Shown: piece by piece, positions 1-38,659 of the stretch
How positions within the stretch are numbered: position 1 is the first letter of the stretch
How the letters are laid out: each line of letters opens with the position of its first letter
NCBI GenBank assembly: GCA_001604275.1
Contig: LVBD01000014.1
Coordinates: 1 to 38,659, forward strand
Reading direction: 5' to 3'
Length of the DNA stretch: 38,659 nucleotides
Source: Spirochaetales bacterium Spiro_02
Lineage (GTDB): Bacteria > Spirochaetota > Spirochaetia > Sphaerochaetales > Sphaerochaetaceae
The notes under the pieces: generated by a model
What the model was told of the DNA's origin: nothing
The model's input: only the letters and a program-made list of their open reading frames with translations
The model's database searches: none
Made by a program: the position numbers and the translations under genes

Positions 1-36
1 GAAGATGATAGCGAACAGGAAGAGGACGAGACCTAG
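1..36 (+). other. possible 3' end of an unrelated acidic ORF at the window edge
   Basis: In frame 1 the first 11 codons read as a very acidic peptide (EDDSEQEEDET) ending in TAG at 34-36. This could be the tail of a gene that starts outside the window, or chance. It is out of frame with the TRAP gene that follows. Very little can be said from 11 codons. Confidence 0.2.
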
Positions 37-59
37 TTATAATTGGGTCGGGAATTTGA

Positions 60-1001
60 GAAACTTCGGGTGCGGAGAAAGTCTACACAATCAAGATCGG
101 TCATGAATTTACCACGGAAAGTCCACGCCACAAGGGGCTGGAAGCCTTCAAGAGCTACGTCGAGGAGAAGTCGGCAGGTCGTCTCAAGGTAGAACTGTAT
201 CCGGCGGCAGTCCTCGGCAAAGAGGCGGAAATGCAGGAATCAATGAAGATGGGGAACCTTGAAGCGTTTGTCGGAGGCCCGTTCGACGCCGAAACGGAAA
301 AGCTCAACTTGATCCTGATGCCGTTTTTCTTCAACGACCAGGATGCGTTGATGCGCGTCGCCCATAGCGATATCGGAGAGGCGATCAGAAAGGACGGGGA
401 AAAGAATAACCTGAAGATATTGGCGTTTGGAAACGGAGGTTCCAGACAGATCACCAATAACGTCAGGGAGATCAAGACCCCCGCGGACATGAAAGGTTTG
501 AAGATCAGAACGCCGAACATGCAGTCCATCATCGAATGCATGAAAGCGCTCGGAGCCAATCCTGTGACCATCCCGTATGCCGATCTGTACATGGCGTTGA
601 AGACTGGCGTAGTCGATGGACAGGAAAATCCGCTGGCGAACATCGGCGACATGAAATTCTACGAAGTCCAGAAGTACATGACATACATCGACTACCAGTT
701 TCACCCGGAAGTTCTGTGCATGAACTTGAAGTTCTTCAACAATCTTCCTGCCGACCTGCAGCAGATCGTCCAGGACGGAGCGTGGATATTCATCGATACT
801 GTCAATGAAATCAGGACGGAGATGGACAAGGATTATTACAAGATGATCGAGGACACCGGAGTCAAGATATATAAGCCGACAGCGGCGGAAAAGAAACAAT
901 TCATGGAAGCGTGCGAGCCAGTCTACTCATATTTCATCGACAAGGGCGTGTTTACGCAAGCCGAACTTGATGAAGTCCGACGAGTCGCGCAAGGCAACTG
1001 A
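60..1001 (+). CDS. dctP: TRAP transporter substrate-binding protein DctP, 5' end missing
   Basis: Periplasmic solute receptor of a tripartite ATP-independent transporter. The readable frame starts just after a TGA at 57-59 and goes straight into a typical mature DctP N-terminus (VYTIKIGHEFTTESPRHKG). Family hallmarks follow: the LGKEAEMQESMKMG segment, KTPADMKGLKIRTP and the VDGQENPLANI segment near residue 200, which supplies ligand-contacting residues in DctP proteins. No ATG, GTG or TTG lies between the TGA and codon 231, and no hydrophobic signal peptide is encoded in any frame of bases 1-60. The first ATG (231) would remove about 55 conserved residues and the export signal. Either the 5' end is broken or the window edge is an assembly or rearrangement junction. 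The genes dctQ and dctM follow in the same direction. Family call secure; ligand unknown, possibly a sugar acid given the aldolase downstream. Confidence 0.9.
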   Translation, partial: ETSGAEKVYTIKIGHEFTTESPRHKGLEAFKSYVEEKSAGRLKVELYPAAVLGKEAEMQESMKMGNLEAFVGGPFDAETEKLNLILMPFFFNDQDALMRVAHSDIGEAIRKDGEKNNLKILAFGNGGSRQITNNVREIKTPADMKGLKIRTPNMQSIIECMKALGANPVTIPYADLYMALKTGVVDGQENPLANIGDMKFYEVQKYMTYIDYQFHPEVLCMNLKFFNNLPADLQQIVQDGAWIFIDTVNEIRTEMDKDYYKMIEDTGVKIYKPTAAEKKQFMEACEPVYSYFIDKGVFTQAELDEVRRVAQGN

Positions 1002-1013
1002 AGGAATCTCCAC

Positions 1014-1038
1014 CCCATCCAGGGAACCCCTGGATGGG
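1014..1038 (+). promoter_or_regulatory. perfect 11-bp hairpin between dctP and dctQ
   Basis: The arms CCCATCCAGGG (1014-1024) and CCCTGGATGGG (1028-1038) are exact inverted repeats with a 3-base loop, starting 12 bases after the dctP stop and ending 25 bases before the chosen dctQ start. No T run follows, so it is not a classical terminator. In transporter operons such hairpins often protect the 3' end of the binding-protein message or lower read-through to the permease genes; that role is inferred here. Confidence 0.75.
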
Positions 1039-1063
1039 AGTATCATCAAAAGGGGTTGTGCAT

Positions 1064-1588
1064 ATGGTCAAAGTGATCAAAGCAGTCGACAAAGTGTTTT
1101 CCATCATTCTACCGCTCATGGTCGGTTTCCTGGCAGTCGGTGTCATCGGCACCGTATTTCTGAGGTATCTGTTCAGTATCTCTTTTGGTTGGCTGGAAGA
1201 GTTCCTGACGATGGCTTTCGTGGAAATCGTGTTCATCGGATCGGCTGTCTGCATTAGGGAGCATCAGCATATCGCGATCTCCATGTTCGTCGACAAACTG
1301 CCTGAAAAGAAAAAGCGTGTCGCGGACATGGCGGTCATGATCGTCATCGCCCTGGTTTCAGTGGTGATGCTCATATATTCCATCAACTGGATATATATGG
1401 TCGGAGGAACCATCTCTCCGACATCAGGGATAAGGAAGGGCGTGTACTACATCACAGTACCGATTTCCGCTTTCTTTTCCATCTTCTATGCAATCGTTGA
1501 AATCGTCGGAAACTTCGTATCGATTCCGAAACCGGAAACTGGATACCAAAGTGACGATGCCATTCTCAAGGAGGAATCAGCAAAATGA
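1064..1588 (+). CDS. dctQ: TRAP transporter small permease DctQ
   Basis: Small integral-membrane subunit of the TRAP transporter, 174 aa, working with DctM in the inner membrane. Four hydrophobic segments are visible at about residues 9-35, 46-63, 86-107 and 127-150, the usual DctQ topology, with the family-typical charged stretch after helix 2 (REHQHIAISMFVDKLP). An in-frame ATG at 1034 exists, but it lies inside the intergenic hairpin; the ATG at 1064 has AAAGGGG (1048-1054) about 9 bases upstream, so 1064 is chosen. The stop overlaps the dctM start in an ATGA, which points to translational coupling. Confident family call. Confidence 0.9.
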   Translation: MVKVIKAVDKVFSIILPLMVGFLAVGVIGTVFLRYLFSISFGWLEEFLTMAFVEIVFIGSAVCIREHQHIAISMFVDKLPEKKKRVADMAVMIVIALVSVVMLIYSINWIYMVGGTISPTSGIRKGVYYITVPISAFFSIFYAIVEIVGNFVSIPKPETGYQSDDAILKEESAK

Positions 1589-2862
1589 ATCTCATCATCA
1601 TGTTCGTAGCCCTTGTGGCGTTGATTCTCTTGGGGGTTCCTATCGCCTATTCGCTGGGCGGGTCCGGCATTCTGTATCTGTTGCTCGACAATCCGTCGTT
1701 TCTCATGTCGTTTCCCCAGCGGGTATGGAGCGGCGCCGACAGTTTTATTCTGATCGCAATGCCGCTGTTCATGCTTTCCGGGGAATTGATGAACCATGGA
1801 GGGCTTACCAAGCGGCTTGTCGATTTCTCGCTTCTGCTGGTCAAACCGATCAAGGGGGGGCTTGCGGAAGTAAATGTCGTAGCTTCTATGATATTCGGCG
1901 GCATTACAGGATCTTCAGTAGCGGATACTTCCGCACTTGGAAGCATATTGATTCCGGATATGGTCAAAAAAGGATATCCAAGGGGATTCACGACGGGGGT
2001 GACAGTCGCCTCTTCGACGATGGGAATGATTATCCCTCCCAGCATACCGATGCTGATGTTCGCAATGGTCAGCGGCGTGAGCGTGGGAAAATTATTCATG
2101 GCGGGACTGATACCCGGCTTGATGATCGGAATCTTTCAACTCGTATATACATGGATCGTATCACAGAAACGTGGATATCATGATCTGGAACGCTATTCCG
2201 AGAAAAAAACGAATGGACAGATCGCAAAGGATGGGATTCTCGCAATCTTGATGCCGGTCATGATCCTTGTGACGGTTTCGGCCGGAATCGCCACAGCATC
2301 GGAAAGTGCCGCGATCGCGGTTCTCTATGCGTTGATCCTCGGCTTCTTCGTCTATAAGGAACTATCGGCGAAAACGCTCTGGTCTAGTTTAAAGAAGACC
2401 GCGATCATGACTGCGTCGATCATGATCATAGGCGGGTTCACCATGATCTTCACATGGATTCTCGCCGTAGAGCAGATTCCGAACCAGATCGCTTCGTTCC
2501 TCCTAGGATCGAATATTCCGTCGTGGGTCATTTTCCTGTTCCTCGACATTCTGATTCTGTTCTTGGGAACCTTTCTTGATGTCGTTCCCTGCATTCTGTT
2601 GATCGCTCCGATTCTGATGCCGGTCATGGTCCAATTGGGCATGAGCGAACTTCAGTTCGGCATCATCCTCGTTGTCGGACTTGCCATCGGACTGGTCACT
2701 CCGCCCGTGGGAATGTGCTTGAATGTAGCTTCGAAGATTTCCGGCGAATCGATCGTCGAGGTCTTCAAGGATGCGCTTCCATTTCTCGCCTGCAACCTCA
2801 TCGTTCTGCTGTTGGTTACGTTCATTCCAGGGTTGAGTCTTTGGTTGCCATCGATTTTGTAA
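1585..2862 (+). CDS. dctM: TRAP transporter large permease DctM
   Basis: Large permease subunit of the TRAP transporter, 425 aa, the normal family length. It is strongly hydrophobic over its whole length and shows DctM landmarks: GVPIAYSLG near the N-terminus, the GGITGSSVADTSALGSILIPDM stretch around residues 107-130, the MIIPPSIPM loop and the GLVTPPVGMCLNVAS motif near the C-terminus. It couples sodium entry to uptake of the ligand delivered by DctP. The start ATG overlaps the dctQ stop, with GGAGG 13-9 bases upstream. Followed after 14 bases by the aldolase, so the operon very likely continues. Confidence 0.95.
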   Translation: MNLIIMFVALVALILLGVPIAYSLGGSGILYLLLDNPSFLMSFPQRVWSGADSFILIAMPLFMLSGELMNHGGLTKRLVDFSLLLVKPIKGGLAEVNVVASMIFGGITGSSVADTSALGSILIPDMVKKGYPRGFTTGVTVASSTMGMIIPPSIPMLMFAMVSGVSVGKLFMAGLIPGLMIGIFQLVYTWIVSQKRGYHDLERYSEKKTNGQIAKDGILAILMPVMILVTVSAGIATASESAAIAVLYALILGFFVYKELSAKTLWSSLKKTAIMTASIMIIGGFTMIFTWILAVEQIPNQIASFLLGSNIPSWVIFLFLDILILFLGTFLDVVPCILLIAPILMPVMVQLGMSELQFGIILVVGLAIGLVTPPVGMCLNVASKISGESIVEVFKDALPFLACNLIVLLLVTFIPGLSLWLPSIL

Positions 2863-2876
2863 AACAAGGAGAAAAA

Positions 2877-3653
2877 ATGAAACTCAAAGAAAAAATGAAG
2901 CAAGGGCCGGTCTACGGTATCACATGTTATACGGGAGCCGCTTGCGCAGTGGAGGCGATCGGAGGCTGGGGGTTCGATTTCGTCTACCTCGATCTGGAAC
3001 ACAGCTCGATCGACGGGCTGTGCAACATGGAGCGGCTGATCCTCAGCGCGCTACATGCGGGAGTCTCCCCGTTGGTACGTACCAGTGGAGTCCACGACTC
3101 AGAAATCCGACAGCTGTTGGAAATGGGCGCCGAGGGAGTCGTCGTCCCGCATTGTCGGACAAAAGAGGATGTGCTGGAAATTCTCAAGAACGCCAAGTTC
3201 CCTCCGATGGGACGTCGTGGAGGAGAATCCAACGTCAGGGCTGCGGCCTACGGGACAAAAGGGTTCTCATGGTCGGCGTATACGAAGAAAAGCAACGAAG
3301 ACACGCTTGTCATTCCGATGGACGAAGATTATGAATTCTCCGAAAACATCCAAGAGATTCTCGATGTTCCCGGAATCGATGCGATCAATTTCGGACCAGT
3401 GGACTATGCGCTGAGCGTCGGCGCCGAAGTCGGATACCAGGCGAAGGATACGAGAGTGCAGGATGCTTATGCCCTGCTGGCTCGGGAAGCTGGGAAACGG
3501 AGTATCGGTATCATGGCTCCCGTCGTTCCGTCCGCCGCGCCGGATCTCAAAGCCGCCATCGGCAGAGGCATCAACATGCTGATCCTTGGAAATGACATGC
3601 ATCATCTGCAGACGGCGCTGAAATCGCTGAGAAAAGAAATAGAATCCATCTGA
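2877..3653 (+). CDS. HpcH/HpaI-family aldolase
   Basis: 258-aa class II (metal-dependent) aldolase of the HpcH/HpaI family, which cleaves 2-oxo-3-deoxy sugar acids or 4-hydroxy-2-oxo acids to pyruvate and an aldehyde. Visible active-site features are H42 in DLEHSSID (catalytic base position), R68 in LVRTSG (pyruvate carboxylate), the PMGRRGGESNVRAAAYG substrate loop at 110-126, and the metal ligands E150 and D176 (GPVD). The reading frame stays open upstream into dctM, but ATG 2877 has AAGGAG (2866-2871) 5 bases before it and only this start gives the family N-terminus. The place directly behind a TRAP operon suggests it degrades the imported compound. Exact substrate cannot be read from sequence. 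Confidence 0.88.
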   Translation: MKLKEKMKQGPVYGITCYTGAACAVEAIGGWGFDFVYLDLEHSSIDGLCNMERLILSALHAGVSPLVRTSGVHDSEIRQLLEMGAEGVVVPHCRTKEDVLEILKNAKFPPMGRRGGESNVRAAAYGTKGFSWSAYTKKSNEDTLVIPMDEDYEFSENIQEILDVPGIDAINFGPVDYALSVGAEVGYQAKDTRVQDAYALLAREAGKRSIGIMAPVVPSAAPDLKAAIGRGINMLILGNDMHHLQTALKSLRKEIESI

Positions 3654-3684
3654 CGATACGAAAAAGCATTACTTTTCGATGAAG

Positions 3685-3715
3685 CTCCATGTATGCTATG
3701 ATCTGGTACATGGAG
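3685..3715 (+). promoter_or_regulatory. inverted-repeat operator over the promoter of the GntR-type regulator
   Basis: Exact 9-bp arms CTCCATGTA (3685-3693) and TACATGGAG (3707-3715) are separated by 13 bases, 22 bp centre to centre, i.e. two helical turns. The spacer holds TATGAT (3697-3702), a good -10 box; no convincing -35 is visible. The right arm also supplies GGAG, the ribosome-binding site for the start at 3724. The position fits autoregulation by the regulator; binding itself is inferred. Confidence 0.6.
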
Positions 3716-3723
3716 TTTCGCTT

Positions 3724-4461
3724 ATGGGGAAAAACATGCCTGATACCAGCGCGACAATCTTTGACACACTGAAAAATGAATTGACTTGCCTGACGATCAA
3801 GCCAGGACAGCCCGTTGTAGAAAGCGAAGTCTGCGCTCGATTCGGTGTTACCAGACCGCCGGTCAGAACTGTATTCCAACGGCTACAGGATATCGGTCTC
3901 CTGGAAATCGTCCCATACAAGGGTGCATATGCTACATTGCTCGATCTTGACGAAATCTATCAGGAGATATTCTTTCGAACCGCTACAGAAGGACGAGTCA
4001 TTCAGGAATTCATCGCCTTGAAGCCGGACGACTTCACGCTCGAGGATATCCTTCACAACATCAGGCTTCAGAAACTATTGATTTCCCAAGATACGGTAGA
4101 TGAAAAACGATTCTATCATTTGGATTGTTCCATGCACGAAATCTGGTTTCGCAAGATGCATTGCGAGGCGGTATGGAAAAAGATTCAAAGCGATATCGTA
4201 TATGAACGGTTCAGGATGCTCGACTTCGTCGGCACGCTGAAGTATCAGGAAATCGTCCACGACCATGAGGTGCTCTTCGATGCGATATCACAACGTAGGC
4301 CACAGGATATCGACAGAATCCTTGGATCCCACTTGAACGCCGGACTACGGCGTATGGGCGAGTTGATCGTCACCGAATACCGCCAATACTTCAAACTTTC
4401 GGACAATGCACAGTACTGGATCGCATACAACAAACGACATGGATACGGAAAGAACCCATAA
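3724..4461 (+). CDS. GntR-family transcriptional regulator, FCD (FadR) subfamily
   Basis: 245-aa DNA-binding regulator. The N-terminal winged helix is clear: IFDTLKNELTCLTIKPGQPVVESEVCARFGVTRPPVRTVFQRLQDIGLLEIVPYKGAY. The C-terminal part is an all-helical FCD ligand domain with the spaced acidic and His residues (DCSMHEIWF, VHDHEVLF, LGSHLNAGL) that bind a metal and a small acid in this subfamily. The frame is open from 3679, but that ATG lies at the edge of the inverted repeat; ATG 3724 has GGAG 8 bases upstream. ATG 3736 (GGGGA upstream) is a second option. It sits 70 bases after the aldolase and probably controls the TRAP-aldolase genes in response to the imported acid or its breakdown product. 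Confidence 0.88.
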   Translation: MGKNMPDTSATIFDTLKNELTCLTIKPGQPVVESEVCARFGVTRPPVRTVFQRLQDIGLLEIVPYKGAYATLLDLDEIYQEIFFRTATEGRVIQEFIALKPDDFTLEDILHNIRLQKLLISQDTVDEKRFYHLDCSMHEIWFRKMHCEAVWKKIQSDIVYERFRMLDFVGTLKYQEIVHDHEVLFDAISQRRPQDIDRILGSHLNAGLRRMGELIVTEYRQYFKLSDNAQYWIAYNKRHGYGKNP

Positions 4462-4561
4462 TGGAGCATGTACCTAACTGATGATCCTTCAGCGACATTC
4501 CTTTTTTCCTAGACGAAGTACAATCGTATGATTATTTTCTCATAGAATCTGGTCAGGGTGG

Positions 4562-4590
4562 TTGACCATATCGAAAAAGAAATTTAGAAC
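4562..4590 (+). promoter_or_regulatory. sigma70-like promoter upstream of the DUF2156 gene
   Basis: TTGACC (4562-4567) and TAGAAC (4585-4590) are spaced by 17 bases. The predicted transcript starts near 4597, giving a leader of about 50 bases that contains the hairpin at 4608-4625. Both boxes match consensus only in part. Confidence 0.45.
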
Positions 4591-4607
4591 AATACGGACC
4601 ACTCTCC

Positions 4608-4625
4608 TTCCCCCGAGCGGGGGAA
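4608..4625 (+). promoter_or_regulatory. GC-rich hairpin in the leader of the DUF2156 gene
   Basis: TTCCCCCG (4608-4615) and CGGGGGAA (4618-4625) form an 18-base near-perfect palindrome; as RNA it folds into a 7-bp stem with a GAGC loop. It ends 10 bases before the ribosome-binding site GAAGGAAGG. There is no T run, so it is more likely a leader structure or protein site than a terminator. Confidence 0.5.
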
Positions 4626-4649
4626 CAGGATTATCGAAGGAAGGTTTTC

Positions 4650-5516
4650 GTGCAATTCCATATACCTGTCGCGGAAGACAAGCAAGCCTATGAAAGACTG
4701 TGCCGCGAAATTTCGTGTCTCGCCTATGAATATCGTTTTTCGTTCCTTTGGCTTTGGAAGGATTCAGGGGATTTTTCCATCTGCATCGAAGATGACGCCG
4801 CATATCTGTATAGCGCGAAGTTCAAGCTGTTTCTGGCGCCGATCACAAAAGACATGCATGAAGCGTTGGATAGACTCTATGCATATTGCAAGAAGACCGA
4901 CAAGCCGTGCATCCTTACCAGCGTCCCGCAGAACGTCGTCGATCTGATCAAGGACGATCCACGCTATATGATCGAACGGTCCAGGGAACTGGACGACTAC
5001 GTCTACACGTCGGAGAAGCTGATCTCCCTTTCCGGGAAGAAACTGCAGGCGAAAAGAAACCATATTTCCCAGTTCGAGCGCGACTGTTCGTTCACATTCA
5101 ACGAGCTGACGAAGAACGATTTCGAGGAATGTCTCGCATTGGATGATTTCTGGAACTCCCAGCACGACGCTTCATCGGAGGTCCGCGCCGAACGCATCGC
5201 CTTGGAGACCGCTTTCCGGGACTGGGACATGCTCGGATTCATCGGGGCGGTGATCAGGGTCGATGGCAAAGTCGAAGCATTCACTGTCGGAGAAATCGTC
5301 GACGAGACAGAAGCGATCGTCCACTTCGAGAAAGGCAACACGGAATGCCATGGTATCTATCCGACGATCAATCGGCTTTTCTGCGCAAGGTTTCTTTCGA
5401 AAGTGAAGTATGTCGACCGACAGGAGGACATGGGGCTGGAATCGCTTCGCAAAGCGAAGATGTCGTACCACCCCGACCTGATGGTCGAAAAATATACTGT
5501 GGAGCGTATATGCTGA
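4650..5516 (+). CDS. DUF2156 / phosphatidylglycerol lysyltransferase-like domain protein
   Basis: 288-aa cytosolic protein of the DUF2156 family, built on a double GNAT-like fold related to the C-terminal domain of lysyl-phosphatidylglycerol synthase and to FemX-type aminoacyl transferases. Recognisable family blocks are SGKKLQAKRNHISQFER (about residues 128-144), LGFIGAVIRVDGKVEAFTVGE, AIVHFEKGNTECHGIYPTINRLF and the C-terminal DRQEDMGLESLRKAKMSYHP. The start is GTG with GAAGGAAGG (4636-4644) 5 bases upstream; no in-frame ATG fits the family N-terminus. There are no membrane helices, so it is the stand-alone soluble form whose substrate is not known. It overlaps the next gene (ATGCTGA), which implies coupled translation of two acyltransferase-fold proteins. 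Confidence 0.85.
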   Translation: MQFHIPVAEDKQAYERLCREISCLAYEYRFSFLWLWKDSGDFSICIEDDAAYLYSAKFKLFLAPITKDMHEALDRLYAYCKKTDKPCILTSVPQNVVDLIKDDPRYMIERSRELDDYVYTSEKLISLSGKKLQAKRNHISQFERDCSFTFNELTKNDFEECLALDDFWNSQHDASSEVRAERIALETAFRDWDMLGFIGAVIRVDGKVEAFTVGEIVDETEAIVHFEKGNTECHGIYPTINRLFCARFLSKVKYVDRQEDMGLESLRKAKMSYHPDLMVEKYTVERIC

Positions 5517-6367
5517 TCCGGAGCGCGCGTGTGGTGGACAGAGAAGAGCTTCAGGAGCTGTGGGGCCTCGTATTCGATGAGGAACCGGGGTTCCTCGACA
5601 TGTTCTTTTCGCTCCGCTTCGATCCCTCCCATGTGTTCCTCATCGAGGAGGACGGACGGATCGTCAGCGCGCTGCATGCGTTGCCTTCCAGGTTTCTGAG
5701 AGCCGATGGCGACACGAGCGACGCTACGAACATCGTCGGTGCGGCGACTCTTGCGCAGTACAGGCGGCGCGGCTACATGGAGGCGTTGCTCAAGCATGTC
5801 AGGAAGTCGGGTACGACTCCGGTGCTGCTCTACCCTGCCGTCAGGGCGTACTATGAAAAGAACGGCTTTTGCAGCTGCAGCGTCTCGACACTGTATGATC
5901 TGGAACGAAGCGGAGGAATACAGGAAGACCGGTGCCGACCGGACGAAACGCATTCGCAACCGGACGAAATATTTTCGAACGCCTTGCTCGACCGGTTCGA
6001 TGCGGCGTATGTCGCGTCGATCACCCCGAAAGGTGGCTTGTTGCGGGATCGCGACGGATGGAAGCTGCTGTTGCAAGGCTATGCTCCGTCGATCGTCACG
6101 GAAGACGGACGAAGGTATGGTTCCGCAGGGTTCGCCTATGCGTTCGTCGTCGGCGATACAGCGGTGGAGACAGCCGCCCAAGACGGGCCGTCCGCGCAGG
6201 CGCTCATAGACGCATTGACAGATCGAGGGGTCGCAAAGGTCAGGGCGATGGAAGCGTCCCCAGTCGATACGTTCCTTTCTGCCTCCGCGCTCCCACGATC
6301 GACGATGCAGGAAGGCATGACGTTCCCCGCCCTCCCCGGCAATCCGTTCATCGGCGAACAATACTGA
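5510..6367 (+). CDS. GNAT-family N-acetyltransferase with C-terminal extension
   Basis: 285 aa. The N-terminal 130 residues form a GNAT domain: beta strands around VFLIEEDGRIVSALHALPSRF, then the acetyl-CoA loop TLAQYRRRGYMEALLKHV (RRRGY in place of the usual Q/RxxGxG/A) and PAVRAYYEKNGF as the last conserved segment. The remaining 150 residues resemble the second half of Eis-type double acetyltransferases only loosely. The frame is open from 5345, inside the DUF2156 gene, but ATG 5510 overlaps that gene's stop and gives the normal GNAT start. Acceptor unknown. The pairing with DUF2156 suggests a shared modification of an amino acid, peptide or lipid; that is inference. Confidence 0.8.
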   Translation: MLIRSARVVDREELQELWGLVFDEEPGFLDMFFSLRFDPSHVFLIEEDGRIVSALHALPSRFLRADGDTSDATNIVGAATLAQYRRRGYMEALLKHVRKSGTTPVLLYPAVRAYYEKNGFCSCSVSTLYDLERSGGIQEDRCRPDETHSQPDEIFSNALLDRFDAAYVASITPKGGLLRDRDGWKLLLQGYAPSIVTEDGRRYGSAGFAYAFVVGDTAVETAAQDGPSAQALIDALTDRGVAKVRAMEASPVDTFLSASALPRSTMQEGMTFPALPGNPFIGEQY

Positions 6368-6432
6368 ACAATTGCAACTTTGCGATAGAAAAGGTAGGCT
6401 GGACTTCAGAACGATACAAAGGGAAGGAACTG

Positions 6433-7221
6433 ATGGAGACAGCCGGTCACAGCTACACCGAAACAAACGCTCAGACGATCGACCGTTGGGTTGAATCGGG
6501 CTGGGAATGGGGCTGCCCCATCTCCCATGATGTATATGTGCAGGCGCAGTCAGGCGAATGGGACGTCGTGCTGACACCGACGAAACCGGTGCCCCATGGG
6601 TGGTTTCTCCCGTTTCACAGAGCAAGGATTCTCGGTCTCGCTTCCGGAGGTGGCCAGCAGATGCCGATCTTCGCCGCGCTTGGAGCGGAATGCACTGTGC
6701 TCGACTACTCCGAGAAACAACTGGAAAGCGAAATCATGATCGCCAGACGGGAAGGATATGAAATCGAGGCCGTCCGTGCCGACATGACGCGCCCGTTGCC
6801 GTTTCCCGATGAATCGTTCGACATGATCTTTCATCCGGTCTCGAACTGCTATGTGGAGGAGGTACTCCCGATCTGGAAGGAATGCCGGCGCATCCTCAGG
6901 CCCGGTGGAGTGTTGCTCGCCGGTGTCGATATCGGAATCAACTACATATTCGATGAAACTGAAACGACAGTGTGTCAGAAGCTGCCGTTCAATCCCCTCA
7001 AGGATCCGGAACTCTACAAGCGATGCATCGAAAACAACGACGGAGTGCAGTTCTCCCATACGGTGGAAGAACAGCTTGGAGGCCTGCTGAAAGCGGGGTT
7101 CACGATCACCGATCTGTACGAAGATACCAACGGGAGCGGCAGATTGCATGAATTCAACGTACCTACGTTCCTTGCGGTACGCGCCGTGAAGCCCTCGTTG
7201 CCCATGGGCACGGCGAACTGA
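6433..7221 (+). CDS. class I SAM-dependent methyltransferase
   Basis: 262-aa Rossmann-fold methyltransferase. The SAM-binding motif I is the variant form LGLASGGGQQMPIFAALGAECTVLDYS (about residues 58-84), in which LASGGGQQ replaces LDLGCGTG, typical of one widespread uncharacterised subfamily. Further blocks are VRADMTRPLPFPDESFDMIFHPVSNCYVEEV and RRILRPGGVLLAGVDIG. ATG 6433 has GGAAGGA 4 bases upstream; the longer open frame from 5932 is a shadow over the acetyltransferase. It lies 65 bases after the acetyltransferase and could belong to the same transcript. Substrate unknown. Confidence 0.85.
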   Translation: METAGHSYTETNAQTIDRWVESGWEWGCPISHDVYVQAQSGEWDVVLTPTKPVPHGWFLPFHRARILGLASGGGQQMPIFAALGAECTVLDYSEKQLESEIMIARREGYEIEAVRADMTRPLPFPDESFDMIFHPVSNCYVEEVLPIWKECRRILRPGGVLLAGVDIGINYIFDETETTVCQKLPFNPLKDPELYKRCIENNDGVQFSHTVEEQLGGLLKAGFTITDLYEDTNGSGRLHEFNVPTFLAVRAVKPSLPMGTAN

Positions 7222-7309
7222 AACTGATCGTGCAACAAACAGATATTTTCTGTATGATGGAATTCCGTATGCGCTCAGCATATGACCATCATGTATCAGG
7301 AGCCACGAT

Positions 7310-8107
7310 ATGATCTTGTCAGGAACCCTCCAGTCGAAAAGCCTTGGAATGGAAACAGGCGTCACAGTGATCACCCCCGACCGATTCCGGATGGGGATCG
7401 GGACGAAAGTCGCATACCTGCTCCATGGCCTGTACGGTGGCAATCGCGACTTGGTCGATTTTACACGTCTCCCCTATTACGCAAAGGACCGGCAAGTGAC
7501 GTTCATCATGCCGGAGGCGGGCAGAAGCTTCTATACGGATATGGCTCATGGCCAGAAGTTCTTCACATACATCGCCGAAGAACTTCCCCGACACTGCCGC
7601 TCCACATTCAACATTTCCGACCGACGCGAGGATACCGCCGTATTCGGCGTGTCGATGGGCGGGTACGGTGCGTTGAAAGCGGCACTCTCCCACCCAGCCG
7701 ATTTCGGCTACTGCTGCGCGATCTCTCCCGCCAGGCTATTCCTCAAGCAGGACCTGGAGTCGCTCAGGACGGAGGAAGGACGAAGACTCGCGCTCGCCCG
7801 CTACGGTGCGCAAATGGTCGAGGATATGTATTCCATCTACGGGGAACGGCTCGCATGGTCAGAAGAGAACGAACTCTTCGATCTCGCCCAGTCTGCGGTC
7901 AGGAAGGGACCCTTCCCCAAGATATACTGCGCATGCGGAACGGAGGACTATCTATATCCTGACAATCTGAGGTTCGCACGGAAGGTGCGCTCGATTTCAT
8001 CCGACTATACGTTCGAAACATGGACCGGCAGACATGACTGGAACTTCTTCGACGAAGCGCTCAATCGGGCACTGACCTTCTGCTACGGAGAACCCACTGA
8101 CGGATAG
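7310..8107 (+). CDS. alpha/beta-hydrolase esterase, EstA / S-formylglutathione hydrolase-like
   Basis: 265-aa cytosolic serine esterase with the full triad visible: nucleophile Ser in FGVSMGGYGALK (around residue 112), Asp in CGTEDYLYP and His in GRHDWNFFDEAL. The oxyanion region is LLHGLYGGNRD. It matches the tributyrin esterase / esterase D group of acetyl esterases that remove short acyl groups from sugars or thioesters. The start is fixed by AGGAG (7298-7302) 7 bases before ATG. TATGAT at 7253-7258 may be its -10 box, with only a poor -35. No signal peptide. It is the last plus-strand gene of the enzyme run beginning at 4650. Confidence 0.85.
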   Translation: MILSGTLQSKSLGMETGVTVITPDRFRMGIGTKVAYLLHGLYGGNRDLVDFTRLPYYAKDRQVTFIMPEAGRSFYTDMAHGQKFFTYIAEELPRHCRSTFNISDRREDTAVFGVSMGGYGALKAALSHPADFGYCCAISPARLFLKQDLESLRTEEGRRLALARYGAQMVEDMYSIYGERLAWSEENELFDLAQSAVRKGPFPKIYCACGTEDYLYPDNLRFARKVRSISSDYTFETWTGRHDWNFFDEALNRALTFCYGEPTDG

Positions 8108-8206
8108 ACCCGCTTTCTTTGCTTTCATCGGACTATCGATGCATACCTACAAAAAAAATCGTCAACGCGAAAGAAACATTTGCTTTTTTCAAGAAGTTTG
8201 TACAGA

Positions 8207-9319
8207 ATGTCTGACATGAAACAGATGACGGGCTGGCTCAAGCTCATACTCATCGCACTCGTGTGCGTCCTACTGATCATCGGCGGCTATCTGGCCTATG
8301 TTGTCATCCAATACGACAGGATTCCCGACAACATCGCGCTTGCATGCGAGAATCAGCAGGCAGGAAGCCTTCTCCACGGTGAGGAATATACCGCAGCGAC
8401 ATACAACATCGGATTCGGTGCATATGGTCCTTCCTATAGCTTCTTCATGGACACGGGAACAATGCTTGACGGAACAGACGTCGTCGGCAAATACGGCAAG
8501 GCGGAAAGCAAGGAATCGGTGCTGCACAATACGGATGGCGCGATCGGACTGCTACGGACCCTCGATCCCGACTTCGCGCTCGTTCAGGAAGTGGACACCG
8601 ATGCGACAAGAAGCTACCACATCGACCAAATGGAGAGGATTGTGCAGGCGATGCCCGACTATGGATATACGTTCGCTCTGAATTTTCACTCTGCATGGCT
8701 TCACTATCCGTTGCACGATCCCCATGGCAAGACTGAAGCCGGACTGCTGACACTCGGCAGATACAGGATGGAAGACTGCGTACGGCGTAGCTATCCCGTC
8801 GACGAAGCATTCCCTACCCGGTTCTTCGACCTGGACAGATGCTTCTCCGTACAGAGGATTCCGGTGGACAACGGCAAGGAACTGGTCCTGATCAACAGCC
8901 ATATGTCGGCATACGACAAGGGGGGCCTGATCCGGACCAGGCAGTTCGATATGCTCAACTCCATCGCCTCCGAAGAATACAGGAACGGCAACTACGTGAT
9001 CATCGGCGGTGATTTCAACCATGCTCTCGGCTCGGACGTGGCCGAAGCGTTCCCTACCGAACAGCGTTTTCCGGAATGGGTCTTCATTCTTACCAACGAC
9101 GATCTGACTCCGGGCCTTCGGATCGTTGATGCGGACAACGCCATGGAAGTGGCGACCTGCAGAACCGCGGACATTCCGTATGAGAAGGGAGTCAACTTCA
9201 TGACGGTGATCGACGGGTTCATCGTGTCGGAAAACGTGACGGCACAGGCGGTGAACATCGAGACGGAATTCGCATTCAGCGACCATCAGCCAGTCCTGAT
9301 GCGGTTCAGACTCAAATAG
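8207..9319 (+). CDS. membrane-anchored endonuclease/exonuclease/phosphatase-family hydrolase
   Basis: 370 aa with one N-terminal membrane segment (about residues 9-32, LKLILIALVCVLLIIGGYLAYVV) that places the catalytic domain outside the cytoplasm. The EEP fold is shown by ATYNIGFG (start), LVQEVD (metal-binding Glu), LINSHMSAYD, VIIGGDFNHALG and the terminal SDHQPVLMRFRL with catalytic His. The family splits phosphodiesters or phosphomonoesters with Mg2+ in substrates such as DNA, sphingomyelin or inositol phosphates; the substrate here is unknown. The start codon is uncertain: ATG 8207 or ATG 8216, neither with a good Shine-Dalgarno. TTGCTT (8180-8185) and CAGAAT (8203-8208), 17 apart, would place transcription start almost at ATG 8216. 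Confidence 0.82.
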   Translation: MSDMKQMTGWLKLILIALVCVLLIIGGYLAYVVIQYDRIPDNIALACENQQAGSLLHGEEYTAATYNIGFGAYGPSYSFFMDTGTMLDGTDVVGKYGKAESKESVLHNTDGAIGLLRTLDPDFALVQEVDTDATRSYHIDQMERIVQAMPDYGYTFALNFHSAWLHYPLHDPHGKTEAGLLTLGRYRMEDCVRRSYPVDEAFPTRFFDLDRCFSVQRIPVDNGKELVLINSHMSAYDKGGLIRTRQFDMLNSIASEEYRNGNYVIIGGDFNHALGSDVAEAFPTEQRFPEWVFILTNDDLTPGLRIVDADNAMEVATCRTADIPYEKGVNFMTVIDGFIVSENVTAQAVNIETEFAFSDHQPVLMRFRLK

Positions 9320-9336
9320 CGAGACTTCGGGCCAGA

Positions 9337-9357
9337 CCGATGCGTAGCGTGCATCGG
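9337..9357 (+). other. 7-bp hairpin after the EEP hydrolase gene
   Basis: CCGATGC (9337-9343) and GCATCGG (9351-9357) are exact inverted repeats with a 7-base loop, 18 bases after the stop codon. A short T run (9370-9375) comes 12 bases later, so it is at best a weak terminator. Confidence 0.4.
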
Positions 9358-9407
9358 AGCAATGATACATTTTTCTGCAATTATATGCAAAAAATATGCA
9401 AGACTGT

Positions 9408-9437
9408 TTGACATTCATCGCATCGGCATGCGAGAAT
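9408..9437 (+). promoter_or_regulatory. promoter of the tyrosine phenol-lyase-like gene
   Basis: A consensus TTGACA (9408-9413) is followed after 18 bases by GAGAAT (9432-9437, 4 of 6 matches). The transcript would start near 9444, which rules out the upstream in-frame ATG at 9396 and supports the start at 9471. Confidence 0.5.
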
Positions 9438-9470
9438 GACGCCATTCTCATACTTCCCGAGAGGCACATG

Positions 9471-10919
9471 ATGGCAGACATCTCGTTTTTTAGCGGCGAG
9501 CGGATTCCATTGGAACTCCACAAGGTTCGCATCGTACAGAAGCTCGATCTGGTTCCGATCGAACGAAGGCTCGAGGCTATTTCTGAAGCCGGCAACAACA
9601 CATTCCTTCTCCAGAACAAGGACATCTTCCTCGATATGCTCACCGACAGCGGCGTAAACGCAATGAGCGACAAGCAGCTTGCGGCGATGATGATATGCGA
9701 CGACAGCTATGCAGGCAGCGCCACGTTCACACGCCTGACGGAAAAGCTGACCGAAATCTTCGGCATGGATTATTTCCTTCCCGCCCACCAAGGCAGAGCG
9801 TGCGAGAACATCCTCGCAATGTCCCTTGTGAAGACCGGGAACATCATCCCGATGAACTATCATTTCACCACGACGAAAGCACATATCACGAGAATGGGAG
9901 GACGCGTCGAGGAGCTGCTGATCGACGAAGGGATCAAGACGACCAGCGTCCATCCGTTCAAAGGCAACTTCGACCTCGCCAAGCTGAAGGCGCTGATCGA
10001 GCGCGTCGGAGCTGAAAACATTCCTTTCATCAGGCTGGAATCAGGCACGAATCTCATCGGAGGACAGCCGTTTTCCCTGGAAAACGCAAAAGCGGTCTGC
10101 GCAATGGCCCACGAACACGGGATCCTGACAGTCCTCGATGCAAGCCTGCTTCAGGACAACCTGTATTTCATCAAGACGAGGGAAAGCGCATGCAAGGATA
10201 TGAGCGTCCGGCAGATCACCCGTGAACTCGCCGATCAGATGGACATCATCTATTTTTCCGCTCGAAAACTCGGGTTCGCAAGGGGCGGCGGCATCTGCAT
10301 ACGCTCGAAGAAATTGTGCGATTCGATGCGGGAACTGGTCCCGATGTTCGAAGGATTCCTCACCTACGGCGGAATGAGCGTCCGGGAAATCGAGGCGATG
10401 ACCGTCGGTCTGGAAGAGACGATGGATATGGATATCATTTCCCAAGGTCCGCAGTTCATCCAGTACATGTGCGAGCAGTTAATCAAGAACGGAGTACCGG
10501 TAGTCACTCCTCCGGGAGGGCTGGGTTGCCACCTCAACGCTTCGGAGTTCATCCCCCAGGTTCCGCAGAACCAGTATCCGGCGGGAGCGCTCGCAGCAGC
10601 CGTCTATCTTGCCGGCGGAATCCGCGGCATGGAGCGAGGCACGTTGTCGGAACAACGGGAGGAGGATGGCACCGAACATATGTCGTCAGTTGAATTACTC
10701 AGACTTGCACTGCCCCGCAGGGTGTTCACGCTTTCCCAAGTGAAGTATGCGATCGACAGGATCACGTGGCTCTACCAGTACAGGAATATGATCGGAGGAC
10801 TGAAGTTCGTCGAGGAACCTTCCAGCCTCAGGTTTTTCTTCGGCCGTCTGGAGCCGATAGGAGACTGGCAGACCGAGCTGGTACACCAGTTTAGGAAGGA
10901 TTTCGGAACCAGCCTGTAG
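9471..10919 (+). CDS. tyrosine phenol-lyase/tryptophanase-family PLP enzyme, divergent
   Basis: 482-aa fold-type I PLP beta-eliminating lyase, family length. It is closer to tyrosine phenol-lyase than tryptophanase: LTDSGVNAMSDKQ (58-69), SYAGS (79-83), HQGRACEN (106-113), FTTT (132-135), TNLIGGQP (193-200), D223 for the PLP ring nitrogen, Schiff-base K266 and MERG (387-390), whose Arg matches the phenol-binding Arg381 of the Citrobacter enzyme; LPRR (414-417) holds the substrate-carboxylate Arg. Odd changes: the first Lys of the SGKKD motif is Arg (SARKL, 263-267), and the Arg three residues after the PLP Asp is Leu (DASL, 223-226). PVGGHA becomes PPGGLG. The start at 9471 has GAGAGG 6 bases upstream; 9468 and 9396 are alternatives. 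Likely makes pyruvate and ammonia from an amino acid, but substrate and even activity are open. Confidence 0.88.
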   Translation: MADISFFSGERIPLELHKVRIVQKLDLVPIERRLEAISEAGNNTFLLQNKDIFLDMLTDSGVNAMSDKQLAAMMICDDSYAGSATFTRLTEKLTEIFGMDYFLPAHQGRACENILAMSLVKTGNIIPMNYHFTTTKAHITRMGGRVEELLIDEGIKTTSVHPFKGNFDLAKLKALIERVGAENIPFIRLESGTNLIGGQPFSLENAKAVCAMAHEHGILTVLDASLLQDNLYFIKTRESACKDMSVRQITRELADQMDIIYFSARKLGFARGGGICIRSKKLCDSMRELVPMFEGFLTYGGMSVREIEAMTVGLEETMDMDIISQGPQFIQYMCEQLIKNGVPVVTPPGGLGCHLNASEFIPQVPQNQYPAGALAAAVYLAGGIRGMERGTLSEQREEDGTEHMSSVELLRLALPRRVFTLSQVKYAIDRITWLYQYRNMIGGLKFVEEPSSLRFFFGRLEPIGDWQTELVHQFRKDFGTSL

Positions 10920-11189
10920 CCTTGGCCGTGGCCGTCGCACAGGAAAATCAGGATATCGGTCCGGATACTCTTGTCGTCCGGTATCCAGCGCGATGCATGC
11001 CACGGCAACTTTTTTCCCCATTCATATCCCACATAGTATAGAATATCTCTGGGATTTACGAAAAATCTCTCCCACTTTGCCACAGAATGAGAGGAAGTGA
11101 TCGCTGTTGCATGGTACTGTGGGAACAGGAAGCTGATGACGGTATCGGACTGTCAAAAATGCGCCGCTTCTCACGGAGGGTACCGGACG
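10920..11189. other. 270-bp gap between the lyase and the AraC/GyrI gene
   Basis: No convincing gene. GGATAC (10963-10968) and GTATCC (10981-10986) form a 6-bp inverted repeat without a T run; a T run occurs at 11009-11014 without an adjacent stem. A minus-strand frame opens at 11083 but has no ribosome-binding site and runs into the lyase gene. The promoter of the downstream regulator is presumably here, but no clear pair of boxes was found. Confidence 0.4.
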
Positions 11190-12044
11190 ATGGAATGGTT
11201 GATGAAGATGAATCTGGCGATCGATTACATCGAGGAACATCTGAACGATGAAATCTCCTATGAAATGGCTGCAGACCTCGCATGCTGCTCGAACTATCAC
11301 TTTCAGAAAATGTTCTCCTGCATCGTCGGGATTCCTCTTGGCGAATATATCCGGCGCCGCCGGCTGACATGTGCGGCGTTGGACTTACAGAACGGGAAGA
11401 AAGTGATCGATATCGCCTGCAAGTACGGCTATGACTCCCCGACTGCGTTCAACCGTGCGTTTAGGAGCATCCATGGCATCGCACCGTCGTTCGCCCGCAA
11501 GGAAGGGACGGCGCTGAAAGCATACCCCCGCATCCGCTTCCAGATTTCCATCAAAGGAGCGAACGAAATGGAATACAGGATCGAATCGAAGCCTGCTTTC
11601 AGAATCGTAGGCGTCAAGCGAAGCCTTGACAAGGATATCGAAACGAACTTCCGCGATGTGCCGAAGTTCTGGGAGGAAATTTCTTCCGGCCCCGTCATCG
11701 GACATATCGTCGCATTGATGAATGGGGAACCGGCTGGCTTGCTCGGTGTATGCGGCACGTCGGATTGCGATGGATCATGGAACTACTATATAGCCGTAGC
11801 GTCGACGCTCCCCTGCCCCGACGCCATGACGGAGTTCCAAGTCCCCGCATGCACATGGGCGATCTTCCCCGGAAAAGGGGAGATGCCAAAGGCCATCCAG
11901 GACATCGAACGTCGCGCAGTAATGGAATGGCTCCCGACTTCTGGATACGAATATGCCGATGCTCCGGATATCGAGGTATACTTCGACCCGGAACCTGACC
12001 ATGGCGGGTTCGAGGTATGGATGCCGATCGTAAAGAAAGGTTGA
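11190..12044 (+). CDS. AraC-family regulator with GyrI-like effector domain
   Basis: 284 aa. Residues about 1-100 form an AraC double helix-turn-helix: IDYIEEHLNDEISYEMAADLACCSNYHFQKMFSCIVGIPLGEYIRRRRLTCAALDL and VIDIACKYGYDSPTAFNRAFRSIHGIAPS. From about residue 125 a GyrI/BmrR-like ligand domain follows (MEYRIESKPAFRIVGVKRSL to DIEVYFDPEPDHGGFEVWMPIVKK), with the usual Glu/Trp-containing pocket strands. Such fusions sense hydrophobic or cationic compounds and often control exporters. The open frame extends to 11097, but ATG 11190 has GGAGGG (11175-11180) upstream. It is convergent with the GGDEF gene, 20 bases away. Confidence 0.88.
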   Translation: MEWLMKMNLAIDYIEEHLNDEISYEMAADLACCSNYHFQKMFSCIVGIPLGEYIRRRRLTCAALDLQNGKKVIDIACKYGYDSPTAFNRAFRSIHGIAPSFARKEGTALKAYPRIRFQISIKGANEMEYRIESKPAFRIVGVKRSLDKDIETNFRDVPKFWEEISSGPVIGHIVALMNGEPAGLLGVCGTSDCDGSWNYYIAVASTLPCPDAMTEFQVPACTWAIFPGKGEMPKAIQDIERRAVMEWLPTSGYEYADAPDIEVYFDPEPDHGGFEVWMPIVKKG

Positions 12045-12064
12045 CCGAACGGGGGCGCTTGCCG

Positions 12065-12955
12065 TTATGACCGGGGAGACTGTTGCTTTGCCGCGTACAT
12101 CTTAGCATCGATACGGTTGATGAACTCCGCGATGGACATCGCTCCATCGTCGTCGAATTCTTCCAATCCGTAGCTCAACGTCACGTTGAACTCTCCGGTC
12201 GTCCCGTTCCCGAACCGATGTCTCCCCACTTGTCCGCATATTTTATCGCAGATGTCTTTCGCCTGCTCGTAGGTATAGCCGCTAAAACCGAGATAGAACT
12301 CGTCGCCGCCGAATCGGACGGGGATGATCGCATTCCCTTGCGATATCGTCCGGAATAGATCCGCGACATATCGGATCACCTCGTCACCCATCAAATGTCC
12401 ATGCTGGTCGTTGATCATCTTGAACCGGTCGATATCGAACAGAGCGCCGCAATATCGTCTCTCTTCCATCTTGACCAACGAATGAAGCATCGACGGAAGC
12501 CGGGAAAAGAAATACTGCTTGTTGTACAGTCCGGTATTTTGGTCGGTCATGACGGCGGTATCGAGTTCGTCCAGCAGGCCGGATATGGTGGTGTTGTCCT
12601 TGTTTCCGATATGGATCATCAGGGAATCTTCAACGTCCTTGACAAGTTCCAGCACCATTCTGCGGCCTTGTATATCGCAGGGAACAGAGATGACAAGATA
12701 CGTCCGGGACTGTAGCCGATCGAATTTCATCGTCGCCCGGTTCCTGATGGCCGCCCAACTGGACGTGCAGTTTGCGCACGGTAGATTTCTACACCACACG
12801 GCATAGCATTTTGTATCCTGAATCTGAACCAATTGTCCGTTGCGATAGTCGAAGACATCCTGCGTATCGGGATCAACCAGACGATAGGAATCGAACAGCT
12901 GAATGATGGGAGTATCATTCAATAGCGAGGTGTCCAATCGATCGATGGGAAACAT
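12065..12955 (-). CDS. diguanylate cyclase with N-terminal Cys-rich sensor-like domain
   Basis: 296-aa soluble protein. Residues about 135-296 are a GGDEF domain with an intact active site (RFGGDEF, GGDEF at 216-220, and FDIDRFKMINDQHGHLMGDE), so it should make cyclic di-GMP from two GTP. No RxxD inhibitory site precedes GGDEF. The N-terminal part resembles a PAS-like sensor and carries four cysteines in a C-x4-C-x4-C-x2-C pattern (C50, C55, C60, C63), suited to metal binding or redox sensing. GAGGAG lies 8 bases before the ATG. No signal peptide or membrane segment. Its stop is 20 bases from the stop of the convergent AraC/GyrI gene. Confidence 0.9.
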   Translation of the reverse strand: MFPIDRLDTSLLNDTPIIQLFDSYRLVDPDTQDVFDYRNGQLVQIQDTKCYAVWCRNLPCANCTSSWAAIRNRATMKFDRLQSRTYLVISVPCDIQGRRMVLELVKDVEDSLMIHIGNKDNTTISGLLDELDTAVMTDQNTGLYNKQYFFSRLPSMLHSLVKMEERRYCGALFDIDRFKMINDQHGHLMGDEVIRYVADLFRTISQGNAIIPVRFGGDEFYLGFSGYTYEQAKDICDKICGQVGRHRFGNGTTGEFNVTLSYGLEEFDDDGAMSIAEFINRIDAKMYAAKQQSPRS

Positions 12956-13099
12956 GTACCGTTCTCCTCAAGGCCGACGAAACTTCTCGTATCAGGGAAT
13001 CGGTACTATCGCCGCATCAGGTGCCGCTGCTACCTGTCGGCAGATTCGCTCTGAACGTGGTTGACGTCAGTGATGCAACAAGATATCTTCTCACAGTGT

Positions 13100-13330
13100 T
13101 CTTTGCAAGATACACTCCGAGCAGACTTATCTCAATATATGGTACGATTTTATATTTACATTCAAATTATATTTGTCAAATATAAAATATATAACAATTT
13201 ATACTTACATACTCATGACATAAATATACATCAATTTAATTCAAAATCAAAAAAAAGAAGCTAAAGGCTACTACAGCGAATAAAAATCTTAGTGATATGA
13301 CATCAGATATGGAGCAGTCTGAAGTACCTA
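13100..13330. other. AT-rich gene-free stretch next to tRNA-Val
   Basis: Between the GGDEF start (12955) and the tRNA (13444) lie nearly 490 bases without a credible gene. The middle, about 13110-13260, is extremely A+T rich compared with everything around it. It contains an 8-bp inverted repeat TTATATTT (13167-13174) / AAATATAA (13178-13185). The only open frame (13061-13264, plus) has low-complexity codons and no ribosome-binding site. It may be a silent remnant of acquired DNA or a regulatory region. Confidence 0.5.
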
Positions 13331-13443
13331 CTGCGCCGTAGAAAGAGAGAAAATATGAGTTTCCTCATCCATCGGCTGTCCGAGGGCCAAGGACCACAAA
13401 AAAAAGCAACCGATCTGCGTGTATGCAAACCGATTGCCTGTTC

Positions 13444-13515
13444 TGACCGCGACTGGGATTGAACCAGTGACCCCTACCGTGTGAAGGTAATGCTCTCCCG
13501 CTGAGCTACGCGGCC
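13444..13515 (-). tRNA. tRNA-Val (anticodon CAC)
   Basis: The minus strand folds into a complete 72-base cloverleaf: acceptor GGCCGCG pairs with CGCGGTC (one G-T), D arm GCTCAGCGGGAGAGC, anticodon loop TTCACAC giving CAC, which reads Val codon GTG, and T arm with GGTTCAATCC. The discriminator base is A; CCA is not encoded. It is followed by the AT-rich stretch and preceded by a promoter at 13535-13563. Confidence 0.95.
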
Positions 13516-13534
13516 GTTTCTCGAATGCTTTGCT

Positions 13535-13563
13535 ATAGTACGGGAAAATGAACTTTTTGTCCA
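13535..13563 (-). promoter_or_regulatory. promoter of tRNA-Val(CAC)
   Basis: On the minus strand TGGACA (13563-13558) is followed after 17 bases by TACTAT (13540-13535). The predicted start is about 13 bases before the mature tRNA 5' end, a normal short leader for processing. Confidence 0.5.
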
Positions 13564-13630
13564 TATGCAATCGGTAAGTCGCACTGCGAAGCTCAGTTTG
13601 CATGTATGCCGATTCGTCGCGACTATCAGA

Positions 13631-14977
13631 TCACCTGTCCTGACGTTTCACGACCCCTCCGCGCATCCAGCCGTAGACGATATATAGCAAGGAAGTCCCT
13701 CCCCAAGTCACGGGGTAGCAGAGGATGATCGACCAGATGCTACTGCCGGAAGGCAGCACCAGCAGCCAGATGATCCGAACCAAACAGGTGCCGATGAACG
13801 TCAGAATCATCGGCAAAATAGAATCTCCGGTGCCGCGGATAGCTCCGGAATACACATCGCCGACAATATAGAGCCAGTACACCGGCGCGAAGAAATGAAG
13901 CAGCGAAACAGTCAGATCGATGACCTGTTGGTCGGCGACAAAGATCCGGGCAAGCCAAGGAGCGAACACATACAGCGCAACGCTCAACGGAATGAACATC
14001 AAAAATCCTACACCGATAGCTGTCCTGACCCCTTTCTCGACGCGGGAAACCAAACGCGCCCCATAGTTCTGCGCCACGAACGTAGAAATCGAGATGGTCA
14101 ACGCATCCAGGAGAATCCAGATCAGAAAATCGACCTTCCCGGAAACCGCCCAGGCCGCCACCATGTCGGTACCGAACTCGTTCACGCGAGCCTGAATCAG
14201 AATATTTGAGAACGAATACATCGCGGACTGAAGCCCGATCGGGAGTCCGAGCAACAGGATCCGTTTCAATATATCACGATACACTTTCACATTGCGAAGG
14301 ATGACGCGATAGACTGCGCCTGACCGGCATAACGTTCGGAACACAAGCGCGGCGCTCAATGCCTGAGAGACCAATGTAGCGACGCCCGCCCCCGCCACGC
14401 CAAGTCGGAATACCAATACGAAAACTATATCGAGTACGATATTCACGATGCAGGAAAAAATCAGATAATAAAACGGACGACGGGAATCACCCACAGCCCG
14501 GAGGATCGCGGCGCCGACTGAATAGAGGAACGTAGGCGTCACCCCGAGAAAGAAGATGCGCGTATAGACGATGGCATCATGTTCGATCTCCTTTGGAACA
14601 TGCATCGCCCGCAGACAGGCCGGAGCGCCAAGCAGCCCGATGAGCGTAACCAGAACTCCTCCTGCCAAAGCGAATGCGATCGCGGTATGGACCGTACGGG
14701 ACACCCGTTCCCCATCTTTCGCACCGAACGCCTGCGATACAAGGATCGTCGCCCCGCTCGAAACACCGATGAAGAACTGAACGAGCAACCTTGTCAGACT
14801 CGCCGTGGATTCAATCGCCGCGAGAGCTTCCTTTCCTACGAACTGACCGACGATCAACGCGTCGGTACTGTTGTAGAACTGCTGGAAGAAGCTCCCGAGA
14901 AAAATCGGCAGAAAAAAGAGCAGCAGCTGTCGCCCGATCGAGCCTCGGGTCAAATCAAGTTCTTTCGCATCGGCCAT
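13631..14977 (-). CDS. MATE-family multidrug/metabolite exporter (first copy)
   Basis: 448-aa inner-membrane protein with about 12 hydrophobic helices, the normal MATE length. The two six-helix halves both begin with the family-type amphipathic segment: GSIGRQLLLFFLPIFLGSFFQQFYNSTDALIVGQFVG at the N-terminus and YRDILKRILLLGLPIGLQSAMYSFSNILIQ near residue 235. It should export cationic drugs or metabolites using a sodium or proton gradient. GGGGAAGG lies 6 bases before the ATG. An extended -10 (TGCTATAGT) is present further upstream. It shows only family-level similarity to the second MATE protein at 32272. Confidence 0.93.
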   Translation of the reverse strand: MADAKELDLTRGSIGRQLLLFFLPIFLGSFFQQFYNSTDALIVGQFVGKEALAAIESTASLTRLLVQFFIGVSSGATILVSQAFGAKDGERVSRTVHTAIAFALAGGVLVTLIGLLGAPACLRAMHVPKEIEHDAIVYTRIFFLGVTPTFLYSVGAAILRAVGDSRRPFYYLIFSCIVNIVLDIVFVLVFRLGVAGAGVATLVSQALSAALVFRTLCRSGAVYRVILRNVKVYRDILKRILLLGLPIGLQSAMYSFSNILIQARVNEFGTDMVAAWAVSGKVDFLIWILLDALTISISTFVAQNYGARLVSRVEKGVRTAIGVGFLMFIPLSVALYVFAPWLARIFVADQQVIDLTVSLLHFFAPVYWLYIVGDVYSGAIRGTGDSILPMILTFIGTCLVRIIWLLVLPSGSSIWSIILCYPVTWGGTSLLYIVYGWMRGGVVKRQDR

Positions 14978-15006
14978 CCGGATCCTTCCCCAACGTGATG
15001 GCCGAA

Positions 15007-15015
15007 ACTATAGCA
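15007..15015 (-). promoter_or_regulatory. extended -10 of the MATE gene promoter
   Basis: The minus strand reads TGCTATAGT (15015-15007), a TGn-extended -10 box with 5 of 6 matches, about 30 bases before the start codon. No -35 match is seen, as is usual for extended -10 promoters. The intergenic region is divergent, facing the dehydrogenase at 15212. Confidence 0.45.
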
Positions 15016-15211
15016 TGACACAACTGTTTTGGGAATCGATCAGCAAGCACGCTAATATCGCCCTCAGTATATATCGATATCTTTTTATCTTGACTGTCCG
15101 CAAAAAATTGACGTTATTTGGGGGGAAGGCATGGGAGATGGGAAACGATTCATCTCCAACGTCCTTCCTGTATCGGAAGGGTACAGACAATCCATTTCAA
15201 GAGGTACCGAT

Positions 15212-16252
15212 ATGGTGAACAATGAAAAGATTCGTGTCGTCCAGTATGGTTGCGGAAAAATGTCCAAGTACATTCTTCGCTATCTCTATGAATCCGGCGC
15301 CGAAATCGTGGGAGCGATCGACGTGAATCCCGCCGTGGTGGGCATGGACGTAGGGGATTTCGCCGGACTTGGCAGGAAGCTGGGGGTCGTCATCCAGAAA
15401 GATGCGGACGCGGTTCTCGACGCATGCGATCCGGATATCGCGGTGCTCACATTGTTCAGCTTCATGGATGATGTCGAACCTCATTTCGAACGTTGCGCGA
15501 AACGGGGGATCAACGTCATCACGACATGCGAAGAAGCGATCTATCCATGGACGACATCGGCGGCGATCACCAACAGACTCGACAAGATGGCGAAGGAAAC
15601 CGGCTGTACCATCGTCGGATCGGGAATGCAGGACATCTATTGGATCAACATGATCGCATGCGTGGCAGGCGGTGTGCATAGGATCGACAGAATCGAGGGC
15701 GCGGTAAGCTACAACGTAGAAGACTACGGCCTTGCGCTGGCAAAAGCGCATGGCGCAGGACTCACCCCAGCGGAATTCGAAGAACAGATCGCCCATCCGA
15801 CTACTCTCGAGCCTTCGTACGTATGGAACTCCAACGAAGCCCTTTGCAACAAGATGGGCTGGACGATCAAATCGCAGACGCAGAAGTGCGTCCCGTATTT
15901 CCATGACAAGGATCTGTATTCAGCGACGCTGGGAAGTACGATCAAAAAAGGGAACTGCATCGGAATGAGCGCGGTCGTGACAACGGAAACTTTCCAGGGC
16001 CCGGTCATCGAGACCCAGTGCATCGGAAAAGTCTACGGCCCCGACGACGGCGACATGTGCGACTGGAAGATCAAAGGGGAACCCGACACCACGTTCTATG
16101 TACAGAAGCCTGCGACCGTCGAGCACACCTGCGCGACGATAGTCAACAGGATTCCGACCGTCCTCAATGCGCCGGCCGGATACATTACGGCGGAAAAGCT
16201 CGAACCGGTGCAGTACCTCTCCTACCCGATGAACATGTATCTCGATTACTAG
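15212..16252 (+). CDS. DapB-like NAD(P)-dependent dehydrogenase, resembling 2,4-diaminopentanoate dehydrogenase
   Basis: 346 aa. The N-terminal Rossmann fold ([40 protein letters not shown] as the dinucleotide loop) and the following [46 protein letters not shown] match the dihydrodipicolinate-reductase-like group that includes Ord, the 2,4-diaminopentanoate dehydrogenase of ornithine fermentation. Ord yields 2-amino-4-oxopentanoate and ammonia. The neighbouring ornithine genes (oraS, oraE, ortA, ortB) are not in the window, so the substrate is uncertain. ATG 15212 is preceded by AAGAGG 7 bases away; the longer frame from 15131 has no such site. Confidence 0.75.
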
Positions 16253-16271
16253 CGTCACGAAGCAGGTTGAC

Positions 16272-16293
16272 AAGGGGGGCGTCCTGCCCCCTT
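16272..16293 (+). terminator. GC-rich hairpin after the dehydrogenase
   Basis: AAGGGGG (16272-16278) pairs with CCCCCTT (16287-16293), 8-base loop, about 20 bases after the stop. There is no U tract, so termination would be weak or factor-assisted. It lies between genes that face each other. Confidence 0.4.
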
Positions 16294-16344
16294 CGTCCGC
16301 AAGAAGCCTCGCTCCGGCATGTTGCGCCGTCTCGGAGCCGCATA

Positions 16345-16830
16345 TCAGAAAACAACGGAACCAAGAGCCGAAGCATAGGCCTCGTACTTCCGCTCGAAAG
16401 CCATCGTGTTTGCCGGACTCGTCGAGGGGAGACAGCGGAAGTCCGTACCGATAGGAAAGACCCCTACGTGCCTGCGATATAGGGCTTGCGCAGTCCTGCC
16501 GTTGAAACAGACCAACCGGATTTCAGGATGCGACTGGAAAAACGGCTCCAAGGCGTTCGCGACGCTGGAAGTGATCGCACTGTCGAGAGAGCCTTCCCGT
16601 TCGCAAGCCGCAACCACGTCCCACAGCGCAATGCGATGCTCGGTCAACAGACGATGCTTCTCGTCGTACGTTGAGACAGGCCCGTCAAGCAACCGGGCCA
16701 TGATCGGCCAGAATGCGTTCCGCGGGTGCGCATAATACTGCGCTTCGGACAGCGAGGCAACGCTGGGCATCGACCCCAGGATCAGAATTCTTGCATCGGA
16801 ACGTTCGATAGGCGGAAAACCCCGGATCAT
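16345..16830 (-). CDS. hypoxanthine (deoxyinosine)-DNA glycosylase of the uracil-DNA glycosylase superfamily
   Basis: 161-aa repair enzyme that removes deaminated adenine (hypoxanthine) from DNA. Family blocks are all present: ILILGSMPSVASLSEAQYYAHPRNAFWPIMARLL at the N-terminus (catalytic loop), ALWDVVAACEREGSLDSAI, VCFNGRTAQALYRRH and the C-terminal LPSTSPAN DNA-binding loop. The length is that of the family. The ATG is 18 bases after the stop of the EAL gene, so it is probably cotranscribed with it; GAGGGG lies about 10 bases upstream. Confidence 0.85.
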   Translation of the reverse strand: MIRGFPPIERSDARILILGSMPSVASLSEAQYYAHPRNAFWPIMARLLDGPVSTYDEKHRLLTEHRIALWDVVAACEREGSLDSAITSSVANALEPFFQSHPEIRLVCFNGRTAQALYRRHVGVFPIGTDFRCLPSTSPANTMAFERKYEAYASALGSVVF

Positions 16831-16848
16831 CGCTTCGCGTCCCCTCGA

Positions 16849-18447
16849 TCACACATTGGGTTGAAAAAAGGAAGATGGGCCGGGCATATAGTCGAACATT
16901 TTCAGCTGGGGATCCATCGAACGGGCCGTACCCATCACTGTGGTCTCGAAATCTGCGACTGACAACGGTTTTGAAAAAAAGAACCCCTGCCCCATCTCGC
17001 AACCGATCCTCTTGAGGAACAGATACTGGCTTTCCGTCTCGATTCCCTCGCAGATCACGTGCATGTTCAGGTGGCGGGCCATCGAGACCACGTCGGTAAT
17101 GACGCTCCTGCCCCGTTCGGACTCGACGCATTCATCGAGGAAGCCTTTGTCCAGTTTCAACGTATCCAGAGGAATGTCCTTGAGAATGTTCAACGTCGAA
17201 TATCCGGTTCCGAAGTCGTCCATCGCCACCGCGAACCCCTCGGTCTTGAGTTCCGTCAACATCCGCAGCATCCCCTGTTCGTCGTCCCGGAATGAATTCT
17301 CGGTGATCTCCAACTCCAGCAGACTGCAGGGAATCCCATAATACTTCACCAGCGACGTCAGGACGGGCACTAGGTTGAAATCGTCAAGATGGCTTCTCGA
17401 CAGATTGACGGAAACAGGGAAGACGGTCTCACCCACGTCCAGCCACCTGCGGATCGTGGCGCAGACCTGTTCGAACATATACAAGTCGATCTTCCTGATG
17501 AATCCGGTCCGTTCGAACGTCGGCAAAAACTGATCGGGCAGCAGCAGCCCCCGATCGGGATGATGCCACCGGACCAAGGCCTCCGCTCCGCACAGGCTAT
17601 CGTCGACGAGCAGGTACTTCGGCTGGAGGTATAGCAGGAACTGATGCTTGTCGAGCGCATGCTCCATCGAAGTTTCGATATTCTGTTCCAAGAGCATCGA
17701 CTGGAGGCTGCTTTCATTGTAGAACGAAACGGCCTGCCGGGAGTTCGCCGCTTTCTGGCACGCTATGTTCGCCCGTTCGGCCATCGTCCGAACGTCCATG
17801 CTCCAATCCTTGATCTCATACACCCCAGAACGAACGAAAACCAACCAGGAATCGGAAGTGGTACGGCCGGGAAGTCTTGGACAGCGTTCATGGATTCCGT
17901 TCAGGCGTTCGATCAGATATTCCTTGGTATCATATTTGAGCAGGAGCACGAAATGGTCCGCATATGCACGGCAGAACAACTCGTCGCTCTCCAATTGGTC
18001 GTCCAGCACATGGGCAAGCCCCCTGAGCAATTCGTCGCCCATCAGATAGCCAAAACTATCGTTGATCAGCTTGAACCGATCAAGATCCGCATGAACCATC
18101 ACCCTAGGAATGCTCCCCTTCTCTTTTATGAGCAAGTTCCCGGCCATGTCAAGGAATGCGGCATAGCTGATCGATCCTGAAACGGGATCACGCAGACGGG
18201 CGTCTTCGACCCTGCGAAGCTGATGCGAAAGAGAGAACACCAATGCGCAGGCGAGCGCGGCGAGCAGCACCACGCACGATGCGGCGAACCCGAAGCGACC
18301 TGCGGAAGTCGACCCATGGAGAATGAAAATCGGAATGATCGACAAGACGGTACAGGCAACGACGCTGACTATCAGCAAAGCCATCACGCCTTTTCTGTCG
18401 CCTGGACGATTTCGATCCATAGATTTCAGATGGGGCCTATCTTCCAT
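16849..18447 (-). CDS. membrane cyclic-di-GMP phosphodiesterase with degenerate GGDEF and intact EAL domain
   Basis: 532 aa. Two membrane helices at about 21-43 and 52-74, then a GGDEF-fold domain (90-245) in which the signature is YADHF (162-166) instead of GGDEF, so cyclase activity is not expected although DLDRFKLINDSFGYLMGDE is kept; such domains often act as GTP-sensing regulators. The EAL domain (about 258-510) has EALVRW (289-294), ELEITEN, MDDFGTGYS (409-417), LDKGF and CEGIETESQ, i.e. the metal and catalytic residues of an active c-di-GMP hydrolase. ATG 18447 has GAGGTG 7 bases upstream; the frame continues to 18549 over the end of the preceding flavoprotein gene. It opposes the cyclase at 12065 in function. 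Confidence 0.9.
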   Translation of the reverse strand: MEDRPHLKSMDRNRPGDRKGVMALLIVSVVACTVLSIIPIFILHGSTSAGRFGFAASCVVLLAALACALVFSLSHQLRRVEDARLRDPVSGSISYAAFLDMAGNLLIKEKGSIPRVMVHADLDRFKLINDSFGYLMGDELLRGLAHVLDDQLESDELFCRAYADHFVLLLKYDTKEYLIERLNGIHERCPRLPGRTTSDSWLVFVRSGVYEIKDWSMDVRTMAERANIACQKAANSRQAVSFYNESSLQSMLLEQNIETSMEHALDKHQFLLYLQPKYLLVDDSLCGAEALVRWHHPDRGLLLPDQFLPTFERTGFIRKIDLYMFEQVCATIRRWLDVGETVFPVSVNLSRSHLDDFNLVPVLTSLVKYYGIPCSLLELEITENSFRDDEQGMLRMLTELKTEGFAVAMDDFGTGYSTLNILKDIPLDTLKLDKGFLDECVESERGRSVITDVVSMARHLNMHVICEGIETESQYLFLKRIGCEMGQGFFFSKPLSVADFETTVMGTARSMDPQLKMFDYMPGPSSFFQPNV

Positions 18448-18488
18448 CACAAAGCACCTCGCTCTGCGGGAAACCGTTCCGGCGTCGA

Positions 18489-20090
18489 TCACCGATGGAA
18501 CGGGTCCCTGCTTTCTCCATGTATATATATCACCGCCGCATCTGCGCAACGGAACCCGTCCAGAGCCGCCGATACGATTCCACCTGCGTATCCAGCCCCT
18601 TCCCCGCAGGGAAATAGACCGGGATATTGCACATGGTGCAGTGTCCGTTCATCACGAGGAATACGCACAGGACTGCTGGTCCGGGTTTCGGATGCGATCA
18701 ACACAGCTTCCGAAGAAACGAAACCTCTCGAGACCTTCCCGAAATAGGAAAGCCCGGCACGCAGTCTACCAGAAATCACCGGAGGCAGCACATCCGACGC
18801 ATCGTAGGAAGTCAAACCCGGAAGATACGACGACCGAGGAAGCGTCGAGGAAACTTTTCCTGCCAGAAAGTCGGACAACCGTTGCGCAGGCGCCTTCAGA
18901 GTTTTTCCCGCCGCGAGCCAGCTCTGTCGCTCGACGGCCTGCTGGAACATCATCATCGACAAATCTCCGAACTCCTGGAATTTCTCGGGAATGTCCTCTG
19001 GACGGAGCTCCACTACCATGCCGCTGTTCGCCCACGGGGAATTGCGCGCCGCCGGGGACATGCCGTTGACCACCACCTGTCCGGTCTCCGTGACGGCAGG
19101 AATGACGAAGCCTCCCGGACACATGCAGAAGGAATACACGCCCCGTCCGTCGACCTGCGTCACAAAGCTATATTCCGCCGCAGGCAGCCATGGACCTCGT
19201 CCCTGCGGATCATGATACTGGATGGAATCGATCAATGCCTGCGGGTGCTCGAGCCGCACGCCCACTGCCAGAGCCTTCCGCTCGATGCGGATGGATGCTT
19301 CGGACAGATATCGGTAGACATCCCTTGCGGAATGCCCTGTGGCAAGGATGACGGAGCCAAGGAACTCGACGGTACGCTCCGTCGCGCCGTCGGTCGCCAC
19401 GACGCCCAGCACTCGGTCATTGTCCAGAATCAAGCGAGTCATCCGATGTCCGAACAACACCTGTCCGCCACACCCGATGATCGTCTTGCGGATCGCTTCT
19501 ATGACTTGCGGCAGGCGATCGGTCCCGATATGCGGCCTCGCGTCGGCAAGGATGTCGGTACTCGCCCCATGCTGGCAGAGTAATGCCAGCACGCGGTCCA
19601 CAGGTCCGCGCTTCGTCGAACGCGTATAGAGTTTCCCGTCGCTGAACGCACCCGCTCCGCCTTCGCCGAAACTATAGTTGGAGTCGGGATTCACCGTACC
19701 ATGCTTGTACAAATCGGCTATGTCGATCTTGCGGCGATGCACATCCGCTCCCCGTTCCAGAACGACAGGTCGTACCCCGAGCTCTATCAAGCGTAAAGCC
19801 GCGAACAATCCGGCAGGGCCTGCTCCGACGACCACAACCTGGTCGGAATCGCTGACGTCTTGGAAATCGACTCGAGGAAATTCATCGTCGCAAGGCAGTT
19901 CGCCGACATACGCTCTGACGGAAATATCCACGACCACAGGGTTGCGCCGCGCATCGATCGAACGACGGCGGACACGCACGGCCGTCAGATCGGAAACATC
20001 GAGCCCGATTTTCTTCGCGACCGCTCTTCTGATCTTCGTCGCATCCGCGGCCTCTTCCGGCGTCAGTCTCAACTGCACTTCTTGTATCAT
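18489..20090 (-). CDS. FAD-dependent dehydrogenase, COG2509 family
   Basis: 533-aa cytosolic flavoprotein of the uncharacterised NAD(FAD)-utilising dehydrogenase family (COG2509). An N-terminal RNA-binding-like ferredoxin fold (about 1-75, VRVRRRSIDARR) precedes the FAD Rossmann motif VVVVGAGPAGLFAALRLIELG (85-105). Other family blocks are YSFGEGGAGAFSDGKLYTRS, CMCPGGFVIPA, VVNGMS and the C-terminal GLFPCGEGAGYAGGIVSAALDGF. The reaction is not known. GAGG precedes the ATG by 6 bases. It is the first gene of a likely minus-strand unit with the phosphodiesterase, 41 bases downstream, and the glycosylase. Confidence 0.9.
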   Translation of the reverse strand: MIQEVQLRLTPEEAADATKIRRAVAKKIGLDVSDLTAVRVRRRSIDARRNPVVVDISVRAYVGELPCDDEFPRVDFQDVSDSDQVVVVGAGPAGLFAALRLIELGVRPVVLERGADVHRRKIDIADLYKHGTVNPDSNYSFGEGGAGAFSDGKLYTRSTKRGPVDRVLALLCQHGASTDILADARPHIGTDRLPQVIEAIRKTIIGCGGQVLFGHRMTRLILDNDRVLGVVATDGATERTVEFLGSVILATGHSARDVYRYLSEASIRIERKALAVGVRLEHPQALIDSIQYHDPQGRGPWLPAAEYSFVTQVDGRGVYSFCMCPGGFVIPAVTETGQVVVNGMSPAARNSPWANSGMVVELRPEDIPEKFQEFGDLSMMMFQQAVERQSWLAAGKTLKAPAQRLSDFLAGKVSSTLPRSSYLPGLTSYDASDVLPPVISGRLRAGLSYFGKVSRGFVSSEAVLIASETRTSSPVRIPRDERTLHHVQYPGLFPCGEGAGYAGGIVSAALDGFRCADAAVIYIHGESRDPFHR

Positions 20091-20108
20091 CGCAATCCTC
20101 GGTCATTT

Positions 20109-20122
20109 TCACACAGGTGTGA
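20109..20122. promoter_or_regulatory. TCACAC-AG-GTGTGA palindrome in the divergent intergenic region
   Basis: Exact 6-bp arms TCACAC (20109-20114) and GTGTGA (20117-20122) separated by two bases lie 19 bases upstream of the flavoprotein start, where they would overlap its promoter or leader. The form is that of an operator; no regulator in the window can be assigned to it. Confidence 0.45.
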
Positions 20123-20271
20123 CGTGACATTGTATCAATTAGCGCATCGGAGTGCAATCGAAAGAATTTGTTCCACCATCGAAAACCGCAGGAACCCATA
20201 TCTCGGCATCAAAATCCCGACAAACGACGGCGGGGATTGTAGGCCGACCCATTTTACGCTAGAGTCCAAGC

Positions 20272-22212
20272 ATGAACGTACTGTCATTGGAACATGTCTC
20301 GAAGACACTCAAGGACGAACCGTTGTTCGAGCACGTGTCCCTTGGATTGGAAAGCGGTGAACGCGTCGGTCTGATCGGGCGCAACGGAACCGGCAAATCG
20401 ACATTTCTCAGGCTCCTCGGCGGAACTCTGGAGCCTGATACAGGAACCATCGCACGAAGCCGGGACATGGAGGTCGGCATGCTCGGGCAGCAGGTCAGCT
20501 GGGAAGGAGCCGCCACAGTGACCCAGTACCTGTACCAAGGCGACGGAAGACGGCTCAGTTTGCTTCGCGAGTATCAGCGCTGCATGGATTCCTACCGACA
20601 GAATCCGCACGCACGAGGCATCGCGCTCACGCTTTCGAACTTGACGGAAAAACTTGAGAAAGAGCGAGCCTGGGATTTGGAAAATGATTTTCGGTCGTTA
20701 CTGACGGAACTGGCGCTACCCGAAGACATTCTGGAAAGAAACATGGAGGAACTGTCTGGAGGTATGCAGAAGAAAATCGCCCTCGCACGGACCTTGGCGA
20801 TGCGGCCTACCCTGCTGCTACTCGACGAGCCGACGAACCATCTCGATATTCCCACGATCGAATGGCTCGAACGGTATCTCCTCAATTCCCAGATGACGAT
20901 GATCGTCGTGACTCACGACAGGTATTTCCTGAACAGAATCTGCACTTCCATCATGGAACTCGACCGAGGCGGAATGTATCTCCATCCAGGTTCGTTCGCG
21001 GCTTATCTTGAACGGAAAGCTCAACGTCTGGAGGCGATGCAGAAGGAGCAAGATCGGATCGACACCATCCTCCGCAGAGAGCTGCAATGGCTTCAGCGGG
21101 GGCCGAAAGCACGTACCGGCAAGGATTCCGGCAGAAAGGATCGGATCCGCAGGCTACTCGATAGCCGGCATCGGGTCGAAGAGGATGCGATCGCATCGTT
21201 CACTTCGACATCGCGACGTCTGGGTCGGAAGATCCTGGAAGCGGAATCGGTGTCGAAGCGGTATGGAGGGCGCTCCGTGATCGAAGACTTCTCATTCAGC
21301 TTCGTCAAAGGACAGCGCATCGGAATCGTCGGGCCGAACGGATCGGGGAAAAGCACGTTGCTCGACTTGCTCACCGGCCACATGCCACCCGATACGGGAA
21401 CGATCGACGTCGGAGTGAACACGGTGTTCGGCTATTATGACCAGCTGGGCAGGAATCTCGTCAGCGACAAAGGCGTGCTGGAGTATGTCCAGGACATCAG
21501 CGATAGGATTACGCTCGCACCCGGATACGAAGTAACCGCCGCAAGGTTTCTGGAATTGTTCGGATTTCCCCCATCGTACCATCGGTTGCCCATCTCGATC
21601 CTATCGGGAGGAGAAAAACGGAGGCTGTATCTGGTCAGCCGCCTGATTTGCGACCCCAACTTCCTCGTGCTTGACGAACCGACCAACGATCTGGATCTGG
21701 AGACCATGCAGCGCCTGGAGCAATACACGCTGGATTTCAACGGATGCGTCCTGGTCGTCTCGCATGATCGCGCGTTCCTCGACTGTACCTGCGACCAGCT
21801 GTTCATTCTCGACGGAAGCGGGACGGTCCAATCGTATGCGGGAACGTTCAGCGAATACCGTCAGGACTACGAGGAAGAAGGGATGCTCGGCGCCAGCGCA
21901 GTCCTCAAGCGATCTGACGGGCCGCAAGCGGAAAAGCGGGAACAGATTTCGAATGCGAAAACCCTCTCTCAGCCCCCCCAGACGGAACGAAAGAAAAAAG
22001 GGTTTTCCTTCAAGGAACAGCAGGAATTCGAAGCGTTGACAGCTGACATCGAGCAACTGGAAGAGGAACAGGCGAGGCTCGAGGAGAGTTTCGCGACAGC
22101 AGTGCCGACTGCGGACGGAACCTTGCAGGAGCGAACGAAACGATATGAACATATTCGCATCCTGCTGGAGGAAAAGAACGCCCGTTGGGAGTATCTCGCC
22201 GATCTGGCATGA
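20272..22212 (+). CDS. ABC-F family ATPase, Uup-like
   Basis: 646 aa with two ATP-binding cassettes and no membrane helices: Walker A GRNGTGKST (36-44), signature LSGGMQKK, Walker B LLLLDEPTNHLD, an inter-domain linker rich in charged residues (RREL to GRKDRIRRLLDSRHRVEEDA), then GPNGSGKST, LSGGEKRR and LVLDEPTNDLD. A C-terminal coiled coil of about 80 residues (FKEQQEFEALTADIEQLEEEQARLEES) matches Uup, which binds branched DNA and/or ribosomes. No Shine-Dalgarno is seen; TAGAGT (20260-20265), 17 bases after TTGTAG (20237-20242), is only 6 bases before the ATG, so the message may be leaderless. Confidence 0.92.
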   Translation: MNVLSLEHVSKTLKDEPLFEHVSLGLESGERVGLIGRNGTGKSTFLRLLGGTLEPDTGTIARSRDMEVGMLGQQVSWEGAATVTQYLYQGDGRRLSLLREYQRCMDSYRQNPHARGIALTLSNLTEKLEKERAWDLENDFRSLLTELALPEDILERNMEELSGGMQKKIALARTLAMRPTLLLLDEPTNHLDIPTIEWLERYLLNSQMTMIVVTHDRYFLNRICTSIMELDRGGMYLHPGSFAAYLERKAQRLEAMQKEQDRIDTILRRELQWLQRGPKARTGKDSGRKDRIRRLLDSRHRVEEDAIASFTSTSRRLGRKILEAESVSKRYGGRSVIEDFSFSFVKGQRIGIVGPNGSGKSTLLDLLTGHMPPDTGTIDVGVNTVFGYYDQLGRNLVSDKGVLEYVQDISDRITLAPGYEVTAARFLELFGFPPSYHRLPISILSGGEKRRLYLVSRLICDPNFLVLDEPTNDLDLETMQRLEQYTLDFNGCVLVVSHDRAFLDCTCDQLFILDGSGTVQSYAGTFSEYRQDYEEEGMLGASAVLKRSDGPQAEKREQISNAKTLSQPPQTERKKKGFSFKEQQEFEALTADIEQLEEEQARLEESFATAVPTADGTLQERTKRYEHIRILLEEKNARWEYLADLA

Positions 22213-22237
22213 TCGCACGAAATGAGGAAGGTCGGAC

Positions 22238-23800
22238 ATGGGGCCTAAGACAGGATTTCTGATGGACGAAGAAAGGAATCCCAGGAGATCGGATCACGTC
22301 CGTACGGTTCGCCATACATGGATCGGTCGGCATGCGGTGGCACTGCCCATTTTGACACTCCTGCTGATTCTCTTGCACCCTCTTGCGGCTGTGTCGGAAG
22401 AATCATCGGCGCAGGGTTGGATACCCCGATCGATCCTGTTCGGATTCGGCAACGACAATATCACATACGGAATAGCACGGAACAACGACGACGGTCTGTC
22501 CTATGGTGGCAGGATCCTCGTCGAAGCTCCGCTGTGGTGGGCGGAACTTGCGTTCGAAGGGTATACGAATCGAGGTTGGAAAACGACCTGGGACGCGGAT
22601 GCCGAGCCGTACCAAGGACGTTACGACGTGGCCAGACTTGGATACGGGATGCATCTTTCCCCGTTGCGCACCATGACGCCATCATGGGCGGACATTTCCG
22701 TGCGGCCGTATTTCGGACTGCATCTTGCCGGGAATCTCGGCCTGGTGGAAATTCAGAACCGGTTCCACAAGATCATCAACCGCCCGTATCTGACCATCGA
22801 CTACGACGCACCCATCGGGGATCCGCTCGTGTCGGCGGAACTCGGAGCGATAGTCTCCGTTGGAAGCATATGGAACCTGGCAGGTTCCGCTCAAGGAAAG
22901 ATTTCCTTGGCGGTGGACGGACAAGCCGAGGTCATTACGGGATTCGAGACCCAGGAACGGATCGGCGTTTTGTTCAGCCTGCTTGCTGCGGACACGCAGG
23001 TCGTATCGTTCAAAGCCGGATGGATCTGGCAGCAGGGCATGACGCAATGGCCGACGCAACGCCTCATGAGCGTTTTGAAAACAGGGCCGGTCATAGGCTT
23101 CGACATCAGGGCTGGGCTTCTTGCCGTGGAGTTCTCCGCAAATCCTGCGATTCGAAGCGGTTACGGAATCGTGAGCATCGACGCAGGTGTCCTGATGCGA
23201 ACACCGACATGGCGGCGAAGCGATCTAGACATCGCCATGGGAGCCGGATATCTTCTGGGGCGCTCGGTCCATCTGCTCAAGATTGAAGCGCCTATCGCTA
23301 CGGTTCCGGGACTGTCCGTCGTTGGATCCGTCCAATACAAGGGAGGCCCTCTCGATCCTGAAGGGGAAGAGGATGAGCCTGAAGCTCCCCGCAAACGATC
23401 GAACAACGCAAGCTGGATCGCATCGGCAAGATGGCGGGCACCGGAACGCTTCTCGGAAGGATGGGTGGTTCCGTACGGACAAGCCGGGGTCGGTTTCATT
23501 TCCTACGACATGGTAGAGCATATCAACCATATCGCCGATTCAACCGCACCGGTTCGTGTCGTCTTCGGAGGTCTCCGACCTCTGGTCGATATCGAAGCCG
23601 GGCTATCGATCATTCCGCAAGGGGCGATTCTGTCGGGCAACTCCACGTATCGGCTGGAACTGGGGGTGGGACTGAGCCATGTATTCGGAACCGGCGGCAT
23701 CCTGCAAGCGATCGAAGGGGAAGCGGAAGTTTTTTCATCGGTTGTCAGACCGTGGATGGCCCGCATGTTCCTCTGTCTGACGGCAGGAATCGACCTATAG
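22238..23800 (+). CDS. outer-membrane beta-barrel protein, possibly LpxR-like
   Basis: 520 aa. After a 30-residue charged leader comes a signal-peptide-like hydrophobic segment (about 32-50, ALPILTLLLILLHPLAA). The rest is rich in alternating hydrophobic/aromatic strands separated by charged loops, as in an outer-membrane barrel; a highly acidic loop (EGEEDEPEAPRKR) lies near residue 375. The segment FGFGNDNITYGIARNNDDGLSYGGRI (68-93) recalls the active-site region of lipid A 3'-O-deacylase LpxR (Asn-Asp pair, then Ser/Thr-Tyr-x-Gly), and H139 could be a catalytic His. That assignment is weak. The ATG has AGGAAGG 6 bases upstream. It follows the ABC-F gene by 25 bases. Confidence 0.6.
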   Translation: MGPKTGFLMDEERNPRRSDHVRTVRHTWIGRHAVALPILTLLLILLHPLAAVSEESSAQGWIPRSILFGFGNDNITYGIARNNDDGLSYGGRILVEAPLWWAELAFEGYTNRGWKTTWDADAEPYQGRYDVARLGYGMHLSPLRTMTPSWADISVRPYFGLHLAGNLGLVEIQNRFHKIINRPYLTIDYDAPIGDPLVSAELGAIVSVGSIWNLAGSAQGKISLAVDGQAEVITGFETQERIGVLFSLLAADTQVVSFKAGWIWQQGMTQWPTQRLMSVLKTGPVIGFDIRAGLLAVEFSANPAIRSGYGIVSIDAGVLMRTPTWRRSDLDIAMGAGYLLGRSVHLLKIEAPIATVPGLSVVGSVQYKGGPLDPEGEEDEPEAPRKRSNNASWIASARWRAPERFSEGWVVPYGQAGVGFISYDMVEHINHIADSTAPVRVVFGGLRPLVDIEAGLSIIPQGAILSGNSTYRLELGVGLSHVFGTGGILQAIEGEAEVFSSVVRPWMARMFLCLTAGIDL

Positions 23801-23803
23801 CGG

Positions 23804-23832
23804 TTGGCAGAGAAGCGTGCGAACGATACAAT
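23804..23832 (+). promoter_or_regulatory. promoter of the EamA transporter gene
   Basis: TTGGCA (23804-23809, 5 of 6) and TACAAT (23827-23832, 5 of 6) are spaced by exactly 17 bases. The -10 box ends 8 bases before the ATG at 23841, so transcription should begin about two bases before the start codon. Confidence 0.65.
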
Positions 23833-23840
23833 CGCCCCAT

Positions 23841-24713
23841 ATGAACAAAACGTACAAAGGAATCGCTGCCATCATCATTTCGGCATTCTGCTTCGCCACG
23901 ATGAACGTATTCGTCCGTCTGGCGGGCGACATTCCGTCGATCCAGAAAAGTTTTTTCCGGAATTTCGTGGCGATGATCGTCGCAGCAGGGATCCTGATAC
24001 GCAACAAAGAATCCTTTCACTGGGGCAAGGGAAACTTCCCGTTGCTCGTGCTCCGATCCTTCGCCGGAACGGTGGGCATTCTCTGCAATTTCTATGCGGT
24101 GGACCATCTAGTGCTTTCCGACGCATCCATGCTCAATAAGCTTTCCCCGTTCTTCGCCATCCTGTTCAGTCTCCTGTTCCTGCGGGAACGGATTTCGATT
24201 CTCCAGGCGCTGTGCGTCGCCGGAGCGTTCATCGGAAGCCTGTTCATCGTCAAGCCGACGTTCGCCAATGCGGATCTCTCAGCCTCATTGATCGGGTTGC
24301 TCGGCGGCATCGGAGCCGGCGCAGCCTACACATGCGTCAGGGCGCTGGGTGGCCGGGGCGAGAGAGGATCCCTGATCGTCTTCTTCTTTTCCTCCTTTTC
24401 CTGTCTCATTACCCTTCCATGGCTACTGCTCGACCATGCGCCGATGACGTTCGGACAGATCGGACTGCTGCTGTGCGCCGGGCTGAGCGCCACCGGCGGA
24501 CAGTTCGCCATTACCGCCGCATACACCTACGCACCTGCAAGAGAAATTTCGGTCTATGACTATTCACAGGTCATTTTCTCGGCATTGCTCGGGCTCATCA
24601 TCTTCGGCCAGCGACCCGATCTGTCGAGCATCGCAGGATATGTCATCATCTGCGCCATGGCGATCATCATGTTCTCCCACGACTCTTCGCCCTCCCGCAA
24701 GGCCGGCCAATAA
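23841..24713 (+). CDS. EamA/DMT-superfamily transporter
   Basis: 290-aa inner-membrane protein with ten hydrophobic helices arranged as two EamA repeats (KGIAAIIISAFCFATMNVFVRLAG and the second starting at LIGLLGGIGAGAAYTCVRALGG). It belongs to the drug/metabolite transporter superfamily, close to the RhaT/S-adenosylmethionine/permease type group; the substrate cannot be predicted. The start is ATG 23841, the first ATG after the promoter; no Shine-Dalgarno is present, consistent with a leaderless message. A GTG at 23817 is in frame but lies inside the promoter. Confidence 0.88.
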   Translation: MNKTYKGIAAIIISAFCFATMNVFVRLAGDIPSIQKSFFRNFVAMIVAAGILIRNKESFHWGKGNFPLLVLRSFAGTVGILCNFYAVDHLVLSDASMLNKLSPFFAILFSLLFLRERISILQALCVAGAFIGSLFIVKPTFANADLSASLIGLLGGIGAGAAYTCVRALGGRGERGSLIVFFFSSFSCLITLPWLLLDHAPMTFGQIGLLLCAGLSATGGQFAITAAYTYAPAREISVYDYSQVIFSALLGLIIFGQRPDLSSIAGYVIICAMAIIMFSHDSSPSRKAGQ

Positions 24714-24800
24714 CATATTCTTCACACATTCTTCAAACAGTCACATATAAACTTCAGACTGACAACCCTCCCTACTCCACCTTCCCATAGATAATTGTGA

Positions 24801-24812
24801 GTGACCGGTCAC
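24801..24812. promoter_or_regulatory. perfect palindrome GTGACCGGTCAC upstream of the efflux operon
   Basis: A perfect 12-bp palindrome lies 47 bases before the first gene of the RND operon. A GATAAT -10-like box (24790-24795) is immediately upstream. Sites of this symmetry are typical for TetR-type repressors of efflux pumps, but no tetR gene is in the window. Confidence 0.55.
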
Positions 24813-24859
24813 GCACGGGCAGGACATGTCCGGCGACGGTCGCATGAGGAAACCTATCG

Positions 24860-26200
24860 ATGATCCGAATCAAGAAACCATTTCTATTGGTGGCGGCATG
24901 TTGTCTGGCCATGAGTATCGGCATCCCTCTCTGTGCGACGGAAACGGCGACCACGGTCGTCACGTTGCAGGAGGCGCTACAAGCATCGCGACAGAACAAT
25001 ATCGACCTTTCGATCGCACAGATCAAACTGCAACAGGCGCTCCGTACGCAGAATGCGACGGCATCGACGTTCATGCCGTCCATTTCATTGACCGGAGGAC
25101 TATCGACAGGCGGCAGCGTCATTTCCGGAACCTATTCAGGAATCAACATGAATGTGAGCGCAGGAGCGAGCTTCAGCTTCGACGGCTCCATGCTGACGGA
25201 TTCGCAGACAAGAGCTCTGAACAAGGAGGATGCCTCGCTGACCTATCAGAGCACATTTTCGTCGCTTCAAGAGAGCGTCATTACTGCATATTGGAATCTT
25301 GCCGCAAACGAAAACGCCGTCGAAGAAGCGCAATTGAGCCTCGACCAGGCGAAGCAGCAGCTCCAGACAGCGCAGGATCAATATGAAAACGGAACGGCGC
25401 CGAACCTGACGGTGGTCCAGGCTCAGCTTTCCGTATCGAAGGCGGAAATCCAGCTCAAGCAATTGCAGGACTCCAAAACCCTTGCCATGAGCGCGTTCAA
25501 AGCATTGACGGGCATCGAACTGGAAGCATTCGCAGTAGAAGATCTTCCACAGACCGTAGAGCTCGCACTTCCTGCTTCCCGGCAACTCTACGAACAGTAT
25601 GGAGAAGATACGACCACGATCAAAGCGCTTCGCAATGCGCTGGCACAGGCACAGAACGACAGCAAGACCACGACGCTTGCGAATCGCGTCCCGACGGTCA
25701 GCGTCTCGACCTCATGGACTCTCTCGGAAACCGCGGCGGCGACGACACAAACGACCAACGGACTGAACGATACCGCATCGCTGTCCCTTTCCGTCAGCGT
25801 CCCCCTCAGTTCCTATATCAATGGGACGACGGCCAACCTGCAGATCAAGGACTCCCAGGATGCGGTAACGACCGCACAGCTCCAGCTGCAGGCCGGACGG
25901 CAGACGCTCCTTCAGTCGATCGACAGCGCCGTGACAAGCATCACACAACAGCAGGAGAATATCATGATGCAGGCACAGAACGTAGAGACCTCTCAGTACA
26001 GCTACGAACTATCCCAGCAGGCATTCGAGGCGGGGCTGCTGTCCGCACAGGAACTGGAGGAGGCAAGAACCGAACTGCTCAACGCCCAAGTCACCCTTTT
26101 GAACACGAAACTCAGCCAGCTGCTGTCCTGTTACGACCTCGCATCGCTGCTCGGAATCGACCTCGCCACCTTGCAAACACAGTATTCCGCTTCCGTCTGA
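24860..26200 (+). CDS. TolC-like outer-membrane efflux channel (BesC-like)
   Basis: 446-aa outer-membrane factor. A signal peptide (IKKPFLLVAACCLAMSIGIPLCA) is followed by two repeats of the OEP fold made of long amphipathic, Gln/Ala-rich coiled-coil helices: VVTLQEALQASRQNNIDLSIAQIKLQQALRTQ near the start, NENAVEEAQLSLDQAKQQLQTAQDQYENGTAPNLTVVQAQLSVSKAEIQLKQLQ in the middle and SYELSQQAFEAGLLSAQELEEARTELLNAQ near the end. It forms the trimeric exit duct for the pump. It is first in an operon with the adaptor (28 bases downstream) and RND pump, the order reported for Borrelia besC-besA-besB. GAGGAAA lies about 10 bases before the ATG. Confidence 0.9.
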   Translation: MIRIKKPFLLVAACCLAMSIGIPLCATETATTVVTLQEALQASRQNNIDLSIAQIKLQQALRTQNATASTFMPSISLTGGLSTGGSVISGTYSGINMNVSAGASFSFDGSMLTDSQTRALNKEDASLTYQSTFSSLQESVITAYWNLAANENAVEEAQLSLDQAKQQLQTAQDQYENGTAPNLTVVQAQLSVSKAEIQLKQLQDSKTLAMSAFKALTGIELEAFAVEDLPQTVELALPASRQLYEQYGEDTTTIKALRNALAQAQNDSKTTTLANRVPTVSVSTSWTLSETAAATTQTTNGLNDTASLSLSVSVPLSSYINGTTANLQIKDSQDAVTTAQLQLQAGRQTLLQSIDSAVTSITQQQENIMMQAQNVETSQYSYELSQQAFEAGLLSAQELEEARTELLNAQVTLLNTKLSQLLSCYDLASLLGIDLATLQTQYSASV

Positions 26201-26228
26201 CGGAAGAACCCATAGGAGAAAATGAATC

Positions 26229-27179
26229 ATGAACAAAAGACATTCGGCGTTCGATGTCGTCATTACGATCATATTGCTGTCGATATGCTGCGCATTAGCG
26301 GCGGCCATTATCATGAACATGCAGAAAGGCACCTCCGACGATGGCGCGACAGAAGCCGGAATGGGTCCTGGGTCTGGTATGACAAATACATCCCAGTCAC
26401 AGGTAGTCAACGTCTCCGTAGCGACCGCAGCGTCATCCACGTTCCTGAAGACCACGAAAATGAACGGGGAGATAGGAAGCGAAGGTCATGACATAGATGT
26501 ATTCGCGGAAATCGGAGGACAGGTCACCCAGCTGACAATAAAGAAAGGGGATGCGGTGCAGGCAGGTGATGTCATCGCCACCGTCGATCCTTCGAAACCG
26601 GGTGCTCAGTACAAAGCGAGCCCGGTCACGGCTCCGGTCACGGGAACAGTGGAATCGGTATCCGTTGCGGTCGGCGCGACCATAACGACCAGCACATCCA
26701 TCGCCACGATCGCAGGGGACAAGACATTGGTCATTACCGCCAAGATTCCTGAGAAGTATCTCGGAACGCTGGAAAACGGCATGTCGGCGACATTCACCAC
26801 CGCCGCATGGGCGGATCGCACATATGACGCCATCCTTACGTATATCTCACCAACGGTAGACACCTCCACTCGGACTGTCGACATCGAGTTGGATATCATA
26901 GGGGATACGGCGGGTCTGAAAGAAGGGATGTACATCAGTCTCGACCTGATCACCGAGCAAATAGACGACTGCATCACCGTTCCGACATCGGCGATCTCGA
27001 CCTTCCTCAACGATTCGGTGGTCTACGTCGTCAAGGAAGGCACCGCCAAACGACAGATCGTTACGACAGGAAGTTCGAACGATACCCAGACAGTCATTCT
27101 CTCCGGTCTTTCGGAAGGTGACCAGGTCATCGTCGTCGGTTCCGCTGGTGACGGCGTCGCCGTCAACGTCCTGGACTAA
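26229..27179 (+). CDS. RND periplasmic adaptor lacking the alpha-hairpin (BesA-like)
   Basis: 316-aa membrane-fusion protein anchored by an N-terminal helix (9-29). The lipoyl domain is visible as two halves, VFAEIGGQVTQLTIKKGDAVQAGDVIATVD (91-120) and SPVTAPVTGTVESVSVAVGATI (131-152). In AcrA-type adaptors a coiled-coil hairpin of 60 or more residues is inserted between them; here only about 10 residues (PSKPGAQYKA) connect them. The beta-barrel (LVITAKIPEKYLGTLENGMSATFT) and membrane-proximal domains (VPTSAISTFLNDSVVYVVKEGTAKRQIVTTG) follow normally. This is the architecture described for Borrelia BesA. ATG 26229 is chosen; AGGAG lies at 26215-26219. An ATG at 26222 is in another frame. Confidence 0.9.
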   Translation: MNKRHSAFDVVITIILLSICCALAAAIIMNMQKGTSDDGATEAGMGPGSGMTNTSQSQVVNVSVATAASSTFLKTTKMNGEIGSEGHDIDVFAEIGGQVTQLTIKKGDAVQAGDVIATVDPSKPGAQYKASPVTAPVTGTVESVSVAVGATITTSTSIATIAGDKTLVITAKIPEKYLGTLENGMSATFTTAAWADRTYDAILTYISPTVDTSTRTVDIELDIIGDTAGLKEGMYISLDLITEQIDDCITVPTSAISTFLNDSVVYVVKEGTAKRQIVTTGSSNDTQTVILSGLSEGDQVIVVGSAGDGVAVNVLD

Positions 27180-27191
27180 GGGGGAATATTC

Positions 27192-30100
27192 ATGACATTA
27201 TCCGAACTCTCCGTACGGCGTCCCGTACTGATGACGATGGTCTATGTATTGATCTGCGTCATCGCCTTGGTATTCCTTCCGAACCTCGATATCGCGCTCT
27301 ACCCCTCCGTTGAAATGCCGATGCTGACCGTGTTCGTCGACTGTGACGAAGCTGGACCGGAAGAAATCGAACAACAAGTAGCGAAAACCCTGGAAAGCTC
27401 GCTCAGTTCGCTCGAGGATCTCGAATCCATGACATCGCAGTGCTCCGAAGGACAGGCGATGCTCATGCTGGAGTTCTCATACGGCACGGATCTGGACGAG
27501 GCCTCCGACGATATCTCGACGTTCATCTCCCGGGTCACCAGTCAGTTGCCCGACTGGGCGGACACCCCTCAGGTCATGAGATTCGACATGTCAAGCAGCA
27601 GCACCATTCTCAGGCTCACGCTCAGCGGCGACCGCGACACGGAGGAACTGCAGCAGATCGCCGATGATACGGTCACGCCTCTGATCGAACGGATCTCCGG
27701 GGTCTCGCAAGTCGAAGCGTTCGGCGGCGGGACGGTCGAATACGAAGTAAACGTCTCCGAAAACCGTCTTGCGGCTTATGGTCTGACGCTCAGTGAAATA
27801 TCCAGCGCTATAGAAGACCGGAACATCCAAAGTACCGGCGGAACGATCACGCAGGACGGCATGAACTACCAGATCGCCACCGACGAGCGGTATACGTCGC
27901 TCGATCAGATCAGGCAGACGGTCGTCGCGACGATAGACGATGTGCCGGTACGTGTGCAGGACATAGCGGAAGTTTCCAAGAACCTCGAAGCGAACGGCAA
28001 AGAGTCATACTATAACGGAAGCCAAGTCGTCACGCTCAGCGTCTCCAATGATTCAGATAGCAACGCAACCACCGTGGCGGAAGAAGTCAAGTCGCAACTT
28101 GCTTCGATCAACGCCCAACTTCCCGAAGGGATCCAGCTGACGATCCAACAGGACTCGACGCAGATGATATCGTCGACGATGGACGAAGTATACAAGTCGG
28201 CGATCGAAGGCATCGTGCTCGCAGCGGCTATCATCTTTCTCTTCCTGAGGGGGATCAAGAGCACGCTGATCATCGCACTGTCCATGCCGATCTGCATCAT
28301 GATCACGCTGATGGTCATGGCGATAGCCGGAGTCACAGTCAACAGCATGAGCATGAGCGGCCTGATTCTTGGCATCGGCATGATCGTCGATGCGTCGATC
28401 ATCATCCTGGAAAACACCTATACGTACCGCTCGTTGGGTGAGAAATCAGCTATCGCGGCGATTCTCGGTAGCAAGAACATGTTCAATGCGATCGTCGCCT
28501 CCACGTTGACGACGCTGTGCGTATTCGTCCCCGTCCTGATCTACAAATACGATCTGGGGATGATCGGCATGATGTTCCAGGATCTGGTCATCACCGTATG
28601 CATCTCCCTGGCGAGTTCTCTGTTCGTCGCAGTGACGCTGGTGCCGGCGCTCGCGGGCAGCATCCTGCGGATCAATACACGGACACAGAAACCGCTTCGG
28701 TTCCCTCCCCTCCGCTGGATCGACAACCTGATGTCCCGCTTCGAAGAGGGAATGCGCAACGCCTATGTGCGGGTCCTCGCATATTTTCTTCGACACCGGT
28801 TGCTTTTGATCGTCCTGCTAGCGCTTCTGCTGGCGCTGAGCCTCCAACAATTCTCCGGCATCGGCATGAGCCTGACCCCATCGATGAATACCGACGATTC
28901 AGTCTCCATGTCCCTCACTCTCGATCCCGGCACCAACCAAACCGTGACGAAAGGATATCTGTTCGACATGCAGCAGAAAATCATGGATACGCTTCCCGGA
29001 GAAAGCTGGACAAGCATCATGGTGGATGTCGGGACCAGCAATACAGGCAGCCTGACGATCTCCCTTCCAGACATTACCGAACAGACGACCAGCGCCGCGG
29101 AGATCAAGAACCTGATCAGGCCTCTGATGCAACTGGATCCGAGCGCCACATGGACGTTCTCCGCAGGGAGAGGCCCAGGATCCTCGAGCGCGATCGATGT
29201 CGAAATCCACTCCGAAGATACCGACGTGACCAAGCAGGTGTCCGATCAGATCGTATCGATCCTCACTACCTATGTACCGCAGGCGACCAATATCCAAAGC
29301 GATATGACCAACGGTGCTCCAAAGATATCCATCGACGTCGACCAGCGGAGGGCTCAGGATCTCGGAGTGGATATGAGCACGCTCTCCACTGCGCTTCAGG
29401 CCGCCATCACCGGTCTGGATGCGACGGAAATCACCACATTCAGCGCCGATACGACCTACACCGTAGTCGTCAAGCTCGATGATGCCGATCTAGCCTCGGT
29501 CGATTCTCTTGGCTCGCTCCTCGTTCCGGCCAAAAATGGCAAGGTCCGTCTTGACAGCTTCGTCACCTTTACCACAGGCACCGCACCGAAAACCATCACG
29601 CGAGAAGATCGGGTGAGAGTGAACCATGTCACGGCTTCGTTGCTCGATGGATATGCGGCGAGCGAGGTCCAGCCGCTGGTCGACGAGGCGCTGGAACAAT
29701 ACTTGATCCTTCCCGACGGCGTGACGCTGGAGCAGAGCGGCGAGATGAGCCAGTTCAACAGCTACAGCGGTTCGCTGATCATGATCATCGTCCTTGCCCT
29801 GTTCCTCGTCTATGCGGTCATGGCGGCCCAGTTCGAAAGTCTGCTCGATCCGCTGATCATCTTCGCAACGATTCCCCTGCTGTTGATCGGCGTCGTAGGC
29901 ATCCATCTGATCATGGGCCAGGATTTCAGCTTGTTCTCCATCGTCGGCATCGTGGCGCTGATCGGTGTCGTCGTCAACAACGGCATCGTCCTGGTAGACA
30001 CGATCAATCGGCTGGTCAGCGAGAAGATGCCGATCAAGGAAGCATGCCTGAATGCCGCGAGAAGCCGTCTACGTCCGATCCTCATGACGACGCTCACTAC

Positions 30101-30383
30101 GGTACTGGGGATGATACCGATGGCATTCTTCCCTGGAGAAGGCTCGGAAATGATGCAACCCATCGCCCTGACGTTCACCGGTGGACTGGTCACCGGCGCA
30201 TTTTTGACGCTGCTCCTCTCGCCGGTCCTCTATTCCATCCTCAACGCACACAAGGAGAAGCATTACGATGACCCTGAATCGCTGAACAACCAGTTGCGCG
30301 AATATGACGTGAGACGGCTCACGAAACTCGATAGCAGCGACATCACCATGGAATCTCAAGGACACGAAGGCTCAGTGGATTGA
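27192..30383 (+). CDS. RND-family inner-membrane efflux pump (BesB-like)
   Basis: 1063-aa pump of the HAE class with 12 expected membrane helices and two large periplasmic loops. Typical blocks are SVRRPVLMTMVYVLICVIALVFLPNLDIALYPSVEMP, VEAFGGG, GLILGIGMIVDASIIILENTY (helix 4) and IVGIVALIGVVVNNGIVLVDTINR (helix 10). In helix 4 only one of the two proton-relay aspartates of AcrB is kept (D400-A401) and the helix 10 lysine position is Asn (N929/N930), as in a number of non-AcrB RND branches. The gene starts 12 bases after the adaptor stop with GGGGG 9-10 bases upstream. It is the last gene of the operon and is followed by a palindrome and a terminator. Confidence 0.95.
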   Translation: MTLSELSVRRPVLMTMVYVLICVIALVFLPNLDIALYPSVEMPMLTVFVDCDEAGPEEIEQQVAKTLESSLSSLEDLESMTSQCSEGQAMLMLEFSYGTDLDEASDDISTFISRVTSQLPDWADTPQVMRFDMSSSSTILRLTLSGDRDTEELQQIADDTVTPLIERISGVSQVEAFGGGTVEYEVNVSENRLAAYGLTLSEISSAIEDRNIQSTGGTITQDGMNYQIATDERYTSLDQIRQTVVATIDDVPVRVQDIAEVSKNLEANGKESYYNGSQVVTLSVSNDSDSNATTVAEEVKSQLASINAQLPEGIQLTIQQDSTQMISSTMDEVYKSAIEGIVLAAAIIFLFLRGIKSTLIIALSMPICIMITLMVMAIAGVTVNSMSMSGLILGIGMIVDASIIILENTYTYRSLGEKSAIAAILGSKNMFNAIVASTLTTLCVFVPVLIYKYDLGMIGMMFQDLVITVCISLASSLFVAVTLVPALAGSILRINTRTQKPLRFPPLRWIDNLMSRFEEGMRNAYVRVLAYFLRHRLLLIVLLALLLALSLQQFSGIGMSLTPSMNTDDSVSMSLTLDPGTNQTVTKGYLFDMQQKIMDTLPGESWTSIMVDVGTSNTGSLTISLPDITEQTTSAAEIKNLIRPLMQLDPSATWTFSAGRGPGSSSAIDVEIHSEDTDVTKQVSDQIVSILTTYVPQATNIQSDMTNGAPKISIDVDQRRAQDLGVDMSTLSTALQAAITGLDATEITTFSADTTYTVVVKLDDADLASVDSLGSLLVPAKNGKVRLDSFVTFTTGTAPKTITREDRVRVNHVTASLLDGYAASEVQPLVDEALEQYLILPDGVTLEQSGEMSQFNSYSGSLIMIIVLALFLVYAVMAAQFESLLDPLIIFATIPLLLIGVVGIHLIMGQDFSLFSIVGIVALIGVVVNNGIVLVDTINRLVSEKMPIKEACLNAARSRLRPILMTTLTTVLGMIPMAFFPGEGSEMMQPIALTFTGGLVTGAFLTLLLSPVLYSILNAHKEKHYDDPESLNNQLREYDVRRLTKLDSSDITMESQGHEGSVD

Positions 30384-30390
30384 TCCGGTT

Positions 30391-30410
30391 CATCCGCATG
30401 CATGCGGATG
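30391..30410. repeat. perfect 20-bp palindrome after the efflux operon
   Basis: CATCCGCATG (30391-30400) is followed directly by its reverse complement CATGCGGATG (30401-30410), 7 bases after the RND stop. With no loop it can form a hairpin only by opening the centre; it may strengthen termination or mark the 3' end of the message. Confidence 0.6.
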
Positions 30411-30426
30411 CAATGCAAATACTCTT

Positions 30427-30473
30427 CCCCGATAGGAACCAAAAGCCACGATAGGCGGTTCTTGTCGGGGTTT
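30427..30473 (+). terminator. hairpin terminator of the efflux operon
   Basis: CCCCGA (30427-30432) with GGAACC (30435-30440) pairs with GGTTC (30457-30461) and TCGGGG (30465-30470), giving an interrupted stem of 11 pairs, followed by TTTCGTT. The short T run makes it moderate in strength. The minus-strand glycerophosphodiesterase gene ends 27 bases later, so it separates convergent units. Confidence 0.6.
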
Positions 30474-30500
30474 CGTTCAAGCGGCAGATGCCGCAGTCGG

Positions 30501-31223
30501 TCAACTTCTATCGAGCATCTTCAGACAGAGATCCGGAACATTGGAGATGACACTATCGACATCCCATTCCATCAGTCGTGACATCTTCTGTTCATCGTTG
30601 ACTGTCCAGACATTCAGTCCGATACCGCTCGCCTTACACTCGGCAACAGTCTCGTCGTCCAGCAACGAGAAGCCGGGATGCAGATACCGCAGGCCAAGTT
30701 CCTTCGCCTGGAAAGCAAGATGACGTACTCCATGCCCCTCGTACAGGAGCCCGCAAGGAATGTCAGGAGCAAGCTGGCGCAACCGGATCACGGACAACCA
30801 GTTGAACGACGAGAAAATGATCCTGTCTTCCAGGTGGAACGCCTTGACCATATCAAAAGTCCGTTTCTCTATATCGGGATACCAGCAGAGATTCGTCTTG
30901 ATTTCGACATTGGTGATCATCCTGTTCCCGGCTGCGAAGTCACAGTATTCCTCGAACGATGGAATCTTCGTGTCGAACAGATCATCCATCGTCATTGACG
31001 CGCGTATCGATGTCAGTTCCTGCAAGGTATAGTCGCTGACGGTTCCGTCTTTTCCCGTTGTCCTTGCCAGCAGTTCGTCGTGGATGACGACCAACTTTCC
31101 GTCTTTGCTTTCATGCACATCCAGTTCAATTCCATCTGCGCCTGCTTCCAGCGCTTTCTGGAATGCGAGCATCGTATTTTCCGGGTATTTTCCAGAAAAC
31201 CCTCTATGGGCGAAAACCTTCAT
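30501..31223 (-). CDS. glycerophosphodiester phosphodiesterase
   Basis: 240-aa cytosolic enzyme hydrolysing glycerophosphodiesters (for example glycerophosphocholine) to sn-glycerol 3-phosphate and an alcohol. The GDPD signature is complete: HRGFSGKYPENTMLAFQKALEAGADGIELDVHESKDGKLVVIHDE (residues 6-50), with H6, R7, E33, D35 and H48 as catalytic and Ca2+/Mg2+-binding residues; later VEIKTN and the C-terminal GLNVWTVNDEQKMSRLMEWDVDSVISNVPDL. Two ATGs are adjacent; ATG 31223 has AAGGAG 5 bases upstream and is chosen over 31226. The open frame reaching 31337 is not the gene start. The AraC gene lies upstream on the same strand, 110 bases away. Confidence 0.92.
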   Translation of the reverse strand: MKVFAHRGFSGKYPENTMLAFQKALEAGADGIELDVHESKDGKLVVIHDELLARTTGKDGTVSDYTLQELTSIRASMTMDDLFDTKIPSFEEYCDFAAGNRMITNVEIKTNLCWYPDIEKRTFDMVKAFHLEDRIIFSSFNWLSVIRLRQLAPDIPCGLLYEGHGVRHLAFQAKELGLRYLHPGFSLLDDETVAECKASGIGLNVWTVNDEQKMSRLMEWDVDSVISNVPDLCLKMLDRS

Positions 31224-31333
31224 CATATCTCCTTCCGGTACACTTTCGTGAAACCATGCGACAAGGATAATCCGCCATACAAGGACTGTCAACGAAGACG
31301 GTCCGCCGCGCATCGCCAAAAGCATGAAATCTA

Positions 31334-32161
31334 TCACATGAAAGTCCCGCGCCCGTTTCGATAGCGCGACGGTGACACTCCTTTCATTTTGCGGAACGTA
31401 TCGCCGAAGTAGTTACTGTCGTTGAAGCCGCAAGCGAACGCGATATCGGTCACTGAACGCTTCGTCTCCAGCAGCAGGGACGAAGCGGCCCGGATCCTTA
31501 CAAGGCACAGATATTCCTTGAACCCGAATCCGGTCGCTTCCTTGAACTTTCTTGAAAAATAGGACGGACTCAACCCCATATGTCCGGCGACGATCCCCAG
31601 CGTCAGGTTCCGACGGAACTCTCGCGCGATGTATCTGGCGGCCTCCTGCATCCGGACGTCGACGCTGCTCATATCGGAAAGCGCAGGCTGCTTCAGGGAC
31701 TGCCTGCACCGCATGATGAACACGAGGAGCTCGGTCAGACTGTCGCGAAGCAACAAGTCGGAAAAACGATCCCCACGCTCATATTCCATCTCCATCTTCC
31801 CAAAAAGGTTCTCCAGATACTCCCTTTGATACGGAGGAATCTGGACCGGCGGATAGGACAGATTCTCCAGCATCTGACAGCGCCCGAACCGCTCGAACAA
31901 TTCTTCGAGGTAGTTCTCGGAGAAATAGACGTAGATGCGCTCGTGCGTCGAGCCCGAATCGAACGAAGTCCTGTGCAGTTCCCCTTTCGGTATGACAACC
32001 AGATCTCCCGGCTTGATGTAGCAGATCGTGTCGCCGATGAAGAATTTGCGCGTGCCGAAGACAAGATAGTATATCTCGTACGCCTCATGGCTGTGGGCCT
32101 CGTCCATTCGATAGTACGATCCCCTTCGTTTCCTGTTGATGATCAATGTCCTTTCCGTCAT
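31334..32161 (-). CDS. AraC-family regulator with cupin sensor domain
   Basis: 275 aa. The N-terminal part is a sugar-sensing type cupin (EAHSHEAYEIYYLVFGTRKFFIGDTICYIKPGDLVVIPKGELHRT, about 21-65). The C-terminal 100 residues hold two helix-turn-helix motifs (LGIVAGHMGLSPSYFSRKFKEATGFGFKEYL and SVTDIAFACGFNDSNYFGDTFRKMKGVSPSRYR), the AraC/XylS signature. The open frame runs to 32296, but the promoter at 32170-32198 and the natural protein start point to ATG 32161. There is almost no leader. It is divergent from the second MATE gene and may control it and/or the phosphodiesterase downstream. Confidence 0.9.
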   Translation of the reverse strand: MTERTLIINRKRRGSYYRMDEAHSHEAYEIYYLVFGTRKFFIGDTICYIKPGDLVVIPKGELHRTSFDSGSTHERIYVYFSENYLEELFERFGRCQMLENLSYPPVQIPPYQREYLENLFGKMEMEYERGDRFSDLLLRDSLTELLVFIMRCRQSLKQPALSDMSSVDVRMQEAARYIAREFRRNLTLGIVAGHMGLSPSYFSRKFKEATGFGFKEYLCLVRIRAASSLLLETKRSVTDIAFACGFNDSNYFGDTFRKMKGVSPSRYRNGRGTFM

Positions 32162-32169
32162 GGTTCCAT

Positions 32170-32198
32170 CATATAGCAGAATGTATCGGAAGTGACAA
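32170..32198 (-). promoter_or_regulatory. promoter of the AraC gene, leaderless type
   Basis: On the minus strand TTGTCA (32198-32193, 5 of 6) is 17 bases from TATATG (32175-32170), which is preceded by TGC (extended -10). The -10 ends 8 bases before ATG 32161, so the transcript should start within about two bases of the start codon. Confidence 0.6.
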
Positions 32199-32238
32199 AT
32201 TTTCAGTAGTAATACGGTAATAAGCAATAAATTCAAGG

Positions 32239-32265
32239 TATAATACGAAATTTTTGTGCTATATA
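32239..32265 (+). promoter_or_regulatory. two -10 boxes upstream of the second MATE gene
   Basis: A perfect TATAAT (32239-32244) and an extended -10 TGCTATATA (32257-32265) lie in the short region before ATG 32272. The first would give a leader of about 20 bases; the second ends 6 bases before the ATG and would start at the codon itself. Neither has a convincing -35, which suggests activator dependence, possibly on the divergent AraC protein. Confidence 0.5.
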
Positions 32266-32271
32266 GGATGC

Positions 32272-33669
32272 ATGGCCATCGCAAAGCTCTCAACAAAAGA
32301 TGAACAATTCAGAAAGTTCGCATTGCACGGCGACATGTGGAAGGTCGTCCGCACTGTCTGCATCCCTCTCGCCGTGTTCCAGGGAATCAACCAGCTGTTT
32401 TCGATTCTCGACACGCTGATGGCTTCGCACGTCGGCTCGGAATCGGTCTCCACAGTCGCCTATCTTTCCCAGATGCAGGTCATCGTCAGCGCCGTCGGAC
32501 AGGGGCTCGCCATGGGAGGAAGCATCAAGATCAGCGAAGCCTACGGGGCTGGCGAGTACGAACTTGTGAAAAAACGACTCAGCACGCTCGTGGCCCTGTG
32601 CGCCATCATCGGTCTGGCCGTGGCGCTCGCCATTCCCTTCGTTCCTGCGCTGCTACGCATGACCGGAACCCCAGCTCGATTCATAGAAATCGGATCGAGA
32701 TACTTCGCCGTAACGCTCGTCGCAACGATCTTCAGTTTCTTCAATGCCGTATACATCGCCATGGAACGGGCGCGGGGCAATTCGGGCCGGATTCTTCGGC
32801 TCAACCTGCTGACCGTCGTCCTGAAGCTGTCGCTGACCGCACTGTTCGTCTACCTGCTTCGCGCCGATATCGTCATGATCGCCATAGCGACGGTACTCGC
32901 CCAAGGAACATTGCTGGCTATCGCATGCAGGAACCTGACCGCCTCAAATGATGTCTTCAGCTTTTCCCGGAAATATGTCAGCTTTACCAAGGAGATCGTG
33001 GGACCGATATTGAAAATCTCGTTTCCCGTGATCGTGGAGAAATCGGCGTTCGCGTTGGGCAAGACGGTCATAAACTCCATGGTCGGTCAATACGGAGTCA
33101 TCACCGTCGGTGCGCTGGGAATTTCAAACAACATGAACGGATCGGTCACTGGTGTCCAGAACGGATTCCAGGACGGCGGATCGGCGATCATCAGCCAGAA
33201 CAAGGGAGGCGGAACACCGCGGAGAATACTCTCCGCATTCTGGCGGATTCTGGACATCAACCTCTGCATCGGAACCGCAGGCTATATCCTACTGAACCTG
33301 TTCGCCTGGCCAATCAGCGGCCTGTTCGCCCATAGCGCCACCGGATTCGATACGACGTTCCAGACGACGATCGTTTCGATATTCCGGTACGACTCGATCA
33401 GCTGCATCATGCTGGCGATCAACAGTTCCACGATGGCGCTGCTTTTCGGCCTAGGATATACCCGACTGACGCTGTTCGTCAATTTCTGCAGGGTGTTCGT
33501 CTTCCGCATTCCGGTACTCTGGTATCTGCAGCGCTATACGGACTTCGGTAGCGAAAGCGCCGGCATCGTCATGGCGGTAAGCAACATCCTCGTCGGAATC
33601 CTTGCGGTGGCGGTCATCATCCCCGTCATAGCAAGGATCAAGCAGACGGAAATTACCGAAGAACGATGA
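32272..33669 (+). CDS. MATE-family exporter (second copy)
   Basis: 465-aa membrane protein with about 12 hydrophobic helices. MATE features are the first-half segment MWKVVRTVCIPLAVFQGINQLFSILDTLMASHVG and the second-half repeat FTKEIVGPILKISFPVIVEKSAFALGKTVINSMVGQYG. It should export small organic cations or metabolites by ion antiport. The start is ATG 32272; a longer frame from 32254 begins with TTG inside the promoter. A weak GGAT is the only Shine-Dalgarno-like sequence. The closely placed divergent AraC gene suggests inducible expression. Its stop is 15 bases from the stop of the convergent SGNH gene. Confidence 0.9.
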   Translation: MAIAKLSTKDEQFRKFALHGDMWKVVRTVCIPLAVFQGINQLFSILDTLMASHVGSESVSTVAYLSQMQVIVSAVGQGLAMGGSIKISEAYGAGEYELVKKRLSTLVALCAIIGLAVALAIPFVPALLRMTGTPARFIEIGSRYFAVTLVATIFSFFNAVYIAMERARGNSGRILRLNLLTVVLKLSLTALFVYLLRADIVMIAIATVLAQGTLLAIACRNLTASNDVFSFSRKYVSFTKEIVGPILKISFPVIVEKSAFALGKTVINSMVGQYGVITVGALGISNNMNGSVTGVQNGFQDGGSAIISQNKGGGTPRRILSAFWRILDINLCIGTAGYILLNLFAWPISGLFAHSATGFDTTFQTTIVSIFRYDSISCIMLAINSSTMALLFGLGYTRLTLFVNFCRVFVFRIPVLWYLQRYTDFGSESAGIVMAVSNILVGILAVAVIIPVIARIKQTEITEER

Positions 33670-33684
33670 ACGGCTTCGTCCGAA

Positions 33685-34416
33685 TCAGAACCCAGCGATG
33701 CAATGCGACACTGCGGCCTCGACGGCAAGGGCGATGACATGCGCGCCTTCCCGGTTCGGATGGATGCCGTCCGCAAGGAAATACTCCCGATGGTTTTCCG
33801 TTGCGGCGAAGATATCGACGACCGGCAGTCGAAGTTCTTCTCCAAGATTCCTGATCGCATGACCGATCTCACGAACGAGATGCCGGTCCATGCCATAGCG
33901 AAGCCGATGCGGTCCGGAATCGCCGAACGCCGCCGGTGGCGTCAGCAGTACGACGCACGGACGGGAAGGCAGACTCCGATACGATTCCACCATAGCTCGG
34001 CAAGCTTCGACATAGGATTCGAGATCGGTCCAGTTCTTTCGCTTCGTATCATTCGTTCCGAGCATGATCACGACGATATCGGGTTCGATACGGTGACTCT
34101 CCTCGAAATATCGATGTCTCCGGTACGGCTTATCCGCCGTGTCGAGCATGGTGCGTCCGCTCACGCCATAGTTCACGACGAAAAACCCATCCCCGAGCAT
34201 CCGTTGCAACTGGGCGGGATAGCTGTTCTTGTTCCTATCGGTAATCAACGTCCCGTAGGTGATGCTGTCGCCTACGCTGGCGATCACCACGGCATCGTCA
34301 GGTATCTTCCGCTCCAGCGCTCCATCGGAGGCACATCCGGCCGACAGTACGGCCAGGATGACCAACAGGACCGTCACCAGCGTCGCATGCGCGCCGCGCT
34401 TCATTCGTGCTGCCAT
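33685..34416 (-). CDS. SGNH/GDSL-type hydrolase, lipoprotein
   Basis: 243 aa. A signal peptide with lipobox LSAGC makes C28 the likely lipidated residue, so the enzyme is membrane-tethered outside the cytoplasm. The SGNH blocks are VGDSITYG (S51 nucleophile), the Gly in NYGVSG, GTNDTKRK (Asn) and DGIHPNREG (Asp and His near the end). These enzymes are esterases or lipases acting on acetylated sugars, lipids or peptidoglycan; the substrate is unknown. AAGG lies 7 bases before ATG. Convergent with the second MATE gene and divergent from the deaminase, with about 180 bases between the starts. Confidence 0.88.
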   Translation of the reverse strand: MAARMKRGAHATLVTVLLVILAVLSAGCASDGALERKIPDDAVVIASVGDSITYGTLITDRNKNSYPAQLQRMLGDGFFVVNYGVSGRTMLDTADKPYRRHRYFEESHRIEPDIVVIMLGTNDTKRKNWTDLESYVEACRAMVESYRSLPSRPCVVLLTPPAAFGDSGPHRLRYGMDRHLVREIGHAIRNLGEELRLPVVDIFAATENHREYFLADGIHPNREGAHVIALAVEAAVSHCIAGF

Positions 34417-34597
34417 GGACCGACCTTACTATGCCGAGGATGTCTTTCGCAAGTCCCGCATTCCCAGGACCACAGGATGCGGCGACAAAGAAAAGACTGC
34501 TGGGAGCAGTGGTATCGATGAGCGAATGAAACAGAATGCAACAATCCTTGGTTGCAGGAGCGACCATCCCATGATATTCTTGCCCCGGAGGAAAACG

Positions 34598-35080
34598 ATG
34601 CGCACAGACGAGCATGAAACAATAATGCGACTGGCCTCGGAGCAGGCCCGAACTACGATGGAACAGGGGTTCGGAGGTCCGTTCGGAGCCGCTATCGTAC
34701 AGGACGGGAAGGTCATAGCAGTATCGAGCAACAGCGTACTGAAGGATCATGACCCGACCGCACACGCCGAAGTGAATGCGATCAGACAAGCCGGCAAGGT
34801 CCTTGGAACCCACGATCTTTCAGGATGCGCCCTCTACGCTACCGGATACCCCTGCCCGATGTGCATGTCGGCCATCATCTGGGCGAACATCAAGACGGTC
34901 TATTTCGCCTGCACTCCTCAGGAAGCCGAGCGGATCGGGTTCCGGGACGACTTCATCTACCGCTATTTTGAAAGCGGCCGCGACAAGGAGCCGAAACTGG
35001 TTCGCCTCGCACAGACCGGCCACGATGTCTGCATCAAACTATTCGAGGAATACGCGAAGAATCACCAGCAGGTCTACTAA
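34598..35080 (+). CDS. guaD: guanine-deaminase-like cytidine-deaminase-fold enzyme
   Basis: 160 aa, the size of Bacillus-type guanine deaminase. The zinc site is complete: H56-A-E58 in DPTAHAEVNAIR (proton shuttle Glu) and C86-x2-C89 in YPCPMC. The N-terminal GFGGPFGAAIVQDGKVIAVSSN, the middle segment ERIGFRDDFIYRYF and the C-terminal tail ending in aromatic Tyr match GuaD better than tRNA adenosine deaminase TadA. It would convert guanine to xanthine and ammonia. ATG 34598 has GGAGG 6 bases upstream; the longer open frame from 34259 covers the SGNH gene and is not used. The gene symbol is by similarity only. Confidence 0.8.
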   Translation: MRTDEHETIMRLASEQARTTMEQGFGGPFGAAIVQDGKVIAVSSNSVLKDHDPTAHAEVNAIRQAGKVLGTHDLSGCALYATGYPCPMCMSAIIWANIKTVYFACTPQEAERIGFRDDFIYRYFESGRDKEPKLVRLAQTGHDVCIKLFEEYAKNHQQVY

Positions 35081-35310
35081 GCGTCCGTCGCTCTCCTTGC
35101 AGGAGAAAGTATCCCCCATGTACCCACTTTACGGAACCCGAGCCGGCGGTATATCCCGTCGGCTTGCGGATTGTCGTAGAATAGAATCATGAGGCTTCTT
35201 CCTTCATAAAAGTCGTATTCGCACAGACTCGATATGCATGATTTGTTTCGCATACCGTGTATTCCTCTCGCAGCGTGATGTCGAACCGGGAAACTCCGCC
35301 ATACGTCCAC
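35077..35310 (-). pseudogene. remnant of a GNAT acetyltransferase gene
   Basis: The minus strand encodes a recognisable GNAT C-terminus: EYDFYEGRSLMILFYDNPQADGIYRRLGFRKVGTW (about 35110-35220), the segment that forms the last beta strands with the conserved Asn and Tyr-Arg-x-x-Gly-Phe. Upstream of it no acetyl-CoA-binding loop can be found; the same frame has a stop codon shortly before (around 35345-35350) and other frames give no better match. The front half therefore seems lost or scrambled. It overlaps the stop of the deaminase gene by a few bases. Confidence 0.5.
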
Positions 35311-35512
35311 AAATGCGTAGGTACGATGAAGCGTTGCGACGCAAAATCAGTGAAACAGCACGATTTCGTGTGATTTTCCCGAGAATCGCCATACTGGTCG
35401 CATGTTCTTGAAAATAATACCCAAGCCCGTTATGCGCCGGGCATATTCGTTCCATGAGACGGCCCCATAGTGTGAAGTACAAATCTACTTTCACCAAAAA
35501 TGGAGAAAAAAC

Positions 35513-36577
35513 ATGAAGAAGAGATTAGTTGCGATTCTTGCGGTTGGTCTTGTCGCCGTCAGCCTGTTCGCAGCCGTCAGTTTCGGCGGAACGGCGACTG
35601 TCGGATACAAGTTCACGTTCGATGGGTCGGAAAAGGGAATCTACGACGAGAATGGTACGGATGCCGGCTATTATCCGGTCAATGCGTCCCTTTCCGCCAC
35701 AACCGATTATGCGAAGATTTCGTTCAGGGCTGTAGAAACTGATGGGGAGGATATTCCTCAGATGAGTCTGAACGACTTTGACGTCCAGGCCCAGCTGACC
35801 GTGTACCTGAGCAAGGCCCTGGCCGATGCCGGAGTAGAACTGCCGGTTGCTTTGACCGCCTATGCAGGCAATGCACAGGTCTCCGGTTTCTATGCGTATG
35901 CCGACCCGTCCAGTACAGTAGACGACAACTACGATGGCTTCCGGTCTGCCAACCATTCCCGTAACGATTATCCGCTTGCCTTGGACATCGGGTATCAGAG
36001 TATTGTGACCGTCCGCGCCCAGTATGATTTCTTCAACAGTACCGATGGCGTCCTGCTCAGCGCTAAGAGTACTCCGATGGAGGGTGTGGACGTAGCCCTT
36101 TCGTTCGCGAACAACCCCACGGAACTGAATCATGACGCAGTATCCGCAGACTACGGCTTGAATGCCAGTGCGAAAGTGGACATTTCCTCGATTGCTGATC
36201 TCGACTTCGACCTCGCGGCCTCCGTGTTCGGCTTGATCGGCATCGGAGAAGATTACGATGCGGCGAACAATCTGTATCTTGCGGCTATTACAGGCGGGTA
36301 CGAGGACATCGGTGCGTATGTCGAGTATGCATATAACGATTATGACAACTGCGTCGAATACAAGCATAGCCTCGGCTTCGGTGCTTCCTACAGCGGTTTC
36401 GATCAACTCGGCCTGTCTGCCGGCTTTACGTTCAAGGATCTATCCGATGTCGAAAGCAGCACGCTCGGCTACTATCTCCGTGCAGACTATACGTTGGGCG
36501 GCGTCACCTATACCGCCAAGTTCTGCGATATCGAAAGCAAGCCTGGCATGAAGCTCCAGATGAGCCTCGACTTCTAA
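35513..36577 (+). CDS. porin-like outer-membrane beta-barrel protein
   Basis: 354 aa. A classic signal peptide (MKKRLVAILAVGLVAVSLFAAVSF) is followed by alternating short beta strands with many aromatic and Gly residues and acidic turns, ending in Phe (KLQMSLDF), the typical C-terminal signal for insertion of barrels into the outer membrane. The style matches small porin-like proteins of Sphaerochaeta and Treponema; no conserved catalytic motif is visible. GGAG lies 7 bases before ATG. TTGAAA at 35408-35413 could be a -35, but no good -10 accompanies it. It is a single-gene unit closed by a strong terminator; codons are well adapted, suggesting high expression (inference). Confidence 0.8.
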   Translation: MKKRLVAILAVGLVAVSLFAAVSFGGTATVGYKFTFDGSEKGIYDENGTDAGYYPVNASLSATTDYAKISFRAVETDGEDIPQMSLNDFDVQAQLTVYLSKALADAGVELPVALTAYAGNAQVSGFYAYADPSSTVDDNYDGFRSANHSRNDYPLALDIGYQSIVTVRAQYDFFNSTDGVLLSAKSTPMEGVDVALSFANNPTELNHDAVSADYGLNASAKVDISSIADLDFDLAASVFGLIGIGEDYDAANNLYLAAITGGYEDIGAYVEYAYNDYDNCVEYKHSLGFGASYSGFDQLGLSAGFTFKDLSDVESSTLGYYLRADYTLGGVTYTAKFCDIESKPGMKLQMSLDF

Positions 36578-36629
36578 CTTTTGCCGGAAGGAAATCCGAA
36601 GTTCGGACTTTCTTCTCCATATTTGCGTG

Positions 36630-36665
36630 GGATAGGCCCGTTCGTTGATCGGGCCTATCCTTTCC
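36630..36665 (+). terminator. strong hairpin terminator of the porin-like gene
   Basis: GGATAGGCCCG (36630-36640) and CGGGCCTATCC (36650-36660) form a perfect 11-bp GC-rich stem with a 9-base loop, followed by TTTCC. It begins 53 bases after the stop codon. Confidence 0.8.
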
Positions 36666-36774
36666 ATAGCGTGCCATCCTTTGATTCTTTTTCCATGCAA
36701 AGAGTTATTATGGGAATCCCTTGAGGAGGAACTGGAACGCGGGTAGCCGGTGCCGAGTTTTTCCGACAACCTAC

Positions 36775-36803
36775 TAGACAGAAAATCGATGTTATGCTAT
36801 GGT
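36775..36803 (+). promoter_or_regulatory. promoter of tRNA-Val(GAC)
   Basis: TAGACA (36775-36780, 5 of 6) and TATGGT (36798-36803, 4 of 6) are separated by 17 bases, with the expected start about 24 bases before the mature tRNA. Confidence 0.5.
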
Positions 36804-36833
36804 GCTATTCGCTGGTTATTCCGGTAGCTTTTC

Positions 36834-36905
36834 GGGCCCGTAACTCAGTGGGAGAGTATCACCTTGACATGGTGGGAGTCGTTGGTTCAAATCCAATCGG
36901 GCCCA
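36834..36905 (+). tRNA. tRNA-Val (anticodon GAC)
   Basis: A 72-base cloverleaf: acceptor GGGCCCG (36834-36840) pairs with CGGGCCC (36898-36904), D arm ACTCAGTGGGAGAGT, anticodon loop TTGACAT giving GAC for Val codons GTC/GTT, and T arm GGTTCAAATCC. The discriminator is A36905; CCA is not encoded. The integrase gene begins 127 bases after its 3' end, so this tRNA is the likely integration target. Confidence 0.95.
36880..36905 (+). mobile_element. probable attachment site (attL) in the tRNA-Val 3' end
   Basis: Tyrosine recombinases commonly integrate in the T arm and acceptor stem of a tRNA and restore its 3' end. The intact tRNA next to an outward-reading integrase gene fits this. The exact core cannot be set because the other attachment site lies outside the window. 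Confidence 0.45.
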
Positions 36906-36914
36906 ATAGCTAAA

Positions 36915-36931
36915 CTCTTGTGTTACAAGAG
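36915..36931. repeat. 7-bp inverted repeat beside the tRNA
   Basis: CTCTTGT (36915-36921) and ACAAGAG (36925-36931) are exact inverted repeats with a 3-base spacer, 10 bases after the tRNA. Its position suits an integrase core-type site or a terminator-like structure for the tRNA transcript. Confidence 0.5.
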
Positions 36932-36977
36932 GATGGCAAGACTACCGAACGGTCGGAGTCTATGTGTATCTCACAAG

Positions 36978-37000
36978 TGTGACCTTTATTGTGACCTTTA
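36978..37000 (+). repeat. tandem 11-bp direct repeat TGTGACCTTTA
   Basis: Two exact copies of TGTGACCTTTA (36978-36988 and 36990-37000) lie one base apart, a 12-bp period, just upstream of the integrase gene. The first copy also shares bases with the palindrome TCACA-AG-TGTGA (36971-36982). Closely spaced direct repeats between att site and int are typical arm-type sites for integrase or excisionase. Confidence 0.7.
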
Positions 37001-37032
37001 AAAAGGAGCAAGGGGTCTTTTGGAGGTGCAAC

Positions 37033-38184
37033 ATGGCACGACCGAAGGAAAAATTCTCACTCTACAAGCGGACTACCCAGAAGAACAAGATTGTTTACTA
37101 TGCGAAAATCCATAGTGACAACCCAGCCGAACCGGACTTGAAAATATCCACAGGACAGTCATCAAAGGCGGCAGCTGCTCTCTGGACTCAGAAGTACATT
37201 GACGACAAAGCCAATGAGGAAATCCGAAAAGAACAAGAAAGACTCAATATCTTATTCTCCGACTTTGCCAAGGGCTTTTGGGCTCATGATGGATTGTATG
37301 CATTAGGGCGAAGGGCAAGGCTTCGGACAGTCAGTCAAGGCTTTTTGGACAACAGTGAATCAATCACTAGAAACCACATTATCCCCAAGTGGGGAAAGTA
37401 TCGGCTTAGGGATATCACCCCCAAGAAGATAGATTGTTGGGTTATTGATATGGCAAGCGACAACAGAATCGCTTCGGCAACAATCAACCAGCGACTCCAG
37501 ATACTTCGGGTTATGCTGGAAGAAGCTTGCAAGCAAGAGTACATCACAGAGAACCCAGCACAGTATGTTAAGCCTGTTGGAGGTGGGGCAAAAGAGAGAG
37601 GGGTACTTTCCCTTGACGAGGTAAAAGCATTGCTTAATCCCCTGATATGGCCGGAATACAAATTTTATGCAATCACGCTCTTGACCCTTGCTACAGGTTT
37701 GAGAATGAGCGAGGTAAGGGGCTTGCAAGTATCACAGGTTCATCCCGATTACATCGAAGTGCATACGGCATGGGAAGAGAAGTACGGACTCAAAGAACCC
37801 AAATGTGGAAGCATGAGAGATTTGCCCATTACCCCATATATCTATGAGGTTCTCCAAGAGGTGATAAAGACCACAGGTGCAACGCAAATTGTTTTCTTTG
37901 GTGCAAGTAAGTCCTCACCTATGAGCAAGTCCTGGATAGAGAAAATGCTATACAGGGCTTTGGCAAGTATCGGTATCAGTGAGGTGGACAGACTCAAAAG
38001 AAACATCGTGTTTCACTCTCTAAGGCATACCACCAATACGATATTGCGTTCTGCTGGTATCGCCGATTCAAAGGTTAGGATGATTACCGGACACAGGCAA
38101 GAAAGCATGACCGAACGGTACACCCATTTCAGACTTGAAAACTACCAAGAAATAAGCAGTATCCAGCAAATGATGACCAAATAG
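37033..38184 (+). CDS. tyrosine recombinase (site-specific integrase)
   Basis: 383 aa, full length. The N-terminal arm-binding region and SAM-like core-binding domain (about 70-180, with NHIIPKWGKYRLRDITPKKID and ITENPAQYVKP) precede the catalytic domain (about 190-375). All active-site residues are present: R224 (TGLRMSEVRGL), Lys in the KEPKCGSMRDLPI hairpin, H328-x-x-R331 (HSLRHT), H354 (TGHRQ) and nucleophile Y363 (ERYTH). It inserts and excises the element at tRNA-Val. ATG 37033 has GGAGG 6 bases upstream; the in-frame GTG at 36964 lies within the repeat region. Intact, so the element may still be mobile. Confidence 0.95.
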   Translation: MARPKEKFSLYKRTTQKNKIVYYAKIHSDNPAEPDLKISTGQSSKAAAALWTQKYIDDKANEEIRKEQERLNILFSDFAKGFWAHDGLYALGRRARLRTVSQGFLDNSESITRNHIIPKWGKYRLRDITPKKIDCWVIDMASDNRIASATINQRLQILRVMLEEACKQEYITENPAQYVKPVGGGAKERGVLSLDEVKALLNPLIWPEYKFYAITLLTLATGLRMSEVRGLQVSQVHPDYIEVHTAWEEKYGLKEPKCGSMRDLPITPYIYEVLQEVIKTTGATQIVFFGASKSSPMSKSWIEKMLYRALASIGISEVDRLKRNIVFHSLRHTTNTILRSAGIADSKVRMITGHRQESMTERYTHFRLENYQEISSIQQMMTK

Positions 38185-38209
38185 ACAAACCCAATTCTTG
38201 CATTTTCCT

Positions 38210-38241
38210 ATCGCTCTTGGCTTCGGCTAGGGGCGATTTTT
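38210..38241 (+). terminator. intrinsic terminator of the integrase gene with TTCG loop
   Basis: ATCGCTCTTGGC (38210-38221) pairs with GCTAGGGGCGAT (38226-38237) over 12 positions (three G-U pairs) around a TTCG tetraloop and is followed by a run of five T. It begins 25 bases after the integrase stop. Confidence 0.85.
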
Positions 38242-38273
38242 GTTTGCAACATGTGCTTGTACTAAAAGATATG

Positions 38274-38328
38274 TTTACACTCTATACACTTACAATCTCA
38301 TTTACACATCTTACTACTATAGTATTAT
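38274..38328 (+). promoter_or_regulatory. repeat-rich control region with an upstream promoter-like pair
   Basis: TTTACAC occurs at 38274-38280 and 38301-38307, with the related ACACTTACA between them. TTTACA (38301-38306) and TATTAT (38323-38328) are 16 bases apart and look like a promoter. TATAGTATTAT (38318-38328) is repeated exactly at 38376-38386. TACTATAGTA (38315-38324) is a 10-bp palindrome. Together this looks like a regulated promoter region with repeated protein sites. Confidence 0.45.
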
Positions 38329-38357
38329 GTGGTAAGGAGTTATGCGCCATTTCTGAC

Positions 38358-38386
38358 TTGACAAGTTGACTTTTGTATAGTATTAT
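38358..38386 (+). promoter_or_regulatory. promoter of the excisionase-like gene
   Basis: A consensus TTGACA (38358-38363) is 17 bases from TATTAT (38381-38386, 5 of 6), giving a leader of about 30 bases. The palindrome ACTTG-A-CAAGT (38356-38366) covers the -35 box and may be an operator. Confidence 0.7.
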
Positions 38387-38421
38387 TGATATAGCTTAAA
38401 GAAAAGACCAGGGGGAGCTAC

Positions 38422-38601
38422 ATGGAAAGATTGCTCAATACTAAAGAGCTTGCCGATTATCTTGGACTTGCTCACCAAACAATCAGAGTTTGGGTATCGC
38501 AGAAAAGGATTCCCTTTCTGAAAATTCAAGGGGCGGTACGGTTCTCAGAAGTTGAGATTCAAGAAATCTTAGGCAAGAGTAGGAAGGAGGCTACCAGATG
38601 A
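38422..38601 (+). CDS. small helix-turn-helix protein, excisionase/AlpA-like
   Basis: 59-aa DNA-binding protein too short for many gene callers. The sequence LLNTKELADYLGLAHQTIRVWVSQKRIPFLKIQGAVRFSEVEIQEIL is a MerR-like winged helix of the excisionase type (HTH_17): helix-turn-helix at 7-26 and the wing with the RIPFLKIQGAVRF pattern. Such proteins act as recombination directionality factors or as transcription activators of element genes. GGGGGAG precedes ATG by 5 bases. The TGA overlaps the ATG of the next gene (ATGA), so translation is coupled. Confidence 0.85.
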   Translation: MERLLNTKELADYLGLAHQTIRVWVSQKRIPFLKIQGAVRFSEVEIQEILGKSRKEATR

Positions 38602-38659
38602 TTGGTGAAATGCTCCAGCAGTGGATTGACCAGGAATCCCACAACTTGGGATATGGGGA
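38598..38659 (+). CDS. start of an unidentified element gene, cut by the window end
   Basis: ATG 38598 overlaps the stop of the excisionase-like gene and is preceded by AGGAAGGAGG. About 20 codons are visible (MIGEMLQQWIDQESHNLGYG), too few for any assignment. It is probably the first cargo or replication gene of the element. Confidence 0.5.
   Translation, partial: MIGEMLQQWIDQESHNLGYG

Follow-up and report, generated by a model that had tools for sequence, protein, structure and literature searches.

The gene at positions 9471–10919 of the window (the whole stretch of spirochaete DNA that was analysed, 38,659 nucleotides in length) encodes a fold-type-I PLP enzyme with approximately 40% identity to tyrosine phenol-lyase (TPL). 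By sequence comparison, the protein belongs to a third, monophyletic branch of the TPL/tryptophanase family, which had previously not been separated. The family as such is known, but the clade is new, and its likely role is opposite to its annotation. With roughly balanced confidence, we propose that this clade works for tyrosine supply, its members being standalone PLP-dependent tyrosine synthases that use TPL chemistry in the C–C bond-forming direction. We infer tyrosine as the product, phenol as the ring donor and the identity of the three-carbon donor. The spirochaete copy in the window would do likewise by orthology only, because ARG-box-like sites replace the T-box found elsewhere and both TyrA and chorismate synthase are retained in the genome that carries it. 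The features of the window gene are as follows.

9376–9400, forward strand: putative ARG-box-like operator, overlapping TGCAATTATATGCA / TGCAAAAAATATGCA, just 5' of the −35 element.
9408–9437, forward strand: putative promoter TTGACA-N18-GAGAAT with a weak −10 element, found by inspection.
9459–9464, forward strand: predicted ribosome binding site GAGAGG.
9468, forward strand: tandem ATG before the coding sequence.
9471–10919, forward strand: coding sequence of the TPL-like PLP enzyme, 482 amino acids, ATG at 9471.
9708–9710, forward strand: codon of Tyr80 (TPL Tyr71, ring-carbon protonation), kept in 73/73 and 13/13 sequences.
9867–9869, forward strand: codon of Thr133 (TPL Thr124, contact to the phenol OH; typical tryptophanases have Asp here).
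10146–10148, forward strand: codon of Leu226 in place of TPL Arg217, Leu in 73/73 against Arg in 28/28 TPL/TnaA sequences.
10263–10268, forward strand: codons of Arg265 (TPL Lys256) and the Schiff-base Lys266, 73/73.
10521–10526, forward strand: codons of Leu351-Gly352 (TPL His343-Ala344), 73/73.
10635–10637, forward strand: codon of Arg389 (TPL Arg381, phenol OH), 73/73.

A longer frame of the gene, with its start at 9396, runs across the putative promoter. Directly past the upstream gene (8180–9319), an inverted repeat (CCGATGC...GCATCGG, 9336–9357) is possibly the terminator of that gene.

When the window protein was searched against the PDB, the top match was TPL (1c7g, 3e-110) and TnaA was second. 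The protein passes PF01212 for beta-eliminating lyases (168.8 bits, with a gathering cut-off of 27) and the broad NCBI subfamily model NF009709 'tryptophanase', the name that annotation pipelines give to clade members. It scores below the cut-offs of the TPL equivalog TIGR02618 (436.6 versus 720.7 bits) and of the TnaA equivalogs TIGR02617 (338.4 versus 825.8 bits) and NF053783 (379.8 versus 750 bits). Four further clade members reach 421–452 bits with TIGR02618; L067, which is TPL-like but not part of the clade, reaches 768 bits and passes. When the AlphaFold model of the window protein (pLDDT 89.7, pTM 0.90) was compared with known structures, 443 residues aligned with TPL at 1.6 Å and a Z of 52, followed closely by TnaA (Z 50.7) and, far behind, by threonine aldolases (Z 33).

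A homologue scan of 84,980 species genomes yielded 58 loci that are 63–80% identical to the window protein over nearly the full length (two are truncated by contig ends). Below this level the identity falls sharply, the next loci being 38–44% identical and of TPL/TnaA type. Extra members at 58–66% identity were found in one order of Bacillota and in the family to which the window's genome belongs. The clade extends over Spirochaetota, Bacillota, Bacteroidota, Actinomycetota, Pseudomonadota, Verrucomicrobiota and Kiritimatiellota. In a maximum-likelihood tree, 46 sampled members make up one side of a branch with an SH-aLRT of 100 and a long stem, and TPL and TnaA lie together on the opposite side. 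The sequence-only reading had set the protein apart from standard TPL and tryptophanase and had proposed a tree as the check; the protein indeed lies outside both clades, including that of the characterised TPLs, and its scores fall far short of the two curated cut-offs. The spirochaete sequences form a branch nested with Clostridia that bear the T-box (L021, L030, L039, L008 and L060; SH-aLRT 97), which is consistent with a putative acquisition from Clostridia. Among plasmids, the search returned a single member of the clade (from Rhodobacter sp. CZR27, 67%), the other matches being ordinary TPL/TnaA.

In TPL, the hydroxyl group of the substrate is bound by Arg381 and Thr124 and the ring carbon is protonated by Tyr71 (PMC9262865), and in Arg381 mutants the activity on tyrosine is lost or impaired whereas that on other substrates is unaffected (PMC3870968). 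These three residues, together with Met379, Arg404, Phe448 and Phe449, are kept in 72–73 of the 73 clade sequences, and Asn185, Asp214 and Lys257 are likewise kept. The indole site of typical TnaA, comprising Asp137 and His463 (E. coli numbering), is absent from the clade, which has Thr (73/73) and Phe (72/73) at these positions, as does TPL. The side facing PLP differs from TPL. Three replacements picked out in the sequence-only reading, namely Arg to Leu226 by the PLP Asp, Lys to Arg265 before the Schiff-base Lys and GGHA to GGLG in a loop, are borne out by alignment with TPL (R217 to L226, K256 to R265, and H343 to L351 with A344 to G352), and the sites described there as kept are also confirmed (D223, K266, R389 for TPL R381 and R411 for TPL R404). 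Leu226, Arg265 and GGLG are invariant in 86/86 relatives from seven phyla (73 + 13 sequences), and therefore the replacements are neither chance nor sequencing error; in the TPL/TnaA comparison set, positions 217 and 256 are Arg and Lys in 28/28. Leu226, Arg265 and Leu351 occur in every clade member checked, and the basic Arg271 does so with one exception, against Arg, Lys, His and Asn in 27–28 of 28 TPL/TnaA sequences. Further changes that are fixed or nearly fixed (TPL to window numbering) are E69 to D78, D258 to L267 (or F), N262 to R271, I263 to G272, M288 to F296 and F346 to H354, and a C-terminal extension of the clade carries an invariant W466. Because the residues that handle phenol are kept and those on the PLP side are changed, the ring site is of the phenol-enzyme type and the PLP side has been rebuilt. 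We infer that the PLP-site changes tune the enzyme for synthesis. However, Leu226 and Arg265 could cripple or redirect the PLP chemistry, which counts against a tyrosine synthase; among the papers searched, no roles were found for these residues under the names Arg217 and Lys256.

T-box leaders are activated by uncharged tRNA. Such leaders were first noticed upon reading the regions upstream of clostridial loci and were then confirmed as RF00230 (Rfam). The matches directly upstream of the orthologue score 111–131 bits at L039, L062, L030 and L021 and 128.7 bits at L054; other leaders score 98 (L166), 92 (L053, copy 2), 87 (L168) and 63 bits (L060/L165), and that at L008, which is truncated by the contig end, scores 52 bits. 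The specifier triplet is UAC (tyrosine) in 10/10 leaders, all from Bacillota. This reading was calibrated on T-boxes of the same genomes, such as GAA-UGG-A (TrpB-like), GAAU-AUC-A (ileS), GAAG-GUC-G (valS) and GAA-CCU-A (proS); the identities of the TrpB-like, ileS, thrS and hisS genes were checked, and valS and proS were recognised by eye. The antiterminator is UGGU in 10/10 leaders and not the UGGA of the thrS leaders in two of these genomes, which argues against a Thr (ACA) reading of the specifier; TrpB-like leaders have UGGC. The L168 specifier is followed by C and not by a purine. T-box-bearing orthologues are scattered through the tree, including the deep branch L054. The signature was absent from 22/22 TPL/TnaA loci checked, and an Rfam search of the region upstream of the window gene gave no match and no T-box leader.

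Two observations concern individual upstream regions. A Clostridiaceae contig (L053) carries two tandem gene copies, each with its own T-box (264–554 and 2447–2738), the specifiers of which are UGC in copy 1 and UAC in copy 2, one base apart, with UGGU as both antiterminators; the copy 1 leader may be a Tyr T-box that is drifting or has changed its target. At two Oscillospiraceae loci (L020 and L027), a common element, TTTAAACTGTAAAAGCGCA...TTTAAAG, lies about 50–110 bases upstream of the gene and is possibly the operator of another regulator.

The known targets of Tyr T-boxes are tyrS, the tyrosine biosynthesis operon, phenylalanine-4-hydroxylase and the NhaC transporter (PMC2494555), all of which are on the side of tyrosine supply or use. 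The leaders described here resemble this Firmicutes regulon in that an RF00230 leader with a tyrosine specifier precedes a gene of tyrosine supply, presumably so in the present case. A target of the TPL family is not described in that survey, as the words 'tryptophanase' and 'phenol' are absent from its main text. Among the papers searched, none joins TPL with a Tyr T-box, and one that joins TPL with tyrosine auxotrophy concerns DOPA incorporation.

The genomes with T-box leaders often lack the usual final step of tyrosine synthesis, and some of them lack chorismate synthase. No Pfam match to TyrA above the cut-off was found in seven of the ten (G123, G124, G119, G125, G126, G120 and G200), TyrA being kept in G122, G121 and G326, and chorismate synthase is absent in five (G124, G119, G125, G120 and G200). 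TyrA is absent in 1/15 T-box-free Bacillota carriers versus 7/10 T-box carriers (Fisher p = 0.0017, with related genomes counted as independent and absences counted partly on MAGs, the incompleteness of which can mimic absence). A TyrA match was present in all 13 non-Bacillota carriers searched genome-wide and in 32/32 carriers of the spirochaete family, and in one order TyrA is absent in 3/15 carriers versus 49/295 of the whole sample, with no excess. The spirochaete and order-wide counts rule out TyrA replacement as a general rule, and TyrA loss is linked to the gene only where the T-box is present. The near-complete assembly of the window genome, which its nearest loci place with uncultured Spirochaetaceae, contains matches to both TyrA and chorismate synthase. 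TrpA is missing in 10/11 Bacillota carriers. In two genomes without TrpA and chorismate synthase, a TrpB2-type gene lies behind a Trp (UGG) T-box (L130:1807–3177 in G120 and L133:1749–3164 in G119), an arrangement that looks like indole salvage and would parallel the proposed salvage of phenol.

No conserved neighbours or operon were found among about 58 loci, the adjacent genes being unrelated (DnaB helicase, RecA, ribosomal S9, FTHFS, LrgB and CBAH); a self-contained one-step reaction therefore fits. A standalone gene beside varying genes is as expected of a self-sufficient, horizontally moving function. Small divergent neighbours, considered as a common Rrf2 regulator owing to the Rhodobacter locus, were rejected, their sequences being dissimilar and mostly spurious ORFs.

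In related spirochaetes, AATATTTATGCATAAAATAT occurs in the promoters of the orthologues. In one such genome the pattern has seven matches, including argF (twice) and argG, and the reversed control has none; near-matches precede trpX and leuA in other spirochaete genomes. These ARG-box-like sites are located at L155 and L159 (argF), L157 (argG), L156 (trpX) and L150 (leuA). Window positions 9376–9400 and the related sites are thus candidate ARG-box-like sites of an amino-acid regulon with a presumed regulator, and the palindromes common to the TPL-like gene and to genes of amino-acid biosynthesis and uptake suggest an ArgR-type global amino-acid regulon.

Tyrosine formation from phenol and a three-carbon unit would most simply explain why an active site of phenol type, induction by a lack of tyrosine, solitary genes and the loss of normal tyrosine synthesis occur together. 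TPL is reversible, and its synthetic direction is in industrial use; a new direction therefore suffices and new chemistry is not needed. Arg389 and Thr133 would hold a phenol, the para carbon of which would attack a PLP-bound aminoacrylate formed from pyruvate and ammonia, or from serine; Tyr80 would serve as acid/base, and L-tyrosine would be the product. The cell would thereby salvage phenol released by its neighbours. Several points weigh on the other side. Free phenol is unusual as an intended substrate, and the equilibrium favours synthesis only with ample pyruvate and ammonia; most non-Bacillota carriers, like the window genome, keep TyrA and chorismate synthase; the window gene has no T-box; and the UGC specifier of L053 copy 1 and the C after the L168 specifier depart from the pattern. 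The sequence-only reading had suggested altered chemistry or an altered substrate. The PLP-side changes behind this suggestion are real, but a change of aromatic substrate is disfavoured, because the ring-site residues are invariant and of TPL type and the Tyr T-boxes point to tyrosine; the likelier change would be in the physiological direction, towards supplying tyrosine. The wider claim, that a widespread and horizontally spread family makes tyrosine from free phenol, so that shikimate-less anaerobes would live on the waste of their neighbours and form a microbial phenol sink, is put forward more tentatively, at somewhat less than an even chance.

Opposite in direction would be a catabolic or housekeeping beta-eliminating lyase for tyrosine, DOPA or an S- or O-substituted amino acid. 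It would resemble TPL but differ in its kinetics or leaving group, and the T-box would be a lineage quirk. Membership of PF01212, best matches to TPL/TnaA, the pipeline name 'tryptophanase' and de novo tyrosine synthesis in most carriers outside the T-box Bacillota all agree with such a lyase, which we nevertheless regard as unlikely: uncharged tRNA-Tyr should not induce a catabolic enzyme, the T-box precedes ten scattered orthologues, including the deep L054, and no TPL/TnaA locus checked, and the spirochaete ARG-box-like sites are common to the biosynthetic argF and argG. The protein might also be an inactive or vestigial TPL homologue, whether a pseudo-enzyme or a regulatory PLP protein. 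The loss of the otherwise universally conserved PLP-contacting Arg and Lys speaks for it, but it is highly improbable, since the fixation of every catalytic residue and of the same replacements in 86 sequences, at 58–80% identity across phyla, points to strong purifying selection on the active site.

The main alternative anaerobic route to tyrosine is the reductive carboxylation of 4-hydroxyphenylacetate, for which indolepyruvate oxidoreductase is required. The clade might comprise tyrosine aminotransferases acting on 4-hydroxyphenylpyruvate, either imported or made from 4-hydroxyphenylacetate via indolepyruvate:ferredoxin oxidoreductase; Arg389 would then bind the side chain of glutamate as well as the phenol OH. 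Such an enzyme would also account for the Tyr T-box and TyrA loss, and the PLP-side changes could reflect its new chemistry. A full IorA occurs in the TyrA-less G119 and G124, while G221 has a nearly complete one and G123 a partial one; however, no IorA match came close to the cut-off in the TyrA-less G125, G126, G120 and G200. The C–C lyase set Tyr80, Thr133 and Arg389 is invariant, and the top structural matches are all TPL/TnaA, followed by threonine aldolase. On these grounds an aminotransferase is considered distinctly unlikely.

The proposed tyrosine synthase shares with TPL (EC 4.1.99.2; C. freundii 1tpl/2ez1, E. herbicola 1c7g; TIGR02618) its fold and the retained residues listed above, and differs from it in Arg217 to Leu, Lys256 to Arg, Asp258 to Leu, Asn262 to Arg, His343 to Leu, Glu69 to Asp and Met288 to Phe, as well as in having additional segments at both termini, in its control by Tyr T-boxes in Bacillota and in forming a separate branch. 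Its likeness to TnaA (TIGR02617, NF053783) lies in the fold and PLP core. TrpB is an unrelated fold-type-II enzyme that uses serine and in this differs from the window enzyme; the two are alike in that Bifidobacterium TrpB-type indole salvage (PMC11085991) also employs one PLP enzyme to convert an excreted aromatic and a C3 unit to an aromatic amino acid.

If the synthase is real, its physiological role would be opposite to the names 'tryptophanase' and 'tyrosine phenol-lyase' now given by annotation, many genomes would have been wrongly counted as those of tyrosine auxotrophs, and phenol would be consumed at one step in gut and digester communities. The uremic toxin phenyl sulfate has phenol made by intestinal TPL as a precursor (PMC11259132), and a phenol-removing enzyme is therefore of medical interest. 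Tyrosine and DOPA analogues could be made with an enzyme that has evolved towards synthesis, and the clade would offer a natural experiment on the PLP-site residues that determine the favoured direction in the TPL/tryptophanase family.

Two other genes of the window may be mentioned. The gene at 15131–16252 (forward strand) resembles 2,4-diaminopentanoate dehydrogenase (Ord) as a diverged homologue (150.9 versus a curated cut-off of 400 bits), and that at 4650–5516 (forward strand) encodes a standalone soluble domain of the phosphatidylglycerol-lysyltransferase C-terminal type (PF09924), adjoining a GNAT acetyltransferase (5432–6367).

Follow-up and report, generated by a model that had tools for sequence, protein, structure and literature searches.

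The closest described relative of the system analyzed here is BesCAB of Borrelia burgdorferi, which combines a hairpin-less adaptor with the gene order channel-adaptor-pump and whose operon, when disrupted, leaves Borrelia more sensitive to drugs (PMC3807786). AcrAB-TolC and MexAB-OprM are built from the same three protein families, and their adaptors carry a hairpin between the lipoyl halves. Bunikis (2008) described a nine-residue loop and its charges in BesA, and gave the number of residues between the lipoyl halves as 61 in MexA and 75 in AcrA (PMC2279261). The structure of BesA was presented by Greene (2013), who noted similar sequences in Treponema, Spirochaeta and, rarely, Legionella; the loop was flexible, with clear density in one of three crystal forms, and was ordered in the crystal by the loop of a neighboring molecule (PMC3807786). 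That the mode of contact must differ when the hairpin is missing has been in print since 2008 (PMC2279261) and again in 2013 (PMC3807786), and the core idea of a hairpin-less spirochaete pump is already published. A 2015 review singled out assemblies lacking the hairpin as perhaps the most serious challenge to the tip-to-tip model of pump assembly (PMC4446572).

The window, that is, the whole 38,659-nucleotide stretch of DNA analyzed here, comes from a spirochaete genome of 2.61 Mb in 74 contigs (completeness 99.73) and carries three genes that almost certainly encode a tripartite RND efflux pump of the BesCAB type (Table 1). The operon spans positions 24860-30383, with channel, adaptor and pump genes in that order, all on the plus strand, and intergenic gaps of 28 and 12 bases by their coordinates. 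By analogy with BesABC, small toxic compounds would be the default assumption for the exported substrate. A 520-residue open reading frame upstream of the operon (22238-23800) has no Pfam match.

Table 1. Features of the channel-adaptor-pump operon in the window, and an example of the PG0541-family gene from another locus.
Feature	Position	Strand	Basis or remark
Outer-membrane channel, TolC/OMF family, BesC-like	24860..26200	+	PF02321, 135.3 bits
Channel periplasmic tip 1, YENGTAPNLTVVQAQ	25382..25426	+	Alignment of 151 channels; turn between helices 111-176 and 182-217
Channel periplasmic tip 2, FEAGLLSAQELEEAR	26024..26068	+	Alignment of 151 channels; turn between helices 324-390 and 396-431
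RND periplasmic adaptor without α-hairpin, BesA-like, 316 aa	26229..27179	+	TIGR01730, 155.4 bits
N-terminal helix, residues 7-33, probable inner-membrane anchor	26247..26327	+	AlphaFold2 helix
Connector loop DPSKPGAQYKASP, residues 120-132, in place of the hairpin	26586..26624	+	Alignment, AlphaFold2
RND pump, BesB-like	27192..30383	+	PF00873, 738.5 bits; pump tree
PG0541-family gene, example locus	L056:321-710	-	Also at L150, L152 and 65 other loci

The adaptor scores 155.4 bits against NCBIfam TIGR01730 (cut-off 94.9) and 81.3 bits against Pfam HlyD_D23 (cut-off 30), and shares lipoyl, β-barrel and MP parts with the AcrAB-TolC and MexAB-OprM adaptors; where these have their hairpin, it has a short loop. 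Positions 1-67 and 136-311 of TIGR01730 match 26412-26615 and 26622-27146, which nearly abut, and the hairpin section of the profile (positions 68-135) is skipped. In an AlphaFold2 model built from 51 aligned sequences (mean pLDDT 91.3), a strand formed by residues 115-120 is followed by a loop without helix and by a strand at 131-134, so that ten residues, 121-130, connect the lipoyl halves. The profile gap and the modeled loop confirm the figure of about ten residues given in the initial annotation, and by both measures the coiled-coil hairpin of the AcrA/MexA type, with its channel-binding tip, is absent. BesA is the best sequence match of the adaptor in the PDB (4kks, E=3.6e-30; the next chain is ZneB, 1.6e-14) and takes ranks 1-8 in a Foldseek search with the adaptor model. 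The loop reads DPSRPGSVYLKSPV in BesA and in L152, a locus that we infer to be Borrelia-like, and DPSKPGAQYKASPV in the window; connector length and motif agree. The likeness to BesCAB in gene order and in the missing hairpin, as claimed earlier for this DNA, is therefore supported. The systems differ in their channel tip sequences, and the presumed Borrelia-like loci L150 and L152 possess a PG0541 gene, which the window pump lacks. BesA also has a lipidation site at Cys26 (PMC3807786), whereas no consensus lipobox was seen by eye at the N-terminus of the window adaptor, which is probably anchored by the helix modeled there. We regard the lipid anchor as a property of BesA, not as a requirement for belonging to the hairpin-less type.

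Connector length was counted between D120 and the lipoyl Gly in one alignment of 198 adaptors, including loci from a motif scan of named genomes and four plasmid loci. It is 20 residues in 130 adaptors, at least 40 in 47 and of other values in 21; a length common to so many argues that the missing hairpin is not due to chance. Position 9 of the loop is aromatic in all 128 hairpin-less adaptors counted (104 Tyr, 24 Phe), a set that leaves out two Legionella adaptors and overlaps with a set of 147 distinct adaptors. Within the survey part, which includes one plasmid-borne Treponema adaptor, the aromatic is present in 60/60 loops and Gly occupies position 6 in 54/60. When columns were ranked by background-weighted information across the survey adaptors whose connector has 20 residues (59 adaptors, equivalent to 57 effective sequences and not motif-selected), the aromatic column came first of 317, and D120, P121 and G125 ranked 19, 21 and 22. 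The mean pLDDT of the AlphaFold2 block 121-130 is 78, against 93-98 for the other blocks from residue 61 on. Loops from the window's own class start with DPS, DAS or alike in 29/31 cases, and those of other classes have Arg at position 2 in 24/30; the DPS motif served to find the named set (L059-L127), and this set is biased at positions 1-3, not at 9.

An aromatic near the loop site is, on alignment, not unique to the hairpin-less type: among 47 hairpin adaptors, a chosen subset of those found, 18 have one two residues closer to the lipoyl Gly, and 10 have one at equal distance from it. Two Legionella adaptors (L208 and L209), encoded in plasmid operons of copper type, share with the window the lack of a hairpin, the 20-residue connector, Gly at position 6 and the gene order; their loop, QSRLIGNPPPSV, has no aromatic and their pumps fall elsewhere in the pump tree. 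With equal connector length and no aromatic, they show that the aromatic is not needed everywhere. The short, fixed-length, strongly conserved loop in the hairpin's place is, at the level of sequence, what is new here. Our literature search turned up no published statement on its conservation, and a supplementary figure of spirochaete adaptors in Greene (2013) may show the motif; a 2026 adaptor review makes no mention of BesA (PMC13328181). Five loci (L155, L157, L174, L176 and L199) combine the same connector length and aromatic with neither the DPS nor the DR..G motif, and their pumps lie on a separate branch; convergence is possible in this group. Connectors of 38 residues starting SS.ERAA were observed at L171, L175, L198, L231, L250 and L251, behind a channel gene and with no adjoining RND gene, and connectors of 12-14 residues at L177-L181, L183 and L200, with no channel or RND gene directly adjacent.

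The window adaptor matches something in 355 of the 392 genomes of the phylum, a figure that counts adaptors of every kind. The survey comprised 60 matching genomes, which were searched with TIGR01730, and the window's own genome; together they cover 58 family codes, and 120 stretches were retrieved. Families without an adaptor match (at least one code, f40) and 17 unlisted genomes lay outside it. An adaptor with a connector of 20 or 21 residues is present in 44/61 survey genomes and 42/58 families (17/21 in the window's own class and 25/37 in other classes); as these genomes were chosen among carriers of an adaptor match, the share is biased upward and the true share is lower. A few adaptors may also have been missed, since a far-down match (G011:C121) was left out. 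The BesCAB-type pump is ordinary equipment for spirochaetes. The description of this pump type as spirochaete-wide, offered in the initial annotation, holds in the sense that the type is common, not in the sense that it is universal: 17/61 survey genomes yielded no hairpin-less adaptor. Nor is it the sole type, since 11 survey genomes combine a hairpin-less adaptor with a hairpin adaptor that adjoins a pump gene. The comparison of hairpin length across spirochaetes and other phyla, suggested at the same time, yielded the fixed connector described above within the alignment; beyond the phylum it extended to one motif scan and to plasmids (the best 40 of 2859 records). The motif scan of named genomes returned 74 stretches with 69 adaptors, all in spirochaete records, and the two Legionella plasmid operons show that the type is not confined to spirochaetes.

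The best PDB match of the window pump is MdtB (9lyq, E=2.7e-95). In a FastTree phylogeny of 98 of the 146 pumps, whose deep branches are weak, 64 of the 72 partners of hairpin-less adaptors fall on one branch of 65 pumps (SH-like support 97), the sole hairpin partner on this branch being the pump of L212. The window pump groups in this tree with the presumed Borrelia-like pumps that stand beside hairpin-less adaptors. The remaining hairpin-less pumps form a second group of five, a third group made up of the Legionella pair, and one pump alone. The hairpin label changes five times on the tree, three of these changes being forced by well-supported branches, which indicates more than one gain or loss of the hairpin-less state. 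Gene order mostly goes with the adaptor type: channel-adaptor-pump is found for 117/130 hairpin-less adaptors with a downstream pump gene vs 4/23 hairpin adaptors, or 50/59 vs 3/22 when the survey and the genome's own loci are taken alone. Order alone is not diagnostic, as the Legionella operons share it with a Sphingobium plasmid operon whose adaptor has a 62-residue connector. At the positions of AcrB D408 and K940, which belong to the proton relay, the window pump has Ala and Asn. Asp occurs at 408 in 3/120 pumps beside hairpin-less adaptors and 1/22 beside hairpin ones, and Asn at 940 in 116/120 and 17/22.

Neither the pump nor the channel makes up in length for the missing hairpin. A longer docking domain in the pump was considered and rejected, as the docking segments have the same medians, 62 and 67, in the 120 pumps beside hairpin-less adaptors and the 22 beside hairpin ones. 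Longer channel helices were likewise rejected, segment lengths being alike in 120 partners of hairpin-less and 31 partners of hairpin adaptors: the two segments from tip to fold have a median of 41 residues in both groups, and the other two have medians of 146/148 and 173/176. The window channel can be aligned to TolC over its whole length, with no extension, and is modeled by AlphaFold2 as a TolC-type barrel (pLDDT 87.6; top Foldseek matches include TolC, ST50, OprM and CusC). A Gly in tip 1 is common to the channels of both adaptor types. It is followed by Ser, Glu and Leu in 83, 72 and 84 of the 120 partners of hairpin-less adaptors vs 13, 5 and 7 of the 31 hairpin partners, an enrichment that kinship alone could explain; the window channel has PNLT instead of the enriched residues. 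A weakened TolC-type gate has been reported for BesC (PMC4446572, PMC8277102). At the TolC gate positions D153 (tip 1) and Y362 and R367 (tip 2), the window channel has Thr, Phe and Leu. A weakened gate as a general trait of the hairpin-less type was rejected, as D/E, Y/F and R/K occur together in 40/120 channels of this type vs 1/31 hairpin partners.

We propose that the adaptor would form a ring around the pump funnel, the arrangement of other RND systems, and that the channel would be seated directly on the crown formed by the pump docking domain and the lipoyl tips; the assembly would then lose roughly the length of one hairpin. In place of the hairpin, the connector loops with their aromatic residue may supply a contact that docks the channel or seals the ring. 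Direct channel seating without hairpins is the simplest assembly given that there is no hairpin and no compensating length in channel or pump, and we regard it as probable. For the loop as a docking or ring-sealing contact the case is evenly balanced, and as a docking contact proper a little worse than even, although it is the best single candidate for the docking element. Taken as a whole, the proposal of a BesCAB-type pump with direct channel seating and loop contact has, in our judgment, about an even chance of being right. Models of the assembly have to accommodate a channel and a pump without compensating length, and a loop of fixed length whose aromatic is the best conserved site of the protein offers a single residue at which docking can be tested.

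Conservation of the turn could be accounted for through folding alone, since the loop is short and its conserved Asp, Pro and Gly are typical turn formers. The loop would then be kept only for the folding of the lipoyl domain, and pump-channel tip contacts alone would hold the channel, in keeping with the proposal of Greene (2013) that channel and pump touch directly and that the lipoyl domain lies close by (PMC3807786). We consider this possible, though on balance unlikely, as no other column of the protein is conserved as strongly as the aromatic, even though this residue sits in a loop that is flexible in BesA crystals and forms the least confident part of the AlphaFold2 core. The loop-loop ordering in the BesA crystal also fits an adaptor-adaptor role. 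A contact of another kind, in which positive loop residues meet negative residues of the channel tip, was proposed for BesA from models (Bunikis 2008, PMC2279261). Of 128 adaptors, 51 have Lys or Arg at position 4, 25 have one of these at position 11 and only 3 at both positions, and the mean net charge of loop positions 2-14 is +0.5. With BesA's two charges so seldom together, we reject the charge model as a rule, and consider charge pairing very unlikely as a general mechanism.

A further possibility is that another, hairpin-bearing protein serves the window pump in trans. The genome, an assembly in many contigs, does encode one hairpin RND adaptor, at C26, with a 72-residue connector and a canonical-looking hairpin; it adjoins its own pump gene, however, with a channel gene ∼1.5 kb past the pump match. 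Profile searches with TIGR01730 and PF13437 returned the same five adaptors, each beside a transporter gene, the second profile adding a biotin-carrier protein. Besides the window and C26 adaptors, these comprise one in a second hairpin-less set in channel-adaptor-pump order (G000:C37:65877-71166; loop DPSRPGSTFNVSQV; lipobox LVGC) and two that adjoin MacB-like ABC genes by eye. No orphan hairpin adaptor was seen in the genome with these two profiles, other matches being weak or of the biotin-carrier kind. A separate hairpin adaptor serving this pump, the objection raised in the initial annotation, was thus sought genome-wide with these profiles and not found. A hidden hairpin gene beside the operon was rejected as well, as the one widely shared family among the neighbors of 90 hairpin-less operons is PG0541, and the sequences inspected show no secretion signal by eye. 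In each of the presumed Borrelia-like genomes G076 and G234 a single match reaches E<=1e-12, and Greene (2013) reports no substitute in B. burgdorferi (PMC3807786). Service in trans is therefore very unlikely. Another reading dispenses with a continuous conduit: the pump would discharge its substrate into the periplasm, with the channel working loosely, as might be expected from the missing grip of the hairpin and the altered gate residues of the window channel. This too we hold to be very unlikely, given that the three genes stay together in the 117/130 cases above and that disruption of besCAB sensitizes Borrelia to drugs.

When the neighbors of 90 hairpin-less operons were clustered, one widely shared family emerged, NCBIfam PG0541 (82.8 and 85 bits; cut-off 45), whose protein is weakly like P-II (Pfam E=0.0019, below the Pfam cut-off). 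A PG0541 gene lies 3' of the pump in 68/114 hairpin-less operons with enough sequence and in 0/22 hairpin operons (Fisher p=6e-8, a test that ignores relatedness), and the family is present in 179/392 genomes of the phylum and 0/14 control genomes. In the window's genome it is absent from the window operon and present in the C37 operon. The link suggests a regulator of the hairpin-less pump class, Borrelia-like operons included. A broader reading, tentative and to our minds rather doubtful, is that the hairpin was replaced, not simply lost. The 13-residue aromatic loop would then be an element of its own for docking the channel or sealing the ring, and the defining feature of an old and widespread class of spirochaete pumps, many of which would be regulated by a P-II-like cytoplasmic fourth subunit (PG0541, sometimes as a C-terminal fusion to the pump). 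A search of plasmids gave no match to the PG0541 protein, and our literature search returned nothing useful on a P-II-like protein with an RND pump, and one PG0541 expression study. Of the 68 PG0541 sequences, 64 are separate genes, all on the pump strand and 62 of them within 300 bases, and the remaining four (L123, L124, L137 and L161) are fused to the C-terminus of the pump.
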